In this document: positions 1 through 64,000 of the stretch, piece after piece
How positions within the stretch are numbered: position 1 is the first letter of the stretch
Layout: each line of letters begins with the position of its first letter
Source of the DNA: Pseudohongiella sp.
Lineage (GTDB): Bacteria; Pseudomonadota; Gammaproteobacteria; Pseudomonadales; Pseudohongiellaceae
DNA: 64,000 bases
Direction of reading: 5' to 3'
Assembly: GCF_011050365.1 (NCBI RefSeq)
Contig: NZ_DRFV01000017.1
Span: 186,001-250,000 of the forward strand
Translations under genes and position numbers: made by a program
The notes under the pieces: model-generated
Databases searched by the model: none
What the model was told of the DNA's origin: nothing
The model's input: the letters and a program-made list of their open reading frames with translations, nothing else

Positions 1-58
1 CAGCGGCACGAATTTCTCCGTTCAGGCTGGCGCCACCCTGAATTAAAAGCTTGTCCAT
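1..58 (-). CDS. murA: UDP-N-acetylglucosamine 1-carboxyvinyltransferase, N-terminal fragment
   Basis: Only the first 19 codons lie in the window; the gene runs off the left edge on the minus strand. The reading begins MDKLLIQGGASLNGEIRAA, the characteristic MurA amino terminus. MurA transfers enolpyruvate to UDP-GlcNAc, the first committed step of peptidoglycan synthesis in the cytoplasm. It sits 42 bp downstream of ibaG in the same direction, as in E. coli and Pseudomonas, so synteny supports the call despite the short sequence. Confidence 0.85.
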   Translation of the reverse strand, partial: MDKLLIQGGASLNGEIRAA

Positions 59-100
59 TGATGATCCTGGTGCCGGGGTAGGCTGGGTAGGGATGCGAAA

Positions 101-352
101 TCAGGCCGTGGCAGACTCGCCGGGCGTGAGCAAATTCATTGATACGGCATGCACAGCGCCGGAACGTATATGCGCATTCAAATGCTGGTATACCAGCTGC
201 TGCCGCTTGACCGCATTCAGTCCGGAAAAAGCATCACCCACCATGGCGACCTGAAACTTGCCGCCACCGCCTTCAACCCGCACCTCACAGTCCGGAAAGC
301 TGTTTCGCAGCAAATCTTCCAGGGCATGGGCGTCAATAATTACATCTGTCAT
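101..352 (-). CDS. ibaG: BolA-family protein IbaG
   Basis: This 83-residue protein is a BolA/IbaG (YrbA) family member. Family proteins partner with monothiol glutaredoxins in Fe-S cluster handling, and IbaG is linked to acid and envelope stress. The sequence shows the family core: a central VEG...FQVAMVG strand, then an LNAVKRQQLVYQHL helix and a closing HAVSMNLLTPGE segment. Its length equals the family norm. It lies between mlaC and murA on the same strand, the standard gammaproteobacterial position, although the mlaB gene normally just upstream is absent. The 92 bp separating it from mlaC are largely occupied by a short tandem repeat. Confidence 0.9.
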   Translation of the reverse strand: MTDVIIDAHALEDLLRNSFPDCEVRVEGGGGKFQVAMVGDAFSGLNAVKRQQLVYQHLNAHIRSGAVHAVSMNLLTPGESATA

Positions 353-360
353 TCATCTTT

Positions 361-409
361 CTCCAACAACGGGCTCCAACAACGGGCTCCAACAACGGGC
401 TCCAACAAC
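361..409. repeat. 13-bp tandem repeat between mlaC and ibaG
   Basis: Three complete copies of CTCCAACAACGGG (361-373, 374-386, 387-399) are followed by a 10-base partial copy (400-409), all identical. The array starts 9 bp upstream of the ibaG start codon and fills over half of the mlaC-ibaG gap, where mlaB would normally lie. A 13-bp period is not a multiple of three. I see no hairpin in it. Confidence 0.95.
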
Positions 410-444
410 TTGCTTCGATGGCTGCCGACAGCGGCAACCGCGAC

Positions 445-1056
445 TTATTGCCAGGCGTCAATAACGGCATCAATATCATTGTTGTGCCGGGCCATCAGCG
501 CAGCAAACTGGGTGTGGTACTGCCGACGCAGGTTGATACCACCCACATACAGGTTCCGCAACTTCCACTCTCGGTCTGCATTCAGGAACAGGGCATATTG
601 CAATTCGATACGCGTCCCGTCAGATACAATCTGCATGCGCACATTGGTTGGCGCTTCAGGATCTTCAGGCGGGTTTCGCGGTGGCATGTAGTTAAGCTCC
701 TGACCACCGTACTCAACCAGGGCTGACCCGTAGAATCGCGTCAATGTCGCCCGCAGTTTTTCGCCAAACGCGTCAATCTGCTCGGCTGTGGCGTCTTCGG
801 AAAAACGCGCCATGACCCCGGTCGCTACCTGGGTAAAATCAACGAAACGACCGACTTCCTCTTCGATGCCGGCATAATACCTGTCCTTGTCGGATTCGAA
901 ATACGGGCGCAGCTCTTCCACACGCTTGAGCAATTGCGTAACGGACTGCTCCGCAGCTTCAACCGCCGTCAGGGCCGGTGCCTGCGCCTGCACTGCAGTC
1001 AGCGGCAACAGTATCAGAGCAAAACTCAGGAACACAAATTTAGTAATATATTTCAT
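445..1056 (-). CDS. mlaC: MlaC-family periplasmic phospholipid-binding protein
   Basis: MlaC (Ttg2D) shuttles phospholipids across the periplasm between the outer-membrane MlaA complex and the inner-membrane MlaFEDB transporter. The 203-residue reading from 1056 starts with a signal peptide (MKYITKFVFLSFALILLPLTA, cut near AVQA). The mature part carries family features: a VDF..VATGVMARF segment, a RFYGSALVEYGGQ helix, a W-K-L-R-N-L-Y-V-GGINL strand and a C-terminal IDAVIDAW. An upstream in-frame extension to 1188 was rejected because it would bury the signal peptide. Unusually, mlaF, mlaE and mlaD do not precede it: the next gene upstream is the divergent yrbG only 229 bp away. mlaB does not follow it either. 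The partner permease must be elsewhere or lost. Confidence 0.88.
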   Translation of the reverse strand: MKYITKFVFLSFALILLPLTAVQAQAPALTAVEAAEQSVTQLLKRVEELRPYFESDKDRYYAGIEEEVGRFVDFTQVATGVMARFSEDATAEQIDAFGEKLRATLTRFYGSALVEYGGQELNYMPPRNPPEDPEAPTNVRMQIVSDGTRIELQYALFLNADREWKLRNLYVGGINLRRQYHTQFAALMARHNNDIDAVIDAWQ

Positions 1057-1285
1057 ATGGTTAAAACTCCAATCAAGCCCGGCAAGCAAAGACTGCCAAG
1101 GCGGGCCGATGTTGACGACAGATGCAATCGATTGAGAATAACGGTAACATCCGACGACTATTCGGGACACTGATGCAGTGTACCTCAATTAGCACGGCCA
1201 ATAAATTACTACTTGCAAGCCTAAACAATCATCCGTCTAATGAGCGACCCGCGATTAGCCCAAACATGACTTTGTACTAAACACT

Positions 1286-2236
1286 ATGCTGTTAGACGTA
1301 ATTATAATTTGCCTGGGTTTCGCCGGCCTGATCTGGGGCGCTGACAAATTCGTCTTCGGCGCATCAGCGCTGGCCCGCAATCTGGGTATTTCACCGCTGG
1401 TGATTGGCCTGACCATTGTCGCGTTCGGCACTTCCGCGCCGGAAATTTTCTCGTCCGCCGCGTCGGCGCTGGCGGGAGAGCCCGAACTGGCAATCGGCAA
1501 TGCTATCGGTTCCAATATTTTCAACCTGGGCGTGGCGCTTGGCGTTGCCATCATCATCAAACCCATCACTCCGCCCAAATCCCTGTCCCGCAAGGAAATG
1601 CCCGCATTGTTACTGGTCAGTGTGGTCTGTGGCCTGCTGCTGGCGAATCTCTACCTCGGCGCCGCGGACAGCCTGATTCTGATAGGCGTTATTGCCTACT
1701 TTATCTACGCCCTGTTCACGCGCAAGGCTGCAGGCCTTGAAGAAGATGACACTGAGTTGCCGGAACAGACCTCTATCCTGCGCGCCTCAGGCTTTCTGGC
1801 ACTGGGCCTGACGCTGCTGATTATCGGCGCCGAAGCTCTGGTCTACAGCGCCATTTCAATCGCTGACACACTGGGTGTTTCATCCGGCATTATCGGGCTG
1901 ACCCTGGTCGCACTGGGCACCAGCCTGCCCGAGCTGGCCGCCACCGTTACCTGCGCACTGCGTGGCCATCACGAACTGGCCATCGGCAATATCATTGGCT
2001 CCAATATCCTCAATATCCTGGTGGTGCTGCCCTTTCCCGGGCTACTGGCAGCAGGCAGCTTCAACAGCGACCTGTTCTACCGCGACTACACTGCGATGAT
2101 GGTGATGACCCTGCTGTTGGCGGCGCTGTGCTATTTTGCCATCCGCCACGGCAAACAGATCGGACGACTCAGCGGCATTGCATTCCTGCTGCTTTATGTC
2201 GGCTGGTTCGGCATAATGTATTATCAGATCCACTAG
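1286..2236 (+). CDS. yrbG: Calcium/sodium antiporter YrbG
   Basis: This is a 316-residue inner-membrane exchanger of the CaCA superfamily, exchanging Ca2+ for Na+ or H+. It is an internal duplication with two alpha repeats. The first has GTSAPEIFSSAASAL near residues 48-62 and GNAIGSNIFNLGVALG. The second has LGTSLPELAATVTCAL and GNIIGSNILNILVVL, each with the acidic residue expected for cation coordination. About ten hydrophobic segments are visible. It begins the rightward yrbG-kdsD-kdsC-lptCAB operon, as in E. coli, and is divergent from mlaC. The substrate ion is assigned by family only. Confidence 0.92.
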   Translation: MLLDVIIICLGFAGLIWGADKFVFGASALARNLGISPLVIGLTIVAFGTSAPEIFSSAASALAGEPELAIGNAIGSNIFNLGVALGVAIIIKPITPPKSLSRKEMPALLLVSVVCGLLLANLYLGAADSLILIGVIAYFIYALFTRKAAGLEEDDTELPEQTSILRASGFLALGLTLLIIGAEALVYSAISIADTLGVSSGIIGLTLVALGTSLPELAATVTCALRGHHELAIGNIIGSNILNILVVLPFPGLLAAGSFNSDLFYRDYTAMMVMTLLLAALCYFAIRHGKQIGRLSGIAFLLLYVGWFGIMYYQIH

Positions 2237-2256
2237 TTAATCGAATGCAGGTAAAC

Positions 2257-3231
2257 ATGGAAAAAAGGCAGTCGCTGATCAACAGTGCCTTGCGCACTAT
2301 TCGCATCGAACACGACGCCATTGGTGCGCTGGCGGACCGGATTGATGACAGTTTCGCCCGCGCCTGCGAGCTGATGCTGGCCTGCGACGGCCGGATTGTT
2401 GTCACTGGCATGGGCAAATCGGGACATATCGCCCGCAAAATCGCCGCTACCCTGTCCAGCACCGGCAGCCCTGCGATGTTTGTACATCCCGCCGAAGCCA
2501 GCCATGGCGATCTAGGCATGATTACCGCCAGAGATGTGGTGCTGGCGCTGTCCAATTCCGGCACCACCGAAGAGCTGATCAATATCCTGCCATTGTTCAA
2601 ACGCAAAGGCGTGCCATTTATCACCATGACCGGCAATCCGGACTCCATGCTGGCTCACAGTGCCGACGTCAATCTGGATGCCAGTGTCGACGAAGAGGCC
2701 TGTCCGTTGGGCCAGGCGCCAACCTCGAGCACAACGGCTGCGCTGGTGCTGGGCGATGCCATCGCCATGGCCCTGCTCGAAGCCAAAGGTTTTACCCAGG
2801 AAGATTTTGCCATTTCACACCCGGGAGGCCGACTGGGTCGGCGTCTGCTGCTGAAAGTCGCTGATATCATGCACGGCGGCGATGCCATACCACGAGTGCA
2901 GGAAAATACATTGCTGAAAGATGCACTCTACGAGATCAGCAGCAAAGGCCTGGGCATGACCACGGTTGTCGATTCGGACGGCCAGTTGGCCGGCGTTTTC
3001 ACCGATGGCGATTTACGCCGTGCACTGGACGCCGGTCGCGATATCCTGGCAACGCGCATGCAGGATGTCATGTCGAGCAACAGCAAAACGGTAAAAGCCC
3101 AGGCACTGGCCACCGAAGCCGCAAAACTGATGGAAGACAACCGGGTGTACACTCTGGTCGTTGTCGACGAAGAATCGCGCATGAGCGGTATTATCCGTAT
3201 GCATGACCTGCTGCAAGCCAATGTTATCTGA
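2257..3231 (+). CDS. kdsD: Arabinose-5-phosphate isomerase KdsD
   Basis: KdsD converts D-ribulose 5-phosphate to D-arabinose 5-phosphate, the first step toward Kdo of lipopolysaccharide. The 324-residue protein has an N-terminal SIS sugar-isomerase domain (about residues 35-170, with GMGKSGHIARKIAATLSSTG and a SNSGTTEE loop). Two CBS domains follow (about 205-324, beginning at VADIMHG). The length matches E. coli KdsD (328). I chose the ATG at 2257 because an AGG lies about six bases before it; an ATG at 2245 lacks any ribosome binding site. The gene follows yrbG by 20 bp and precedes kdsC, the usual order. Confidence 0.95.
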   Translation: MEKRQSLINSALRTIRIEHDAIGALADRIDDSFARACELMLACDGRIVVTGMGKSGHIARKIAATLSSTGSPAMFVHPAEASHGDLGMITARDVVLALSNSGTTEELINILPLFKRKGVPFITMTGNPDSMLAHSADVNLDASVDEEACPLGQAPTSSTTAALVLGDAIAMALLEAKGFTQEDFAISHPGGRLGRRLLLKVADIMHGGDAIPRVQENTLLKDALYEISSKGLGMTTVVDSDGQLAGVFTDGDLRRALDAGRDILATRMQDVMSSNSKTVKAQALATEAAKLMEDNRVYTLVVVDEESRMSGIIRMHDLLQANVI

Positions 3232-3318
3232 TGACGGTTACTGCACCGATGATCTCGGCTGTGCTGCCCCCAGTGCCCCATTACAACCAAGTCATTATTG
3301 CCGCCGGAGCGCCAACCA

Positions 3319-3858
3319 ATGAAATACTATGACACCGCCGACGAGGTTTTGCAGCGTGCAGCAACCATCAGTCTGCTGCTGCTCGACGTTGACGGCGTGC
3401 TGACCAACGGTCAACTGTATTACGGTGAGCATGGGGAAGTCATGAAAGCCTTCAATACACTCGACGGTCAGGGTATCAAGCTGCTGCAACAAAACGGCAT
3501 CAGGGTTGGCATCATCAGCGGGCGCAAGTCGGCGGCGCTGTCGCTGCGCGCCGCGGCGCTGGGCATAACGCTGATAGCGCAGGGGCGGGAAGACAAAGCG
3601 GTCGCCCTCGATGAGCTGTTACAGGACCATCCGTGCCCGCTGGACCGCATAGCTTATATCGGTGACGATTTGCCCGACCTGCTGGTCATGCGCCATATCG
3701 GCTTGCCGATCGCCGTACCCAATGCACACGACAGCGTTCACCACTGCGCAGCACTGTGCACTACCCGTGCAGGTGGCGATGGAGCTGTGCGGGATGTCGC
3801 CGACTTCCTGTTGCGGGCACAGGGAAAGTACGAAGACGCCCTGCGAGCTTTCCTGTGA
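3319..3858 (+). CDS. kdsC: 3-deoxy-manno-octulosonate-8-phosphatase KdsC
   Basis: KdsC removes phosphate from Kdo 8-phosphate, making free Kdo for lipid A decoration. The 179-residue protein is a C0-type HAD phosphatase. It has the LLLDVDGVLTNG nucleophile motif (Asp23 and Asp25), a GIISGRKS motif II, Lys in the REDKAVAL segment and a YIGDDLPDLLVM metal-binding motif IV. The ATG at 3319 has a GGAG nine to ten bases upstream; an in-frame TTG at 3298 does not. It sits in the normal position between kdsD and lptC. Confidence 0.95.
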   Translation: MKYYDTADEVLQRAATISLLLLDVDGVLTNGQLYYGEHGEVMKAFNTLDGQGIKLLQQNGIRVGIISGRKSAALSLRAAALGITLIAQGREDKAVALDELLQDHPCPLDRIAYIGDDLPDLLVMRHIGLPIAVPNAHDSVHHCAALCTTRAGGDGAVRDVADFLLRAQGKYEDALRAFL

Positions 3859-3910
3859 CACCACAGCGCACGATTGATAACCTGAATCCAACTGGCACCG
3901 CAGAGCAGAC

Positions 3911-4501
3911 ATGAAACGATTGAGATACCGATGGTTACTGGCACTGATTCCGGCCATTCTGATTGCCTGGTTGCTGACCGAGCGCACAGGCGTATCGCCC
4001 GTCGAAGAGGCCGGTGTCAGCACTGAGCTGAACCCGGAAACCGGCTATGAAGGTTTTGGTCGTGGTATTCGCAGCGTCATCTATGATGCCAACGGGCAGA
4101 TGGCTTATACCCTGTCTGCCAGCCAGCAGAGAGTCTTCCCCGGACAGGTAACCGAGCTGACCGCACCGGTTATGCAAATGTTTGAGGGGAACCGGGAACG
4201 CTGGAATATCTCCGCCGCTTCAGGCAGAATTCGGGCCACCAGCGGAGGTGACATTCTGGAGCTGAATCTGACGGATGCCGTGCAGATCCTGCATCGCAGT
4301 GAGGACAACAGCAATGTGCGCCTGACCAGCAACCGACTGACAGTGGAGCCACCGACACAAACCATGTTTACCGACGCCCGCGTCAGAGTTACCGGCAAGG
4401 GCCTGGAGCAGACGTCTCAGGGCATGCATGCCGACCTCAGTGTAGACACCATTACTTTTTTATCCGACATACAGGGCCGCTACTATCGTGTTGACAATTA
4501 A
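3911..4501 (+). CDS. lptC: LPS export protein LptC
   Basis: LptC is the bitopic inner-membrane protein that passes LPS from the LptBFG transporter to periplasmic LptA. The 196-residue product has a short basic N terminus, one membrane anchor (LLALIPAILIAWLL, residues about 9-22) and a beta-jellyroll periplasmic domain with a YTLSASQQRVFPGQ strand typical of the OstA-like fold. The 3' end overlaps the lptA start by 14 bp, implying translational coupling. Sequence identity in this family is low, so the call rests on fold-type features and location between kdsC and lptA. Confidence 0.9.
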   Translation: MKRLRYRWLLALIPAILIAWLLTERTGVSPVEEAGVSTELNPETGYEGFGRGIRSVIYDANGQMAYTLSASQQRVFPGQVTELTAPVMQMFEGNRERWNISAASGRIRATSGGDILELNLTDAVQILHRSEDNSNVRLTSNRLTVEPPTQTMFTDARVRVTGKGLEQTSQGMHADLSVDTITFLSDIQGRYYRVDN

Positions 4502-5096
4502 GCTGACAGGTCAGACATCACTGGCGGGCGCCGCCATCGCGCTGATGCTGTGCCTTGTTTCCCCGGCTCACACGCAGCCCCTGTCTGAAGCTCAGTCAGC
4601 CAGTGATGACGACGTGCTGACCATTGACGCGGACGGCGCCAGCAGCATAGAAACCTCAGGCAATACCCGCATCGCGACGTTTCGTGACAATGTCCACTTC
4701 CGCCAGGGCCTGATCGAGATCATTGGTGACACCGCCCGTCTCGAGCAGGATATTGTCACCGGCGACCTGATCAGGATCACTGTAGAGGGTGACCCGGCAC
4801 TTTTCTCAAGAGATGCGGAAGTCAGTGCAGACGTCATCACCGGCCACAGCGACGCTATCGTGTATTATTACCAGACGGTCAACGAGACCTTGCTGTCCGT
4901 CGTCGAATTCATTGGCAGCGCCAGCTTCAACCGCGGCCGCACTGCGTTCGAATGCACACAGATCAAACATATCATCGAAACCGGCGCCACTGACTCGCCG
5001 GGCCCGTGCAGCGGCCTGTTGGCACCCACAGCACAGGCAGAGCAACCCGTATCACAACCGGACGCCAGCGCGGTGCCGAACGACAGCGAGAACTGA
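4488..5096 (+). CDS. lptA: LPS transport periplasmic protein LptA
   Basis: LptA forms the periplasmic bridge carrying LPS from LptC to LptD. The product (202 residues) has a signal peptide ([19 protein letters not shown]) and an OstA/LptA domain: [11 protein letters not shown], then [23 protein letters not shown] and a [19 protein letters not shown] strand. The start appears to be GTG 4488 (or the adjacent TTG 4491), inside the end of lptC. Its TGA overlaps the lptB ATG (TGATG at 5094-5098). The C-terminal 40 residues are low-complexity, as is usual in the family. Confidence 0.92.
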
Positions 5097-5821
5097 TGGA
5101 TACTCTGGCAGCCAGACACCTGGCCAAATCATATAAAGGTCGGCAAGTGGTTCGTGACGTGTCCATAAGCGTCAACAGCGGCCAGATCGTTGGTCTGCTG
5201 GGCCCCAATGGCGCAGGCAAAACGACCTGCTTTTACATGATCGTCGGCCTGGTGAAGGCCGATGCCGGCACGATACAGCTCAACGATACCGAGCTTTCCG
5301 GCCTGCCGATTTATTCGCGCGCCCGACTGGGTGTGGGCTACCTGCCACAGGACTCGTCGATTTTTCGCAACCTCAGCGTTGAAGACAATATCATGGCTAT
5401 TCTGCAGACCCGTAAGGATCTGGAACCGGCACAACGTCATGACAAGATGGAAAGTCTGCTCCAGGAGTTCCATATCACCCACATACGCCACAACAAAGGC
5501 ATGAGCCTGTCAGGCGGCGAACGCCGCCGCACTGAAATTGCCAGGGCACTGGCCAATGACCCGCGCTTCATACTACTTGATGAACCGTTTGCCGGCGTCG
5601 ACCCGATTTCCGTCAGTGATATCAAATCCATCATTGAGCATCTGAAAATGCGTGGTATCGGTGTTTTGCTGACGGATCACAACGTCAGGGAAACGCTGGA
5701 CATCTGTGAGAAAGCCTATATTGTCAGCGAAGGTTGCATCATAGCCGAAGGTAACTCCGAGCAGATTCTGTCCAACCAAACAGTACGCGACGTCTATCTG
5801 GGCGAAAAATTCCGGATTTGA
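5096..5821 (+). CDS. lptB: LPS export ABC transporter ATP-binding protein LptB
   Basis: LptB is the cytoplasmic ATPase that powers LPS extraction through LptF/LptG. The 241-residue protein equals the E. coli length. It has a Walker [10 protein letters not shown] (residues 36-44), a Q-loop YLPQDSSIF, the ABC signature [15 protein letters not shown], Walker [14 protein letters not shown] and an H-loop TDHNVRET. Start ATG 5096 overlaps the lptA stop. The genes for LptF and LptG are not in this window, as expected. Confidence 0.97.
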
Positions 5822-6019
5822 GCGGGCTCTTTCCTTTCGTGCGCAACCGATGCCGGCGACAGCCGAATTTTTCCTGGTAAAAATATTGCAAAATGTGCCA
5901 CATATCGGCATGATGCTTGCTTAGCGCGCATGACCAGAGCGCTATAGACCACCGCCACCAAAGCGGCTCATCGACAACCGGTTTCGCGACCTACGAGCAA
6001 CAAAGATGTATTGGATGCC

Positions 6020-7564
6020 ATGAAAATTTCGCTACAGCTAAAGCTTGGTCAACAGCTGACCATGACTCCCCAGCTGCAGCAGGCAATCCGGCTTCTGCAG
6101 CTATCCACTCTGGATCTTCAACAGGAAATTCATCAGGCACTGGAATCCAACCCCATGCTGGAGGTTGATGAATCCCATGACGCCGACAGCACCGACACCC
6201 GCTTCGAAAACGACACCGGCGAGTCGAATTCGCAATCCGACGGAGGCAAGGACAACACTGGCCCCGACGAGGTTCGCGACACCTTCGCAGAGCAGTCGTC
6301 GGCTGACGCCTCCTACGAAGCCAGCGGCGACGAGTCACATTGGGAAGACAACATCCCGGAACAACTGACCGTTGACACCAACTGGGATGACATCTACCAG
6401 AACAGCTACACCAGCGGCAGCCCTGGCCCCGATAACGACGATTTCGAATCACGTGACGCGGCGTCAGAAACGCTGCAGGATCACCTGCTCTGGCAGCTGA
6501 ACCTGACCACGATGTCGGATACCGACCGACTGATCGCCATGGCCATCATCGATGCAGTTGCTGCCAACGGCCAATTGTCCGCCAGCCTGGAGTCCATTCT
6601 GGAAGGCTTGCAGGAACACCTGGAGATAGAAGAAGACGAGGTGCTCGCGGTACTGCACCGGATCCAGCACTTTGACCCGGTCGGCGTGGCTGCGCGGGAC
6701 TTGTCCGAGTGCCTGCTGATACAACTCAATCAGGTCCCTGATTCGATGGTCACCGACGCCGTGCGCCATGCCCGCATTCTGGTCAGGGACCACCTGCCGC
6801 TGCTGGGCAATCGCGACTATGCCCAGGTCATGCGCCTGACCCGACTGAAAGAGCCGGATTTGCGCGATGCCATAGCCCTTATTGAGAAGCTTGACCCGCG
6901 TCCTGGCGCCGATATCGCGCCCTCCTCCGCCACCTATATTGTGCCGGACGTCTTTGTCAGCAAGGACCCTCGCAGCGGGCGCTGGCGCGTGGAACTGAAC
7001 CCCGAAACAGCGCCCAAGCTGCGTATCAACGCGGATTACGCGGCGCTGGTCAAACGTTCTGAAAACAGCTCCGATAACAACTACCTGCGCGACAATCTGC
7101 AGGAAGCGCGCTGGTTCCTGAAGAGCCTGCAAAGTCGCAACGAGACCTTGCTTAAAGTATCCAGCCGTATCGTCGAGCACCAGCAGGGCTTCCTGGAGCA
7201 AGGTGAAGAGGCGATGAAACCACTGGTCCTGCACGACATCGCCGAAGCCGTGGAAATGCATGAATCCACGATCTCGCGGGTGACCACACAGAAGTACATG
7301 CACACTCCGCGTGGTATCTTCGAGCTGAAATATTTCTTCTCCAGTCACGTCAGCACAGCCGGTGGCGGCGAGTGTTCCTCCACCGCCATCCGCGCCCTGA
7401 TCAAAAAACTGGTGATCGCGGAGAACCCCCGCAAGCCGCTAAGCGACAGCAAGATCACACAATTGCTGGAAGAGCAGGGAATCAATGTCGCCCGACGCAC
7501 CATCGCCAAATACCGGGAGTCGTTATCAATACCGCCTTCCAACGAACGAAAACGACTGGTATAG
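6020..7564 (+). CDS. rpoN: RNA polymerase sigma-54 factor RpoN
   Basis: RpoN directs RNA polymerase to -24/-12 promoters and needs an AAA+ activator. The 514-residue protein has region I, glutamine- and leucine-rich ([17 protein letters not shown] onward, residues 6-40). An acidic region II linker spans about 45-140, then comes the core-binding domain and an HTH ([18 protein letters not shown]). The invariant RpoN box [10 protein letters not shown] is at residues 491-500. I start at ATG 6020, giving the usual [11 protein letters not shown] opening. It follows lptB by about 200 bp as in enterics and pseudomonads. The hpf gene usually between rpoN and ptsN is missing. CbrB, encoded at 28.6 kb, is a local sigma-54 activator. 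Confidence 0.97.
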
Positions 7565-7644
7565 CGCCAGACTTAACGTTGACGCATTGCCAGCGACCAG
7601 CCAAGGTTCTAGAATGGCAGCCATCGGAAGATTAGGAAAACCTG

Positions 7645-8112
7645 ATGCAACTGAGCAAAATTCTTAGCCCCGAACGCACCGTCTGTGATATGCCCGGGGT
7701 CAGCAAAAAACGCTTTCTGACTACAATCAGTGAGCATATTGCGACGAGTACCGGCAGCCTGTCAGCGGACGCGATCTATACAGCCCTGCTGGCGCGCGAA
7801 CAATTGGGCAGCACCGGCATCGGCAATGGCATTGCCATCCCGCACTGCCGCGTGCAGGAATGCACGCAGATCATAGGCACACTGGTCAAGCTGGACGAAG
7901 GTATCGACTTTGACGCCATCGATTCGCAGCAGGTCGATTTGCTGTTCGTGCTGATCGTGCCGGCAGAGGAAACCGATGAACACCTGCGCGTCCTGAGCGG
8001 GCTGGCGCGACTGTTCCATCAGGAGGCATTTTGCCAGGCTCTGCGTGACGCCGGCAGCAGCAATGAGCTTTACCAGACCGCCATCCGGTTCAGCGAACAG
8101 ACAGAAAGCTGA
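7645..8112 (+). CDS. ptsN: Nitrogen-PTS EIIA component PtsN
   Basis: PtsN (EIIA-Ntr) is the terminal phosphoacceptor of the nitrogen phosphotransferase relay PtsP-NPr-PtsN, a regulatory system affecting potassium and nitrogen physiology. The 155-residue protein has the phosphorylated histidine in GIAIPHCR (His67) and a conserved LLFVLIVPA strand followed by HLRVLSGLARLF. It lies 80 bp after rpoN; no hpf intervenes. Its partner NPr is encoded two genes downstream. Confidence 0.95.
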   Translation: MQLSKILSPERTVCDMPGVSKKRFLTTISEHIATSTGSLSADAIYTALLAREQLGSTGIGNGIAIPHCRVQECTQIIGTLVKLDEGIDFDAIDSQQVDLLFVLIVPAEETDEHLRVLSGLARLFHQEAFCQALRDAGSSNELYQTAIRFSEQTES

Positions 8113-8204
8113 TAACAGGCTTTAATCGGCACCATCCGTACCGGCATATCTGCTCCGGGAAAAACAGACTGATACCCAGACTCAACTGAGACAGGCGGGC
8201 AATT

Positions 8205-9083
8205 GTGAGACTCCTGATCGTTAGCGGCCGCTCCGGTTCCGGCAAAAGCACCGCGCTCAACATGCTGGAAGATCATGGCTATTATTGTATCGACAATTTG
8301 CCAGCCAGCCTGTTGCCGGCGTTTATCAGCCGAATCTCTACGGAAACGGTGGCATTGCCCTGGGTCGCAGTCAGCATTGACGCGCGCAACATCCCTGATG
8401 ACCTGAAAAAGGTACCGCAGATAATTGTTGAGTTACAGACGTCGAAAATAGATACGGAAATTATCTTCCTTGATGCCAACAGCCCGACGCTGATCAAGCG
8501 CTTCAGTGAGAGCAGACGCAAACATCCGTTAACCACTGAGACCATCGGGTTGCGCGAGGCAATCAACAAAGAGCGCGAGATGCTCGAGCCCATCGCGGCA
8601 CTGGCAGGCCTGTCGATTGACACCAGCACCATGTCAGTTCATGAACTGCGCGCCACGGTACGTGCTCGTGTGGTAGAGAAAAAGGACAGCTCGCTGGCTC
8701 TGATGTTTGAATCGTTCGGCTTCAAGAATGGCGTGCCCATTGATGCCGATTTTGTGTTTGATGCCCGCAGCCTGCCGAATCCTTATTGGGACCCGGCGCT
8801 GCGCCCATTAAACGGACTTGACGAACAGGTCAGTCAGTATTTGTCGACCCAGGACGACGTCATCGCCATGCAGACTGACATATTCCAGTTTCTGGAAAAA
8901 TGGCTGCCCCGGATAGAGCGCAGCAATCGCAGCTATCTGACTGTCGCTATTGGCTGCACCGGTGGACAACACAGGTCTGTGTATTTGTGTGAACAACTTA
9001 AAAAGGCGTTTTCGGGCCGCATCAGTAATCTGCAGGTCATGCACCGGGAACTCGCACGCAAGGAGGCTTCCCGTCAGCCATGA
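8205..9083 (+). CDS. rapZ: RNase adapter protein RapZ
   Basis: RapZ binds nucleotides and small RNAs and, in enterics, hands GlmZ to RNase E to tune glucosamine-6-phosphate synthase. The 292-residue protein starts at GTG 8205 and has the Walker A motif GRSGSGKS (residues 8-15). The family signatures YYCIDNLPASLLP and DARSLPNPYWDP follow, with the C-terminal RNA-binding CTGGQHRSVYLCEQL segment. Its stop overlaps the ptsO start (ATGA at 9080-9083). In this lineage the RNA partner is not known from the sequence. Confidence 0.96.
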   Translation: MRLLIVSGRSGSGKSTALNMLEDHGYYCIDNLPASLLPAFISRISTETVALPWVAVSIDARNIPDDLKKVPQIIVELQTSKIDTEIIFLDANSPTLIKRFSESRRKHPLTTETIGLREAINKEREMLEPIAALAGLSIDTSTMSVHELRATVRARVVEKKDSSLALMFESFGFKNGVPIDADFVFDARSLPNPYWDPALRPLNGLDEQVSQYLSTQDDVIAMQTDIFQFLEKWLPRIERSNRSYLTVAIGCTGGQHRSVYLCEQLKKAFSGRISNLQVMHRELARKEASRQP

Positions 9084-9346
9084 TCGAATCCACTATCACG
9101 ATTTGCAACAAAGCAGGATTGCATGCGCGTGCCGCCGCACGGCTGGTCGGAACCGCATCCCAGTTCGACAGCAGTGTTCGAATAGGTACTGAAAAACTGG
9201 TCGATGGCAAAAGCATTCTGTCATTGATGATGCTGGCGGCCAGCAAAGGCACTGTGCTTACTATCGTTGTCGATGGCAACGATGAGTCCGAGGCGCTGCG
9301 CGCGATACAGGAACTGGTAGACAACCGCTTTGAAGAAGGCGAATAA
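9080..9346 (+). CDS. ptsO: Phosphocarrier protein NPr
   Basis: NPr is the HPr-like phosphocarrier of the nitrogen PTS. The 88-residue protein matches the HPr fold length. It has the active histidine in GLHARAAARL (His15) and the regulatory-site region GKSILSLMMLAAS. It is translationally coupled to rapZ through a 4-bp ATGA overlap. With ptsN two genes upstream, the two downstream relay components are both encoded here; the first enzyme PtsP is not in the window. Confidence 0.95.
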   Translation: MIESTITICNKAGLHARAAARLVGTASQFDSSVRIGTEKLVDGKSILSLMMLAASKGTVLTIVVDGNDESEALRAIQELVDNRFEEGE

Positions 9347-9362
9347 AGGTACAGGCACTGAC

Positions 9363-9929
9363 ATGAAAGATAACCGGTTGAACCTGGATGAACAGTCCGG
9401 ACATGACGACAACGCTGAAGACGGCGAGGAAAGCAAAACCCAGCGCAAGAAGCGCATGACCGAGCTGCAGAAAATGGGTGAAGACCTGTTGAGCCTCAAC
9501 AAAAAACAGCTGGAACAGATAGATGTTCCCGAACCTTTGCTGGGCGCCTTGCGCGAGTATCAGCGCCTGCCTAACCGCAACGAAGCCAAGCGGCGCCAGC
9601 TACAGTTCATCGGCAAACTGATGCGCGGCAGTGACCACGAAAGCATTCGCGCGGCACTGGAAAAGTTACGCACACCGGATCGCCAGGAGATCCGCAGGGG
9701 CCAGGATATCGAACATTGGGGCACCCGCCTGCTCGACGGCGGTGAAGATGAAATCCAGGCTTTTATCGAAACCTGGCCCAGCGCCGAACGGCAGACCCTG
9801 CGGCAACTGCTGCGTCGATACAGCCAGGTAGCCACCACAGCCAGCGAAGTCGAGGAAGAAAAAACCAGCGAGGCGGCAAAGATCCAGCGCCGGCGGCTGC
9901 TCGATTACATCAAGACCTGTATTGACTGA
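9363..9929 (+). CDS. darP: Ribosome biogenesis factor DarP (YjgA)
   Basis: DarP (YjgA, DUF615) associates with late 50S ribosomal precursors. The 188-residue protein is highly charged and shows family blocks: KTQRKKRMTELQKMGEDLL, then LREYQRLPNRNEAKRRQLQFIGKLMR and a C-terminal RRRLLDYI. I start at ATG 9363; an in-frame ATG at 9330 would overlap ptsO by 17 bp. Location after ptsO is common in gammaproteobacteria, where pmbA often follows; here the next gene is instead a convergent peptidase. Confidence 0.92.
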   Translation: MKDNRLNLDEQSGHDDNAEDGEESKTQRKKRMTELQKMGEDLLSLNKKQLEQIDVPEPLLGALREYQRLPNRNEAKRRQLQFIGKLMRGSDHESIRAALEKLRTPDRQEIRRGQDIEHWGTRLLDGGEDEIQAFIETWPSAERQTLRQLLRRYSQVATTASEVEEEKTSEAAKIQRRRLLDYIKTCID

Positions 9930-9934
9930 TTCGC

Positions 9935-9962
9935 GCCCTCTCCACTCAGCCCTCTCCACTCA
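9935..9962. repeat. 14-bp tandem duplication
   Basis: GCCCTCTCCACTCA occurs twice in tandem (9935-9948, 9949-9962), immediately after darP, and CACTCAGTCC-like fragments continue to about 9979. It lies between the stops of two convergent genes. No terminator hairpin is visible here. Confidence 0.9.
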
Positions 9963-9972
9963 GTCCAGGCAC

Positions 9973-12141
9973 TCAGTCCTTGACTCCGGTCCTGCTCAGA
10001 AACGTCCAGCGCAGCGCATAATCGTCAATCATGTCTGCCACGCGCTCACTGCTACCATGACCCCGGCCCGGCGTTACTGCCAGCAGCGCGTCGGCCGGCG
10101 CGGATGACAACTTTGCCTGCAATGCCTGCACATACTTGAAACTGTGCGCCGGTGCGACCACCGTGTCATTGGCGCGCGTAACCAGCAACGCAGGTGGATG
10201 CGCGTCAGGCCCGGGCTCAGCTGATAGCAACATTTGATACGGCGACGATGTTGCACCGTGATATTCCTGCTGCCAGAACCCGGCCCCACCCAGAGCGTCA
10301 AGTCGCATCAAATCGAACACGGCCGCGTCCGTTACCAGGGCGGAGAACAGGTCCGGGGCCCGAAGCACAACTTCGGCCGCCAGCAGTCCGCCATGGCTGC
10401 GGCCACTGACGGCCAGCCTGCCATTGTCAGTCAGTCGCTCATCGCGCAACCAGCCCGCTACCGCCAACACATCAGCAATACTGTTAACTCTGCGCTCGCC
10501 ACTGCCGTCCACATGCCAGCTCGCGCCGTAGTCGCCGCCGCCCCGGGGCCCGGCGATGGCGAGAGCGCCGCCGTTGGCTACCCATACCAGGCGACTGATC
10601 GAGAACGAGGTTTCCATGGGCGAGGCAAATCCTCCGTAAACCTCCAGTAACATGAGGTCGTCATCACCGCCGCGCATAGCACCCGAACTGGTCACCCAGA
10701 CCGGAACCCGGACGCCATCACGGGTGTCCACCCGAAACAGAGAAGCACGCAGGTCACTCAATGGCACATCTGGCTGGTCGCTGGTAAGGATTGTTTGCTG
10801 ACCATTGCGCAGATCAACAAGCACGCTTCGCGGCGGCGTCAGCATACCGCTGAAGGACACCAGTAACTCATGCTCACCGGCTGCCCGCAAGGCTTCGATC
10901 CTCACCGGCGCCGGCAGGACCAGCGCATCATTGTCGCCGGCGGAGCGGCCATCAAGATCAACGACTTGCAACGTTGAACTGCCATGCACCAGATACTCCA
11001 GCACCAATTTCTCACCAAGCACCAATGCAGACAGCAGAGGGACTTCCGACTCGGGGATCAGGGTCCGCGACTGCCGAGTATCAGCCAGCATGATGGCACC
11101 AGTACCGCGCACACCCCGGGCAAGGAATGCAGGCACACCACCGATGTCGCCGACAAATTGTGCGGCATGGCGATCGGCTGTACGGGTCGGTTGCAGAGAC
11201 AGTCGGCTTGCCCGCGCCGGCGCATCAATTGTTGCCTTGTCCGGCTCGATAACAGCCCAGCGGCGGGTGTTGCTGTCGCCGACACCGGACGCTTGATCAG
11301 CCACTGCAATCAGTAAGCCGCTGTCACTGACATGCAATTGTTCAATATGACGCGAGGCCGCCTCGAGGTAGATCAGCTCGGCAGCTGGTATGGACCCATT
11401 GACCCGCCAGGCATACACCCGGGACTGCCAGTCAGACCCGGTGAGGGTATCTGGCGCTGCCATCGGACCCGTAACCGGGGGTGCCGATACCGTGAAAAAC
11501 ACACGGCCACTATCACGCCCCCATGCCAGTTGCTCCGCCGGCAGGGTCCATACCTTATGCTCAACACTCAACAACAGCGGCGCTGCAGTCGTGTCTGCTA
11601 ACGACTGCAGATACCACAGACTTTGCTGGTTGCCGGACGGCATCCACCGGTTGACCTGATAGGCCAGCCACTGCGCATCCGGACTGATCGAAATGGCACC
11701 CGGATTGGTGTTGTCGGCAAAAGTATCGTTGCCCAGCAATCGCCGCGCGCGGCCAACCGGCGCCAGACCACGGGCACGGTCTGCAATGAACGCCGGATAC
11801 GACTGCTGATACAAGCTATAGTGGTCCTCAAGACCCGGGTTGAAATAAAAGAATACCTGATCACGCTGAATGGCGGCGACCATCCATTTGGGGTGATCCC
11901 ACGCGGCATGCAGCTGTTCCCGGAACCGGTGATAGTTCGGCTGTTGCTGTTGCCAGTTTTGCGTAGACTGCGCCTGTTGCTGAAGCCAGGCTTGCACCCG
12001 GGGACTGCTCGCCGGCGACTCCAGCCAGCGGTGCGGATCAGTGTCGGTTACCGTGACCGGAGCATGCGTGCAGCCTGCCAGCAAACCCAGCATCAGCATC
12101 AACAACAGGCGGCCCCGGATTCGCATGCGCACCGACCGCAC
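9973..12141 (-). CDS. Prolyl oligopeptidase family (S9) lipoprotein
   Basis: This 722-residue S9A-type serine peptidase would cleave short peptides after proline or related residues, anchored in the envelope. It opens with a lipoprotein signal (lipobox LLAGC, Cys24). A long beta-propeller-like region follows, then a C-terminal alpha/beta hydrolase domain. The inferred triad is Ser582 (VSGRSHGG), Asp659 (TRANDTVVAP) and His695 (PGRGHGSS). The Asp loop deviates from the usual D-x-D-D-R-V form. It ends 43 bp from darP, which runs toward it, and its start abuts the LysR gene upstream on the same strand with no gap. The exact peptide specificity is unknown. Confidence 0.85.
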   Translation of the reverse strand: MRSVRMRIRGRLLLMLMLGLLAGCTHAPVTVTDTDPHRWLESPASSPRVQAWLQQQAQSTQNWQQQQPNYHRFREQLHAAWDHPKWMVAAIQRDQVFFYFNPGLEDHYSLYQQSYPAFIADRARGLAPVGRARRLLGNDTFADNTNPGAISISPDAQWLAYQVNRWMPSGNQQSLWYLQSLADTTAAPLLLSVEHKVWTLPAEQLAWGRDSGRVFFTVSAPPVTGPMAAPDTLTGSDWQSRVYAWRVNGSIPAAELIYLEAASRHIEQLHVSDSGLLIAVADQASGVGDSNTRRWAVIEPDKATIDAPARASRLSLQPTRTADRHAAQFVGDIGGVPAFLARGVRGTGAIMLADTRQSRTLIPESEVPLLSALVLGEKLVLEYLVHGSSTLQVVDLDGRSAGDNDALVLPAPVRIEALRAAGEHELLVSFSGMLTPPRSVLVDLRNGQQTILTSDQPDVPLSDLRASLFRVDTRDGVRVPVWVTSSGAMRGGDDDLMLLEVYGGFASPMETSFSISRLVWVANGGALAIAGPRGGGDYGASWHVDGSGERRVNSIADVLAVAGWLRDERLTDNGRLAVSGRSHGGLLAAEVVLRAPDLFSALVTDAAVFDLMRLDALGGAGFWQQEYHGATSSPYQMLLSAEPGPDAHPPALLVTRANDTVVAPAHSFKYVQALQAKLSSAPADALLAVTPGRGHGSSERVADMIDDYALRWTFLSRTGVKD

Positions 12142-13029
12142 CTAACCGGCTTTGAACAAGGCCAGCAGACTTTCCCGTAACCAGCGATGAGAAGGGTCGC
12201 TGTCGGATTGTCGATGCCAGTATAAATGCAGATCCAACGGCGGCACTTCAAACGGCAGCGGTCGCAACGTCAGATTATACTGGGACGCCAGAAAGCGCGG
12301 CACCGTCAACACCTGATCAGTGCCACTGACCACCTCCGCTGCTACCCGATAGTGCTGCACCCGTAATTGAATTCGGCGTTCGGCTTTATGTTTGAGCAAG
12401 GCCATATCCACTTGACCCAGACCTTTACGACGGCTGGATACATGAATGTGGCGCAAGTTCAGATACGCCTCCAGAGTCAACTCCTGGTCGGCCAGCGGAT
12501 GTCCTGGACGCATGGCACAAACGTAGTGATCACTGATCAGTGACTGATGCGACACCTGCGTGTCCTCAATCAGCGGCACATCAATGGCAAAGTCCAGCTC
12601 TCCCCGCGACAGGTGACGGACCAGCTCATGGCGCTTGGTGTAATAACTCTGCAGCACCAGGTGGGGCGCATTGATTTCGAAGAACGGAAACAGCCGCGGC
12701 AAAATGATCGCTTCGGCGAGATCTGTCATGCTGAAATGATAGGTCCGGTCTGCCGAATCCGGGCTGAACTCCTCACGCTCCAGTACGCTGGCGTTCAACA
12801 GCCCCAGGGCCGCCGACACATTTTGCGCAATGCCATCAGCGACCGGTGTTGGCAGCATGCCTTTTGAGGTCCGCACAAACAATTCATCGTTGAACACACG
12901 TCGCAGTCGCGACAGCGCATTGCTAACCGCCGGTTGCGTAATTGCCAGCGATTTAGCCGCCTGCGTCAGATTACGCTCGGTATAGATGGTATCGAAGACC
13001 AGAAAAAGATTGAGATCGATTTTCTTCAG
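12142..13029 (-). CDS. LysR-family transcriptional regulator with apparent CTG start
   Basis: A 295-residue LysR-type regulator. The winged-helix N terminus is intact when read from 13029: KKIDLNLFLVFDTIY, then the recognition part TQAAKSLAITQPAVSNALSR. An effector-binding domain fills the rest. No ATG, GTG or TTG exists in frame between the upstream stop (about 13036) and the HTH. The only sensible initiator is CTG at 13027-13029, preceded by an AGGTAGG ribosome binding site about five bases away. Starting at the first conventional codon (GTG 12897) would delete the DNA-binding domain. It stands between the S9 peptidase (same strand) and a divergent phosphatase gene. Either neighbour may be its target. 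A recent start-codon mutation is the alternative explanation. Confidence 0.85.
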   Translation of the reverse strand: MKKIDLNLFLVFDTIYTERNLTQAAKSLAITQPAVSNALSRLRRVFNDELFVRTSKGMLPTPVADGIAQNVSAALGLLNASVLEREEFSPDSADRTYHFSMTDLAEAIILPRLFPFFEINAPHLVLQSYYTKRHELVRHLSRGELDFAIDVPLIEDTQVSHQSLISDHYVCAMRPGHPLADQELTLEAYLNLRHIHVSSRRKGLGQVDMALLKHKAERRIQLRVQHYRVAAEVVSGTDQVLTVPRFLASQYNLTLRPLPFEVPPLDLHLYWHRQSDSDPSHRWLRESLLALFKAG

Positions 13030-13187
13030 AACGGCCTACCTTTCGCCCAAGACGTTGTTTCTGTAAATTTCATGGCGAGAGTCAACACAGATGTGTTTTC
13101 CAATGACGTTTTCTTCCATGTCCTATTTGTTTCATGAATAATAGCTAAAATACTGGATAATACAAATCAATAGCCGGAAATTTTTAT

Positions 13188-13883
13188 ATGAGTCAGCTCT
13201 ACCTCGTGCGGCACGGCCAGGCCTCCTTTGGCGCCGCCAATTACGATCAGCTTTCACCGTTGGGTTATCAGCAAGCCCAGTGGCTGGGCGAACATTGTCG
13301 GGAACTGGGTATTCGGTTTGACCGGGTTGTTTCCGGCAGTCTTTCGCGGCAGCAGCAGACCGCGCAAGCCATTCTGGCCGGCAATGATCAGGACCTGCCA
13401 CTGAATATTGATGCCGGTTTTAATGAATTTGACTTTCATGGCCTGGCCGCCATTTATTGCCGGTTCAGCGATATTCCACTGCCGGGGACAGACAACGGGG
13501 GGCGGGAATTTTTCCAGATGCTGCGCAAAGCCATGACAGCCTGGTCACGCGGCGAGCTGCATGCAGCGGGTCAGGCGTCGGACAACCCGACGCTGGAAAC
13601 CTGGGAACAGTTTCACGACCGGGTTCATCACGCGCTGCAGCAACTTGTTGCCCGGGAAAAGGACGAAACGGTGCTTGCGGTCAGCTCGGGCGGCGCCATG
13701 GCCATGGCGTTAAGCCAGGTGCTGCACTGCGGTGTCGACACACTGATAAACCTGAACATGCAAACTCGCAATACCGGCGTGCATCACCTGTTCTACAACC
13801 AGCGCGGATTTCAACTGGCGGGCTTTAACTCTCTGGCGCACCTGCAGAGACCGGAACGCCTCAACGCCCTTAGCTACACATAA
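13188..13883 (+). CDS. Histidine phosphatase superfamily protein lacking the second catalytic His
   Basis: A 231-residue member of the phosphoglycerate-mutase-like superfamily. The phosphoacceptor motif is present (LYLVRHGQ; Arg8, His9), as is the SGSLSRQQQTAQ segment that usually carries another phosphate-pocket Arg. At the second catalytic site, where most members have SHGG, the sequence reads AVSSGGAM, so Ser167 replaces the histidine. Related annotated proteins with TSGG or SSGG exist, so this may be a distinct subfamily rather than decay. It is divergent from the LysR gene and followed 46 bp later by an APH-like kinase gene, with which it may form an operon. Substrate unknown. Confidence 0.8.
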   Translation: MSQLYLVRHGQASFGAANYDQLSPLGYQQAQWLGEHCRELGIRFDRVVSGSLSRQQQTAQAILAGNDQDLPLNIDAGFNEFDFHGLAAIYCRFSDIPLPGTDNGGREFFQMLRKAMTAWSRGELHAAGQASDNPTLETWEQFHDRVHHALQQLVAREKDETVLAVSSGGAMAMALSQVLHCGVDTLINLNMQTRNTGVHHLFYNQRGFQLAGFNSLAHLQRPERLNALSYT

Positions 13884-13929
13884 CCGCAGACCTGCCAAGC
13901 AATCACCATCAAGAAGAGCCAACCTGATT

Positions 13930-14970
13930 ATGTCATCACATCAAAGCAGCACAAACAGCGAACAGCAAAATACGGCGTTGCATACATGGCTGGCACAAAC
14001 GTTGCCGGATTACACCGGCCACTTCCATCTGGAGAAATTTGCCGCCGGACAATCGAACCCGAGCTTTCTGCTCGACCTGGGTTACAACAAATACGTGCTG
14101 CGCCGCAAACCGGCCGGCGAGCTACTGGCTTCCGCGCACGCCGTGGATCGCGAATTCAGACTGATCAGCGCTCTGCAGCACACGGACGTGGCGGTGCCCA
14201 CACCCATCGCCCTGTGCGAAGACAACAACGTTATTGGCAGCATGTTCTACCTGATGAGTTATGAGGACGGCGACATCCTTTGGGACCCCGCTTTGCCGGA
14301 AGTGACGGCGGCAGAGCGTCCGACATACTACCAGGCACTGGTGGAATCGCTGGCCCGGCTGCACCGCGTGGATTACCACGCAGTGGGCCTGGGCGACTTC
14401 GGACGACCGGGCAATTACTACGAGCGCCAGCTGTCGCGCTGGGCCAAGCAATACCAGGCCTCCGCAACCTCTGAGCTGCCGCAAATGGATGCACTGATTC
14501 AGTGGCTACAGGCTCACCTGCCGGAGGACGACGGCCAATGCAGCATTATTCATGGGGACTACCGGCTGGACAATGTCATCTTCTATCGCGGTGAAGCCAG
14601 AATACGCGCGGTGCTGGACTGGGAGCTGGCAACACTGGGGCACCCCATGGCAGATCTGGCCTATTACTGCATGGCCCTGCGCCTGCCGCGCAATGGTGAA
14701 ATAAAAGGCCTCATGGGAGAGGATCTGACAGCGCTCAATATTCCTGACGAAAACACCATCATCAGGCACTACTGCACGGCACGCGGAATTGAAGCTCCAG
14801 AACACTGGACGTTCTATCTGGCATTCAGCTTTTTCCGGCTGGCTGCCATTTTGCAGGGAGTATACAAGCGCGGCCTGGACGGCAATGCATCCAGTGACAA
14901 GGCTATTCGCATGGGGCGTCTGGTCGCGCCACTGGCGGCGCAGGGGCTCAGGACAACGCTGGAAGAATAG
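13930..14970 (+). CDS. APH-like phosphotransferase (ACAD10-type)
   Basis: A 346-residue kinase-fold protein of the aminoglycoside-phosphotransferase superfamily, in the branch related to the N-terminal kinase-like domain of eukaryotic ACAD10/11. It shows the glycine-poor nucleotide loop FAAGQSNPSFLL and the catalytic motif IHGDYRLDN (His208, Asp210, Asn215). The metal-binding motif is VLDWELATLGHP (Asp230). Such proteins often neighbour acyl-CoA dehydrogenases or histidine phosphatases and probably phosphorylate a small hydroxylated substrate; the upstream neighbour here is a histidine-phosphatase-like gene. Antibiotic resistance is unlikely on this sequence. Confidence 0.85.
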   Translation: MSSHQSSTNSEQQNTALHTWLAQTLPDYTGHFHLEKFAAGQSNPSFLLDLGYNKYVLRRKPAGELLASAHAVDREFRLISALQHTDVAVPTPIALCEDNNVIGSMFYLMSYEDGDILWDPALPEVTAAERPTYYQALVESLARLHRVDYHAVGLGDFGRPGNYYERQLSRWAKQYQASATSELPQMDALIQWLQAHLPEDDGQCSIIHGDYRLDNVIFYRGEARIRAVLDWELATLGHPMADLAYYCMALRLPRNGEIKGLMGEDLTALNIPDENTIIRHYCTARGIEAPEHWTFYLAFSFFRLAAILQGVYKRGLDGNASSDKAIRMGRLVAPLAAQGLRTTLEE

Positions 14971-15015
14971 CTGCACCGCTCTGCTATGCACTCTCTGTGA
15001 TTAGTGCTAATATCG

Positions 15016-15032
15016 AAAAAAACCAATAAAAA
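15016..15032 (+). promoter_or_regulatory. A-rich AANAANAA tract before symporter operon
   Basis: A 17-base A-rich stretch ends in AATAAAAA (15025-15032), which fits the AANAANAA motif bound by Hfq/Crc in Pseudomonas. It lies 5 bases before the GGGTAAGG ribosome binding site and 13 bases before the start codon of the DUF4212 gene, where bound Hfq would block initiation. Functional assignment is inference. Confidence 0.45.
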
Positions 15033-15045
15033 CCGAGGGTAAGGC

Positions 15046-15369
15046 ATGCGCGACGAACACGCACGAGCATACTGGAAAGCCAATGTCAGGATACTGACCA
15101 TCCTGATGAGCATCTGGTTCTTCATTTCATTTGTCTGCGGCATACTGCTGGCAGACTTTCTCGATAACTTCCGTTTCGCCGGCTTCAAACTTGGTTTCTG
15201 GATCGCCCAGCAGGGCTCCATTTATGTTTTTGTCATCCTGATTCTGGTGTACCTGGTTTTGATGGACCGGCTTGATGCCCAGTACACACGAAACAAAAAG
15301 ACCGGAAACCACATCGACAGCGACAGTAACAACGCGGATCAGAAACACCCGCCGGAGGGACAGGCATGA
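15046..15369 (+). CDS. DUF4212 small subunit of sodium/solute symporter
   Basis: A 107-residue membrane protein of the DUF4212 family, the small partner always found next to VC_2705-type sodium:solute symporters. It begins with the family motif YWKANVRILTI and has two membrane segments (IWFFISFVCGILLADFL and GSIYVFVILILVYLVLM, about residues 25-41 and 64-80). A hydrophilic tail follows. Its stop overlaps the start of the large subunit by 4 bp (ATGA at 15366-15369). Ribosome binding site GGGTAAGG precedes ATG 15046. The partner is thought to carry acetate or similar short carboxylates. Confidence 0.92.
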   Translation: MRDEHARAYWKANVRILTILMSIWFFISFVCGILLADFLDNFRFAGFKLGFWIAQQGSIYVFVILILVYLVLMDRLDAQYTRNKKTGNHIDSDSNNADQKHPPEGQA

Positions 15370-17039
15370 GTGTTCAGATCTGGACCTACATATTTGTTTT
15401 CCTTTCCTTCAGTCTTTATATCGGCATCGCCATCTGGTCGCGGGCCGGCTCCACCAATGACTTCTATGTCGCCGGCGGCGGCGTCCACCCGCTCGCCAAC
15501 GGCATGGCAACTGCCGCCGACTGGATGTCTGCCGCCTCATTCATCTCAATGGCCGGACTGATCTCCTTTCTGGGCCGTGATGGTGCTTTTTATCTGATGG
15601 GCTGGACCGGCGGTTATGTCTTACTGGCCTTGTTGCTGGCCCCCTACCTGCGAAAATTTGGTAAATTTACCGTACCGGATTTCATCGGCGATCGTTACTA
15701 TTCCAACAGTGCCCGACTGGTCGCTATTTTCTGCGCCATTTCTGTATCGTTCGTTTATGTTTGTGGACAAATGCAGGGAGCAGGCATCGTTTTTTCCCGC
15801 TTCCTGGAAGTCGACATCACCACCGGCGTCATCATCGGCATGACCATCGTTTTTTTCTACGCGGTCATGGGTGGCATGAAAGGCATTACCTATACTCAGG
15901 TGGCCCAGTACTGTGTGCTCATCTTTGCCTACCTGGTACCGGCCATTTTTATCTCATTGATGATGACCGGCAACCCCATTCCGCAGCTTGGTTTTGGCTC
16001 TGAACTCACCCCGGAATACGGCGGCGGCTACCTGCTGGACCGGCTCGACAATCTGAGTCTGGATCTGGGTTTTGCGGCCTACACGGAAGGCCTGCGACCG
16101 ACTCAGGATGTGTTTTTCATCACCGCGGCGCTGATGTTTGGTACTGCCGGCCTGCCCCATGTCATCATCCGTTTCTTCACCGTGCCCAGTGTGCGCGATG
16201 CACGCAAATCAGCAGCCTATGCCCTGGTTTTTATTGCCATCCTGTATACCACGGCACCGGCAGTGGCAGCGTTTGCCAAAACCAATTTGCTGAATACCGT
16301 GGATAACGCCACCTATGAAGAGCTGCCAGGCTGGTTCGGCACCTGGGAAACAACCCAGCTGATCCAGTTTGACGACCGCAACGATGACGGCATGGTGCAG
16401 TATTCGGGTGATCCGGCGGTCAACGAGTTGACAGTGAACCGGGACATTATGGTGTTGGCCAACCCTGAAATTGCCGGTCTGCCCAACTGGGTGGTGGCGC
16501 TGGTGGCCGCCGGCGCTCTCGCGGCCGCTTTATCCACCGCGGCCGGTTTGTTACTGGTGATATCGACGGCGGTGTCCCACGACCTGCTCAAACGCAGTCT
16601 GATGCCGGGCATCACCGAAAAGCAGGAGCTTCTGTACGCGCGGCTGTCCATTTTCGTCGCCATCCTGATTGCCGGCTATTTTGGCATCAATCCACCCGGC
16701 TTTGTCGCTGAAGTGGTTGCCTTCGCCTTCGGCCTTGCCGCCGCGTCATTCTTCCCTGCTATTGTGCTGGGCATCTTCTATCGGCGCATGAACCGGCAGG
16801 GTGCCATCTCTGGCATGCTGGCAGGTTTCTTCTTCACCGCGGCGTACATTGTCTACTTCAAGTTCATTGCGCCGGAAACCAGCAACGCCGAACACTGGTG
16901 GTTTGGCATTTCACCTGAAGGTATTGGCACCCTGGGCACCTTCGTTAATACCGTGGTTGCGCTGACGGTCAATCGTTTTTACCCGGCACCGCCACAAGAC
17001 GTACAGGACATGGTTGAGGAAATTCGCCTGCCTAACTGA
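15366..17039 (+). CDS. Sodium:solute symporter, VC_2705 family (probable acetate/carboxylate)
   Basis: A 557-residue inner-membrane SSS-family transporter, about 13 helices. Early segments DFYVAGGGVHPLANGMATAADWMSA and the GRDGAFYLMGWTGGY region resemble ActP-type acetate permeases. An extramembrane insert near residues 336-342 carries a DRNDDG calcium-loop-like motif, seen from memory in relatives. It is coupled to the DUF4212 subunit. Its stop lies one base from the end of the convergent Mrp gene, with no terminator between. With acsA and a thiolase at 34-38 kb the organism has an acetate uptake and activation set in this region. Actual substrate unproven. Confidence 0.9.
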   Translation: MSVQIWTYIFVFLSFSLYIGIAIWSRAGSTNDFYVAGGGVHPLANGMATAADWMSAASFISMAGLISFLGRDGAFYLMGWTGGYVLLALLLAPYLRKFGKFTVPDFIGDRYYSNSARLVAIFCAISVSFVYVCGQMQGAGIVFSRFLEVDITTGVIIGMTIVFFYAVMGGMKGITYTQVAQYCVLIFAYLVPAIFISLMMTGNPIPQLGFGSELTPEYGGGYLLDRLDNLSLDLGFAAYTEGLRPTQDVFFITAALMFGTAGLPHVIIRFFTVPSVRDARKSAAYALVFIAILYTTAPAVAAFAKTNLLNTVDNATYEELPGWFGTWETTQLIQFDDRNDDGMVQYSGDPAVNELTVNRDIMVLANPEIAGLPNWVVALVAAGALAAALSTAAGLLLVISTAVSHDLLKRSLMPGITEKQELLYARLSIFVAILIAGYFGINPPGFVAEVVAFAFGLAAASFFPAIVLGIFYRRMNRQGAISGMLAGFFFTAAYIVYFKFIAPETSNAEHWWFGISPEGIGTLGTFVNTVVALTVNRFYPAPPQDVQDMVEEIRLPN

Positions 17040-17040
17040 G

Positions 17041-17862
17041 TCAGTCATCGCTAACACTGATGGTCGGTGCGGAAACCCTGGCAGCCTCCAACTCGGCCAC
17101 ATTGGCGACCAGACGGCGGGCCAACGCATGATACGCGCTGGCCACGGCGCCATCGGGCTGAGACAACAGAATGGGTCTGCCGGCATCGGTATGCTCACGT
17201 ATGGAGAGATCCAGCGGCAGGGAGCCGATCACATAGACACCGTAATCGTTTGCCAGTTGTTCGCCACCGCCCTCGCCGAAAATGGCCTCTGCATGCCCAC
17301 ACTGTGAACATATGTGTACCCCCATATTTTCCACCACACCCAGCAATGGCACATTGACCTTGCGAAACATTTCAATGCCCTTGCGGGCATCCAGCAGCGC
17401 CACATCCTGAGGTGTGGTCACGATGACGGCACCGGTCAGACTGACCGACTGCGTCAGGCTAAGCTGTATATCCCCGGTTCCCGGTGGCATGTCAATCAGC
17501 AGATAATCCAGTTCTGACCACAGGGTGAATTTCAACATCTGATTGAATGCGCCCACAATCATCGGCGCTCGCCACACCATCGCTGTACTGCCATCAACCA
17601 GGTATCCCATGGAGTTGGTTTCCAGACCACAAGCCATAATCGGCTGCATGTATTTCTTGTCAATAATCTCCGGCCGGGTGCCGGCACCTACGCCCAGCAT
17701 CATCGGCTGACTGGGGCCGTAGATATCCGCATCCAGCAGCCCCACCTTGAAGCCCTGCTGCTGCAACGCCACCGCAAGATTGACAGCGGTTGTTGATTTG
17801 CCAACACCGCCTTTGCCGGAAGCGATACAAATGATGTGCTTGATTCGGGACAAATTATCCAC
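17041..17862 (-). CDS. apbC: Mrp/ApbC-type iron-sulfur carrier ATPase
   Basis: A P-loop ATPase of the Mrp/NBP35 family that binds and transfers Fe-S clusters to apoproteins. It has the deviant Walker A SGKGGVGKSTT, a switch DADIYGPSQPMMLG, the LIDMPPGTGD Walker B region and the CSQCG cysteine pair that ligates the cluster. The N-terminal DUF59 domain of many bacterial Mrp proteins is absent; the protein starts directly at the ATPase domain. I prefer GTG 17862, which has AGGAG ten bases upstream; TTG 17889 is an alternative adding nine residues. It is convergent with the symporter gene and divergent from an uncharacterised exported protein. Confidence 0.9.
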   Translation of the reverse strand: MDNLSRIKHIICIASGKGGVGKSTTAVNLAVALQQQGFKVGLLDADIYGPSQPMMLGVGAGTRPEIIDKKYMQPIMACGLETNSMGYLVDGSTAMVWRAPMIVGAFNQMLKFTLWSELDYLLIDMPPGTGDIQLSLTQSVSLTGAVIVTTPQDVALLDARKGIEMFRKVNVPLLGVVENMGVHICSQCGHAEAIFGEGGGEQLANDYGVYVIGSLPLDLSIREHTDAGRPILLSQPDGAVASAYHALARRLVANVAELEAARVSAPTISVSDD

Positions 17863-17972
17863 GTTGTCTGAACTCCTGATAACTATCAATCCGGTCTTGT
17901 GGAGCGTCGTTAGCCGCCCGGCCAGGCCAACCTGAAAGCAGCCATGCTGAACAATTGAAACTTGATCTCGGG

Positions 17973-17995
17973 CCTTAATCCATGTTCTATTAAGG
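17973..17995. promoter_or_regulatory. 7-bp inverted repeat in divergent intergenic region
   Basis: CCTTAAT (17973-17979) and ATTAAGG (17989-17995) form a perfect inverted repeat with a 9-base spacer. It sits between the divergent apbC and the exported-protein gene at 18034. It could be an operator or a leader hairpin; no regulator is identified. Confidence 0.4.
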
Positions 17996-18033
17996 TCTTG
18001 ATAATCCTGACTGCATTAATGGATCCCCACATC

Positions 18034-18651
18034 ATGTCTGAATATCGTATCCCGAACCTGCTGACAAGATTGGCGCCTGTCGCCAGCAGCACGTCCTGGC
18101 GTCTGGCCGGGCTGGGATTACTGGGCTGCCTGTTCGCACCATTAACCACACTGGCGCAATCCATCGACCCGTTGACAGCAGCTCAGGAGCGCTTTGAAAG
18201 TCCGGTTAAATATGCGATCTATTCCGCCGCCTGGCATCTTAACAGCAACGCCGGCTTGCGTGTTGTGGCACAGAACCAAAGTGAGTCAGCCATTAAGCTG
18301 GAGAGCATCCTGTTTCGGGACGAGACCGGTACGCAGACTGACGCAAAACTGCAACTGGACATGGTCGTGCCGGCGCAGGCGTGGGCTGAAGTCGAGTTAC
18401 CCTACCAGGATCTGTTGTCCGGCAATGACTGCGTTAACCGCACCATGGAAGATGACTGGAAACTGGTTGAAATCTCCAACTACACACTCAACCCGTCTGT
18501 CCGCGGACTGATCATCGAAAACACACGCTCTTTTCGCATATATCAGTGTGTCCGCAACGTTCAGACCGTCTGGTACAACCCTGAAGACGGCACTGAGCGC
18601 TCGCAAAATCAGTGGCTGATGTATCACTTCGAACGCCTGCCACTGGACTGA
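18034..18651 (+). CDS. Uncharacterised exported protein
   Basis: I do not recognise a family. From ATG 18034 the 205-residue protein has a basic N terminus and a hydrophobic export segment (LAGLGLLGCLFAPLTTLAQ) with likely cleavage after LAQ. The mature part, beginning about SIDPLTAAQERF, is about 165 residues of mixed alpha/beta character. It contains only two cysteines (NDCVNRT and YQCVRNV), which could form a disulfide. The ATG at 18019 is an alternative start. The gene is convergent with the coiled-coil lipoprotein gene and divergent from apbC. Function unknown; periplasmic location is inferred from the signal. Confidence 0.65.
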   Translation: MSEYRIPNLLTRLAPVASSTSWRLAGLGLLGCLFAPLTTLAQSIDPLTAAQERFESPVKYAIYSAAWHLNSNAGLRVVAQNQSESAIKLESILFRDETGTQTDAKLQLDMVVPAQAWAEVELPYQDLLSGNDCVNRTMEDDWKLVEISNYTLNPSVRGLIIENTRSFRIYQCVRNVQTVWYNPEDGTERSQNQWLMYHFERLPLD

Positions 18652-18711
18652 CGTTGCATTTCGTCTTGATTGAGATGGGCAGGCTGAGTAATGCTGACCG
18701 CACCGCCGGCG

Positions 18712-19329
18712 TCAGTTGCCCAACTGCCGCGCCTCCCGAACCAGCGTATTCTTGCGCGTCTCGAGCTCGGAAATCAGCGATTTTTGCAAAGGCTCAACAG
18801 TCTGCCCCTGCGCGTCCAGATTTTCATATTTGAGTTGTTCGCTGGCCAGCATCTGCAAAAGCTCCTCGGCTGCAGTGATGGCTTCCGCCAGTTTCGCATT
18901 GGCCTGCTCCCGCCGCTGAATACGCGCATCCGCATCGGCAATCTGCTGTTCCAGCGCCGCGATGCGCTCTGCCTGCTCACGTTGCATGCGTGCTCGCTCC
19001 GCAGCTTCCTGCTGGCTTTGCAGTGCTGCTGCCTGTCGCGCCCGGGCGGCTGCTTCACGTTCGGCCTCCGCGCGAGCCTCAGCCAGCTCAGCGCGCTCTC
19101 TTTCCACCCGCGCAAGCTCCTCCCGCATTTCACGCTCTGATTCCTCAGCTGCCAGTCTGGCTGCTTCGGCCTGTTGCGCGCGCTCTGCCATGGCCCTGGC
19201 TTCAGCCACTGCGGCTTCCTGCTGCGCCAGTAGCGCCTCCTGTTCGGCCCGCTGTCCTGCACAAGCAGACAGCGCCAGCAGCAGCACCAGGCCACTGAAG
19301 CGTATTGGTCTAATTAAGGAGTTATTCAT
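18712..19329 (-). CDS. Coiled-coil alanine/glutamate-rich lipoprotein
   Basis: A 205-residue lipoprotein, function unknown. ATG 19329 follows AAGGGTAGG and gives a signal with lipobox LSAC. From about residue 35 to 170 the sequence is one long heptad-rich helix dominated by Ala, Glu, Arg and Gln (EREAAARARQAAALQ, MREELARVERERAELAEA), without breaks, predicting an extended coiled coil. The C terminus (VEPLQKSLISELETRKNTL) is also helical. Similar envelope coiled-coil proteins act as tethers or spacers, but no specific role can be assigned. It is convergent with the preceding gene and divergent from the 452-residue membrane-anchored protein. Confidence 0.7.
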   Translation of the reverse strand: MNNSLIRPIRFSGLVLLLALSACAGQRAEQEALLAQQEAAVAEARAMAERAQQAEAARLAAEESEREMREELARVERERAELAEARAEAEREAAARARQAAALQSQQEAAERARMQREQAERIAALEQQIADADARIQRREQANAKLAEAITAAEELLQMLASEQLKYENLDAQGQTVEPLQKSLISELETRKNTLVREARQLGN

Positions 19330-19549
19330 CAGCCTACCCTTGAAAATCATTGAATCCAACGCTTACTTTATAATGAGTGAGGTCACGCTGACCAGTGCCA
19401 CACGACGAATCGTGGCAAAACCATCGATTTCCTGGCCCGAACCGGCACTGACACTGAAAATTCACCGCCAATTACTTTATAATCGACCTCTCTTAAGCTG
19501 ACCTTTGGCACCGACTGCCAACTTCCGCCAGACCTTCAGGCCTTGCTAT

Positions 19550-20908
19550 ATGACGGACCTACGTAACCGGCAACCGCACATTCGGATACCACGCATCCGA
19601 CGCCTGCTGGTATGGCTGTTGGCGCTGACCCTGTTAGCGGTGCTGTTGCTTGCCCTGAGCACGGTCAGCTTGCGCCCGGCAGTACCGGCATCGGCAGCGC
19701 TGTCGAGCACCGATATCCGCCGGATCGAACAAATCATCGTTGACAATAGTCCTGTCCGGTTCAGCAGCCGGGGCGAGCGCCAGCTAAGCCTGGACGCCGG
19801 AGAGCTGAACCTGTTGACCGCCTTTGTCATGGCCAACGTGCCCCGGACTCAGGATGTCACGGCCCGCTTCAGTCTGGAGGACGATACCGCGCAGGCGTGG
19901 GTGAGTATTCCGCAACAGCTCGGACCGCTGACGCTGTACCTGAATCTTCATGCACGTTTCGCGCAGGATCAGGGTCGGGCGCGACTGATATCACTGCATG
20001 CCGGCTTTCTGCCGGTGCCCCGCCGCATCATGCGTGGTGCCGAAAACCTGGTGGGTGACCGACTTGAGACTGCCAGCGTCGCGAGTCAGGAGCTGGCTGA
20101 ATTGCGCCATGGCATCAGTTCAGTCGAACTCCGTGACGACCTGCTGCACCTGACCCTGCAATGGAAACCCGAGGCGCTGGAGCAGCTGCGCGCTCAGGCG
20201 CGACAAATTTTCATGAGCGAGGATGATCGTCAGCGCCTGTTAAGTTACTACATCTATATCGGCGACATCGCCCGCGAGGTAGCACAACAGGGGCGTACGG
20301 TGTCAATGCAGGCTTTTCTGCCGGACCTGTTTGCCCGCGCCAGTGAGCGCTCGGCAGACAGCAGTGCGATAGCGGAAAACCGCAGCCTGTTGCAGGCGCT
20401 GTCCCTGTACGTTAACAACCTGAGCATTGGCGAGTTGCTTGATGGCATTCCTGATGACAGTGTTTTTTCACCTCCGGCCTTGCGCGTGACACTGTATCAA
20501 CGCCAGGATCTGGGGCGGCATTTTACCAGTGCTGCGGCCATAGCCGCATCGGCCGGTGCTGGCATAGCCGAAGTACTGGCCAACAGCAAAGAAGTGTATG
20601 ATGCCCGCTACACAAGCGGTTTCAGCTTCAGTGACATGACCGCAAATGTCGCCGGCCTGGCCCTGGGCGAGACGGCCACGCGGACCGAAGCGCAGGCGCG
20701 TGCGCTACAATTACGACTGCGCGATGTCAGCGCCGAATCCGGGTACATGCCAGCGCCGGACACTGAAGGTGACGGGATGACGGAAGAGGCTTTTATCGAA
20801 CGCTATCGCGACCGTAACAGCCCGACCTACCTGGCACGATTGCGCAGCATTGAAGCAAAGGTCGCTGAACTGCCACTGTACGCTGCGCCAGAACCGTCGA
20901 CACCCTAA
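19550..20908 (+). CDS. Uncharacterised membrane-anchored protein
   Basis: I do not recognise this 452-residue protein. It has a basic N terminus, one strong membrane anchor (LLVWLLALTLLAVLLLAL, about residues 21-38) and then a long hydrophilic region predicted to be periplasmic. That region has a first part of probable beta character (SRGERQLSLDAGELNLL, QAWVSIPQQLGPLTLYLNL) and a helical second half. No cysteine, catalytic signature or repeat stands out. ATG 19550 is favoured over an in-frame upstream start (19505) because the shorter form places the anchor normally. It is divergent from the coiled-coil lipoprotein, and an envelope role shared with it is possible but unproven. Confidence 0.65.
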   Translation: MTDLRNRQPHIRIPRIRRLLVWLLALTLLAVLLLALSTVSLRPAVPASAALSSTDIRRIEQIIVDNSPVRFSSRGERQLSLDAGELNLLTAFVMANVPRTQDVTARFSLEDDTAQAWVSIPQQLGPLTLYLNLHARFAQDQGRARLISLHAGFLPVPRRIMRGAENLVGDRLETASVASQELAELRHGISSVELRDDLLHLTLQWKPEALEQLRAQARQIFMSEDDRQRLLSYYIYIGDIAREVAQQGRTVSMQAFLPDLFARASERSADSSAIAENRSLLQALSLYVNNLSIGELLDGIPDDSVFSPPALRVTLYQRQDLGRHFTSAAAIAASAGAGIAEVLANSKEVYDARYTSGFSFSDMTANVAGLALGETATRTEAQARALQLRLRDVSAESGYMPAPDTEGDGMTEEAFIERYRDRNSPTYLARLRSIEAKVAELPLYAAPEPSTP

Positions 20909-20965
20909 ATTTTTAACGCCCAGTGCCGGACCTGTTGCGACAGTTCCTCAGGAAAATCAAAGCAG

Positions 20966-22204
20966 ATGAACAACGACAACGACCAGGGGTTTATCACCCG
21001 CAACTTGCACGCCGACCGCGCCGACAAACCCGAGCACGGCGTGTTGCACAAACCCATCCATACCTCGGTGGCATACACCTATGACGATGCCCGCGACCTG
21101 GCCGCGGTGTTTCAGGGCAAAATGGCCGGATACAACTACGGACGCCAACAGAACCCTACCGTCAACGCACTGCAGACGCGCATTACCAAAATGGAGCAGG
21201 GCATCACCAGCACCGCGTTTGCCACCGGCATGGCTGCCATCGGATCCACACTGTTCGCTTTACTGCGCGCCGGTGATCACATGATTGCCAGTGCATTCCT
21301 GTTCGGCAACACCAACAGTCTCTTCAACTCGTTCCGCAATTTTGGCATCGAAGTCAGCTTTGTTGATACCACCTCGGCCGATGCAGTTGCAGCTGCCATT
21401 CAGGGCAACACCCGCCTGGTCTTCACCGAAACCATCGCCAACCCGGTTACTCAGGTTGCCGACCTGGCAGGCATTGGTCAGCTTTGCCAGCAACACGGCC
21501 TGATCTATCTGGTCGACAACACCATGACCTCACCCTGGCTGTTCCGCCCGGTCAGCGTCGGCGCCAGTTTTGTTATCAACTCGCTGACCAAGACCATTGG
21601 CGGCCATGGCAATGCTCTGGGTGGCATGCTTACCGATACCGGCCTGTTCGACTGGAGTCGGTACGACAACATTTTTGACACCTATCGCAAGGGCGACGTT
21701 AAGCTCTGGGGTACTACCCAGGTGCGTAAAAAGGGTCTGCGGGATTTCGGCGCGACATTGGGTCCGGAAGCTGCCCACCATCTGGCGGTTGGCTCCGAGA
21801 CCCTGCCCCTGCGTATGGACCGGGCATGCGACAATGCACAGAAACTGGCCGAGTTCTGCGATAGCCACCCACGCATCCGGAAGGTGTATTACCCGGGACT
21901 GTCACATCACCCGCAACATGAGCGCGCCAGGTCTCTCTTCAAAAAGACCGGCTCCATCATGAGCATCGATCTGGCGCACGACATTGACTGTTTTGACTTC
22001 CTGAACAGACTGCAGTGCGTTATCGCTTCCAGCAATCTGGGCGATACCCGGACACTGGCGATTCCGGTTGCCCACACCATATTTTTCGAAATGGGAGCCG
22101 AGCGTCGGGCTTCCATGGGTATTGGCGACAACATGATCCGGCTGTCAGTCGGCATCGAAGACATTGATGACCTGTTGCATGACTTCAGTCAGGCGCTGGC
22201 CTGA
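20966..22204 (+). CDS. Cys/Met metabolism PLP-dependent enzyme (cystathionine gamma-synthase family)
   Basis: A 412-residue fold-type I PLP enzyme of the Cys/Met metabolism family, which includes cystathionine synthases and lyases and O-acylhomoserine sulfhydrylases. Visible features are the cofactor-phosphate segment YNYGRQQNPTVNALQ, TAFATGMAAI, the Asp of the YLVDNTM motif (Asp184) and the Schiff-base lysine in NSLTKTIGGHGNA (Lys209). The C-terminal substrate-binding part ends with MIRLSVGIEDIDDL. It is most like the group annotated simply as cystathionine gamma-synthase family protein, whose reaction is not certain. It is followed 23 bp later by a small Rieske protein gene. Confidence 0.88.
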   Translation: MNNDNDQGFITRNLHADRADKPEHGVLHKPIHTSVAYTYDDARDLAAVFQGKMAGYNYGRQQNPTVNALQTRITKMEQGITSTAFATGMAAIGSTLFALLRAGDHMIASAFLFGNTNSLFNSFRNFGIEVSFVDTTSADAVAAAIQGNTRLVFTETIANPVTQVADLAGIGQLCQQHGLIYLVDNTMTSPWLFRPVSVGASFVINSLTKTIGGHGNALGGMLTDTGLFDWSRYDNIFDTYRKGDVKLWGTTQVRKKGLRDFGATLGPEAAHHLAVGSETLPLRMDRACDNAQKLAEFCDSHPRIRKVYYPGLSHHPQHERARSLFKKTGSIMSIDLAHDIDCFDFLNRLQCVIASSNLGDTRTLAIPVAHTIFFEMGAERRASMGIGDNMIRLSVGIEDIDDLLHDFSQALA

Positions 22205-22227
22205 GTATCGGGGGGACAAACAAAGCA

Positions 22228-22572
22228 ATGATTACCCTGTGTCACCAGAACGAGATCGAGGAAGGCCGGGCCAAAGGCTTCGAAGTCACTGGCAAATACC
22301 TGTTCGCAGTAAAAAAGGACGGCCGGGTCTACGTCTATTATAACTACTGCCCGCACCTGGGCACGCCGCTGGAATGGCTGGAAGACCAGTTCATGGATCC
22401 GGACGGCAACTTCATTCAGTGCGCCACCCATGGCGCACTGTTTGTGGTTGAGGACGGCCAGTGCATTTCCGGTCCGTGCCGGGGCAAGTCTCTGAAAACC
22501 ATCCCCCATGAAAGCGGCAACGGTTTTATCATGGTCAACGAAAATGATGTCGCCCTGCTTGGCAGAATCTGA
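22228..22572 (+). CDS. Rieske [2Fe-2S] domain protein
   Basis: A 114-residue stand-alone Rieske ferredoxin-like protein. The cluster ligands are visible as CPHLG (Cys41, His43) and CATHGA (Cys65, His68), and the chain length fits one Rieske domain with no membrane anchor. It is therefore likely a soluble electron carrier. It follows the PLP enzyme gene in what looks like a two-gene operon and is convergent with the aminotransferase gene, 12 bp apart. Its redox partner cannot be inferred from the window. Confidence 0.92.
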   Translation: MITLCHQNEIEEGRAKGFEVTGKYLFAVKKDGRVYVYYNYCPHLGTPLEWLEDQFMDPDGNFIQCATHGALFVVEDGQCISGPCRGKSLKTIPHESGNGFIMVNENDVALLGRI

Positions 22573-22584
22573 ACAGGATCAGGC

Positions 22585-23799
22585 TTAATCAAGCGCCCGC
22601 TGCAGTCGCTGCACCGCCAGCTCAAGTCTTGGCATGGCGCTGGTGAAGGCGAAGCGGACATAGCTGTTGGCGTCATGGTCACCGAAATCGGTGCCCGGTG
22701 TCACCGCAACCCCGTGTTCCTCCAGTAACATGCGGCAAAACGCCTCGCTGTCATCGGCGAAGCGCTCAATGCCCGCGTAGCAGTAAAACGCACCATCGGC
22801 CTGCCAGGGCAAGGAAAACCCGATCGACCGCAGGGCGTCACAGAGAAAGTCACGACGCTGCCGAAAAGCGTCCCGACGCTGTTCCAGCACGGCAATGACG
22901 TCGTCATCAAATGCCCGCAAAGCGGCGTGCTGTGCCGGCGTGGGCGCGGCGATAAACAGATTCTGCGCCAAAATATTGGCCGTCGCTGCCAGCGCCTGAG
23001 GCACGACCAGCCAGCCAACACGCCAACCGGTCATGCCAAAGTATTTCGAGAAGCTGTTTACCACCAGGTTTTCCGGATTGCATTTCAGGGCTGACGGCAG
23101 GTTACCCATGGCGCGTGTGGCTGACGGGTTCTCTGCATAATCCAGGCCCTGGTAAATCTCGTCCATGAGCAGGTGCACGCGACGTTTTGCCGCCCAATCG
23201 CTGAGCGCCTGCATCTCCGTTTCATGAATCACGGCACCGGTCGGATTGGCAGGTGATGCCAGCCACAGACCTTTGACAGTAGGGTTATAGGCGCTATCGA
23301 GCTGAGCCAGTGAGGGCGCCGGCCGACCCGGAGAAGCCGGCGGAATCAATGCGGCCCTGGCACCAACCAGATGCACATAGTTCCGATTGCAGGGATAGGA
23401 AGGGTCCGGCATCAGTACCGTATCACCTGAATTCAGCAACAGGTTGGACGCCAGCACCAGTGCGCCGCTGGCACCGGGGGTCACCAGAATACGGGACGGA
23501 TCAACAGTAACGCCGTGATGACCGGCATAAAATTCAGCGATGCGCTCACGCAAGGCCGGTAGCCCCGCCGCCGGTGTATAGGCCGTATGGCCACCCTGCA
23601 GCGCCTTGACACCGGCCGTGACAATTTGCGGCGCCGTGGCAAAATCCGGTTCTCCGACCTCAAGGTGCACGATATCGCCACCAGCCGTCTCGAGCTGTCG
23701 GGCACGTTCAAGGACATCCATGACGCGAAACGGGTTAACCAGCCGGGCTCTGTCTGCTGCAACCGGAGTGAAATCTGACATGCGTTTTATAACTGACAT
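22585..23799 (-). CDS. Class I/II pyridoxal phosphate-dependent aminotransferase
   Basis: A 404-residue fold-type I aminotransferase of the aspartate-aminotransferase superfamily. Motifs include VHLEVGEPDF, YTPAAGLPALRERIA, SPANPTGAV, the Asp in LLMDEIYQGL (Asp213), the PLP lysine in NSFSKYFGMTGWRVGW (Lys252) and a C-terminal substrate Arg in NSYVRFAFT. Substrate preference (alanine, aspartate or aromatic) cannot be read confidently. The start could be ATG 23799 or ATG 23781; neither has a strong ribosome binding site. An upstream extension to 23934 is unlikely. It is divergent from dksA. Confidence 0.9.
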   Translation of the reverse strand: MSVIKRMSDFTPVAADRARLVNPFRVMDVLERARQLETAGGDIVHLEVGEPDFATAPQIVTAGVKALQGGHTAYTPAAGLPALRERIAEFYAGHHGVTVDPSRILVTPGASGALVLASNLLLNSGDTVLMPDPSYPCNRNYVHLVGARAALIPPASPGRPAPSLAQLDSAYNPTVKGLWLASPANPTGAVIHETEMQALSDWAAKRRVHLLMDEIYQGLDYAENPSATRAMGNLPSALKCNPENLVVNSFSKYFGMTGWRVGWLVVPQALAATANILAQNLFIAAPTPAQHAALRAFDDDVIAVLEQRRDAFRQRRDFLCDALRSIGFSLPWQADGAFYCYAGIERFADDSEAFCRMLLEEHGVAVTPGTDFGDHDANSYVRFAFTSAMPRLELAVQRLQRALD

Positions 23800-24117
23800 A
23801 ATTGGTCTGCATAATGCCCCGTCGGCCGTGAATAGCAAGGGCGTTCCCAGGAGCGGCGAACATAGCATTTTTTGTAGCCTGCGCGCTAATAATCTGGTAG
23901 CCTTCTGCGCTTGCCGTATTGGACCCGCCTGCACCGGAGTGTGTAGTGCCCGATTCGGCTATACTTCTGTTGGCAAGCGCGCAGGATCGCGCTACTGTTG
24001 AGAGTACAATTCTGATCACCCTGCTCTGCCCGCCGGATCCTTTTACCGGCATGCCGGTATCAGGGACAAAGTGTCAGAATTCTGGAAAACCCGCGAGGGT
24101 ATGAGGCCTGGTTCACC
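23800..24117. other. Intergenic region upstream of dksA
   Basis: A 318-bp divergent gap with no credible gene. It must hold the promoters of the aminotransferase and of dksA. A TATACT hexamer at 23959-23964 is a candidate dksA -10 box, but no good -35 lies at the right distance. A perfect 16-bp palindrome lies at 24044-24059, in the presumed dksA leader. Confidence 0.5.
24044..24059. promoter_or_regulatory. Perfect 16-bp palindrome in dksA leader
   Basis: TACCGGCATGCCGGTA is perfectly self-complementary and lies 58 bp before the dksA start. As RNA it could form a short hairpin; as DNA it could bind a dimeric regulator. No T tract follows, so it is not a standard terminator. Confidence 0.5.
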
Positions 24118-24564
24118 ATGTCCAAGAAAGAAACACCTGTTGTCAGCTCGTCGGTATTAAAGAACTTCACTCCCTATAAAGTCAAAAAGGGAGAGGAGTA
24201 CATGAACGAGAACCAGAGAGAACATTTCAAGATGATTCTGCGCCAGTGGCGCAATCAGTTAATGGAAGAGGTCGACCGTACAGTCCATCATTTGCAGGAT
24301 GACGCGGCCAATTACCCCGACCCGGCCGATCGTGCCACCCAGGAAGAAGAATTTAGTCTGGAGCTGCGGACCCGCGATCGTGAACGCAAACTGATCAAAA
24401 AAATCGACTCCACGATCGAAAAAATAGCCCAGGACGATTACGGATTCTGTGAGTCCTGTGGTATCGAAATCGGCATTCGTCGCCTTGAAGCCCGTCCAAC
24501 AGCAGACAAGTGCATTGACTGCAAAACGCTGGACGAAATTCGCGAGAAGCAGTGGGGCGCCTGA
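24118..24564 (+). CDS. dksA: RNA polymerase-binding transcription factor DksA
   Basis: DksA enters the RNA polymerase secondary channel and, with ppGpp, represses rRNA promoters and activates amino-acid genes. The 148-residue product has the N-terminal helix, a coiled-coil with tip motif DPADRA (Asp68, Asp71, Ala73 equivalents of the essential tip residues) and a four-cysteine zinc finger (CESCG at 111-114, CIDC at 132-135). Length and motifs match E. coli DksA (151). It is followed 10 bp later by gluQ, the usual pairing in Pseudomonas and enterics. Confidence 0.97.
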
Positions 24565-24574
24565 TCCTCCTCTG

Positions 24575-25474
24575 ATGACTGCCGCCAGCGACCACATCAT
24601 TGGCCGGTTCGCCCCGTCACCCAGCGGGGCCCTTCACTTTGGTTCCCTGCTCGCCGCACTGGCGAGCTTCCTGGACATCCGTTCGCGCGGCGGTCAATGG
24701 CTGTTGCGCATGGAAGATCTTGACCCTGCCCGCGAACCCGCCGGCGCTGCCGATCAGATTCTGCTTACCCTGGAAGACCTTGCCCTGACCTGGGACGGGC
24801 CGGTGCTGTATCAAAGCCAACGGCTGCATGCTTATGAAACTGCACTGACTGAACTCACCGGGCACGACCTGACCTACCCTTGTGATTGCTCACGCCAACG
24901 GGTCAGAGCGCTGGGTGGCGTGTACGACAATTTTTGTCGCTCACGCGACACATCCCCGACCGGCAGCAGTGCGATCCGCTTAAAACTACCGGACCAGGAA
25001 TGCGCGTTTGACGATCGCATTCAGGGCCGGTATTCCCAGAATCTGCGTCACGGCTGCGGCGACTTCGTGCTGCGTCGCCGTGACGGGCTGATGGCCTACC
25101 AGCTGGCCGTGGTGGTCGATGATGAGTGGCAGGGCGTGACTGATGTTTTGCGCGGCCATGATCTGCTGGACTCCACTCCCCGGCAGATTGCCCTGCAACA
25201 GGCATTGGGATATCAGCAACCGGCATACGCCCATATTCCCGTGGCAACCAATCATCGTGGACAGAAATTGAGCAAACAGCATTTTGCCCGCCCCTTGCAG
25301 CGCGACAGCGCCAGCACATATCTTTTCGAAGCACTGATGTTTCTGCGCCAGCAACCACCGGCAGAACTGCGTCGGGCGCCGCCCGCCGAGCAGGTGGCAT
25401 GGGCGATTCCAAACTGGGATATACAGCGCGTACCCAAGTTAGCTACTATTCCCGTCAATTCTTCGTTCAGCTGA
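24575..25474 (+). CDS. gluQ: tRNA glutamyl-Q(34) synthetase GluQ-RS
   Basis: GluQ-RS attaches glutamate to queuosine at position 34 of tRNA-Asp. It is a truncated paralogue of glutamyl-tRNA synthetase lacking the anticodon-binding domain. The 299-residue protein has the class I HIGH-like motif GRFAPSPSGALHFGS, a KMSKS-like motif GQKLSKQ and zinc-binding cysteines (YPCDCSR and VYDNFCR). ATG 24575 lies 10 bp after dksA and gives the expected amino terminus. cbrX begins 11 bp downstream, so dksA-gluQ-cbrX may be partly co-transcribed. Confidence 0.96.
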   Translation: MTAASDHIIGRFAPSPSGALHFGSLLAALASFLDIRSRGGQWLLRMEDLDPAREPAGAADQILLTLEDLALTWDGPVLYQSQRLHAYETALTELTGHDLTYPCDCSRQRVRALGGVYDNFCRSRDTSPTGSSAIRLKLPDQECAFDDRIQGRYSQNLRHGCGDFVLRRRDGLMAYQLAVVVDDEWQGVTDVLRGHDLLDSTPRQIALQQALGYQQPAYAHIPVATNHRGQKLSKQHFARPLQRDSASTYLFEALMFLRQQPPAELRRAPPAEQVAWAIPNWDIQRVPKLATIPVNSSFS

Positions 25475-25485
25475 CAACAACGACC

Positions 25486-25662
25486 ATGTACATACCACCA
25501 TCAACACTGATCTTTTTGGTTTTCACCTATCTACTGTTTCTGTTCAGTGTCGACTGGGCACTGGATGTGGATGGCGCCTGGTATCGACCGTTTGTGATCT
25601 GTTTTGCCGTCATCGCACTGGCCGCCTGGGCCTACCGGGAACAGAACGCCGATGAGCTTTGA
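25486..25662 (+). CDS. cbrX: CbrX-like small membrane protein
   Basis: A 58-residue protein with one or two hydrophobic segments (LIFLVFTYLLFLFSVDWAL and FVICFAVIALAAWAY) and a charged C terminus REQNADEL. It immediately precedes and overlaps cbrA by 11 bp. In Pseudomonas a small membrane-type ORF, cbrX, occupies this exact place and is reported to couple translation with cbrA. I assign the name by position and character rather than by clear sequence identity. Start is ATG 25486, after the gluQ stop. Confidence 0.7.
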   Translation: MYIPPSTLIFLVFTYLLFLFSVDWALDVDGAWYRPFVICFAVIALAAWAYREQNADEL

Positions 25663-28579
25663 ACTCAGCACCCTGTTTGCCATCGGGATCGGCTATCTCG
25701 CCATCCTGTTTGGCATCGCCTTTATTACTGAAAAGGGCTGGATTCCCGAGAGAATTGTCCGTCATCCTGTGGTGTATGTATTGTCGCTGGGTGTTTTCGC
25801 CAGTGTCTGGTCCTATTTTGCCGCCACCGGCAATGCATTCCGGGACGGCTTTGGTTATCTGGCACCGTTTATCGGAATTTCACTGGCGTTTCTGCTTTCC
25901 CCCATCTTCCTGCGCCCGATTCTGAACCTGACCAAAACCTACCAGCTCAGCTCCCTGGCCGACCTGCTGGCATTTCGCTACCGCAGCCCGTGGGCGGGTA
26001 CCCTGACCACGCTGGTGATGATGATGGGTGTAATGCCACTGTTGTCCCTGCAAATCCAGGCCGTTGCCAATATTGTCGGCCTGCTTTCGCCCGACGCATC
26101 ACAAACCACATTGGCATTGAGTTTTTGTATTCTGATCACACTGTTCGCCATCTTTTTTGGTACCGGCAAAGGCTCTGGCCGGGAACGTCACGAAGGCCTG
26201 GTCATGACAATTGCCTTCGAATCGCTGGTCAAGCTGGTTGCCCTGTTGCTGGTCGGTGGTTTTGCCGTGTACACCGGCTTTGGCAGCATGGACGCCATGG
26301 ATCAGTGGCTACGGGAGCAGCCGGAGCTGCTGCAACAACTGAAAGAACCGGCGCCGCCGGGCACCTTCCAGGTCATGGTGCTGGTTTTTTTCACCGCCGC
26401 GGTCGCCACCCCGCAAATGTTTTACATGACTTTTCATGAAAACAACCATCCACGGGCGCTGACCATCGCCAGCTGGGGTTTGCCGCTGTACTTCCTGCTG
26501 CTCAGCCTGCCAGTACTGCCCATCCTGTGGGCCGGACTCAAAGCCGGTAGCGCCAATCCCATGGAATATTTCACCGTCACACTGGGCATGGACTACGGCT
26601 CGGAGCTGTTCACGCTGATCGGCTTTGTTGGCGGTCTGTCTGCCGCCAGCGGCCTGATAATTGTCATCACTCTGGCGCTGTCCACCATGTGCCTGAACCA
26701 CCTGATACTGCCGGTATGGCAGCCCACCGCCAAGCAGGACATTTACCGCTGGCTGTTGTGGAAACGGCGCCTGTTGATTACCGCGCTGATCTGGGGCGGA
26801 TTTCTGTTCTATTACATGCCGAGCGACGACCAGAGCATTCGGGCAGTCAGCAACATCGGGCTGATCGGCAGCCTGCAATTCCTGCCCGCCATTATTGCAC
26901 TGCTGTACTGGCCACGTGGCAACAAGAAAGGGTTTATGGCCGGACTGGCAGTTGGCACTGCCATCTGGGTCATATTCCTGGTGCTGCCGGTCATCGCCAG
27001 CACCAATCTGGTCACACTGGGCAATATGGACACGCGCGGCATTGTGGCACTGTCACTGGTGTGCAATGTCGCCATGTTCATGCTGGTGTCGGTGATGACG
27101 CGCAGCTCCAAGGAAGAGCGCATTTCGGCTGACATCTGCTCCGTTGACAATCTGCGCCGCCAACGGCGCGCCGGATTAAGAGCCGCATCACCGGAAGAAT
27201 TCATCACTCAGCTCACCAAACCGCTGGGCGAGCGCACCGCCACCCGCGAAGTCGTGCAGGCCTTGCGCGATCTTAATATGGAGCGACAGGACACGCGCCC
27301 CCACTCTTTGCGGCTGTTGCGCAGCCGCCTGGAGGCCAATCTTTCCGGCCTGCTGGGACCCGCCATAGCGCATGATCTGATAGACCGGTTTCTGCCATTC
27401 TCCTCCAACAGCGAACCGGGCACCACGGATGTCACGACCATTGAGAGCCGCATCGAAGCCTACCGCAGCAACCTGTCCGGCATGGCCGCGGACCTGGACA
27501 ACCTGCGACGTTATCACCGGCAGATTCTGATGGAACTGCCGCTGGGCGTGTGCTCGCTAGGCCCCGAAGACCAGATCGTGATGTGGAATCACGCCATGGA
27601 GACCCTGACCGGCCTCAACAGCGACGAGGCCGTGGGCCTGCACATCAGCGAAATCGGCCAACCCTGGTACAGCCTGATCAACAACTTTCGCAGCGCCGAA
27701 TCAGCACATCTGCACAAGCAGGCCGTGACGGTTCAGGGCAGTAAGCGTTATATCAGTCTGCACAAGGCCGTTATCGAGAAGTCCGCCAGTTTGCGCATCC
27801 GTCAGGACGGCGTCATTGTATTGCTGGAGGACCTTACCGAAACCGAATTGCTGGAAGAGGAGCTGGCGCACAGTGAGCGACTGGCGTCCATTGGCCGGCT
27901 GGCGGCCGGTGTCGCCCACGAGATAGGCAATCCAATCACCGGCATCGCCTGCCTGGCGCAGAATATTCGCGACGAAACGCAAAATGATGAGCTGCGCACC
28001 ATGGCGCGACAGATCATCGAGCAGACTGACCGGACATCAAGGATCGTGCAGTCGCTGGTCAATTTTGCGCACAGCGGCAGTCACAATAAAACCGAGCGTC
28101 GCCGGGAAGTGGTCAGTATCGCTGAAAGCATTGATGAAGCGATCACCCTGGTCTCCCTGAATAAAAAAGGCAAAGAAATACGTTTCGATATCCAGTGTGC
28201 TGCCGATGCCCGCCTGCTGGGAGATTCACAGCAACTGTTGCAGATCCTGGTCAACCTCATTAATAACGCCCGCGATGCCAGTCCGCCGGACAGCACCATC
28301 AAAATTGAATGCGAGCGTATCGCAGCATCTGTGCAGGTCAGCGTCAGCGATGAAGGCACGGGCATCCCCGACGATCTCAAGGATCGGGTTTTTGAGCCAT
28401 TTTTCACCACCAAGGAACCCGGGGACGGCACCGGACTGGGTCTTGCCCTGGTCTACAGCCTGGTTGAAAACCTCGACGGACATATTGATATAATGAAGGC
28501 ATCACAGCGCCAGGACTACCCCGGAACACGAGTAATCCTGAGTTTTCCCTGTTATGATGAAAACACGCTTGAAGGCTGA
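25652..28579 (+). CDS. cbrA: Transporter-fused sensor histidine kinase CbrA
   Basis: A 975-residue sensor of the CbrAB carbon/nitrogen-balance system. The first ~490 residues form an SLC5/SSS-like transporter domain with about 13 helices. A linker and a PAS domain follow (about 620-730, [20 protein letters not shown]). Next are the HisKA dimerisation domain with phosphoaccepting His756 in GVAHEIGNP and a HATPase domain ([11 protein letters not shown]-box, [27 protein letters not shown]). This architecture and ~980-residue length match Pseudomonas CbrA. ATG 25652 overlaps cbrX. cbrB follows 36 bp downstream. In Pseudomonas the pair controls amino-acid, sugar and carboxylate use. Confidence 0.95.
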
Positions 28580-28615
28580 TTTAATCATTCCGGCCTCCAG
28601 TAATTGAGTACACAC

Positions 28616-30007
28616 ATGACTGCACAGCACAAAGTTCTGGTTGTAGAGGATGAACAGGTAATCCGCACCGCACTTCGCCGGTTGCTGGAGCGCCACGAGT
28701 ATCAGGTCAGCGAAGCCGGCTCCGTGAAAGAGGCGCTTGAGCAACTGGGCGACAAACAGTTTGATATCGTCATCAGTGACCTGAGGCTGCCTGGCGCACC
28801 CGGTACCGACCTGATCAAGGCGACCCGGACACCGGTGCTGATCATGACCAGTTACTCCAGCCTGCGCTCGGCAATCGACTCCATGAAAATGGGAGCCGTT
28901 GACTACATTCCCAAACCGTTTGAACACGAGGAAATGCTGCAGGCTGTTGCCCGCATCATCAAGGAAAACGCCGACCGGCAACCCGCCGCCAAGTCGCACG
29001 AGCCTCCGCCTGAACCGCCCGTGCCGGGCATGATCGGCAGCTGTCCGCAAATGATGGAACTGTTCCGCCGTATCCGAAAAGTCGCACAAACCAACTCCAC
29101 TGTGTTGATCAATGGAGAGTCGGGCACCGGCAAGGAACTGGTCGCCCGTGCGATTCATCGATTGAGTGATCGGCACGAGTCGGAAATGATTTCCGTCAAT
29201 TGTGCGGCAATCCCGGAAAACCTGATTGAATCGGAGCTTTTCGGGCATGAAAAAGGCGCTTTCACCGGCGCCACCGCGAACCGCACCGGACTCGTTGAAG
29301 CCGCCAGCGGGAGCACGCTGTTTCTGGATGAAATCGGTGAATTGCCGCTTGAGGCCCAGGCGCGTTTGCTGAGAGTTCTGCAGGAAAGCGAAATACGCAA
29401 GGTAGGCTCGGTACAATCACGCAAGGTGGATGTGCGCCTGGTGGTTGCAACCCACCGGGACCTCAAACAACTGGTTATTGATGGTGAATTCCGCGAAGAC
29501 CTGTACTACCGGATCAACGTTATGGCCTTGCTGCTGCCGCCACTGAAAGAGCGCGGTAACGATATTCTGGAGCTAGCTGACGCCATACTGGTGCGGACCT
29601 GCAAACGCCTGAAGTCCCCCATGCTGCGCTTTACCGAGGAGGCCACGCAGGCGATCTCGACCTACCCCTGGCCGGGCAATGTCAGAGAGCTTGAGAACGC
29701 AATCGAGCGGGCCGTGGTGCTGGCTGAAAATGAAGATATCGGTACCGAATTGCTGGCAATCGACCTGAGTGGCAGCAAACGTGCCATTCGCTCACTGCTG
29801 GAGCGCACCATAGATGCGTCGGATACCGGTGACGAGGGCGACGCTGCGGAAGAGCTCTCGCTGGAAGACTATTTCCAGAAATTTGTGCTGGAGCATCAGG
29901 ACCAGATGAATGAAACCCAACTTGCGAAAAAGCTGGGCATCAGCCGCAAATGTCTTTGGGAGCGACGTCAGCGTTTCGGCCTCCCCCGCAAAAAGAAACA
30001 GGCCTAG
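28616..30007 (+). CDS. cbrB: Sigma-54-dependent response regulator CbrB
   Basis: CbrB is the NtrC-family activator paired with CbrA. The 463-residue protein has a receiver domain with phosphoacceptor Asp55 (VISDLRLPG) and a receiver Lys in PKPFEHEEM. The AAA+ domain has Walker A GESGTGKE (167-174), the sigma-54-contacting GAFTGA loop (214-219) and Walker B TLFLDEIGEL. A C-terminal Fis-type HTH reads TQLAKKLGISRKCLWERRQRFGL. ATG 28616 is chosen; a TTG at 28604 would add four residues. Sigma-54 itself is encoded at 6.0 kb. Directly downstream is a sigma-54 promoter driving a CrcZ-like RNA, the best-known CbrB target in Pseudomonas. Confidence 0.96.
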   Translation: MTAQHKVLVVEDEQVIRTALRRLLERHEYQVSEAGSVKEALEQLGDKQFDIVISDLRLPGAPGTDLIKATRTPVLIMTSYSSLRSAIDSMKMGAVDYIPKPFEHEEMLQAVARIIKENADRQPAAKSHEPPPEPPVPGMIGSCPQMMELFRRIRKVAQTNSTVLINGESGTGKELVARAIHRLSDRHESEMISVNCAAIPENLIESELFGHEKGAFTGATANRTGLVEAASGSTLFLDEIGELPLEAQARLLRVLQESEIRKVGSVQSRKVDVRLVVATHRDLKQLVIDGEFREDLYYRINVMALLLPPLKERGNDILELADAILVRTCKRLKSPMLRFTEEATQAISTYPWPGNVRELENAIERAVVLAENEDIGTELLAIDLSGSKRAIRSLLERTIDASDTGDEGDAAEELSLEDYFQKFVLEHQDQMNETQLAKKLGISRKCLWERRQRFGLPRKKKQA

Positions 30008-30025
30008 AAACCCCCGAACAAAAAC

Positions 30026-30072
30026 TGTTACCGATACCCATCTACCCACGGCACAAGAGAAATTTGGTAACA
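30026..30072. promoter_or_regulatory. Inverted repeat suited to a CbrB upstream activating site
   Basis: TGTTACC (30026-30032) and GGTAACA (30066-30072) form a perfect inverted repeat separated by 33 bases. They lie about 144 and 104 bp upstream of the predicted +1 of the small RNA, where sigma-54 activators usually bind. Assignment to CbrB is by context. Confidence 0.5.
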
Positions 30073-30077
30073 CTTTG

Positions 30078-30093
30078 TGTGGCTCAAGCCACA
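30078..30093. other. Hairpin-forming palindrome after cbrB
   Basis: TGTGGCTCAAGCCACA forms a 6-bp stem (seven with a tight loop). It is 70 bp past the cbrB stop and could be a terminator-like RNA hairpin for cbrB, though no T run follows directly. It could also be an additional protein site upstream of the sigma-54 promoter. Confidence 0.5.
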
Positions 30094-30146
30094 TGACAAA
30101 CCCCTTCAAATAACCAACATACTGTTTTTAAAAATCTTTTTATTTA

Positions 30147-30162
30147 TGGCACGCTTCCTGCT
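30147..30162 (+). promoter_or_regulatory. Sigma-54 (-24/-12) promoter
   Basis: TGGCACGCTTCCTGCT has the GG (30148-30149) and GC (30160-30161) elements separated by exactly ten bases, and a full TGGCACG upstream block. The -12 block is CTGC rather than TTGC. Predicted +1 is about 30173, at the beginning of the A-rich small RNA. An inverted repeat lies 75-120 bp upstream, where an activator would bind. Confidence 0.85.
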
Positions 30163-30171
30163 CTATATACC

Positions 30172-30432
30172 GCAATAACAATAAAAACAGACAACAATAA
30201 TAACGCTTGATAACAATAAAAATGGCATCCTGAATGGGTGCAAAATAACAACAACAATAATCAAAATGGGCAAGTAGGCATGGGTCGGCAAGTTGCTGAT
30301 TGCTACTGGTACTGTTTAGAGCTCAGGCATTAAATTTGGTGCCCCCTGAACAACAACAAAAAGAAATAATAATAAAAATAATCAAATACCTTCCTTGCGG
30401 GGGGGTCGAGTCACCCCCCAGAGCATTTCTCT
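30172..30432 (+). ncRNA. crcZ: CrcZ-like Hfq/Crc-titrating small RNA
   Basis: This approximately 260-base untranslated stretch lies between cbrB and pcnB, the location of crcZ in Pseudomonas. It begins just after a sigma-54 promoter and has five separate A-rich clusters containing multiple AANAANAA motifs: 30174-30188, 30191-30204, 30212-30222, 30242-30267 and 30349-30386. Between them are short structured parts, for example GGCATCC/GGGTGC around 30224-30241. It ends near a strong GC hairpin at 30399-30419. In Pseudomonas, CrcZ carries five or six such motifs and sequesters Hfq with Crc, relieving catabolite repression. Primary sequence conservation with CrcZ was not tested. No credible ORF covers the stretch. 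The 3' end is uncertain because the T tract after the hairpin is weak. Confidence 0.8.
30399..30419 (+). terminator. GC-rich hairpin at the end of the CrcZ-like RNA
   Basis: Seven G residues (30399-30405) and six C residues (30414-30419) pair, with T30406-A30413 extending the stem to seven base pairs and leaving a six-base loop. Downstream is CATTTCTCTCT rather than a clean T run. It is probably a terminator or 3' protective hairpin for the small RNA; partial read-through into pcnB is possible. Confidence 0.6.
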
Positions 30433-30467
30433 CTGCAAATCCCTGCAAATCTCTGCAAAGCTCTGCC
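30431..30467. repeat. 10-bp tandem repeats before pcnB
   Basis: Units CTCTGCAAAT, CCCTGCAAAT, CTCTGCAAAG and the partial CTCTGCC follow in direct tandem. They lie between the GC hairpin of the small RNA and the pcnB gene, 83 bp before its start. No ORF or hairpin explains them. Confidence 0.9.
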
Positions 30468-30549
30468 ACTTCAGTGTATTATTAGGTCTTATGCCATTGT
30501 CTTCACGACAGCGGTGCCGAATGCTATGTGAACGGATACAGAATATCTG

Positions 30550-32097
30550 ATGTTAAAAAAGCTTACCCGACTGCTTTTCGGCAAAACCAGCAAGGTTGAC
30601 GCTGAACCTGCCAAGCCAGCGGCTCCTGTCAAGCCTGCCGATGCCCGTAACAGCGGCCAGGCAAGCAGATCAAGACAGCCCCGGAAAACCACACAACAGT
30701 CAGGCCGCCACCGCCAGTCATCCGATCCGCGCGACGACCTGCGTCGAATGAACCTCGATATCGACGTCAACAAGGTTACCGTTGTCCCCCGCGAAAAACA
30801 CAATATCTCGCGCAAGGACATTTCTGCCAGCGCTCTGAAAGTCCTGTACCGGCTCAACGACGCCGGTTTCCAGGCATTTCTGGTGGGCGGCGGCGTGCGG
30901 GACCTGCTGCTTGACGGCCACCCCAAGGACTTTGATATTTCAACCAATGCCACGCCTGAGGAAGTGCGAGATCTGTTCCGCAACTCCCGTGTCATTGGCC
31001 GCCGTTTCAAGATTGTCCATGTGCGCTACGGCCGGGAAATTATTGAGGTAACAACGTTTCGCGCGCACCATGAAATAGAAACCGAGGTCACTGAGGGAGA
31101 ATCGCGCAAACACATCAAGCACCTTGATTCTGCGCACTCCAGCACTGGCATGATTTTACGCGACAACGTTTACGGCAATATCGCCGAAGATGCTGTGCGT
31201 CGTGACTTCACGGTGAATGCCCTGTATTACACAACAAACCAGTTCATGATTCTGGATTTTGTTAACGGCCTGCCCGACATAGAACAACGCCTGATCCGCA
31301 TGATCGGTGATCCGGAAACCCGCTACCGCGAAGACCCGGTTCGAATCCTGCGCGCGATCAGACTGGCAGCCAAACTCGATTTCGGCATTGAGCAGCACAC
31401 CGAAGAACCCATCCCGCGTCTGGCAACGCTGCTGGAATCGATTTCTTCCGCCCGCCTGTTCGATGAAACCGTCAAACTGTTTACCAATGGCAGCGCAGAG
31501 AAAACCTTTGCCCTGCTCCGTCAGTACAAGGTCGCTGACTATTTGTTCCGGCCAACGCTGGAATGTCTGCAGGATGACGACAATGATATCGACAGCAAGC
31601 TGTTAACACTGGCGCTGCGCAATACCGATAATCGCCTGGCCGACGGCAAGTCAGTTACCCCCGCTTTTCTGTACGCCGCTCTGTTGTGGCCACCGCTGCA
31701 GGATGCCATTCGCCAGGACTGTGGCAACAAGGTGCCGACACTGGGCGTGTTGCAGGAATGTGCCGGTGACGTCATTGTTGAGCAACTGAAATACACCGCC
31801 ATTCCCAAGCGCTTCACGGCAATGATGCGGGAGATCTGGGAGCTGCAGTTGCGCCTGAGCCCGCGCAACCGGCGCAGCGTTGAGATCGCGTTCACGCACC
31901 CCCGCTTCCGCGCGGCATACGACTTCCTGTTATTGCGCGAGGCAGCCGGTGAGCAGCTCAACGGCCTGGGTGATTGGTGGACCCGCTTTCAGCAGGTGGA
32001 TAGCGACGCCCAGAATGCGATGATCGATGCCCTGCAAGGTCCCAAGACACCGCGCAAACGTCGGCGTAAACCACGCAAACCGGAGTCAACTGACTGA
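30550..32097 (+). CDS. pcnB: Poly(A) polymerase I PcnB
   Basis: PcnB adds poly(A) tails to RNA 3' ends, promoting decay by exonucleases. The 515-residue protein has a basic N-terminal extension and the nucleotidyltransferase core with FLVGGGVRDLLLDG (about residues 111-124). The catalytic carboxylates are in PKDFDISTNAT, followed by the VRRDFTVNALYY block and YREDPVRILRAIRLAAKL. The C terminus is basic (PRKRRRKPRKPE), as is typical. In Pseudomonas and relatives it follows cbrB/crcZ and precedes folK; here it overlaps (TGATG, 32095-32099) a deoxynucleoside kinase gene instead. Confidence 0.96.
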   Translation: MLKKLTRLLFGKTSKVDAEPAKPAAPVKPADARNSGQASRSRQPRKTTQQSGRHRQSSDPRDDLRRMNLDIDVNKVTVVPREKHNISRKDISASALKVLYRLNDAGFQAFLVGGGVRDLLLDGHPKDFDISTNATPEEVRDLFRNSRVIGRRFKIVHVRYGREIIEVTTFRAHHEIETEVTEGESRKHIKHLDSAHSSTGMILRDNVYGNIAEDAVRRDFTVNALYYTTNQFMILDFVNGLPDIEQRLIRMIGDPETRYREDPVRILRAIRLAAKLDFGIEQHTEEPIPRLATLLESISSARLFDETVKLFTNGSAEKTFALLRQYKVADYLFRPTLECLQDDDNDIDSKLLTLALRNTDNRLADGKSVTPAFLYAALLWPPLQDAIRQDCGNKVPTLGVLQECAGDVIVEQLKYTAIPKRFTAMMREIWELQLRLSPRNRRSVEIAFTHPRFRAAYDFLLLREAAGEQLNGLGDWWTRFQQVDSDAQNAMIDALQGPKTPRKRRRKPRKPESTD

Positions 32098-32744
32098 TGG
32101 CACGCATACCGCACTATATCGCCGTCGAAGGTCCCATAGGTGTCGGCAAAACCAGCCTGGCCAAACGTCTGGCCGAGACTTTCAATTACGACATCGTGCT
32201 GGAGAAACCCGAGGACAATCCCTTTCTCGAACGCTTCTATCGCAACCCGAAACAACATGCGCTGGCAACCCAGCTTTTTTTCCTGTTCCAGCGCGCACAG
32301 CAATTGCAGGAACTGAAACAGGACGACCTGTTCGAGCCGGTCAGGATCGCCGACTTTCTGATCGACAAGGACATGCTGTTTGCCCGTCAGAATCTGGACC
32401 CGGATGAGTTTCTGCTGTATCAGAATGTGTATCAACACCTGACCATAGACGCCCCGGTTCCGGAACTGGTCATATACCTGCAGGCGCCTACGCAGGTCCT
32501 GCTGCAACGCATACAGAAGCGCGGCATTGCTGCCGAGCAAACCATTGAAGCCGATTACCTGAGCCGACTGAATGACGCTTATACCTCGTTCTTCCACTAC
32601 TATGACCGCTCTCCACTGTTGATCGTCAACAGTACCGATCTGGATCTGGTCAGTCATGATGAAGACTACCGGCAACTGGTCAACCAGATCATGACTGCGC
32701 CTCAGGGAACGCACTACTTCAACCCCAAACCGACCTTGCTGTGA
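32097..32744 (+). CDS. Deoxynucleoside kinase
   Basis: A 215-residue kinase of the dCK/dGK/TK2-like family, which phosphorylates deoxynucleosides for salvage. It has a P-loop EGPIGVGKTS (Gly12-Thr19), the NPFLERFYRNP segment containing the catalytic Glu-Arg region, YLQAPTQVLLQRIQKRG (sugar and base contacts, LID-like) and a C-terminal LLIVNSTDLD. In many gammaproteobacteria a similar gene follows folK between pcnB and panB. Here folK is absent and the kinase is directly coupled to pcnB. The preferred nucleoside cannot be read from sequence. Confidence 0.88.
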   Translation: MARIPHYIAVEGPIGVGKTSLAKRLAETFNYDIVLEKPEDNPFLERFYRNPKQHALATQLFFLFQRAQQLQELKQDDLFEPVRIADFLIDKDMLFARQNLDPDEFLLYQNVYQHLTIDAPVPELVIYLQAPTQVLLQRIQKRGIAAEQTIEADYLSRLNDAYTSFFHYYDRSPLLIVNSTDLDLVSHDEDYRQLVNQIMTAPQGTHYFNPKPTLL

Positions 32745-32787
32745 CATCATCTGTCACGCTAAGCTGGCACTCAGGAGGCGGCTTCGC

Positions 32788-33600
32788 ATGAGTTCACAAT
32801 CCACACAAAAACACATCACTTTGAGCACGCTGAACAAGATTCGCGCCGACGGTCTCAAATTTGCCTGCCTGACCGCCTACGACGCCTGTTTTTCCGGTCT
32901 GCTCAACGACGCCGGGGTCGAGGTCATACTGGTGGGTGATTCGCTGGGCATGGTGCTGCAGGGCCACGACAATACCCTGCCGGTAACGATGGCAGACATG
33001 GTTTACCATGTACAGTGTGTCAAACGGGGCAACAGCCGTGCCTTTCTGATGGCAGACATGCCGTTCATGAGTTATTCCTCGGAAACCGAAACGCTCGAGA
33101 ACGCGGCTGCCCTGATGCGTGCCGGCGCCGAGATGGTAAAGCTTGAAGGCGGTGCCTGGCTGGCCAGCTCGACTCGTCTGCTGGCAGAACGCGGCATTCC
33201 GGTCTGTGTTCACATGGGCCTGACCCCACAGTCCATCAATCGCATTGGTGGCTACCTGGTGCAGGGTCGTGATCCGGTGCAAGCGCAAAACATGATCAGG
33301 GAGGCCGAGCAGCTGCAAGAGGCCGGTGCCAGCATTTTGCTGTTGGAGTGTGTTCCGACAGCGCTGGCAAAGCGCATCACGGAAACCCTGAGCATTCCTG
33401 TCATCGGCATTGGTGCCGGACCTCACACAACCGGTCAGGTTCTGGTACTGCATGACCTGCTGGGCATTTCTCCGATCCGGCCAAAATTTGTGAAAAACTT
33501 TCTGGCCGAATCAGACAACGGCATTGCCGGCGCCATCAGAGGTTATGCTGATGCCGTCAGAACGGGCGCCTTCCCCGCGGCAGAACACAGCTTTGACTAA
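32788..33600 (+). CDS. panB: 3-methyl-2-oxobutanoate hydroxymethyltransferase PanB
   Basis: PanB makes ketopantoate from 2-oxoisovalerate and 5,10-methylene-tetrahydrofolate, the first step of pantothenate synthesis. The 270-residue TIM-barrel enzyme carries metal- and substrate-binding segments VILVGDSLGMVLQGHDNTLPVT, MADMPFMSY, VKLEGG, VCVHMGLTPQS and VIGIGAGPHTTGQVLV. Length and motifs are typical. ATG 32788 is preceded by AGGAGG. panC follows after 17 bp, forming the panBC operon. Confidence 0.97.
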   Translation: MSSQSTQKHITLSTLNKIRADGLKFACLTAYDACFSGLLNDAGVEVILVGDSLGMVLQGHDNTLPVTMADMVYHVQCVKRGNSRAFLMADMPFMSYSSETETLENAAALMRAGAEMVKLEGGAWLASSTRLLAERGIPVCVHMGLTPQSINRIGGYLVQGRDPVQAQNMIREAEQLQEAGASILLLECVPTALAKRITETLSIPVIGIGAGPHTTGQVLVLHDLLGISPIRPKFVKNFLAESDNGIAGAIRGYADAVRTGAFPAAEHSFD

Positions 33601-33617
33601 ACACCGGGAGCGCTGAT

Positions 33618-34472
33618 ATGCGGATCATTCATCATGTCAACGAACTCAGGGCGCTACTGGATGACATTCGACGCGCCGGCAAGCGCATCGCCGTGGTGCC
33701 CACCATGGGCAATCTGCACCGGGGTCATATCAGGCTGGTGGAAACAGCTGTTACCCGGGCCGATTTTGTGGTCAGCACCATTTTTGTCAATCCGATGCAA
33801 TTCGGCCGCAACGAAGATCTGGACACCTACCCGCGCACACCAGACGCCGACATCGAAAAACTGACGACCGCGGGTTGCCACTGTCTGTTTGCCCCGCCCG
33901 TGAGCGACATTTATCCCAACGGCCTGGACGACCATACCGTGGTCAGTGTCCCGGCTATATCAGAACGCCATTGCGGTGCCAGTCGCCCCGGCCACTTTGA
34001 TGGTGTCGCCACCGTGGTCAGCAAACTGTTCAATCTCGTTCAGCCGGATATCGCAATATTCGGTCTGAAAGACTACCAACAGTTCCAGGTCATTCGTAAA
34101 ATGACCAGCGACCTGTGTTTTCGTATCGACATTATCGGCGTTGCCACTGAACGTGACACTGGCGGCCTCGCCCTCAGTTCGCGCAATGGTTACCTCAGCG
34201 ACGCGGAGAAAGAAACGGCGCGACAACTCTACCAGACACTGACACAAACAGCCGAGCGCCTGACTCACGGCGCCCAGGATTTTCGGGCCCTGGAGCGCGA
34301 GGCGCAGCAATCCTTCATAACCCATGGTATAAAACCCGATTACTTCAACATTTGCCAGGCTGACACGCTGGCGCCGGCCAATGCCGCAGACCAACATCTG
34401 GTCATCGTCACCGCCGCATTTGTCGGTGCCACCCGCCTGATCGACAATATTGAAGTGACTCTGAAAAAATAA
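33618..34472 (+). CDS. panC: Pantothenate synthetase PanC
   Basis: PanC joins pantoate and beta-alanine with ATP to yield pantothenate. The 284-residue enzyme belongs to the class I nucleotidyltransferase fold: PTMGNLHRGH holds the HxGH signature (His34, His37), FVNPMQFGRNEDLDTYPRT binds pantoate, and FGLKDYQQFQVIRKM plus LSSRNGYLS close the site. ATG 33618 lies 17 bp after panB. panD, the source of beta-alanine, is not in the window. The stop codon overlaps an A-rich tract that precedes acsA. Confidence 0.97.
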   Translation: MRIIHHVNELRALLDDIRRAGKRIAVVPTMGNLHRGHIRLVETAVTRADFVVSTIFVNPMQFGRNEDLDTYPRTPDADIEKLTTAGCHCLFAPPVSDIYPNGLDDHTVVSVPAISERHCGASRPGHFDGVATVVSKLFNLVQPDIAIFGLKDYQQFQVIRKMTSDLCFRIDIIGVATERDTGGLALSSRNGYLSDAEKETARQLYQTLTQTAERLTHGAQDFRALEREAQQSFITHGIKPDYFNICQADTLAPANAADQHLVIVTAAFVGATRLIDNIEVTLKK

Positions 34473-34475
34473 AAA
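34464..34475 (+). promoter_or_regulatory. A-rich AANAANAA tract in the acsA leader
   Basis: A run of A residues containing AATAAAAA (34468-34475) covers the panC stop codon and lies 40 bases before the acsA ATG. It fits the Hfq/Crc motif AANAANAA. Because AAA codons and the stop codon contribute, chance occurrence is more likely than at the symporter operon. Confidence 0.3.
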
Positions 34476-34514
34476 CGGCAAAGTAGAAATAGAGCCCTAA
34501 CCAAGGAGAGCATC

Positions 34515-36452
34515 ATGTCGCACACCAACATCTATCCGGTTGATCCTGACAAGGCCGCTCACAGCCTGATCGACAAGGCCGGATACCAGCGCATGTATGA
34601 GCAGTCCATCAACGACCCGGAAACGTTCTGGGGCGAACAGGCCGAGCAATTTCTGGGCTTTTTCCAGCCCTGGACGAATGTCCTGAGCGGTGACTTCAGC
34701 AAGGCCGATGTGGCGTGGTTCAAAGACGCCAAACTCAATGCCTGCTGGAACTGCGTCGACCGGCATCTGCCCCAGCGCGCCGATCAGACGGCCCTGATCT
34801 GGGAGGGTGATGATCCCGGTGACAGCCTGCATATCACCTATCGCGACCTGCACCAGGCGGTATGCCGGCTGGCCAACGTACTGAAACAACGCGGCGTCAA
34901 AAAAGGTGACCGGGTCTGCATTTACATGCCCATGATTCCCGAAGCGGTTTACGCGATGTTGGCCTGCGCTCGCATCGGCGCAATTCACTCAGTGGTTTTC
35001 GGCGGTTTTTCACCCGATGCCATCAAGGACCGTATACAGGACTCTGATTGCCGGTCGGTCATTACCGCCAACCAGGGTGTACGCGGAGGCAAGATAATTC
35101 CGCTGAAAGACAACGTCGACAAAGCGCTCGTGCATTGCCCGGACGTTCACAGCGTTGTGGTGGTCAAACGCACTGACGCCGATGTGTCGTGGCACGAGGG
35201 CCGGGATATCTGGTACCACGATGCTATCGGCCAGGTGGACGACCAGTGTCCGGCCGAAGTCATGGATGCCGAAGATCCGCTGTTTATCCTGTACACCTCA
35301 GGATCCACCGGCAAGCCCAAAGGGGTCTTGCACACCACTGCCGGTTACCTGTTGAGCGCCGCCATCAGCCACAAATATATCTTTGACTATCACGAAGGCG
35401 AAGTCTTCTGGTGCTCGGCCGATGTCGGCTGGGTCACAGGTCACAGCTATATTGTCTACGGCCCACTCTGCAATGGTGCCACGTCACTTGTTTTTGAAGG
35501 CGTACCCACTTACCCCGATGCCTCTCGCTTCTGGCAAGTCATCGACAAACATCAGGTGAATATTTTTTACACGGCACCCACCGCACTGCGGGCATTGATG
35601 AGTATGGGCAATGCGCCGGTGCAAAAAACCTCCAGACAGTCGCTGCGCCTGTTGGGCTCGGTCGGTGAACCGATCAATCCGGAAGCCTGGGAATGGTATT
35701 ACAATATAGTCGGCGAAAAACGTTGCCCCATCGTCGACACCTGGTGGCAAACCGAAACCGGCGCCAGCATGATCAGTCCGCTGGCCGGCGTCACGGATTT
35801 GAAACCCGGTTCGGCAACATTGCCATTCTTTGGGGTCAAGCCCGAACTTCTGGACGCAGAGGGCAATATCATCACCGGTGCCGGCAAAGGCAATCTGGTG
35901 ATAACTCAAAGCTGGCCCAGTCAGATTCGCACCGTATTCGGGGACCATCAACGCTGCATCGACACCTATTTCACGGCCTATCCGGGTTACTATTTCACCG
36001 GCGACAGCGCGCGGCGGGACGAGGACGGATATTACTGGATCATCGGCCGCGTTGACGATGTTCTCAACGTATCCGGCCATCGCTTGGGTACTGCGGAGCT
36101 TGAAAGCGCCCTGGTGTTGCACCCGGCCGTTGCTGAAGCGGCCATTGTTGGTTTCCCGCACGACATCAAGGGTCAGGCGGTGTACGCTTATGTCACGCTG
36201 ATGCTCGATGTTGAAGAGTCGGAGGCATTGCGCAAAGAACTGATCGCCTTCGTGGCAGAAGAGATCGGCGCGTTCGCGAAGCCAGATATCATTCAGTTCG
36301 CGCCCGGCTTGCCCAAAACCCGCTCGGGCAAGATCATGCGGCGGATTCTGCGCAAAATCGCGGCCAACGAAACTGACAATCTGGGTGATACCAGCACGCT
36401 GGCAGATCCGTCAGTGGTTGAACAGCTAATTGCCAATCGTTTCAACCGGTGA
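34515..36452 (+). CDS. acsA: Acetyl-CoA synthetase
   Basis: Acs activates acetate to acetyl-CoA through acetyl-AMP. The 645-residue enzyme shows the adenylate-forming core motif [15 protein letters not shown], the acetate-pocket [12 protein letters not shown] segment, the hinge region [23 protein letters not shown] and the C-terminal catalytic lysine in [10 protein letters not shown] (Lys606). That lysine is the site regulated by acetylation in other bacteria. It follows panC by 42 bp with a clear AAGGAGAG ribosome binding site; the pgi gene present between them in some pseudomonads is missing. A thiolase gene follows. Confidence 0.97.
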
Positions 36453-36498
36453 TATCTGTCCATAATTTCTTACGTAACAGAGTCTACAGGCAACAATT

Positions 36499-37677
36499 AT
36501 GCAGGATTTAGTTATCGTCGCTGCCGGGCGCAGCGCCATTGGTACCTTTCAGGGCGATCTCGCCGCCATCACTGCCGCCGATCTGGGCAGCCAGGTCATC
36601 AGAAAATTGCTGGCAGCCAACAACATCAGCCCGGAGCAGATTGACGAGGTCATTCTGGGTCATGTGCTCACTGCCGGCTGCGGCCAGAATACTGCACGGC
36701 AGGCAAGTGTGAACGCGGGGCTGGGCTTCGAAACGCCAGCCATGACGATCAACAAGGTCTGTGGTTCCGGTCTCAAAGCGGTGCACCTGGCCGCACAGGC
36801 CATCGCCAGTGGCGACGCCGGAATGATCGTGGCCGGTGGCATGGAAAACATGAGCCGGTCAGCGCATGTGCTGCCCAACTCACGGACAGGGCAAAAAATG
36901 GGGCACTGGCAGGCAGTTGACACCATGTTGCATGACGGTCTGTGGGATGCTTTCAATGACTACCACATGGGCATTACCGCTGAGAACCTGGCAGAGAAAT
37001 ACAGTATCAGCCGCGCCGAGCAGGATGCGTTTGCGGCACTGTCGCAGCAGAAAGCCAATGACGCGATTGCCGAAGGGCGGTTCAAAAACGAAATAATCGG
37101 GGTTGAAATACCACAGCGCAAAGGCAGCGCTGTGGTCGTAGACCAGGATCAGGGGCCACGTGCCGGAACCACAGCCGAATCGCTGGCACGGCTGCCTGCT
37201 GTGTTTAAGAAAGACGGCAGCGTTACTGCTGGCAACGCCTCGGGACTGAACGATGGCGCCGCAGCTGTCGTGGTCTGTAGCAGGGCTGCCGCCGAACGGG
37301 CCGGGCTTAAACCTCTGGTAACGATCAAAGCCTGGGCCAATGCTGGCGTCGACCCAGCCATCATGGGCATCGGTCCGGTTTCCGCCACGCGACGCTGTCT
37401 GGCAAAGGCTGACTGGACTCTGGACGAGCTCGATCTCATTGAAGCCAATGAGGCGTTCGCAGCTCAGTCTCTCGCCGTGGGCAAAGAGCTGCAGTGGGAC
37501 ATGAACAAGGTCAACGTCAACGGCGGCGCCATTGCCCTGGGTCACCCGATCGGCGCCTCGGGCTGTCGTGTGCTGGTCACCCTGATTCACGAAATGATCC
37601 GCAGGGATGTCCACAAGGGCCTGGCGACGCTGTGCATCGGCGGTGGCCAGGGCGTTGCTATCGCCGTGGAGCGTTAA
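36499..37677 (+). CDS. Acetyl-CoA C-acetyltransferase (thiolase)
   Basis: A 392-residue type II thiolase that condenses two acetyl-CoA molecules to acetoacetyl-CoA or runs in the degradative direction. Catalytic residues are visible: Cys88 in [11 protein letters not shown], the NEAFAAQ loop, His349 in [10 protein letters not shown] and Cys379 in LCIGGGQG. The sequence resembles the short-chain AtoB/PhaA group rather than FadA. It lies 46 bp downstream of acsA in the same direction, which links acetate activation to C4 metabolism. No other polyhydroxybutyrate gene is in the window. Confidence 0.93.
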
Positions 37678-37693
37678 CGGCGAGAGAGATTCC

Positions 37694-39400
37694 CTAGACC
37701 AGATCCTGCACGGCCAGATGTTGACTCAGGTACACCTGGCCGCTCAGATCGTGCAGGAAGTGTGATCGCTGCAGGGCATCCATGACCGGGCCCTTGACCT
37801 CAGACATGTGCAGCTTTATACCCATCTCGGCCAGTCGTCGGTTAACCGCTTCCAGTGATTCCAGGGCACTCAGATCAATTTCGTTGACTGCGCTGCACAT
37901 CAGAATGACATGCTGCAGCTCCCCGCGCTCTGAAACTTCTTTGTATATGAGGTCCTCCAGATAACGGGTATTGGCGAAGTACAGGCTCTCATCAATACGC
38001 AGCGACAGAATATGGCGATGGGTGATCACCTGGTGGCGTGTCACATTGCGAAAATGCTCACTGCCGGGTATCTCTCCCACAATCGCCACATGGGGTCGGG
38101 AGCTTTTGTACAGGTGCACCAGAACGGAGACCACAATACCGGCGGCGACACCCGTCTCCACGCCCACCAGCAACGTCAACACAATAGTCGCGGTGACGGC
38201 CATAAAGTCCGCCCGGGAATAACGCCAGGCCTTGCTGACAATGGCAATATCGACCAGCGACCAGACCGCGACGATAATGGTCGCAGCGAGGGTCGCCTTG
38301 GGTAACCAGGCCAGTAACGGCATGAGGACAAATGTCGCCGCAGCAATCAATATGGCAGCAAACAGACCGGCGGCCGGCGTTGCCGCACCGGCATCAAAGT
38401 TGACAACGGAGCGCGCGAAACCGCCGGCGACCGGAAAACCACCGGAAAAACCGGCGGCCAGGTTGGCAGCCCCCAGACCGATCAACTCCTGGTTCGGATC
38501 TATACGTTGCCGTTTCTTCGCCGCCAGCCCCTGAGCAACAGACACTGATTCCACAAATCCCAGAATGGCAATCAGCACAGCTGGCCCCATCAGACTCGTC
38601 CAGGGAATTGATGATAACGCCGGCAGCCCGGGCACAGGCAGTCCGGCCGGCACTTCGCCCACCAGAGCCAGGCCACGCTCACCGAGATTGAAGTACCACG
38701 CTGCAGCTCCACTGGCGACAACAGCCACGATCGGACTGAGTCGGGCGGAAATGACAGCGCGCCGATCCGACACACCCGCCCTGCGCAACAGCGGCGCCAG
38801 CTTGCTTCGTGCCCAGAAAAGATAAACCAGCGTGGCCAGGCCCGTGATTATGGTAGGCAGATTCAGATCAGGCCAGGCACTGAGAGCGGCAGCGCTCAGA
38901 GCCTGTAATTGCTCGGGCAAATTATGCCCGGAAGCGCTCAGCCCCAGTAAGGCAGGAAGCTGACCGATCGCAATCAGAATGCCAGAGGCCGTTATAAAGC
39001 CGGCAATCACCGGGTGTGACAGAAAATTGGCAAGAAAACCCAGGCGCAGAATACCCAGCACGACCAGAAACAAACCGGACATCAAAGCCAGCGTCATCGC
39101 AGCGCTGACGATTTGCGCCGGATCCGTCAGACCCAGTCCGGATATGGCTGCCGCTGTCATCAGGGAAATAACGGCAACCGGCCCGACCGACAGGGCACGG
39201 CTGGTGCCAAAAACGGTATAGGCCACCAGTGGCAGTATGCTGGCGTAGAGCCCCATCTCGGGTGGCAGGCCCGCCAGCATGGCGTAGGCCAGTGATTGCG
39301 GCACCAGCATAACCATGACAATAACCGATGCCAGCAGGTCGTCAGAGAATTGCTGCGAGGTGTATAACCTGGCCCAACTCAGAACGGGGAAATAACGCAT
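37694..39400 (-). CDS. SulP-family anion transporter with STAS domain
   Basis: A 568-residue SLC26/SulP transporter with a membrane domain of about 10-14 helices (VIVMVMLVPQSLAYAMLAGLPP opening, GSFSGG-like FSGGFPVAGGFARS substrate region). A C-terminal cytoplasmic STAS domain spans about residues 440-555 (HVILMCSAVNEIDLSALESLE). Substrates in this family include sulfate, bicarbonate and dicarboxylates and cannot be chosen here. It follows the TIGR01244 gene by 41 bp on the same strand, suggesting a two-gene unit, and is convergent with the thiolase gene. Confidence 0.92.
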   Translation of the reverse strand: MRYFPVLSWARLYTSQQFSDDLLASVIVMVMLVPQSLAYAMLAGLPPEMGLYASILPLVAYTVFGTSRALSVGPVAVISLMTAAAISGLGLTDPAQIVSAAMTLALMSGLFLVVLGILRLGFLANFLSHPVIAGFITASGILIAIGQLPALLGLSASGHNLPEQLQALSAAALSAWPDLNLPTIITGLATLVYLFWARSKLAPLLRRAGVSDRRAVISARLSPIVAVVASGAAAWYFNLGERGLALVGEVPAGLPVPGLPALSSIPWTSLMGPAVLIAILGFVESVSVAQGLAAKKRQRIDPNQELIGLGAANLAAGFSGGFPVAGGFARSVVNFDAGAATPAAGLFAAILIAAATFVLMPLLAWLPKATLAATIIVAVWSLVDIAIVSKAWRYSRADFMAVTATIVLTLLVGVETGVAAGIVVSVLVHLYKSSRPHVAIVGEIPGSEHFRNVTRHQVITHRHILSLRIDESLYFANTRYLEDLIYKEVSERGELQHVILMCSAVNEIDLSALESLEAVNRRLAEMGIKLHMSEVKGPVMDALQRSHFLHDLSGQVYLSQHLAVQDLV

Positions 39401-39441
39401 AGGCGTGGCCCTGTCATTCAGTTATGCGGCACTGCCGCACG

Positions 39442-39870
39442 CTACTCCTGCTGTTGTTGCGCAAGCCACCCGGCAACGCCGCGCAGATCGTAGCCAAGTT
39501 CAGCGCCGCGTTCGACGATATCCTTGGGCGGCATGCCCTTGAGCCCCTTGACCAGGCCCCAAAGCTGTATCGAGCGCGTGCCAGTCCGGCAAAAGGCAAG
39601 TACGGGAGCCGGACATTCATCCAGCGCCGCGGTGAATTCGGCAATATCCTGCATGCTCAGTTGGCCTGATACCACGGGAATGTGACGGAAAATCATACCG
39701 TGATCTTCTGCCGCTCCCTGGATTTCATACACCGGTGGTTGCCCGACAGCTTCGCCGTCAGGCCGATTGCAGATGATGGTTTTGTACCCAGCCGCTGCCA
39801 ACACATCCACGTCATCAGCAGTAATCTGCTCTGCGACCGAAAATTCATCTGTCACTTGTTTTGCTGTCAT
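39442..39870 (-). CDS. TIGR01244 (DUF442) phosphatase/sulfurtransferase-like protein
   Basis: A 142-residue protein of the TIGR01244/DUF442 family (beta-lactamase hydrolase-like, dual-specificity-phosphatase fold). It starts at ATG 39870 after a GGAG six bases upstream. Family hallmarks: SVAEQITADDV, GYKTIICNRPDGE, HIPVVSGQLS and the reactive loop FCRTGTRSIQLW with its cysteine. Relatives fused to metallo-hydrolases are tied to sulfide oxidation. With a SulP transporter directly downstream, a role in sulfur metabolism is plausible but inferred. Confidence 0.88.
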   Translation of the reverse strand: MTAKQVTDEFSVAEQITADDVDVLAAAGYKTIICNRPDGEAVGQPPVYEIQGAAEDHGMIFRHIPVVSGQLSMQDIAEFTAALDECPAPVLAFCRTGTRSIQLWGLVKGLKGMPPKDIVERGAELGYDLRGVAGWLAQQQQE

Positions 39871-40091
39871 ATTCAACTCCATGTTCACAGATCAGGGAAC
39901 GACCTGTTTTATCATTGCTCGTCACCATTGCCGCGTTGGCGTAGCCTATTGTAACGCGCCACAACAATCAATTCATCGCTCCCTGTCAATCTCCGGAATC
40001 TGCCGCTCAGCAGCACCCCGAACAGAGCATTATGACAACGTCGGCCCGGCCAGTTTATGCGCTGGCGCAAAGCAATGGCTTATCCGGACAT

Positions 40092-40124
40092 AAAAAAACC
40101 CGGCGCAAGTAAAACCTGGCCGGG
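40092..40124 (-). terminator. Minus-strand rho-independent terminator
   Basis: Read on the minus strand, CCCGGC (40124-40119) pairs with GCCGGG (40104-40099) around a 14-base loop and is followed by seven T residues (40098-40092). The terminated transcript would come from 40.1-40.4 kb, where no gene is annotated. It is either a small RNA or the leader of the DUF442-SulP unit, whose start is 222 bp further on. Confidence 0.6.
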
Positions 40125-40337
40125 CACAACCGTCGAACCTTCCGTTGCATCATGTCAATCGAATCGCGACACACCCAGTTTCCAGTATTGCAAGTGAGTG
40201 TGTTTGTCATGGATACGCCGTGAATGTAAAACCGGTTCAGTCAACAGACTGACCGCTTAACCGACTGACCGGCCTGGACGGCGGTTTGTCGCATATGTCC
40301 ACATTCCACATGTCACAGCGCACCACAATGGCATATC

Positions 40338-40354
40338 ATTCAGTCTATTCAGTC
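40338..40354. promoter_or_regulatory. Direct repeat, candidate operator of the efflux regulator
   Basis: ATTCAGTC occurs twice with one base between (40338-40345, 40347-40354), 27 bp before the regulator start. Related TTCAGTC and GACTGACC copies lie 80-110 bp upstream. Auto-regulation by the GbsR/MarR protein is plausible. Confidence 0.35.
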
Positions 40355-40380
40355 ACAACTAAACAACCTGGCAATCATTG

Positions 40381-40905
40381 ATGCATACCAACACAAATCC
40401 CGCTGATACACTTCCGGCCCGGCAACCGTCATCACGGGATGCTGACATCGACGGGGTGAGCTATTTTGTCGAGCAAATGGGCCTGACTTCCCAGACCGAC
40501 GGCCTGCCACGGATCGCCGGGCGTATCGCCGGCTACTTTATCATCCACGGCGGACCGGTCAGCTTTGCCCAGCTGGCTGAGGAGCTGAAAGTCAGCCGCG
40601 GCAGCGTCAGCACCAATGCCCGCATGCTGGTCACTATCGGCTTTATCGAGAAAGTCACAATTCCCGGCGACCGCCAGGACTATTATCAGCTCAGTGACGC
40701 TCCGTTCCTGCGTATGATTGACGGCTATCTGCAGCGAATGCGTCATATGCAGTCCATTGTGGAAACCGCGGACAACAATATTCCGACGGCGTTGACCGAC
40801 ACCAAGAAACGATTGCAGCAAATGCGACATTTCTACCGGGAAGCAGTGCTGAGCAACGAATTGTTACTGGAACGTCTGTCCGGTGCACCAGACAGCCGAA
40901 ACTGA
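40381..40905 (+). CDS. GbsR/MarR-family transcriptional regulator
   Basis: A 174-residue winged-helix regulator. The N-terminal helix YFVEQMGLTSQTDGLPRIAGRIAGYFIIHG and the HTH (SFAQLAEELKVSRGSVSTNARML) followed by a KVTIPGDRQDYYQLS wing are typical of the GbsR group of MarR-like repressors. A helical C-terminal dimerisation tail follows. It is the first gene of an operon with an RND efflux adaptor and pump, so it probably represses them and itself. Its TGA overlaps an in-frame ATG of the next gene. The inducing ligand is unknown. Confidence 0.9.
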   Translation: MHTNTNPADTLPARQPSSRDADIDGVSYFVEQMGLTSQTDGLPRIAGRIAGYFIIHGGPVSFAQLAEELKVSRGSVSTNARMLVTIGFIEKVTIPGDRQDYYQLSDAPFLRMIDGYLQRMRHMQSIVETADNNIPTALTDTKKRLQQMRHFYREAVLSNELLLERLSGAPDSRN

Positions 40906-40946
40906 TGACTGAAAAATACGGACATGAACCACATCAAGGAACTCAC

Positions 40947-42131
40947 ATGAAATCGACTCTTTGGCAAACCAGCCGGCGCTGGCTGCTACCCCTGTTCATC
41001 ATCACTGCCGGCGTTGCAGCAACCACTGCCATGATCATGCTCAGACCACAGCCTCCCAGCACACCTACCGCCGAGCGTGTCGTTCCGGTTGAAATTATGA
41101 TTGTCACCAGCGTCGACATGAACATCAATGTCAGTTCCCAGGGCACTGTGGCTCCGCGCACACAGACGACGATAGTCGCCGAGGTGTCGGGCCGGGTAAC
41201 CGACGTATCCGACAAACTGGTTTCCGGAGGCTTTTTCAGCGCAGGCGAAATCATGCTCAATATCGACCCCGCCGACTATGAAGTGGCGGTGGATCAGGCC
41301 CAGGCGAATCTGCTGACTGCCCAGGCCCAACTGGCACAGCAACGGGCGCAGGCAGATCAGGCCGCCAGGGAATGGGACCTCTCCGGAAGGCCTCGTGAAA
41401 ACGCCCCGGCAATCGCGCTGCGCACTCCGTTTCTGCGTGAAGCTGAAGCCCGTGTTTTGTATTCAGAGTCCGAGTTGCGCCGCGCGCAACGGCAACTGGA
41501 CCGAACTACCGTGCGGGCACCCTATGACGCTCTGGTACGCGATAAATCCGCCGACATTGGCCAGTACCTGGGTACCGGCGCACAGATCGCAGAAGTATTC
41601 GCCGTTGACTATGCCGAAATCCGTTTGCCGCTCAGCGACAGTGATATGCGATGGCTGCGGCTACCCGAACCGGGACAACTGGCACCCGCCAACGCAGCGT
41701 CAGTAACCCTGGCCGCCAACGTCGCTGGTAAGCGCCATCATTGGCAGGCGGAGATTGTTCGCACTGAAGGCGTCGTCGACAGCAACAGTCGAATGCATTA
41801 CGCCGTTGCGCGCGTCAATGACCCCTACGGACTGCGCAGCCAGTCTGGCCAACCAGCCCTGCCGGCCGGCACTTTTGTTAATGCCGACATTGAAGGCATC
41901 CGGGTCACGGGTGTATTCGACCTGCCACTGGAGGCTTTGCGCAATGGCAATCAGGTACTGGTCATGGATCAGGAACAGCGCTTGCGCCAGCGTCAGGTCA
42001 ATGTCATTCGCAGCGCGGGAGACCGGGTCTACGTCAACGAAGGTCTGAACAACAACGACAGCGTGATTGTGTCACCTGTTGCCATCCCCATTGAGGGCAT
42101 GCGTGTTAATCCGGATGCAGGTCAATCATGA
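40947..42131 (+). CDS. RND efflux periplasmic adaptor subunit
   Basis: A 394-residue membrane-fusion protein. It has an N-terminal anchor (WLLPLFIITAGVAATTAMIML) and a lipoyl-like half motif (VSSQGTVAPRTQTTIVAEVSGRV). An alpha-hairpin is rich in Ala and Gln (QANLLTAQAQLAQQRAQ), followed by the second half TVRAPYDALVRDKSADIGQYL and beta-barrel and membrane-proximal parts. ATG 40947 has AAGGA six bases upstream; an earlier in-frame ATG (40905) overlaps the regulator stop. The stop overlaps the pump gene start (ATGA). No outer-membrane channel gene is adjacent, so a shared TolC-type partner is expected. Confidence 0.92.
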   Translation: MKSTLWQTSRRWLLPLFIITAGVAATTAMIMLRPQPPSTPTAERVVPVEIMIVTSVDMNINVSSQGTVAPRTQTTIVAEVSGRVTDVSDKLVSGGFFSAGEIMLNIDPADYEVAVDQAQANLLTAQAQLAQQRAQADQAAREWDLSGRPRENAPAIALRTPFLREAEARVLYSESELRRAQRQLDRTTVRAPYDALVRDKSADIGQYLGTGAQIAEVFAVDYAEIRLPLSDSDMRWLRLPEPGQLAPANAASVTLAANVAGKRHHWQAEIVRTEGVVDSNSRMHYAVARVNDPYGLRSQSGQPALPAGTFVNADIEGIRVTGVFDLPLEALRNGNQVLVMDQEQRLRQRQVNVIRSAGDRVYVNEGLNNNDSVIVSPVAIPIEGMRVNPDAGQS

Positions 42132-45100
42132 AGGCTTTACCCACCACAAAACATAAAGGCATTATTGCCTGGTTCAGCTCGAACTCGGTCGCCGCCAATC
42201 TGCTGATGCTGTTCATTATTGCAGCAGGCTTTGCATCGGTGTTTTTTATCAAAATCCAGGTGTTCCCGGAGTTTGAAACACGCATGATCACCGCCAGCAT
42301 GGCCTACCCCGGTGCTGCGCCTGAAGAGGTGGAGCTGGCCATTGTGGTTCCCATGGAAGAGGCCATACAAGGGCTAAGCGGCATCAATCGCATCAACTCA
42401 ACAGCGCGGGAAAGTTCCGGCAGCATGATGATGGAGGTGTCGGGCAACTATGATGTCATGGAGTTGCTCAACGAGGTCAAAAGCCGGATTGATCGTATCT
42501 CCACGTTTCCTGACGACGCCGAACGCCCTGTCGTCCGCGAGATAGAAATCACCCAGCCGGTACTTCAGGTATCCATATTCGGCAACCTGGATGACCGCGC
42601 CCTGAAAACCCTGGCGCAGAGCATACGGGACGATATTCTTCTGTTACCGGAAGTGAGCCAGGCTCAAATTCAGGGCGATCGCGACTATGAAATCGCCATT
42701 GAAGTTTCAGAGAACACACTGCGCAAATATGGCCTGACCATGGGACAGGTGGCTGCCGCGATTCGCAGTGCCTCCATCGACGTACCCGGCGGTGCCATTC
42801 GTACTGACACCGGCCGCATCCAGCTGCGCACACAGGAGCAGGCTTATACGGGCGAGGAATTTGGCAACATCGTACTTCGCACCAACCCGGACGGCAGCCG
42901 TCTGCTGGTCAGGGACATCGCCACCATCGTTGATGGTTTTGTCGAGACCGAGAACTTCTCGCGTTTTGACGGCAACCGATCGCTTAACATTCAGATCATG
43001 GCGACGCCGGAACAGAACGTTCTCGATATTGACCGTGCCGTCTCCGAATACATTGACCGGAACCAGGGCAGTTTTCCGCCCGGTGTCAGCATTGACAGCT
43101 GGGGCAGCAACGCCTTTTACCTGAAAGCACAGCTCAACATGATGCTGGGCAACCTGCTGATGGGAGCCATGCTGGTGTTTCTGGTATTGACCACATTCCT
43201 GCGCCTGAAGATCGCACTGTGGGTAATGGTCGGCATCCCCATCAGTTTCTTTGGAGCCATCTTTCTGATGCCAATGGGGCCGTTCCCTGTTGACATCAAC
43301 ATGCTCAGCCTGTTCGGCCTGATCCTGGTACTGGGCATCGTGGTTGATGATGCCATTATTACCGCCGAAAGCATTCATACCGAAGTCACACGCAACGGCC
43401 ATAGCCTGGATAATGTGATAACCGGCGTCAAGCACGTGGCAGTGCCCGCAACGTTTGGTGTACTGACGACTATCGCAGCCTTTGCCCCCATGTTACTGGT
43501 GGGTGGGCAGGTCGCGCCCTTCTTTGAAGCTATCGGCATGGTCGTTATTCTGTGCCTGTTCTTTTCACTGATCGAATCCAAACTGATTTTGCCATCGCAC
43601 CTGGCGCATACCCGCATCAAGAAGATCAAGCCCAAAAAGGCCAGTATGCTCGAACGCTACCAGCATCGCGTCGCAAAAGCTTTGTCACATTTCACACATA
43701 ACGTGTACAAGCCCGCATTGATCAAGGCTGTGACCAACCGATATGCCACAGTAGCGTTATTTCTCACCGCCCTGATCCTCAGTGCCGGGCTGGTGATTGG
43801 CGGACTGGTGCGCTTTGAGTTCTTCCCCAACATACCCAGCGACTTTATTCAGGCCAGTGTCAACATGAATGAAGGCTCATCATACGAGGCCCGCAATAAT
43901 GCACTGGAACGCATGGAACAGGCCATCCTGAGCCTGAACGAAGAGTACCCCGACGAAAACCCGGTTGACCATGTCATGGTGTTCACTAACGGTGACAGCG
44001 GTGGCGAAGTCCTGGTTGAACTGACCAAGGCGGAGGAACGTTCAGTAGACGCGCTGGAGATCGAACAACGCTGGCGGGCGCGGGTCGGCACGATTCCCGG
44101 GGCGCGCGATGTGCGCTTTTTCTCCAGCACCAGCGCCGGTGGTGGCTCGGCCATCAACCTGCGGTTGATGGGTTCGAATTATGCGCAACTGGAGTTGGCA
44201 GCCAACGCACTCGAACGCAAACTTGGCGCATATACCGGTGTGTTTGATGTCACCAACTCCTACAGCCGCGGTGGTGACGAGATTCGTCTCAACATCAAAC
44301 CCAACGCCGAGCAGTTAGGTCTCAACGCCACCAACCTCGGCACCCAGGTCCGGCAGGCTTTCTACGGCGAAGAAGCGCAACGGCTACTGCGCGGTCGCGA
44401 CGAACTCAAAGTCATGGTGAGATACCCCGAAGCTGACCGCAAATCCATTGCCAGCCTGCAGAACATGCGTATCAGAACCGCCAATGGTGACGAAGTGCCC
44501 TTCTCCGAGGTGGCCGAGGCCACTGTCGGTGAAGGATTTTCCACCATCCAGCGCATTGATCGACAACGCACAGTGTCGGTAACAGCGGATGTTAACCCAG
44601 AGATGGCACAGTCGGCGGCGGTTATCCGCGATATTATGCAAAACTTTGTACCGGAACTGACGGCCACCTATCCCGATGTGACCTTTGGCCTCGGTGGCGC
44701 CAGCCAGGAACAGGCGGAATTGATTCAACGCATCGCTGTCTGTTTTCTGGCAGCCATGTTCCTGATCTACGCTTTGCTGGCAGTGCCACTAAAATCCTAC
44801 ACACAGCCATTCATTGTGATGGCCGTTATTCCTTTTGGATTTATCGGTGCATTGATAGGACACATCGTGTTTGATACGACGCTGAGCATGATGTCGCTGT
44901 TTGGCCTGGTCGCACTGGCCGGCGTTATCGTCAACGACAGTCTGATTCTGGTCGACTTTGTCAACCGCGCGCGTCGCGACGGCATGAGTATGCTCGAGGC
45001 AGTGGTCGAATCCGGCACCAGTCGCTTCCGCGCGATTTTGCTGACCTCGCTGACCACGTTTCTGGGACTGTTCCCGATCATGTTTGAGAACAGCATGCAG

Positions 45101-45271
45101 GCGCAGATGGTCATACCGATGACACTGTCTCTGGGTTTTGGCATCGCCTTCGGGACGGTACTGACTCTGTTCCTGATACCTTCGCTTTATCTCATTCTGG
45201 AAGACCTGACCCGGCTGTTTCGAAGCACTCCCGCAGGAGACCCTGAACCCATAGCGCAGCCTGCCAGCTAA
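42128..45271 (+). CDS. RND efflux pump permease subunit
   Basis: A 1047-residue proton-driven RND pump with the usual duplicated layout: an N-terminal helix, a large periplasmic loop and a six-helix bundle, repeated. The proton relay in TM4 is visible as LGIVVDDAIITAES. The second half shows VALAGVIVNDSLILVDFVNRAR. The opening ANLLMLFIIAAGFASVFFIKIQVFPEF and GAAPEEVELAIVVPMEEAI belong to the acriflavin-type (HAE) group. It is coupled to the adaptor gene and regulated with it by the upstream GbsR/MarR protein. Substrates are unknown. Confidence 0.95.
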   Translation: MKALPTTKHKGIIAWFSSNSVAANLLMLFIIAAGFASVFFIKIQVFPEFETRMITASMAYPGAAPEEVELAIVVPMEEAIQGLSGINRINSTARESSGSMMMEVSGNYDVMELLNEVKSRIDRISTFPDDAERPVVREIEITQPVLQVSIFGNLDDRALKTLAQSIRDDILLLPEVSQAQIQGDRDYEIAIEVSENTLRKYGLTMGQVAAAIRSASIDVPGGAIRTDTGRIQLRTQEQAYTGEEFGNIVLRTNPDGSRLLVRDIATIVDGFVETENFSRFDGNRSLNIQIMATPEQNVLDIDRAVSEYIDRNQGSFPPGVSIDSWGSNAFYLKAQLNMMLGNLLMGAMLVFLVLTTFLRLKIALWVMVGIPISFFGAIFLMPMGPFPVDINMLSLFGLILVLGIVVDDAIITAESIHTEVTRNGHSLDNVITGVKHVAVPATFGVLTTIAAFAPMLLVGGQVAPFFEAIGMVVILCLFFSLIESKLILPSHLAHTRIKKIKPKKASMLERYQHRVAKALSHFTHNVYKPALIKAVTNRYATVALFLTALILSAGLVIGGLVRFEFFPNIPSDFIQASVNMNEGSSYEARNNALERMEQAILSLNEEYPDENPVDHVMVFTNGDSGGEVLVELTKAEERSVDALEIEQRWRARVGTIPGARDVRFFSSTSAGGGSAINLRLMGSNYAQLELAANALERKLGAYTGVFDVTNSYSRGGDEIRLNIKPNAEQLGLNATNLGTQVRQAFYGEEAQRLLRGRDELKVMVRYPEADRKSIASLQNMRIRTANGDEVPFSEVAEATVGEGFSTIQRIDRQRTVSVTADVNPEMAQSAAVIRDIMQNFVPELTATYPDVTFGLGGASQEQAELIQRIAVCFLAAMFLIYALLAVPLKSYTQPFIVMAVIPFGFIGALIGHIVFDTTLSMMSLFGLVALAGVIVNDSLILVDFVNRARRDGMSMLEAVVESGTSRFRAILLTSLTTFLGLFPIMFENSMQAQMVIPMTLSLGFGIAFGTVLTLFLIPSLYLILEDLTRLFRSTPAGDPEPIAQPAS

Positions 45272-45328
45272 TCCAGCTGCCGCTAGCGATTGGTCGCAGA
45301 CGTTACCCATGTGTTAGCTGAATCAGGG

Positions 45329-45356
45329 TTGCCCGCCGGTGCGGTATTGCTATACT
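45329..45356 (+). promoter_or_regulatory. Sigma-70-type promoter candidate for csbD
   Basis: TTGCCC (45329-45334) and TATACT (45351-45356) are spaced by 16 bases and match -35 and -10 elements. The predicted start is near 45363, leaving a leader of about 178 bases before the csbD ATG. The leader includes the TGTCATGACA palindrome near 45442-45451. Confidence 0.5.
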
Positions 45357-45540
45357 CTGAGTGACGCAGTGAAAAGAAATATCAATAGTATTTTGATAGA
45401 CTGATCTGCAAAACACGAGAAAACAAAGAACGGTCAATGTCATGTCATGACACAAACTGCTCGTGGCGCCCGTTGTATCATCGGCACAGCTGAATTACAT
45501 CGGCAAATTACGCCAAATTCATTTTCTCAAGGAGAAATAT

Positions 45541-45738
45541 ATGAATAACGACATTTTCGAAGGTAAATGGAAGCAATTGAAAGGGTCTGTTCAATCTAAC
45601 TGGGGCAAGCTCACTGAAAGTGACCTTGACCGTGTTGAAGGTAACCGCGAACGCCTGATAGGCATCGTCCAGGAACGTTATGGCAAGAGCAAGGAAGAGG
45701 CCAAAAAAGAGGTAGAAGACTACCTCGACTCCTTGTAA
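45541..45738 (+). CDS. CsbD-family stress protein
   Basis: A 65-residue hydrophilic protein of the CsbD (YjbJ) family, abundant and stress-induced in many bacteria but with no known molecular function. It shows the family signature: FEGKWKQLKGSVQSNWGKLTESDLDRVEGNRERLIG and a C-terminal helix AKKEVEDYL. ATG 45541 follows a clear AAGGAG. A strong terminator follows directly, so it is a single-gene transcript. The two genes downstream also look stress-related. Confidence 0.93.
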   Translation: MNNDIFEGKWKQLKGSVQSNWGKLTESDLDRVEGNRERLIGIVQERYGKSKEEAKKEVEDYLDSL

Positions 45739-45764
45739 AGCGTAGCCTGCAGCGGCTCATACCC

Positions 45765-45809
45765 AAAGCCCCGATCAGAGCGGAACTCCTGCCCTGACCG
45801 GGGCTTTTT
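45765..45809 (+). terminator. Rho-independent terminator of csbD
   Basis: AAAGCCCCG (45765-45773) pairs perfectly with CGGGGCTTT (45799-45807); an inner TCAG/CTGA pairing extends the stem across one mismatch. Five T residues (45805-45809) follow. It lies 26 bp past the csbD stop. Confidence 0.92.
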
Positions 45810-45960
45810 CGTGCTCTGCGACTGCGTCTGTTGCGGTTAAAAACACGCCAGTGGATTTTTTTTGTCAACATGGTTATTCTCGGATATCGTTGTTAAAGAA
45901 ATAAGCGCATTCCAATTTCGCAGCCGGGCGCTGATCAGCCCGCCAAGGATAAGGAAACTT

Positions 45961-46536
45961 ATGACTAGCACAAACGGTAAAAAAACAATTCGTGAAGCCA
46001 TCGCGGTTTTTTTTGATCCTCAGAGTATCAAAAGCGTCGTCAAAGACCTGCGTTCCGCCGGCATCAGTCCGGACCATATCGGACTGCTGGCAAGCGAAAA
46101 TTCCGTGCGCGAGTCGCTGGGCGACTTTTATACCCAAACCAACAACACGCATGAACCAGGGCAGTCTCCTGTCACTGCGTTTGTGGGCAAGGACGACGCC
46201 AACCAACAGCAGGATTCGCTGGGGGGTAGCCTGTTTTTTGTCGGCACTACCGGCGCCATGGGCGCCGTCGTTGCCTCTTCCGCCATTTTCGGTGGCGCCT
46301 TGCTGGCGGCACTCAGCGGCGTTGTTGCGGTAGGCGCTATTGGTGCCATGGCAGGAAAAATAATTCAGCAAAATGATGCGGATTACCTGCAACAACAGGT
46401 TGATGAAGGACATATCCTGCTGTTTGTCAGAATCACTGATAACGTCAACGAGAAGCAAGTAATCGACCTGTTATCCCGCCACGGTGGCCATCATGCCAAA
46501 GTCCATAAACTGAAACAGCAGGATCCTGACGAATAG
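45961..46536 (+). CDS. Glycine-rich-segment stress-type membrane protein
   Basis: A 191-residue protein without a firm family name. The N-terminal part (REAIAVFFDPQSIKSVVKDLRSAGISPDHIGLLA) resembles the alpha/beta start of proteins annotated as general stress or heat-induced YflT-like. A central glycine/alanine hydrophobic segment (GTTGAMGAVVASSAIFGGALLAAL, then GVVAVGAIGAMAG) could insert in a membrane as a glycine zipper. The C-terminal part repeats an alpha/beta pattern (GHILLFVRITD..NEKQVIDLLSRHGG). ATG 45961 follows AAGGATAAGG. It stands between csbD and a CBS-domain gene, suggesting a stress or osmotic role, unproven. Confidence 0.7.
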   Translation: MTSTNGKKTIREAIAVFFDPQSIKSVVKDLRSAGISPDHIGLLASENSVRESLGDFYTQTNNTHEPGQSPVTAFVGKDDANQQQDSLGGSLFFVGTTGAMGAVVASSAIFGGALLAALSGVVAVGAIGAMAGKIIQQNDADYLQQQVDEGHILLFVRITDNVNEKQVIDLLSRHGGHHAKVHKLKQQDPDE

Positions 46537-46700
46537 CAGAAAGCGCCGGCCGCCGGTAGACTTTGCCAGGCCATGATTGAAACCTTGCCGGGTGGCGGGT
46601 AGACTGATGGTAATGGTATGAGTGGTACCGGATGACCGGTATCAGCAGTTCACCGGCGCTTGAATCAATATTCCGAATCAAAAAAACAAGAGATCATGCC

Positions 46701-47111
46701 ATGCTGCGCTCCGTCGATCTGAAAGACTATATGCTGGAGAAACCCATCACCATAGCGCCCGATGCGTCTCTTCACGAAGCCGTTGACCTGATCACCAGCA
46801 ACAAGGTATCCGGGCTCTGTGTCACTCGCGAAGATGGCACGCTGTTGGGAATCCTGTCAGAACTTGACTGTCTGCGTGGCATACTGGCTGCTACGTACAG
46901 TCAGGGCACCGTAGGGCTGGTGAGCGAACACATGATTACCGAGAATATCAACTCAGCCCGTATCAGCGACGATATTATCAATGTCGCCAATGACATGCTT
47001 GCCAAGGGTCAGCGGCGCAGACCCGTGGTATCGGACAACAATCTGCTGGTCGGGCAAATCACCTGCCGACAAATTCTCGCCGGCATCAGACATTTGGGCG
47101 CAACACCCTGA
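46701..47111 (+). CDS. CBS-domain pair protein
   Basis: A 136-residue protein consisting of two tandem CBS motifs. The first is YMLEKPITIAPDASLHEAVDLITSNKVSGLCVTREDGTLLGILSELDCL and the second starts at HMITENINSARISDDIINVANDMLAKGQRRRPVV. Such stand-alone pairs (Bateman modules) sense adenine nucleotides and regulate partner proteins. No catalytic domain is attached. ATG 46701 is selected over upstream in-frame starts because it leads directly into the first CBS motif. It may be co-expressed with the preceding membrane protein (164-bp gap). Confidence 0.88.
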   Translation: MLRSVDLKDYMLEKPITIAPDASLHEAVDLITSNKVSGLCVTREDGTLLGILSELDCLRGILAATYSQGTVGLVSEHMITENINSARISDDIINVANDMLAKGQRRRPVVSDNNLLVGQITCRQILAGIRHLGATP

Positions 47112-47151
47112 CCGGGACCATTGCGGCGCGTCAGCCAATCCTCACGGCCAT

Positions 47152-47193
47152 AAAAAAACCGGGCAGTCCTTTTTGCCAGGGACATACCCGGTT
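47152..47193 (-). terminator. Minus-strand rho-independent terminator
   Basis: On the minus strand AACCGGG (47193-47187) pairs with CCCGGTT (47163-47157), with an inner GTCC/GGAC stem (47183-47180 with 47169-47166), followed by a run of T residues ending at 47152. It is 195 bp beyond the stop of the minus-strand lipoprotein gene. It shares a near-identical 15-base end (GGNCATAAAAAAACC on the plus strand) with the hairpin at 40.1 kb. Confidence 0.75.
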
Positions 47194-47388
47194 CAAAATG
47201 AAGAAAACCACTGCTATCAATCGGTTTGAAACCTGACGACGCTAATCACTCACCTTCCACGAAGAGTCATTACCTTGTCACTCGGCGAAGCAGGACTGTC
47301 CCCCTTGCTGCCGATGGTGGGTACAATATCAGCTCAATATGTCAGATTGATGAAGCCGTGACCGTTTTTTTGCATAATTGAATTCGGC

Positions 47389-48153
47389 TCAGGTAGCGCG
47401 CGGCAACACCAGACGAACAGAGGCCTGCTCACCGATTTCGATATCAGCCCGCAGCCGTGAATCTGTCATCGACGCCTGCAACTGTGCGTATATCCATCTG
47501 CCCAGTTCGTCGCTGGGTGCCGTAATCAGTACGAAAGTATTGTGCTCTGCCGCCAGACGGGCAATATCATTGAGTTGTTGGGCAACTGACGGCTGTCTCG
47601 CGGCCAGTTCACCATTATTCAGAGTGTGCACGCTATGCGTCTGGGCACGCGCAGTAGCCAGCGTCTGCCTGGCATCAGCAATGGCTGGCAGCTCGTCGTT
47701 GACACTCTCGGCACGGCGCAGGAATGACTCCGCATTGTCAAACTGACCCTGTCTGGACGCGGTGTCTGCCAACTGCAAATATCGTAACGCGATGTCGCGC
47801 ATGCCATCATGGGCGACTGCATTATCCGGCTCAAATGCCAATACCCGACTGAAATAGTGGTAGGCGCTGTCTTCAGGGGGCGTCATCAGCCGATCAGCGC
47901 GCAATGCACGCATGCCGTCGTACAGAATGTTGGCGATGTATCGTCGGTGGCGTTCAGCGTCTTCGCGCGCGGCTTCAGCCGCAGCCTGCTCCGTCACCAC
48001 CACCGCCACATCGGGCGCCCGATCGGGCTCGGAGCCGGAATAGGTTACGCTTTCAGGCTGCGACATTTCGCAGCCTGTCAGTGCCAGCAACAGAGCCGCC
48101 ATCACCGTCAGGCGAACGCCCGGATACAATTGCAACCATTGGGGCACGTACAT
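47389..48153 (-). CDS. Uncharacterised TPR-like lipoprotein
   Basis: A 254-residue lipoprotein with unknown function. It has a signal with lipobox LTGC, then a helical region resembling tetratricopeptide repeats (DSAYHYFSRVLAFEPDNAVAHDGM and FDNAESFLRRAESVNDELPAIADARQTLA). The C-terminal domain of about 70 residues (AAEHNTFVLITAPSDELGRWIYAQLQ..ADIEIGEQASVRLVLPRAT) looks like a strand-helix domain resembling the end of an OmpA- or secretin-associated fold, but I cannot name it. It lies downstream of moeA on the same strand, 58 bp away. Confidence 0.65.
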   Translation of the reverse strand: MYVPQWLQLYPGVRLTVMAALLLALTGCEMSQPESVTYSGSEPDRAPDVAVVVTEQAAAEAAREDAERHRRYIANILYDGMRALRADRLMTPPEDSAYHYFSRVLAFEPDNAVAHDGMRDIALRYLQLADTASRQGQFDNAESFLRRAESVNDELPAIADARQTLATARAQTHSVHTLNNGELAARQPSVAQQLNDIARLAAEHNTFVLITAPSDELGRWIYAQLQASMTDSRLRADIEIGEQASVRLVLPRAT

Positions 48154-48211
48154 GGGAATGGATACTCGCTACTGCTGACGAATGCGCGTTGAATATGGTC
48201 TGTAAACTACT

Positions 48212-49435
48212 TCAATAAACTATGTCACTAAACGACAGGAATCTCAACTGATCGCCGGGCGCCACCGCGGTAAAAGGCGGAATGATAGCCAACCCGTCGG
48301 CGCGGGAAACCGAGCTCAGGACGCCGGAACTCTGATCAGGCAGCACCTGTAATTCCCTGTCACCGGCACCGCCTTGCAGACATACACGCAAGTAAACCTG
48401 ACGCGGCCCCGAGACAGGCAGTGCAAACCCGGAGCGTTCGACGCGCTCCGGCAGGCTGCTGTCAGTCGCGCCCATCATCGCCAACAGTGCCGGCCTGACC
48501 AGCAACAGAAAGGTGACAAACGCCGACACCGGGTTACCGGGCAGCCCGAACAGCAGCGAACCATCGATTTTGCCAAACGCAAACGGCTTCCCGGGTTTTA
48601 ACGCCAGCTTCCAGATTGCCAGTTCTCCGCAGCGCTGCAGCGCCGAGCGCACATGATCTTCTTCGCCGGCAGACACACCACCGCTGGTAATAATGCAGTC
48701 AGCCTGCTGCGCCGCCTGACGCAATGCCGTTTCGGTCTCTGCCAGCGTGTCGGGAACCCTTCCGGCATCAATCAGCTCAATACCCAGGGCCCGCAACAAA
48801 GCAGCCAGCGTGTAAAAATTGCTGTTGTAGATCTGTCCCGGTCGCAACGGCTGTCCCGGCTCGACCAGTTCATCACCCGTCGTCATCAGCGCCACGCTTG
48901 GTCGTCTACCCACCTGCACTGTTGCGTGCCCCGTGGCTGCCAGCAGACCAATGTCCTGAGGGCGCAAACGATGGCCGGCCTGCAGCAAAGTGCTGCCCCG
49001 GGCGACGTCTGCGCCCTGCCGCCGGACATTTTCGCCGGACGCTACCGGCGATGTCACAACAACCTGGCCATCCTGCATGCGGCAGTTCTCCTGCATGACA
49101 ACAGCGTCCGCACCCTCAGGCATGGGAGCGCCCGTGAAAATGCGGGCAGCAGTTGCCGGCACCAGCGCCTCAGGCGCTACGCCGGCGGGTATTCTCTGGC
49201 TGACGACAAGGGGAGCATCTGTACGCAATGACCGGCTGTCGACGGCATAGCCATCCATGGCACTGTTGTGCCAGGGCGGAACATCACAGGCGGCAACGAT
49301 CTCCTCAAACAGCACCCGTCCACCGGCCTGCGCCAGCGCAACGGTTTCACTGACCAATCGCGGCCTCGCTTCGTCAAGCAACCGCGTCAGCGCCTGCTCA
49401 ACCGGCATCAGTGAGCTGGCCGCCGACTCAGGCAT
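48212..49435 (-). CDS. moeA: Molybdopterin molybdotransferase MoeA
   Basis: MoeA inserts molybdate into adenylylated molybdopterin, completing the molybdenum cofactor. The 407-residue protein shows the N-terminal ACDVPPWHNSAMDGYAVDS block, the MogA-like catalytic region IITSGGVSAGEEDHV, and PGKPFAFGKIDG plus LPGNPVSAFVTFLLLVRP. Length matches E. coli MoeA (411). The start overlaps the end of the upstream RmlD-like gene by 8 bp. No molybdoenzyme gene or other cofactor gene lies in the window. No Moco riboswitch is recognisable upstream. Confidence 0.96.
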   Translation of the reverse strand: MPESAASSLMPVEQALTRLLDEARPRLVSETVALAQAGGRVLFEEIVAACDVPPWHNSAMDGYAVDSRSLRTDAPLVVSQRIPAGVAPEALVPATAARIFTGAPMPEGADAVVMQENCRMQDGQVVVTSPVASGENVRRQGADVARGSTLLQAGHRLRPQDIGLLAATGHATVQVGRRPSVALMTTGDELVEPGQPLRPGQIYNSNFYTLAALLRALGIELIDAGRVPDTLAETETALRQAAQQADCIITSGGVSAGEEDHVRSALQRCGELAIWKLALKPGKPFAFGKIDGSLLFGLPGNPVSAFVTFLLLVRPALLAMMGATDSSLPERVERSGFALPVSGPRQVYLRVCLQGGAGDRELQVLPDQSSGVLSSVSRADGLAIIPPFTAVAPGDQLRFLSFSDIVY

Positions 49436-50333
49436 CGCCGCGCGCCTTGTACCAGGATTTCACCAGGCGTTGCAGACTGCCGTGCCAGGGCCTTGGCTTA
49501 ACGCCAAAGGTTTCGAATATTTTTTTGGTCGCCAGCGTCGCATTGGCAATCTGCGGGACTTCGGTGCGGCTGAGGTTTATGGTCAGATGATCCAGCAGTC
49601 GATACACGGCCTCATCGTGCTGGGCCGCGAACTTGACCAGTTGTTGGACAAACTCGCTTTCGCGCAGAGGTTCCAGAGCCGCATAGTGATAAATGCCCCA
49701 CACATCTGCGTGGCAGTCGACCTGCTGGCATATCGCCAACAGGACTCTGGCCAGGTCTTCAATGGGGGTAGGCGCGAATTTGCGTCGGTAAACGGTGACA
49801 CTGCCATCACCTTTCTTGAGCTCGTCCAGCCAGTGCCGCAACATCTCATCCTGATGACGACCGAACAGCCAACCGCCGCGAACGATAATATGCTGTTTTG
49901 TCGTCGCTACAATTGCCTGCTCTGCAGCCAGTGCGGTTTGCCCGTAGACGCCCTGGGGCTTGGGCAAATCCTGCTCGTTATAGGCCAGCTTTTTGTCGCC
50001 ACCAAACACATATGCTGTTGACAGATGAATCAACGGAATATGCAGATGATCGCATACCTGCGCCACCAGCTCGGTTTGTTTGAGATTGATCAGCTCGCAC
50101 TCTTCGGGATGGGTCTCGGCCTTCAACACCGCGTGCTGGCTGCCGGCAGCGAAAGCCGCCAGATTAATCACCTGATCAGGGGCTGCCTGGGTAATGATTC
50201 TGGCGACACTGAGCGGATCTTTCGGCAGAATAGCGCCAGCGTCCGGCGCTACCCAGCTGATCTGGCGCTCGTTGAGAAGTTTGCCTAGTTCAACACCGAC
50301 ACCACTGTCGGCTCCGATAATTAATAGCTTCAC
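49428..50333 (-). CDS. RmlD-like sugar-nucleotide reductase/epimerase family protein
   Basis: A 301-residue extended SDR of the RmlD substrate-binding family. It opens with a nucleotide-binding loop LLIIGADSGVGVELG and continues with INLAAFAAG and HLSTAYVFGGDKKLAYNE. The catalytic YxxxK motif is changed: the text reads GVYGQTALAAEQ, giving Tyr followed by Ala where Lys is expected. The enzyme may therefore be inactive or use another residue, acting as a regulator or binding protein. It is translationally coupled to moeA (8-bp overlap) and follows ssb by 26 bp on the same strand. No nucleotide-sugar pathway genes accompany it. Confidence 0.78.
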   Translation of the reverse strand: MKLLIIGADSGVGVELGKLLNERQISWVAPDAGAILPKDPLSVARIITQAAPDQVINLAAFAAGSQHAVLKAETHPEECELINLKQTELVAQVCDHLHIPLIHLSTAYVFGGDKKLAYNEQDLPKPQGVYGQTALAAEQAIVATTKQHIIVRGGWLFGRHQDEMLRHWLDELKKGDGSVTVYRRKFAPTPIEDLARVLLAICQQVDCHADVWGIYHYAALEPLRESEFVQQLVKFAAQHDEAVYRLLDHLTINLSRTEVPQIANATLATKKIFETFGVKPRPWHGSLQRLVKSWYKARGDA

Positions 50334-50359
50334 CTGCGGTGTGTGCTCCGGCCCGCCTG

Positions 50360-50902
50360 TCAGAACGGTATGTCGTCGTCAAAATTGTCAAAATCGGCCG
50401 GTCGCGAAGGATTGTTACCGGCAGGCTGCTGTCCCTGACCGCCGCGCGCTGCGCCGGCATTGCCGCCAGCAGAACTGCCCGAAGGACCACCACCGTAAGA
50501 CGATTGCGGCTCCTGACGGCTGTTCTGGCCGAACTGGTCATCCTGATTGCCGCCTCCACCGCCGCCGCGCGAGTCCAGCATCTGCATTTCATTGGCAACG
50601 ATTTCAGTGGCATAGCGGGTGATGCCATCCTGCTCCCAGCTTCGGGTCTGCAGCCGGCCTTCAATGTAGAGCTTGCTGCCCTTGCGCACATACTCGTTGA
50701 CGATTTCTGCCAGTCGGTTGAAGAATACAATACGGTGCCATTCGGTCTTTTCCTGCGGCTGCCCCGTGTTCTTGTCTTTCCACGTGTCGCTGGTGGCCAG
50801 CGTCACATTGGTCACCGCACCACCGCTGGGCAAATAACGTGTCTCCGGATCCTTGCCTACATTACCTACCAATATCACTTTGTTTACGCCGCGACTTGCC
50901 AC
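50360..50902 (-). CDS. ssb: Single-stranded DNA-binding protein SSB
   Basis: SSB coats single-stranded DNA and recruits replication and repair proteins through its C-terminal tip. The 180-residue protein has the OB fold (about residues 1-112, [59 protein letters not shown]) and a flexible Gly/Gln-rich linker. It ends in the conserved acidic tip NFDDDIPF. It is divergent from uvrA, as in E. coli and Pseudomonas. I found no CTGT-N8-ACAG LexA box in the 185-bp space between the two. Confidence 0.97.
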
Positions 50903-51087
50903 CTTGTGCTGTCCTCCCGTCCGGTTATGCTTAACTTGTTTTTAAAGCATAGCATGAATCCGGCGTTGTCGCCGACAACACGATAAAATGCCGACAAACT
51001 GTAATCGGCTTTGCGATATCAGCCAATATTGCCCATAATTGCCTGTTTTGTTGTTGCGCCAATGGCGCGGGGAAGTGCGGGAAAAAC

Positions 51088-53949
<2,862 letters not shown>

Positions 53950-56241
53950 GCGCGGATACCTTCGGCTTCCGCCGGCCCGATATCGGCAGCGAAGCCGGGC
54001 ATACCGCGGCTGGACAGACTGCCTTCAAGTACGATGCTGGCAAAACCTTCTTCGCTCAGCATCATCGGGGTGTAACGAAGGTCCGGCAGCGGGCCCGAGC
54101 TCATGGCGAAGGTGCCGTGACACACCGAACAGTAGGCACCGTACATGATGGCGCCATAGTCGGCATCACCATCGCTCTGGGCACCGGACACATCCAGTGG
54201 TTCGAGCGGCGTTGTCGCTACTATCGGACTTTGCATGTCGGCACCCAGCTTGAATGCCATCAGACGGCCATTGCGCTCACGCGGATAATTGCCTGACAGC
54301 AGGCCCATGGTCAGCGGAATAGCGCCGCCCTGTCCTGCCAGCGCCAGCACATATTGCTCGCCATCCAGCTCGTAGGTAACCGGTCCACCCAGAATCGCGT
54401 CGCCAACCTCGGTCGACCACAAACGTTCACCGGTGTCAGTGGTATAGGCATGGAAAACTCCGTCGGCCGAACCCTGAAACACCAGACCACCGCCGGTCGA
54501 TAACAGACCGCTGTTGCCATATACCGGATAGTTCACGCGCCAGACTTCACGCTGCTCCACGGGATCCCATGCCAGCAGTGCCGACGGTGACATTTCCAGC
54601 ACGCGATTGGCTTCTTCCGGGTTTACTGCGGGTCCGGGCGCAGCATCCTGCCCCAAGTTCCAGCCTACTGATTGCTCAACGAACTCAGCCGGATTGGAGT
54701 AGACGTAGGACGTGTTCTGGGTCGGGATGTAGACCAGTCCGGTGTCGGCATCAAAAGACATCGGGTACCAGTTATGGCCACCCAATGGACCCGGAATGAC
54801 GACCGCGGGGTCACGCTGATAACGCACAACTTCGGCCTCAATGGGACGACCGGTGACGGCATCAAGACCACTGGCCCAGTTGATTTCAACGTAGTTTTCA
54901 CCGGAAATGAACTCCCCGGTGGCCCGATCAATCACATAAAAGAAGCCATTCTTCGGCGCCTGCATGATGACCTCACGCAGTTCGCCATCGATTTCCAGGT
55001 CAGCCAGAATCATGTGCTGGGTCGCTGTGTAGTCCCAGGACTCCGCCGGCGTGGTCTGGAAATGCCAGACATATTCACCGGTATCCGGCCGCAGAGCCAC
55101 GATGGAAGACAGGAACAGGTTGTCACCCTCACCATTGGAGCGGATCTCATGATTCCAGGGACTGCCGTTACCCACACCGACATAGAGCAGGTCCAGATCC
55201 GGATCGTAAGCCATGGAGTCCCATGCCGTGCCGCCACCACCAATCTGCCACCACTCCCCGGCCCAGGTTTCTGCTGCCATCTCCATGGCCTCATTTTCAA
55301 AACCATCCGCCGGGTTACCTGGCACAGTATAGAAGCGCCAGACCATGTCACCGGTTTCGGCATCATAGGCTGACACGTAGCCGCGTACACCGAGCTCGCC
55401 ACCACCATTGCCGATGATGACCTTGCCATCCACAATGCGCGGCGCACCGGTAATGGTATAGCGCTGCTCAGGGTCCGCCGTCACAACAGACCAGACCACA
55501 TCACCGGTGGCCCGGTTCAGCGCGATCAGGCGGCCATCAAGCGCCCCCAGATAAACCTTGTCGCCCCAGGCCGCCAGGCCCCGGTTGACCACATCACAGC
55601 AGGCATTGGCCGCGTACTCGCGCGGCACCTCCGGATCATAACGCCAGATTTCTTCGCCGGTGCGGGCATCCACGGCAAAAGCCTTGCTCCACGCCGAAGT
55701 CAGATACACCACGCCATCTATAACCAGCGGTGTTGCCTCCTGGCCGCGGTCGGTATCCAGTTCAAAATCCCAGGCCAGGCCCAAATCTGCCACGGTGTCG
55801 CGGTTGATCTGGTTCAGCGGACTGTTGCGATCTTCGGCATAGGTCCGGCCATGCGTCAGCCAGTCACTGTTATTGTTTGCAGCGCCGTTAATGCGCGCCG
55901 CATCCACGGGCTGAATCGGGCTTCGCGCCTCACTGGCTGTCGCCATCTGGCCGGCGCTTGCCGGATTTGTGGTGCCGGACACGGCTGTGTCCTGCTCCGG
56001 CGAGCATGCTGCCAGGATGCCGGCGACGAGCAGACCTGATAGTGAGCGATAGAAGGCAAGTCGGCGATGAGCGGGTACGCTGGCCGGAGTCTGAATATGC
56101 ATAAACCTTATTCCTGTTCTTCTGTTTGTTATGGCAGTTTAGGATGCTGACATGAGCATAAACAGCCTGCCACTCAAGCGCAAGCATGGATGAACGCCCG
56201 TTCGGCAGCCTTTATCCTGGTGCCACTTGGTTAACGCAGAT

Positions 56242-56979
56242 TTATTGCGCCACGGCCTGAATCCGGACATTCAGGGTAACCTCGGTTTCGCCTGGCTCGG
56301 CATTTGGCGGCGCCATTTCACGGCTCCCCGTATCAGCCATGGACCGCATCATCACCGGTGCCGAGTAATCGGAGGAGGTATCCACATCCAGCACTGCGAT
56401 ATCGAAACGTGATTTGCCCAGCGCTCTGGTCGCGCGCTCGGCTTTTTCCGTGGCTCGTGCTATCGCCGACTCCATCAGCGAGTCCCGAACCTCGTCAGCG
56501 CGCTCTGTGCTCAACTGGTAGGACAACTGGTTCATGACAAAACCCATAGCCTGCAACTCGCCCGCCAGTGCCAGCAGCGCCTGTGCGTCCTTAGCCTCCA
56601 GGGTCAGGCTTTGTGAGCCCCGCCACAGAGTCTCCGCACGTCCGCCCTGAGGCTGTCGATCATATTGATAAACATTATAGTAACCGGTACTCTGACTGAC
56701 CTCGTTTGCCTCACGTGCCTGCTCCAGGCCGCGGGCCATGACGCTGTTGATCCGGTTCTGCACTACCGAAGCATTACTGTCTTCGGCTTCGATACGCAAA
56801 CTGGCGATAACCAGATCCTGTTCAACGTTCATACGTTCGGTCACCGACAGCGTTATCAGTGTCTGACCCTCTGGCAACAGCGTCTGCTGTGCGTGCACAG
56901 ATGTGCAGGCGCCGGCCATCATGCCGACGAGCAGTACAACAAAAATTGTGACAACGCCGGAAAATTTCTCATTTGTCAT
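56242..56979 (-). CDS. SIMPL domain (DUF541) exported protein
   Basis: A 245-residue SIMPL/DUF541 protein. Family members are exported and implicated in oxidative or envelope stress, with no defined biochemical activity. It has a signal region (VVTIFVVLLVGMMAGAC) which could be a lipobox (AGAC) or a conventional cleavage after VHA. The domain has the typical LITLSVTERMNVEQDLVIASLRIEAE opening and later ATEKAERATRALGKS and a C-terminal EVTLNVRIQAVAQ strand. It is divergent from pxpB with only 36 bp between starts, and lies upstream of the dehydrogenase gene on the same strand. Confidence 0.88.
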   Translation of the reverse strand: MTNEKFSGVVTIFVVLLVGMMAGACTSVHAQQTLLPEGQTLITLSVTERMNVEQDLVIASLRIEAEDSNASVVQNRINSVMARGLEQAREANEVSQSTGYYNVYQYDRQPQGGRAETLWRGSQSLTLEAKDAQALLALAGELQAMGFVMNQLSYQLSTERADEVRDSLMESAIARATEKAERATRALGKSRFDIAVLDVDTSSDYSAPVMMRSMADTGSREMAPPNAEPGETEVTLNVRIQAVAQ

Positions 56980-57015
56980 TTGTGATTACCCCTGAAGCTG
57001 GATTAGAGTGACGCT

Positions 57016-57708
57016 ATGAGCATACCAGAACCCAGCATAAGTTATGTTAACGAGAGCGCAATTCTGCTGCGCTTCGCTGAACATGATCACTCTAATACCG
57101 AAGCGCAGCCAGACCCGGCCTTGCAACTTCGTATCTGCCAACTGGCACAGGCCTTGCGCAGCCACCCGGACCGCGCTGCCATGCTGCAGGAAGTTGTACC
57201 CGGACCTGGCAATCTGCTGCTGGTCATGCATCGTGGCGTTATCACTGAGCAGGTTTTGCAGCACGCTGAATCACTGTGGCTGGAAGACGGTCAGATCCGC
57301 GACGAATCAGCATTGATTGAGATCCCGGTCAGCTATGGTGGCAAAAACGGTCCTGACCTGACACAACTGTCGCGACATACCGGGCTCGACGTGAACGAGA
57401 TTATCCAGCGTCACAGCGCACCCGAATACCTGGTGCAATGCCTGGGCTTTATGGCCGGCTTTGCCTATCTGGGCGGCCTGGATACGACACTCGCCATACC
57501 ACGTAAAAAAACACCGGCGACCAGTATCCCTGCTGGCGCCGTCGCTATCGGCGACCACTACACGGGCATTTACCCGTCGGCCACACCGGGCGGCTGGCAT
57601 ATCATTGGCCACACCCCAAGCAAGCTGTTTGATCCGCAAGGTAACCCACCCTGTCTACTGAAACCCGGTGACCGGGTTCGGTTTGTGCCTGTGGAGACCC
57701 GGTCATGA
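57016..57708 (+). CDS. pxpB: 5-oxoprolinase subunit PxpB
   Basis: PxpB is one of three subunits of the bacterial 5-oxoprolinase, which uses ATP to open pyroglutamate to glutamate, detoxifying spontaneously cyclised glutamine. The 230-residue protein has the KipI-type fold with family blocks VVPGPGNLLLV, IEIPVSYGG, CLGFMAGFAYLGGLD, IPRKKTPATSIPAGAVAIG and IYPSATPGGWHIIG. The stop overlaps the pxpC start (ATGA 57705-57708). Homologues such as B. subtilis KipI were first described as kinase inhibitors. Confidence 0.94.
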   Translation: MSIPEPSISYVNESAILLRFAEHDHSNTEAQPDPALQLRICQLAQALRSHPDRAAMLQEVVPGPGNLLLVMHRGVITEQVLQHAESLWLEDGQIRDESALIEIPVSYGGKNGPDLTQLSRHTGLDVNEIIQRHSAPEYLVQCLGFMAGFAYLGGLDTTLAIPRKKTPATSIPAGAVAIGDHYTGIYPSATPGGWHIIGHTPSKLFDPQGNPPCLLKPGDRVRFVPVETRS

Positions 57709-58676
57709 TTGAAGTGCTACGGGCCTCCCCCCTGTTAACCGTTCAGGACACCGGACGATCCGGTTTGCGTCACCTGGGTGTGCCGTTGACCGGCATGATG
57801 GACACCCCTGCGCTGATGGCGGCCAACCTGCTACTGGGCAACCCGATCGATGCAGCCGGGCTGGAGGTGAGCTTTGGCCCGACCTGGCTCAAGGCGCATC
57901 AGGACATTCAGATTGTATTGATGGGCACCGATATGCGGGCACGACTGATGACGCCTGATGGTAAGCACAGCATTCAGGACTACCTGGCACCCGGTTTTAT
58001 TCATGATATTCCCGCCGGCCACCGCATACACTGTCAGGCGGCGGCAGACCCGGGTCAGCGAAGCTGCCTGGCCGTCGCCGGGGGCATTGATGTGCCATTG
58101 GTCATGGGGTCAAGAAGCACCGACCTGAATAACGCTTTCGGCGGTTATCAGGGACGGACTCTGCGCGCCGGAGATATATTGCCGGTAGCGATTTCATCGC
58201 GGCAATCCAATAAAGGCGCCAAATCGCACGGCATCAGACAGGCCCGGGCAAACATGACACTGCGCACCGTCACGGGGCCCGAATACGGGGCCTTCACAGA
58301 CCGCAGTCAGTCCGCCTTCTGGCACACAGAGTGGCAGGTGACACCACTGAGCAATCGAATGGGACTGCGCCTCAACGGCGAGCGCCTCAGGTTGCAACAG
58401 CCCGGCGACCGGCAATCAAGCGGCGTCATGCCCGGCGTGATACAGATTCCGCCTGACGGACAGCCCATCATCCTGGGCAATGACGGCCAAACCACCGGCG
58501 GTTACCCTCAGTTAGGCAGTGTTGTCGCTGCCGACCTTTGGCAACTTGCCTATTTGTCGCCCGGCACGGTAATCAATTTTTTGCAGATTTCCATTGATGA
58601 TGCGTTGGCACTGTCGGCGACGCAGTCGCTGAAACTGAAACAGCTAGAGCTGTGGCTTGGCTGGTCACAGTCATAG
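57705..58676 (+). CDS. pxpC: 5-oxoprolinase subunit PxpC
   Basis: PxpC is the biotin-dependent-carboxylase-like subunit (KipA/AHS2 fold) of 5-oxoprolinase. The 323-residue protein has LLTVQDTGRSGLRHLGVPLTGMMD at the N terminus and SCLAVAGGIDVPLVMGSRSTDL in the middle. A C-terminal NRMGLRLNGERL and GVIQIPPDGQPIILGNDGQTTGGYP complete the typical motifs. It is co-translated with pxpB and followed 29 bp later by the pxpA start. No biotinylated lysine motif is expected or seen. Confidence 0.94.
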   Translation: MIEVLRASPLLTVQDTGRSGLRHLGVPLTGMMDTPALMAANLLLGNPIDAAGLEVSFGPTWLKAHQDIQIVLMGTDMRARLMTPDGKHSIQDYLAPGFIHDIPAGHRIHCQAAADPGQRSCLAVAGGIDVPLVMGSRSTDLNNAFGGYQGRTLRAGDILPVAISSRQSNKGAKSHGIRQARANMTLRTVTGPEYGAFTDRSQSAFWHTEWQVTPLSNRMGLRLNGERLRLQQPGDRQSSGVMPGVIQIPPDGQPIILGNDGQTTGGYPQLGSVVAADLWQLAYLSPGTVINFLQISIDDALALSATQSLKLKQLELWLGWSQS

Positions 58677-58705
58677 CGGCTGCACGCCCGCAACACGGAG
58701 CCGGC

Positions 58706-59458
58706 ATGGCAACAGGATTGCACATAGACCTGAATGCAGACCTGGGCGAAGGTGGTGCCCTGGATGCTGAGCTGCTGGCCCTGGTTTCATCGGCTAACAT
58801 CAGTTGTGGAGCGCACGCTGGCGATGAGTCCGACATTCGTGTCGCTCTGCAGCTGGCCAAAAAAAACGGCGTCTGTATTGGGGCACACCCGTCCTATCCC
58901 GACCGGGCCAATATGGGTCGCGTGGCAATGAAAATGTCAGCAGACCAACTGCAACAGTCTCTGCTGGAGCAGTTGACCTACCTGCAAAACCTGGCCCACG
59001 ACGCCGCTGCAACTGTGCATTTTGTCAAACCCCATGGTGCTCTTTATAACCAGGCCGCCCGGGACCTGACCCTGGCCAGACAAGTTGCCCGCGCCGTAAA
59101 GTCGTTCGATGCCTCACTGACACTGGTCGGCCTGGCGGGTAGCCAACTGCTTCGCGCCGGTCACGAAGCCGGCATAAAAACCTGTGCCGAAGCTTTTGTT
59201 GATCGTGCCTACCAGGCCGACGGCAGTCTGTTGCCACGTTCGTGCGACGGCGCTGTTATTGAGGATACGGAAGTGGCCATGCAGCAGGCCATGAGCATCA
59301 TCACTGAGCAGCGCGTGCAAACCCATGATGGCAAAATGATACCGATTGTGGCGGATACGCTTTGCGTTCATGGCGACACCCCACAGGCGTTGGCTTTCGC
59401 CCAGGCGTTGCATTTATGCCTGGGTGATACCGGCATCCTTATCCGTGCCTGCCATTGA
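58706..59458 (+). CDS. pxpA: 5-oxoprolinase subunit PxpA (LamB/YcsF)
   Basis: PxpA completes the 5-oxoprolinase complex. The 250-residue LamB/YcsF protein shows IDLNADLGEGGALDAELL, SANISCGAHAGDESDI, GVCIGAHPSYPDRANMGRVAM, FVKPHGALYNQA and the C-terminal DTLCVHGDTPQALAFAQ. These are the family's conserved metal- and substrate-site segments. ATG 58706 has GGAG about six bases before it; an in-frame upstream start inside pxpC (58652) was rejected. The operon order is B-C-A. It is convergent with the type II secretion genes. Confidence 0.95.
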   Translation: MATGLHIDLNADLGEGGALDAELLALVSSANISCGAHAGDESDIRVALQLAKKNGVCIGAHPSYPDRANMGRVAMKMSADQLQQSLLEQLTYLQNLAHDAAATVHFVKPHGALYNQAARDLTLARQVARAVKSFDASLTLVGLAGSQLLRAGHEAGIKTCAEAFVDRAYQADGSLLPRSCDGAVIEDTEVAMQQAMSIITEQRVQTHDGKMIPIVADTLCVHGDTPQALAFAQALHLCLGDTGILIRACH

Positions 59459-59494
59459 CCTGAGACCTGCTGCAGATAGCAGACTGACCCGGAC

Positions 59495-60295
59495 TCAGGG
59501 CTGGCTGCGGAGTTCCAGTGTATAAAGACCAGCGCCCTGCGGCTCGGCAACTACGTCCAGCAGCTCGATCACCGAATCCGCTGTTTGTGACTGGACGGTC
59601 AGTTCCGCCCGGGTGTGGAAGCTGCCATCGAGTGTCACTGTTGACTGCAGTGCAACATGCAGCGGTGTATCCCTTTGCTGGGCAAGCAAATCGCCATTGT
59701 CCAGCTGCACAATAATGCTGTCATCACTGTCGCGACGAAAGCTGAACGGCAAGGTTTGCAGGGTCAGGTTCAGCGCATCAGACAGAATCCCGGCGTTGCT
59801 CCACAGACCTTGTCCGTGAAGCGCCGTCAGACTGCCGGCCTGCCATGTCAATGTCGTCAGCAGTCCGGAGATCTCGCCACCCAGACGCAGGTCCGCAGAT
59901 CGCAGAAAATACGCTGCCGGCAAATCAAAGGTCACATCACGCAAGGTCAGATCACCACCAGCCGTCACACACGCGGTGCCCGCCACAGTGCCCTGCGGCG
60001 CTGCTGGCAACCCGCTGTCGACAAAGGTGAGCTCAACACAGGGGGACAGGCGCAGCAATGACAGTGGCCTGACCCGCCAGGCCAGGCGCCCCTGGACCAG
60101 CACCTGCCCACTCTCCGCCAGCGCTGCCTGCGCCGCGACGCCGGACCAGACAGTGCCGGTAATGCCCTGCAACACCAGAGGTGCATTGGCGGGCAACAAT
60201 CTGGTCATGACGGCCGCAGGCGCCAGCACCACGATCCATATCAGGGTAAATGCCAGTAACAGCAGCAATGCTTTGGTTTTTGTCCGCCTGGCCAT
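59495..60295 (-). CDS. gspN: Type II secretion system protein GspN
   Basis: GspN is a bitopic inner-membrane accessory protein of the type II secretion system. The 266-residue product has one N-terminal anchor (ALLLLLAFTLIWIVVLAPAAV) and a beta-rich periplasmic domain. The family segments ITGTVWSGVA and GRLAWRVRPLSLLRLSPCVELTF are present. It is the last gene of the leftward gsp run, 3 bp after gspM. Many type II systems lack GspN. No gspO or other secretion gene follows it; pxpA ends convergently 36 bp away. Confidence 0.9.
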   Translation of the reverse strand: MARRTKTKALLLLLAFTLIWIVVLAPAAVMTRLLPANAPLVLQGITGTVWSGVAAQAALAESGQVLVQGRLAWRVRPLSLLRLSPCVELTFVDSGLPAAPQGTVAGTACVTAGGDLTLRDVTFDLPAAYFLRSADLRLGGEISGLLTTLTWQAGSLTALHGQGLWSNAGILSDALNLTLQTLPFSFRRDSDDSIIVQLDNGDLLAQQRDTPLHVALQSTVTLDGSFHTRAELTVQSQTADSVIELLDVVAEPQGAGLYTLELRSQP

Positions 60296-60298
60296 GAC

Positions 60299-60784
60299 TC
60301 AGTTTCCGCGCAGTCGCAAGCTGACGGTGACATTGCCCGGCGTTTGCACCGGCGACAGGGTTAATGCATCAATGCTCATGACACCGCTGCTTTCAACGTC
60401 AGACAGCCAGGCCAGTACTGTCGCCATGCTGACGTCATTGAGCCGGACCGCGACCGATGAATTGTCTGCTGACGGCTCCAGCGATGCGATGCGAAGCCCC
60501 AGCGCTGACGCCGACTCATCCAGCGACTGTGCCAGATTGCCACCGGTGCCACTGTTACCTGACGCCGCGCTCGCGCGCGCACTGGCGAGTTCCTGTGCCA
60601 ACACCCGCACGGACAGCAAAGACTGTTCGGCATTGGCGACACGCTGCGCCGACAGCGCCCGCGCCTGCGACATCGGTTGCCACAACAGCAGCCACACCAG
60701 ATATGTCAGCACCACACTCAGTCCGGCAAGCAGTATCAATTGTTCTCTGGGGGTTTTCAGCTGCAACCAGGCTCTTACTTTCAT
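60299..60784 (-). CDS. gspM: Type II secretion system protein GspM
   Basis: GspM pairs with GspL in the inner-membrane assembly platform. The 161-residue protein begins LKTPREQLILLAGLSVVLTYLVWLLLWQP, a cytoplasmic stub and single membrane helix. A short periplasmic helix and a ferredoxin-like domain follow (LRIASLEPSADNSSVAVRLNDVSMATVLAWLSDVE). Its ATG overlaps the gspL stop by 4 bp (60781-60784). Sequence conservation is low in this family, but the position between gspL and gspN is decisive. Confidence 0.92.
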   Translation of the reverse strand: MKVRAWLQLKTPREQLILLAGLSVVLTYLVWLLLWQPMSQARALSAQRVANAEQSLLSVRVLAQELASARASAASGNSGTGGNLAQSLDESASALGLRIASLEPSADNSSVAVRLNDVSMATVLAWLSDVESSGVMSIDALTLSPVQTPGNVTVSLRLRGN

Positions 60785-62118
60785 GGCATTGTCTCCGTGA
60801 TAATCAGACTCGCCTGTTGCCGGTTGCCTGACTGCGTCATATTCTGTGCCCGGGCCTGCAAACCACCGTTGTTGAGCTGTTCACTGAATTGCAGAATAGC
60901 AGTATTACTGGTGGCCTCGACGCTGAGTTGCAGCTCGCTGCGGGCCGTTGCAGAGCTGCTGCCGTTATAACTCAGGCGGTTTATGCTGACCTGTGAATTC
61001 TGTGCCAAATGCGGTGTAATCCGGTCCAGCAGGGCCAGTACACTGCCACCCGCAGAGTCGCCGCGTAACTGCCCCAGTTGTGCCCGCAACTGCTGTTCGG
61101 CGTCGACCAGCACACCTGCAGGCACAATCTCCCGGTACACCGATTCAATATCCTGCTGCAGAGATCGGAAGCGTTGATTATTGAGCTGGGTTTCCAGTAA
61201 CGTCACCGATACAAAGGTCAATACCGCCAGGCCGGCAGCGTAAAGTGGTAAGCGCATCGGGCGCCAGATCTTCTGCCAACGCACGGGCCGGGCAAATCCT
61301 CCCTGACGCAGGTCCGGGATGGCCGGCGACACCTTGTCGACGCGGCCGTCCGAGCGAGAGTGACAAATGCCATCCCACTCCCCCGACAGCAGCATGGTCA
61401 CTACCTCCGGCTGCCAGGACTGCACCAGCACACTGGCCAATACCTGTGCCTTCATGGCCTCCAGCTCATCGCTTGTCAGCGCCTCTAGTTGCAGAGACTG
61501 TGGTGGGGTGGCTCCTGCGGCCGCTGGTGCATGCAACACAGAGTCCAGTAGCACGCCCAGCATCGACAAATCGACACTGGCAGCAGCGCCCGTCCCCCAG
61601 CATATATCCACCTGATTGCCAGACAGTCGCAAAATCCAGCAGCTGGCTGTGGCCGGCAGCAACAACGGCTCCGCGTAGCAATGTCTGACATCAAAACCGG
61701 CCGTTTCCAGCTCTGTAATCCGGCTATGCAGCTCGCGCCTGTCGATATACGAGACCACGACTTCCGATGCTATTTCGTCGGTTGCCGCGTTGTCAGCCGT
61801 GTGCGACTGGCGCTGGCTGTGTTTGCCTGGCATGGGCGAGCCCTGGGCAATATGCAGCCCGGCTATTTCTTGCGCCAGGTCGGCCTCCAGTTCATAGGGA
61901 ATAAGACGGGTCAGATGCCTTTTTTCTTCAGGCCTGAACGCCAGACGCCGACTGGGGCAGTCAGCGCCCGCAATCAGCAGCGTCAGCGTCGCCTCGGGCC
62001 AGCGGTCCGCCATCACTGACAACGTGCTGCTGCCCTGCTCACCCGACTCGCACTCATACCAACGGTAGCAGGCATGCTCTGTGTCGCCGCTGATCTGTCT
62101 GACCCATAAATCAGTCAT
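60781..62118 (-). CDS. gspL: Type II secretion system protein GspL
   Basis: GspL links the cytoplasmic ATPase GspE to the inner-membrane platform. The 445-residue protein has an actin-like cytoplasmic domain (about 1-270, including RHLTRLIPYELEADLAQEI) and a single membrane helix (PLYAAGLAVLTFVSVTLLE, 291-309). A periplasmic ferredoxin-like domain follows, after the LFRSLQQDIESVYREIVP-type helix. It overlaps gspM by 4 bp and follows gspK by 17 bp. Confidence 0.94.
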   Translation of the reverse strand: MTDLWVRQISGDTEHACYRWYECESGEQGSSTLSVMADRWPEATLTLLIAGADCPSRRLAFRPEEKRHLTRLIPYELEADLAQEIAGLHIAQGSPMPGKHSQRQSHTADNAATDEIASEVVVSYIDRRELHSRITELETAGFDVRHCYAEPLLLPATASCWILRLSGNQVDICWGTGAAASVDLSMLGVLLDSVLHAPAAAGATPPQSLQLEALTSDELEAMKAQVLASVLVQSWQPEVVTMLLSGEWDGICHSRSDGRVDKVSPAIPDLRQGGFARPVRWQKIWRPMRLPLYAAGLAVLTFVSVTLLETQLNNQRFRSLQQDIESVYREIVPAGVLVDAEQQLRAQLGQLRGDSAGGSVLALLDRITPHLAQNSQVSINRLSYNGSSSATARSELQLSVEATSNTAILQFSEQLNNGGLQARAQNMTQSGNRQQASLIITETMP

Positions 62119-62135
62119 TGTGTGTTCCCGTTTAA

Positions 62136-63194
62136 CTATAAAGCGAAATTTCTGGATAAGGTACGAACACCGTTTTCATCACGAAACAGCAGTGCCTCCA
62201 TGAATCGGGTGTGCTCGCCAATGGTCGCACTGGCGTAAACGATAAAGTACTCGCTGGCGACGCCATAGGGTCGGTTTTGCCTTTCTTCATCATGACTCTG
62301 GCTTTCGTTGAGCGCGATTTTGTCGCCTATACCCTGTAGCACCGGCACCGTCGCCAGCTCAGCAGTTTCGCCAAAAAACGCCTGCGCCCGGTACTGTGCC
62401 AGTGCCAATACCGAGTCCGCCGGAAGCGGTTCAAGATCCTGGCTCGCGTTGATCGCGCCCAGCACTTGCGGCGGTGCCGAATTGATATTGAGCGCCGTAG
62501 GCACAGGCAACGCGGTGACCAGAGGCATTATTCTCAGCAACAGCTCCGCGCTCATATGCCGCACCAATGCCAGCTCGCTGATGTCGGAGACAAACTGATT
62601 GGCGGCATTCAGAGCTCGCGACTCCGCGCTGTAATACAACGACTCGGCACCGCCCGGTCCCGCAGGCTGATCATCCTCATCCACCCAGTCTATAACGGCT
62701 TCCGTAATCTCAATGGCCTCCGCCTCACTCAACGGGTATTCGGCGAAGCTCTGCAACAGGCGGATAAACTGCTTTTGTTGCTCGCTGAAGCGCTGTGCGG
62801 GTGGCATCGACAGATCATCCTGATAGGCACTTTTAACAGACAGGTTATTGATATTGTAAAGTCCCTGCGCATCGACTAACTGAACCTCCAGCCAACCATC
62901 GTCGGTCGGAAATGGCGGCAGCTGCGTGGCCCAGGCTTCCTGCAGGTGGTCGAGCTGCGAGTCCATGCCGTCCGTTGCCAGCACCTGGGCCGCCAGGGTT
63001 TCCGCGCCCTGCAGGTAGGCGTGGAAGCGCGCCTGCAACAGTCCATTTTCGGTACGATTGGCTTGCAACAGGAAGGCCTGGCCAAACTGCACCGCCAACA
63101 CCGCCACCAGCCCGGCAATCAGCAGCGCAAGCACCAGCGCGCTGCCGCGATTGTGCGCAGGCTGACCCAGCCTGCTTTCATGCGCCACTGTCAT
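62136..63194 (-). CDS. gspK: Type II secretion minor pseudopilin GspK
   Basis: GspK caps the pseudopilus tip with GspI and GspJ. The 352-residue protein starts with a prepilin-like peptide (NRGSALVLALLIAGLVAVLAV, cleavage after Gly), without the Glu5 found in other pseudopilins, as is normal for GspK. The large inserted alpha-domain is present (LRIMPLVTALPVPTALNINSAPPQVL). The Ca-binding and VYNINNLS-like segment GLYNINNLSVKSAY follows the family pattern. It overlaps gspJ by 4 bp (63191-63194). Confidence 0.94.
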   Translation of the reverse strand: MTVAHESRLGQPAHNRGSALVLALLIAGLVAVLAVQFGQAFLLQANRTENGLLQARFHAYLQGAETLAAQVLATDGMDSQLDHLQEAWATQLPPFPTDDGWLEVQLVDAQGLYNINNLSVKSAYQDDLSMPPAQRFSEQQKQFIRLLQSFAEYPLSEAEAIEITEAVIDWVDEDDQPAGPGGAESLYYSAESRALNAANQFVSDISELALVRHMSAELLLRIMPLVTALPVPTALNINSAPPQVLGAINASQDLEPLPADSVLALAQYRAQAFFGETAELATVPVLQGIGDKIALNESQSHDEERQNRPYGVASEYFIVYASATIGEHTRFMEALLFRDENGVRTLSRNFAL

Positions 63195-63937
63195 GGTGCC
63201 CCCGCCAATAAAAATATCCGGCTGATGTTGCCGAGCGCGCGACTTTGCAATTGCACTTCCACCGCCGCAGGTAACCGTGTCATCAGTTCATCGTTTGCCT
63301 GTCTGTCATCGCCCGGCGCGGCTGTGCTCACGCTGTCGTTTAAAACCGGGGGCCATTCACGCGACCAGGCATCCTCACCCGGCAGCGCCCCGACAGGAAG
63401 AAATCGAAAACTCAATGCCTCGACATTCTGCAACAGGCGCAGACTCCCTGCGGGCGTCTCAGTCAGGCTCTGATTGCGCTCCGGCCAGTAATCCCGATAC
63501 AGATTGCCGTCAACAACCCGGTAAGCTACGCGCTGCAATTCGGAACGTCTTTGTTGCAAAGGGTTGCTCCAGCCTGCCCGCACAAACCACAACTGTGCAC
63601 CCGGTCGCTGCAGTGTGGATGGTAAAAACATACCGCCGCCAGCAAGACTCAACATGGCAGGACGACCACGAGGCTGGAGATCCGTGACCGCCAATGCATC
63701 CACGCCGGTGGCAGGCTTTGCTGCAGGCCGCGTGCTGGCCTGTTGCAGATCCGCCGCCATTAATAACCATACTCGCTCAAGATCATTGAGCTGCTGCAGG
63801 ACATCCGAGCCCTGCTCCGACACCGCCATCGCAGTGTCCAGAAAACGGTATGACATGGCACCTATCAGTGCCGTCAGGGCCATCGCAATCAACAACTCAA
63901 TCAGGGTGAAACCACGCTGGCCGCAGAAAGCAGTCAT
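63191..63937 (-). CDS. gspJ: Type II secretion minor pseudopilin GspJ
   Basis: GspJ is a minor pseudopilin of the tip complex. ATG 63937 gives a short leader MTAFCGQRG, cleaved by the prepilin peptidase at Gly9|Phe10, then FTLIELLIAMALTALIGAMSYRF with Glu at position +5. The rest (248 residues in total) is a beta-rich periplasmic domain. A longer in-frame start at 63973 would put 12 extra residues before the leader and overlap gspI, so it is less likely. The gene begins 1 bp after the gspI stop. Confidence 0.94.
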   Translation of the reverse strand: MTAFCGQRGFTLIELLIAMALTALIGAMSYRFLDTAMAVSEQGSDVLQQLNDLERVWLLMAADLQQASTRPAAKPATGVDALAVTDLQPRGRPAMLSLAGGGMFLPSTLQRPGAQLWFVRAGWSNPLQQRRSELQRVAYRVVDGNLYRDYWPERNQSLTETPAGSLRLLQNVEALSFRFLPVGALPGEDAWSREWPPVLNDSVSTAAPGDDRQANDELMTRLPAAVEVQLQSRALGNISRIFLLAGAP

Positions 63938-63938
63938 C

Positions 63939-64000
63939 TCAGAGCGCTCCACTGACAGCGCCCGTGCGGGCATAGACCGTCATCTCGACAATGGCATCAC
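63939..64000 (-). CDS. gspI: Type II secretion minor pseudopilin GspI, C-terminal fragment
   Basis: The last 19 codons before a TGA at 63941-63939 read DAIVEMTVYARTGAVSGAL in the frame directly upstream of gspJ. Position and the VEMTVYAR-type ending fit the carboxy terminus of GspI, which precedes gspJ in all canonical gsp operons. The rest of the gene is outside the window. The assignment depends mainly on synteny. Confidence 0.75.
   Translation of the reverse strand, partial: DAIVEMTVYARTGAVSGAL

Follow-up and report, generated by a model that had tools for sequence, protein, structure and literature searches.

The sponge RNAs RsmY/RsmZ and CsrB carry a GGA motif. CrcZ of Pseudomonas aeruginosa, which has been compared with them, contains six A-rich motifs (PMC4063720). 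In this organism Hfq acts as the repressor and is titrated by CrcZ via its distal face (PMC4063720), with Crc stabilising the repressive complex (PMC8266614, PMC5815094). P. putida and Azotobacter vinelandii possess a second such RNA under CbrB, CrcY (PMC6292655, PMC6296734). The published CbrB consensus, TGTTAC-N12-14-GTAACA-N15-19-GTAACA, comprises the subsites F1, R1 and R2 (PMC8871633), which are also given in PMC6296734. CbrAB has been described as unique to Pseudomonadaceae and, with its crcZ, as exclusive to Pseudomonas and Azotobacter, both in a 2022 review (PMC8871633) and in a 2018 study (PMC6296734). Among the literature matches listed, we found no report of CrcZ outside Pseudomonadaceae. 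The passages of papers naming both CrcZ and Halomonas discuss CrcZ for P. putida or Stutzerimonas only, and the passage on cbrAB transcripts in a marine community (PMC5073097) mentions no RNA.

How does the locus from Pseudohongiella compare? The window, that is the whole stretch of 64 kb analysed here (G000:C17:186001-250000), stems from a genome of 3.63 Mb. In it, the gap between the end of cbrB (30007) and the start of pcnB (30550) contains, in this order, an enhancer, a sigma-54 box, six AANAANAA runs and a G/C hairpin, all on the plus strand, as are cbrX, cbrA, cbrB and pcnB. The gene order dksA-gluQ-(cbrX)-cbrA-cbrB-RNA-pcnB proposed in the initial annotation is indeed preserved, with cbrX, a 58-aa ORF at 25486-25662 that overlaps the start of cbrA, being named by the position of its translation only. 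The sensor kinase CbrA (25652-28579) has HisKA and HATPase domains and is 52% identical to its counterpart in G122 over query residues 2-971 of 975. CbrB (28604-30007), a sigma-54-dependent response regulator, has Response_reg and Sigma54_activat domains with a GAFTGA motif at residue 218, and is 84-88% identical to proteins on Pseudohongiella-labelled contigs and up to 96% to proteins on metagenome contigs. The downstream neighbour pcnB (30550-32097) matches TIGR01942 over its cut-off and is followed by genes for a deoxynucleoside kinase, panB, panC and acs. The kinase gene (PF01712; 32097-32744), between pcnB and panB, takes the place that in Pseudomonas is held by folK. Seven small ORFs of at least 20 aa overlap the cbrB-pcnB gap.

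The sigma-54 promoter, TGGCACGCTTCCTGCT at 30147-30162, has the exact GG-N10-GC spacing previously noted for it, and from this box transcription is predicted to start near 30173. Upstream, overlooked at first, lies a CbrB-type site, TGTTAC-N35-GTAACA at 30026-30072, which occurs a single time in the 64-kb window. Its F1-type subsite TGTTAC (30026-30031) and R2-type subsite GTAACA (30067-30072) are exact and rightly spaced, lie 121 and 80 nt upstream of the sigma-54 box, and are invariant in 23 of 23 rows of alignment A2, which includes the window and was chosen from regions with the enhancer. The 35 nt between them fall within the 33-39 nt summed from the published consensus (PMC8871633). Near the place of R1, CTACCCA at 30042-30048 probably represents a degenerate R1-like subsite; as CTACnCA it is largely conserved in alignment A2. 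The distances are nearly equal to those in G122, whose family (f21) we take as Pseudomonadaceae and which has a CrcZ match exceeding the Rfam cut-off: at its locus L056, F1 lies 124 nt and R2 82 nt upstream of the sigma-54 box. In its place between cbrB and pcnB, its sigma-54 promoter and the geometry of F1 and R2, the Pseudohongiella locus thus resembles that of CrcZ (RF01675) in Pseudomonas and Azotobacter.

Following the promoter, the six runs are AATAACAATAAAAA (30174-30187), AACAATAATAA (30193-30203), AACAATAAAAA (30212-30222), AATAACAACAACAATAA (30244-30260), AACAACAACAAAAAGAA (30349-30365; absent from roughly half of the rows of the alignment) and AATAATAATAAAAATAA (30365-30381). As the last two abut, they form five blocks, which agrees with the five motif clusters of the initial annotation, and five segments of the gap conform to (ARN)n with n of at least 4. 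In the predicted fold the runs are mostly unpaired, with a mean pairing probability of 0.00-0.09 in five of them and 0.22 in run 5, as compared to 0.41 across the whole RNA. Like RsmY/RsmZ and CsrB, an RNA of this kind would titrate a translational repressor through repeated motifs (a comparison drawn in PMC4063720), but the motif here is AAN and the repressor Hfq, instead of RsmA/CsrA. Could these runs merely be part of an A-rich, low-complexity spacer without function? The gap is AT-rich, with 35% G+C in 30163-30396. However, these 234 nt hold 19 of the 39 AANAANAA on the plus strand of the window, no other non-overlapping stretch of that length on either strand has more than 2, and none of 2000 dinucleotide shuffles reaches 19 (mean 2.4, maximum 11). 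As, in addition, the AAN phase is conserved and the geometry of promoter and enhancer is steady across genera, we regard a functionless spacer as extremely improbable.

This conservation is seen most directly upon aligning the cbrB-pcnB gap. Across the rows of A2, A makes up 85% on average at the AA positions of the runs, where 33 of 61 columns are invariant, as compared to 21% at the N positions, where none of 25 columns is invariant and three are nearly so. The A-rich clusters are therefore conserved in relatives, as the initial reading of the locus had presupposed, with AA fixed and N drifting, and such a phase-locked AAN pattern is what would be expected if the runs were selected to bind the distal face of Hfq as (ARN)n motifs. 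On a broader scale, a module consisting of a sigma-54 box followed by A-runs within 5-50 nt, by thresholds of our own, is present downstream of cbrB or a cbrB relative in 64 of 74 regions, compared with 0 of 1480 shuffles and 0 of 74 on the other strand. The 74 regions, which comprise the window, 33 named loci and 40 numbered genomes, are not all distinct, with at least four repeats (L025/L207, L029/L212, L026/L209 and L023/L203) and identical readings for L014 and L016. The 33 loci are those used as cbrB regions out of 43, leaving aside L032, which is cut off, and L034 and L036-L043, which are distant; of the 17 regions from other families, 15 had been selected because of an Rfam match. The module was missed in L026, L030 (Parendozoicomonas), L035 (Amphritea), G391, G400, G399, G430, G008, G507 and G508, with G391 and G008 failing by the A-site count only. 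It extends into further families of the order, including Halomonas litopenaei (L044), with the enhancer half-sites mostly present.

Several loci depart from the common arrangement. A cbrB relative without the downstream A-run module is found in L230 and L231 (G507 and G508), in Parendozoicomonas and in Amphritea. Downstream of cbrB, three modules of sigma-54 box and A-runs follow in series in L215 (G259, f39) and two in L223 (G005, f6), which looks like a tandem multiplication of the CrcZ-type RNA. In three f8 genomes (G007, G185, G356), the CrcZ match is located either on a different contig from cbrA or at a distance of roughly 180 kb, so that no linkage of the RNA to cbrAB is seen there.

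Is the Pseudohongiella RNA then a CrcZ? The window yields no Rfam match at the gathering threshold, and CrcZ (RF01675) appears in E-value mode only: the covariance search called for by the initial annotation returns a match at 30191-30450 with E 5.7e-11 and 46.8 bits, compared to a gathering score of 95. The earlier suggestion of a primary sequence possibly without relation to known CrcZ is thus not supported, even though the match lies below the Rfam threshold. It spans the model end to end, from position 1 to 398, with most of 135 mid-model positions lacking a counterpart, and is the sole CrcZ match in the genome; 14 control genomes have none. Among 390 genomes of the order, 72 have a CrcZ match, 19 of them over the cut-off, under stricter filters by which weak matches are lost. 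That A-richness alone need not yield a CrcZ match is illustrated by the gap of Halomonas L044, where the module is present with its A-runs, yet no Rfam match at E <= 1 is obtained. A frameshift-element match on the hairpin of the Pseudohongiella RNA was dismissed as weak (E 0.83).

The RNA resembles CrcZ, then, in its five to six A-runs, its 3' G/C hairpin and the end-to-end covariance match, and differs from it in being shorter (260 nt versus a 398-position model, with much of the middle skipped), in its score, in the degenerate R1 and in a genome in which Crc was not found. With CrcY it shares the nature of an RNA under CbrB, but unlike in P. putida and A. vinelandii, only one CrcZ match exists here. 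By the RF01675 gathering score it is no member; by its place between cbrB and pcnB, the sigma-54 motif just upstream and its several (ARN)n motifs, it has the features of one. We therefore class it as a CrcZ-type RNA that is syntenic with crcZ and a non-member by the Rfam threshold. Position, promoter, enhancer, A-run conservation and covariance match all point the same way and give good support to a putative CrcZ-type RNA that is controlled by CbrB and sigma-54 outside Pseudomonadaceae.

The predicted extent of the RNA is 30173-30430. Towards its 3' end, a GC hairpin following the A-rich clusters, as the initial annotation had it, is found at 30399-30419. It is part of an element at 30387-30429, TACCTTCCTTGCGGGGGGG...CCCCCC and the following AGAGCATTTC, that shows almost no variation among the 23 rows of A2, a conservation apparently stricter than a plain terminator would need. 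As the stem hardly varies, covariation is uninformative, with a small covariation term, and the fold of the RNA is not clearly more stable than that of shuffled sequences (z -1.08), of which 28 in 200 reach its stability. Between the hairpin and pcnB, an imperfect tandem repeat with a 10-nt unit like TCTCTGCAAA occupies 30430-30469. The terminator scan found no terminator, the hairpin being without a T-run, which leaves the 3' end uncertain. Together with the start of pcnB on the same strand 120 nt 3' of the hairpin element, this would also fit a regulated 5' leader of pcnB, with read-through past the hairpin, a reading that is compatible with a free RNA. However, the predicted RNA end coincides with the near-invariant hairpin element, which aligns to the 3' part of Rfam CrcZ, and the three f8 genomes carry their CrcZ match away from cbrA, so that we consider a pcnB leader quite improbable.

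The genome provides most of the expected partners. Besides CbrAB, rpoN is present, and the search for hfq proposed at the outset yielded an Hfq with Y25, L26, I30, L32 and Q52, residues that have been named as belonging to the distal, A-binding face (PMC6422490). The genome contains 44 overlapping AAYAAYAAYAA sites, 7 of them inside the cbrB-pcnB gap. Among 30 such loci listed, none of which is from the gap, a few (L292, L297 and L299) are near translation starts of other genes and are possible Hfq targets.

A counterpart of Crc, by contrast with CbrAB, RpoN and Hfq, was not found. The genome has four Exo_endo_phos matches, and the one nearest to Crc, L048 (G000:C15), is also the protein that could do the work of Crc if the RNA were an ordinary sponge for Hfq and Crc. 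It matches P. aeruginosa Crc among the PDB chains with E 1.3e-69 and the Crc profile with 305 bits, but Neisseria NApe fits better (E 2.3e-88). P. aeruginosa Crc has lost two of four nuclease residues (PMC3662782), whereas L048 keeps the whole nuclease site, including CADWNMCH and SDHAP. In a nuclease tree of 50 proteins from 38 genomes, picked mostly for an Rfam CrcZ match, one Crc clade is formed by 31 rows with support 100/99, to which 31 of the 32 Pseudomonadales genomes outside the family contribute one row each and the six inside none (50 of 75 matches were used, with the 25 scoring at most 121.7 bits dropped). The sole outside genome without a row in the Crc clade, G115, is also without a full-length CbrA match. 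The trees disagree on the branching of NApe-type versus Crc rows, and the CbrA tree, which is unrooted, separates the family from the sampled Crc-bearing families.

Gene context gives the same picture. All 31 Crc genes adjoin pyrE and/or rph, and the other nuclease genes examined, L048 among them, have neither in the available flanks, which for many are a few hundred bases on each side. In the Pseudohongiella genome rph and pyrE themselves adjoin, and the 54 nt that separate them contain no gene. Likewise, 30 of 30 family rph-pyrE loci are adjacent without a crc match; these represent the nearest 30 of 127 genomes with a pyrE match, namely 11 of g1, 14 of g146, 3 of g2 and 2 of g147, and thus cover four of the eight genera (all but g3, g143, g144 and g145). 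Searching 137 family genomes with the Crc profile gave matches in 124. All 96 matches of at least 240 bits keep the nuclease residues and none joins the Crc clade in three trees; the remaining ones do not exceed 176 bits or are fragmentary. Of two such fragments below 140 bits, the one in G492 covers the SDH part only and the one in G453 yields no usable reading frame. On the same profile, the 31 Crc proteins, 17 of which were built into it, score 325-427 bits.

What might still speak for L048 as a substitute is the RRKRRE patch at Crc positions 137-142, described as contacting RNA and the dimer partner, which NApe-type proteins from a number of other genera and families retain. Their possession of the patch means, however, that it is not diagnostic of Crc, and L048 is without it, lacking K139 and R140, which are kept by 17 of 17 aligned Crc proteins. 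In addition, five genomes (G201, G384, G030, G063 and G008) have a nuclease-intact relative plus a separate Crc, the relative in G030 being weakly placed. On balance, L048 acting as the Crc of an ordinary Hfq/Crc sponge is unlikely. Among the NApe-type proteins with an intact active site, L085, L086, L087, L089 and L090 carry the RRKRRE patch, which suggests that the patch may predate Crc.

The proposed extension of the CbrAB-CrcZ-Hfq/Crc circuit to this lineage is consequently supported for CbrAB, RpoN and Hfq and not supported for Crc, as neither a Crc-clade protein nor a crc gene at rph-pyrE, that is, a degenerate nuclease beside rph/pyrE, was found in the genome. The initial annotation had counted a missing crc as refuting its proposal. 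We read it instead as a changed mechanism, because CrcZ titrates Hfq itself (PMC4063720). With Hfq as the repressor and Crc as a stabiliser, a CrcZ-type RNA can in principle work without Crc, with a weaker repression to relieve.

From our analysis it is quite probable that a decoy RNA of the CrcZ type, some 260 nt long, is encoded in the gap; it would be a counterpart of Pseudomonas crcZ, syntenic with it though diverged, and would act on Hfq without a canonical Crc. Its transcription, CbrB dependence, Hfq binding, role in derepression and physiology we infer from the sequence. In this scenario, poor carbon supply would lead CbrA to activate CbrB, which would bind the TGTTAC...GTAACA enhancer and drive the sigma-54 promoter at 30147; as no canonical pseudo-nuclease Crc was found, the resulting RNA would act on Hfq alone. 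With more reserve, we lean towards the view that Pseudohongiellaceae run a CbrAB-CrcZ-Hfq carbon circuit without any Crc. Two histories would fit this view, namely a clean loss of Crc from the rph-pyrE interval, or retention by the family of the state before an NApe-type nuclease was recruited as Crc.

While the kind of RNA is known, its occurrence in these families and the apparent lack of Crc are new within the scope of the literature searched. In contrast to the published exclusivity of CbrAB to Pseudomonas and Azotobacter, the CrcZ-type module is now seen in further families of Pseudomonadales. Hfq and Crc, both regarded as targets of sequestration by CrcZ, come apart in a family that has kept the RNA but in which no Crc could be detected, so that Pseudohongiellaceae offer a natural test case for the sufficiency of Hfq by itself. 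The same family bears on how a DNA-repair nuclease turned into a translational co-repressor. If the circuit is truly without Crc, the decoy RNA would have been selected for Hfq alone, and Crc would be a later or dispensable co-repressor.
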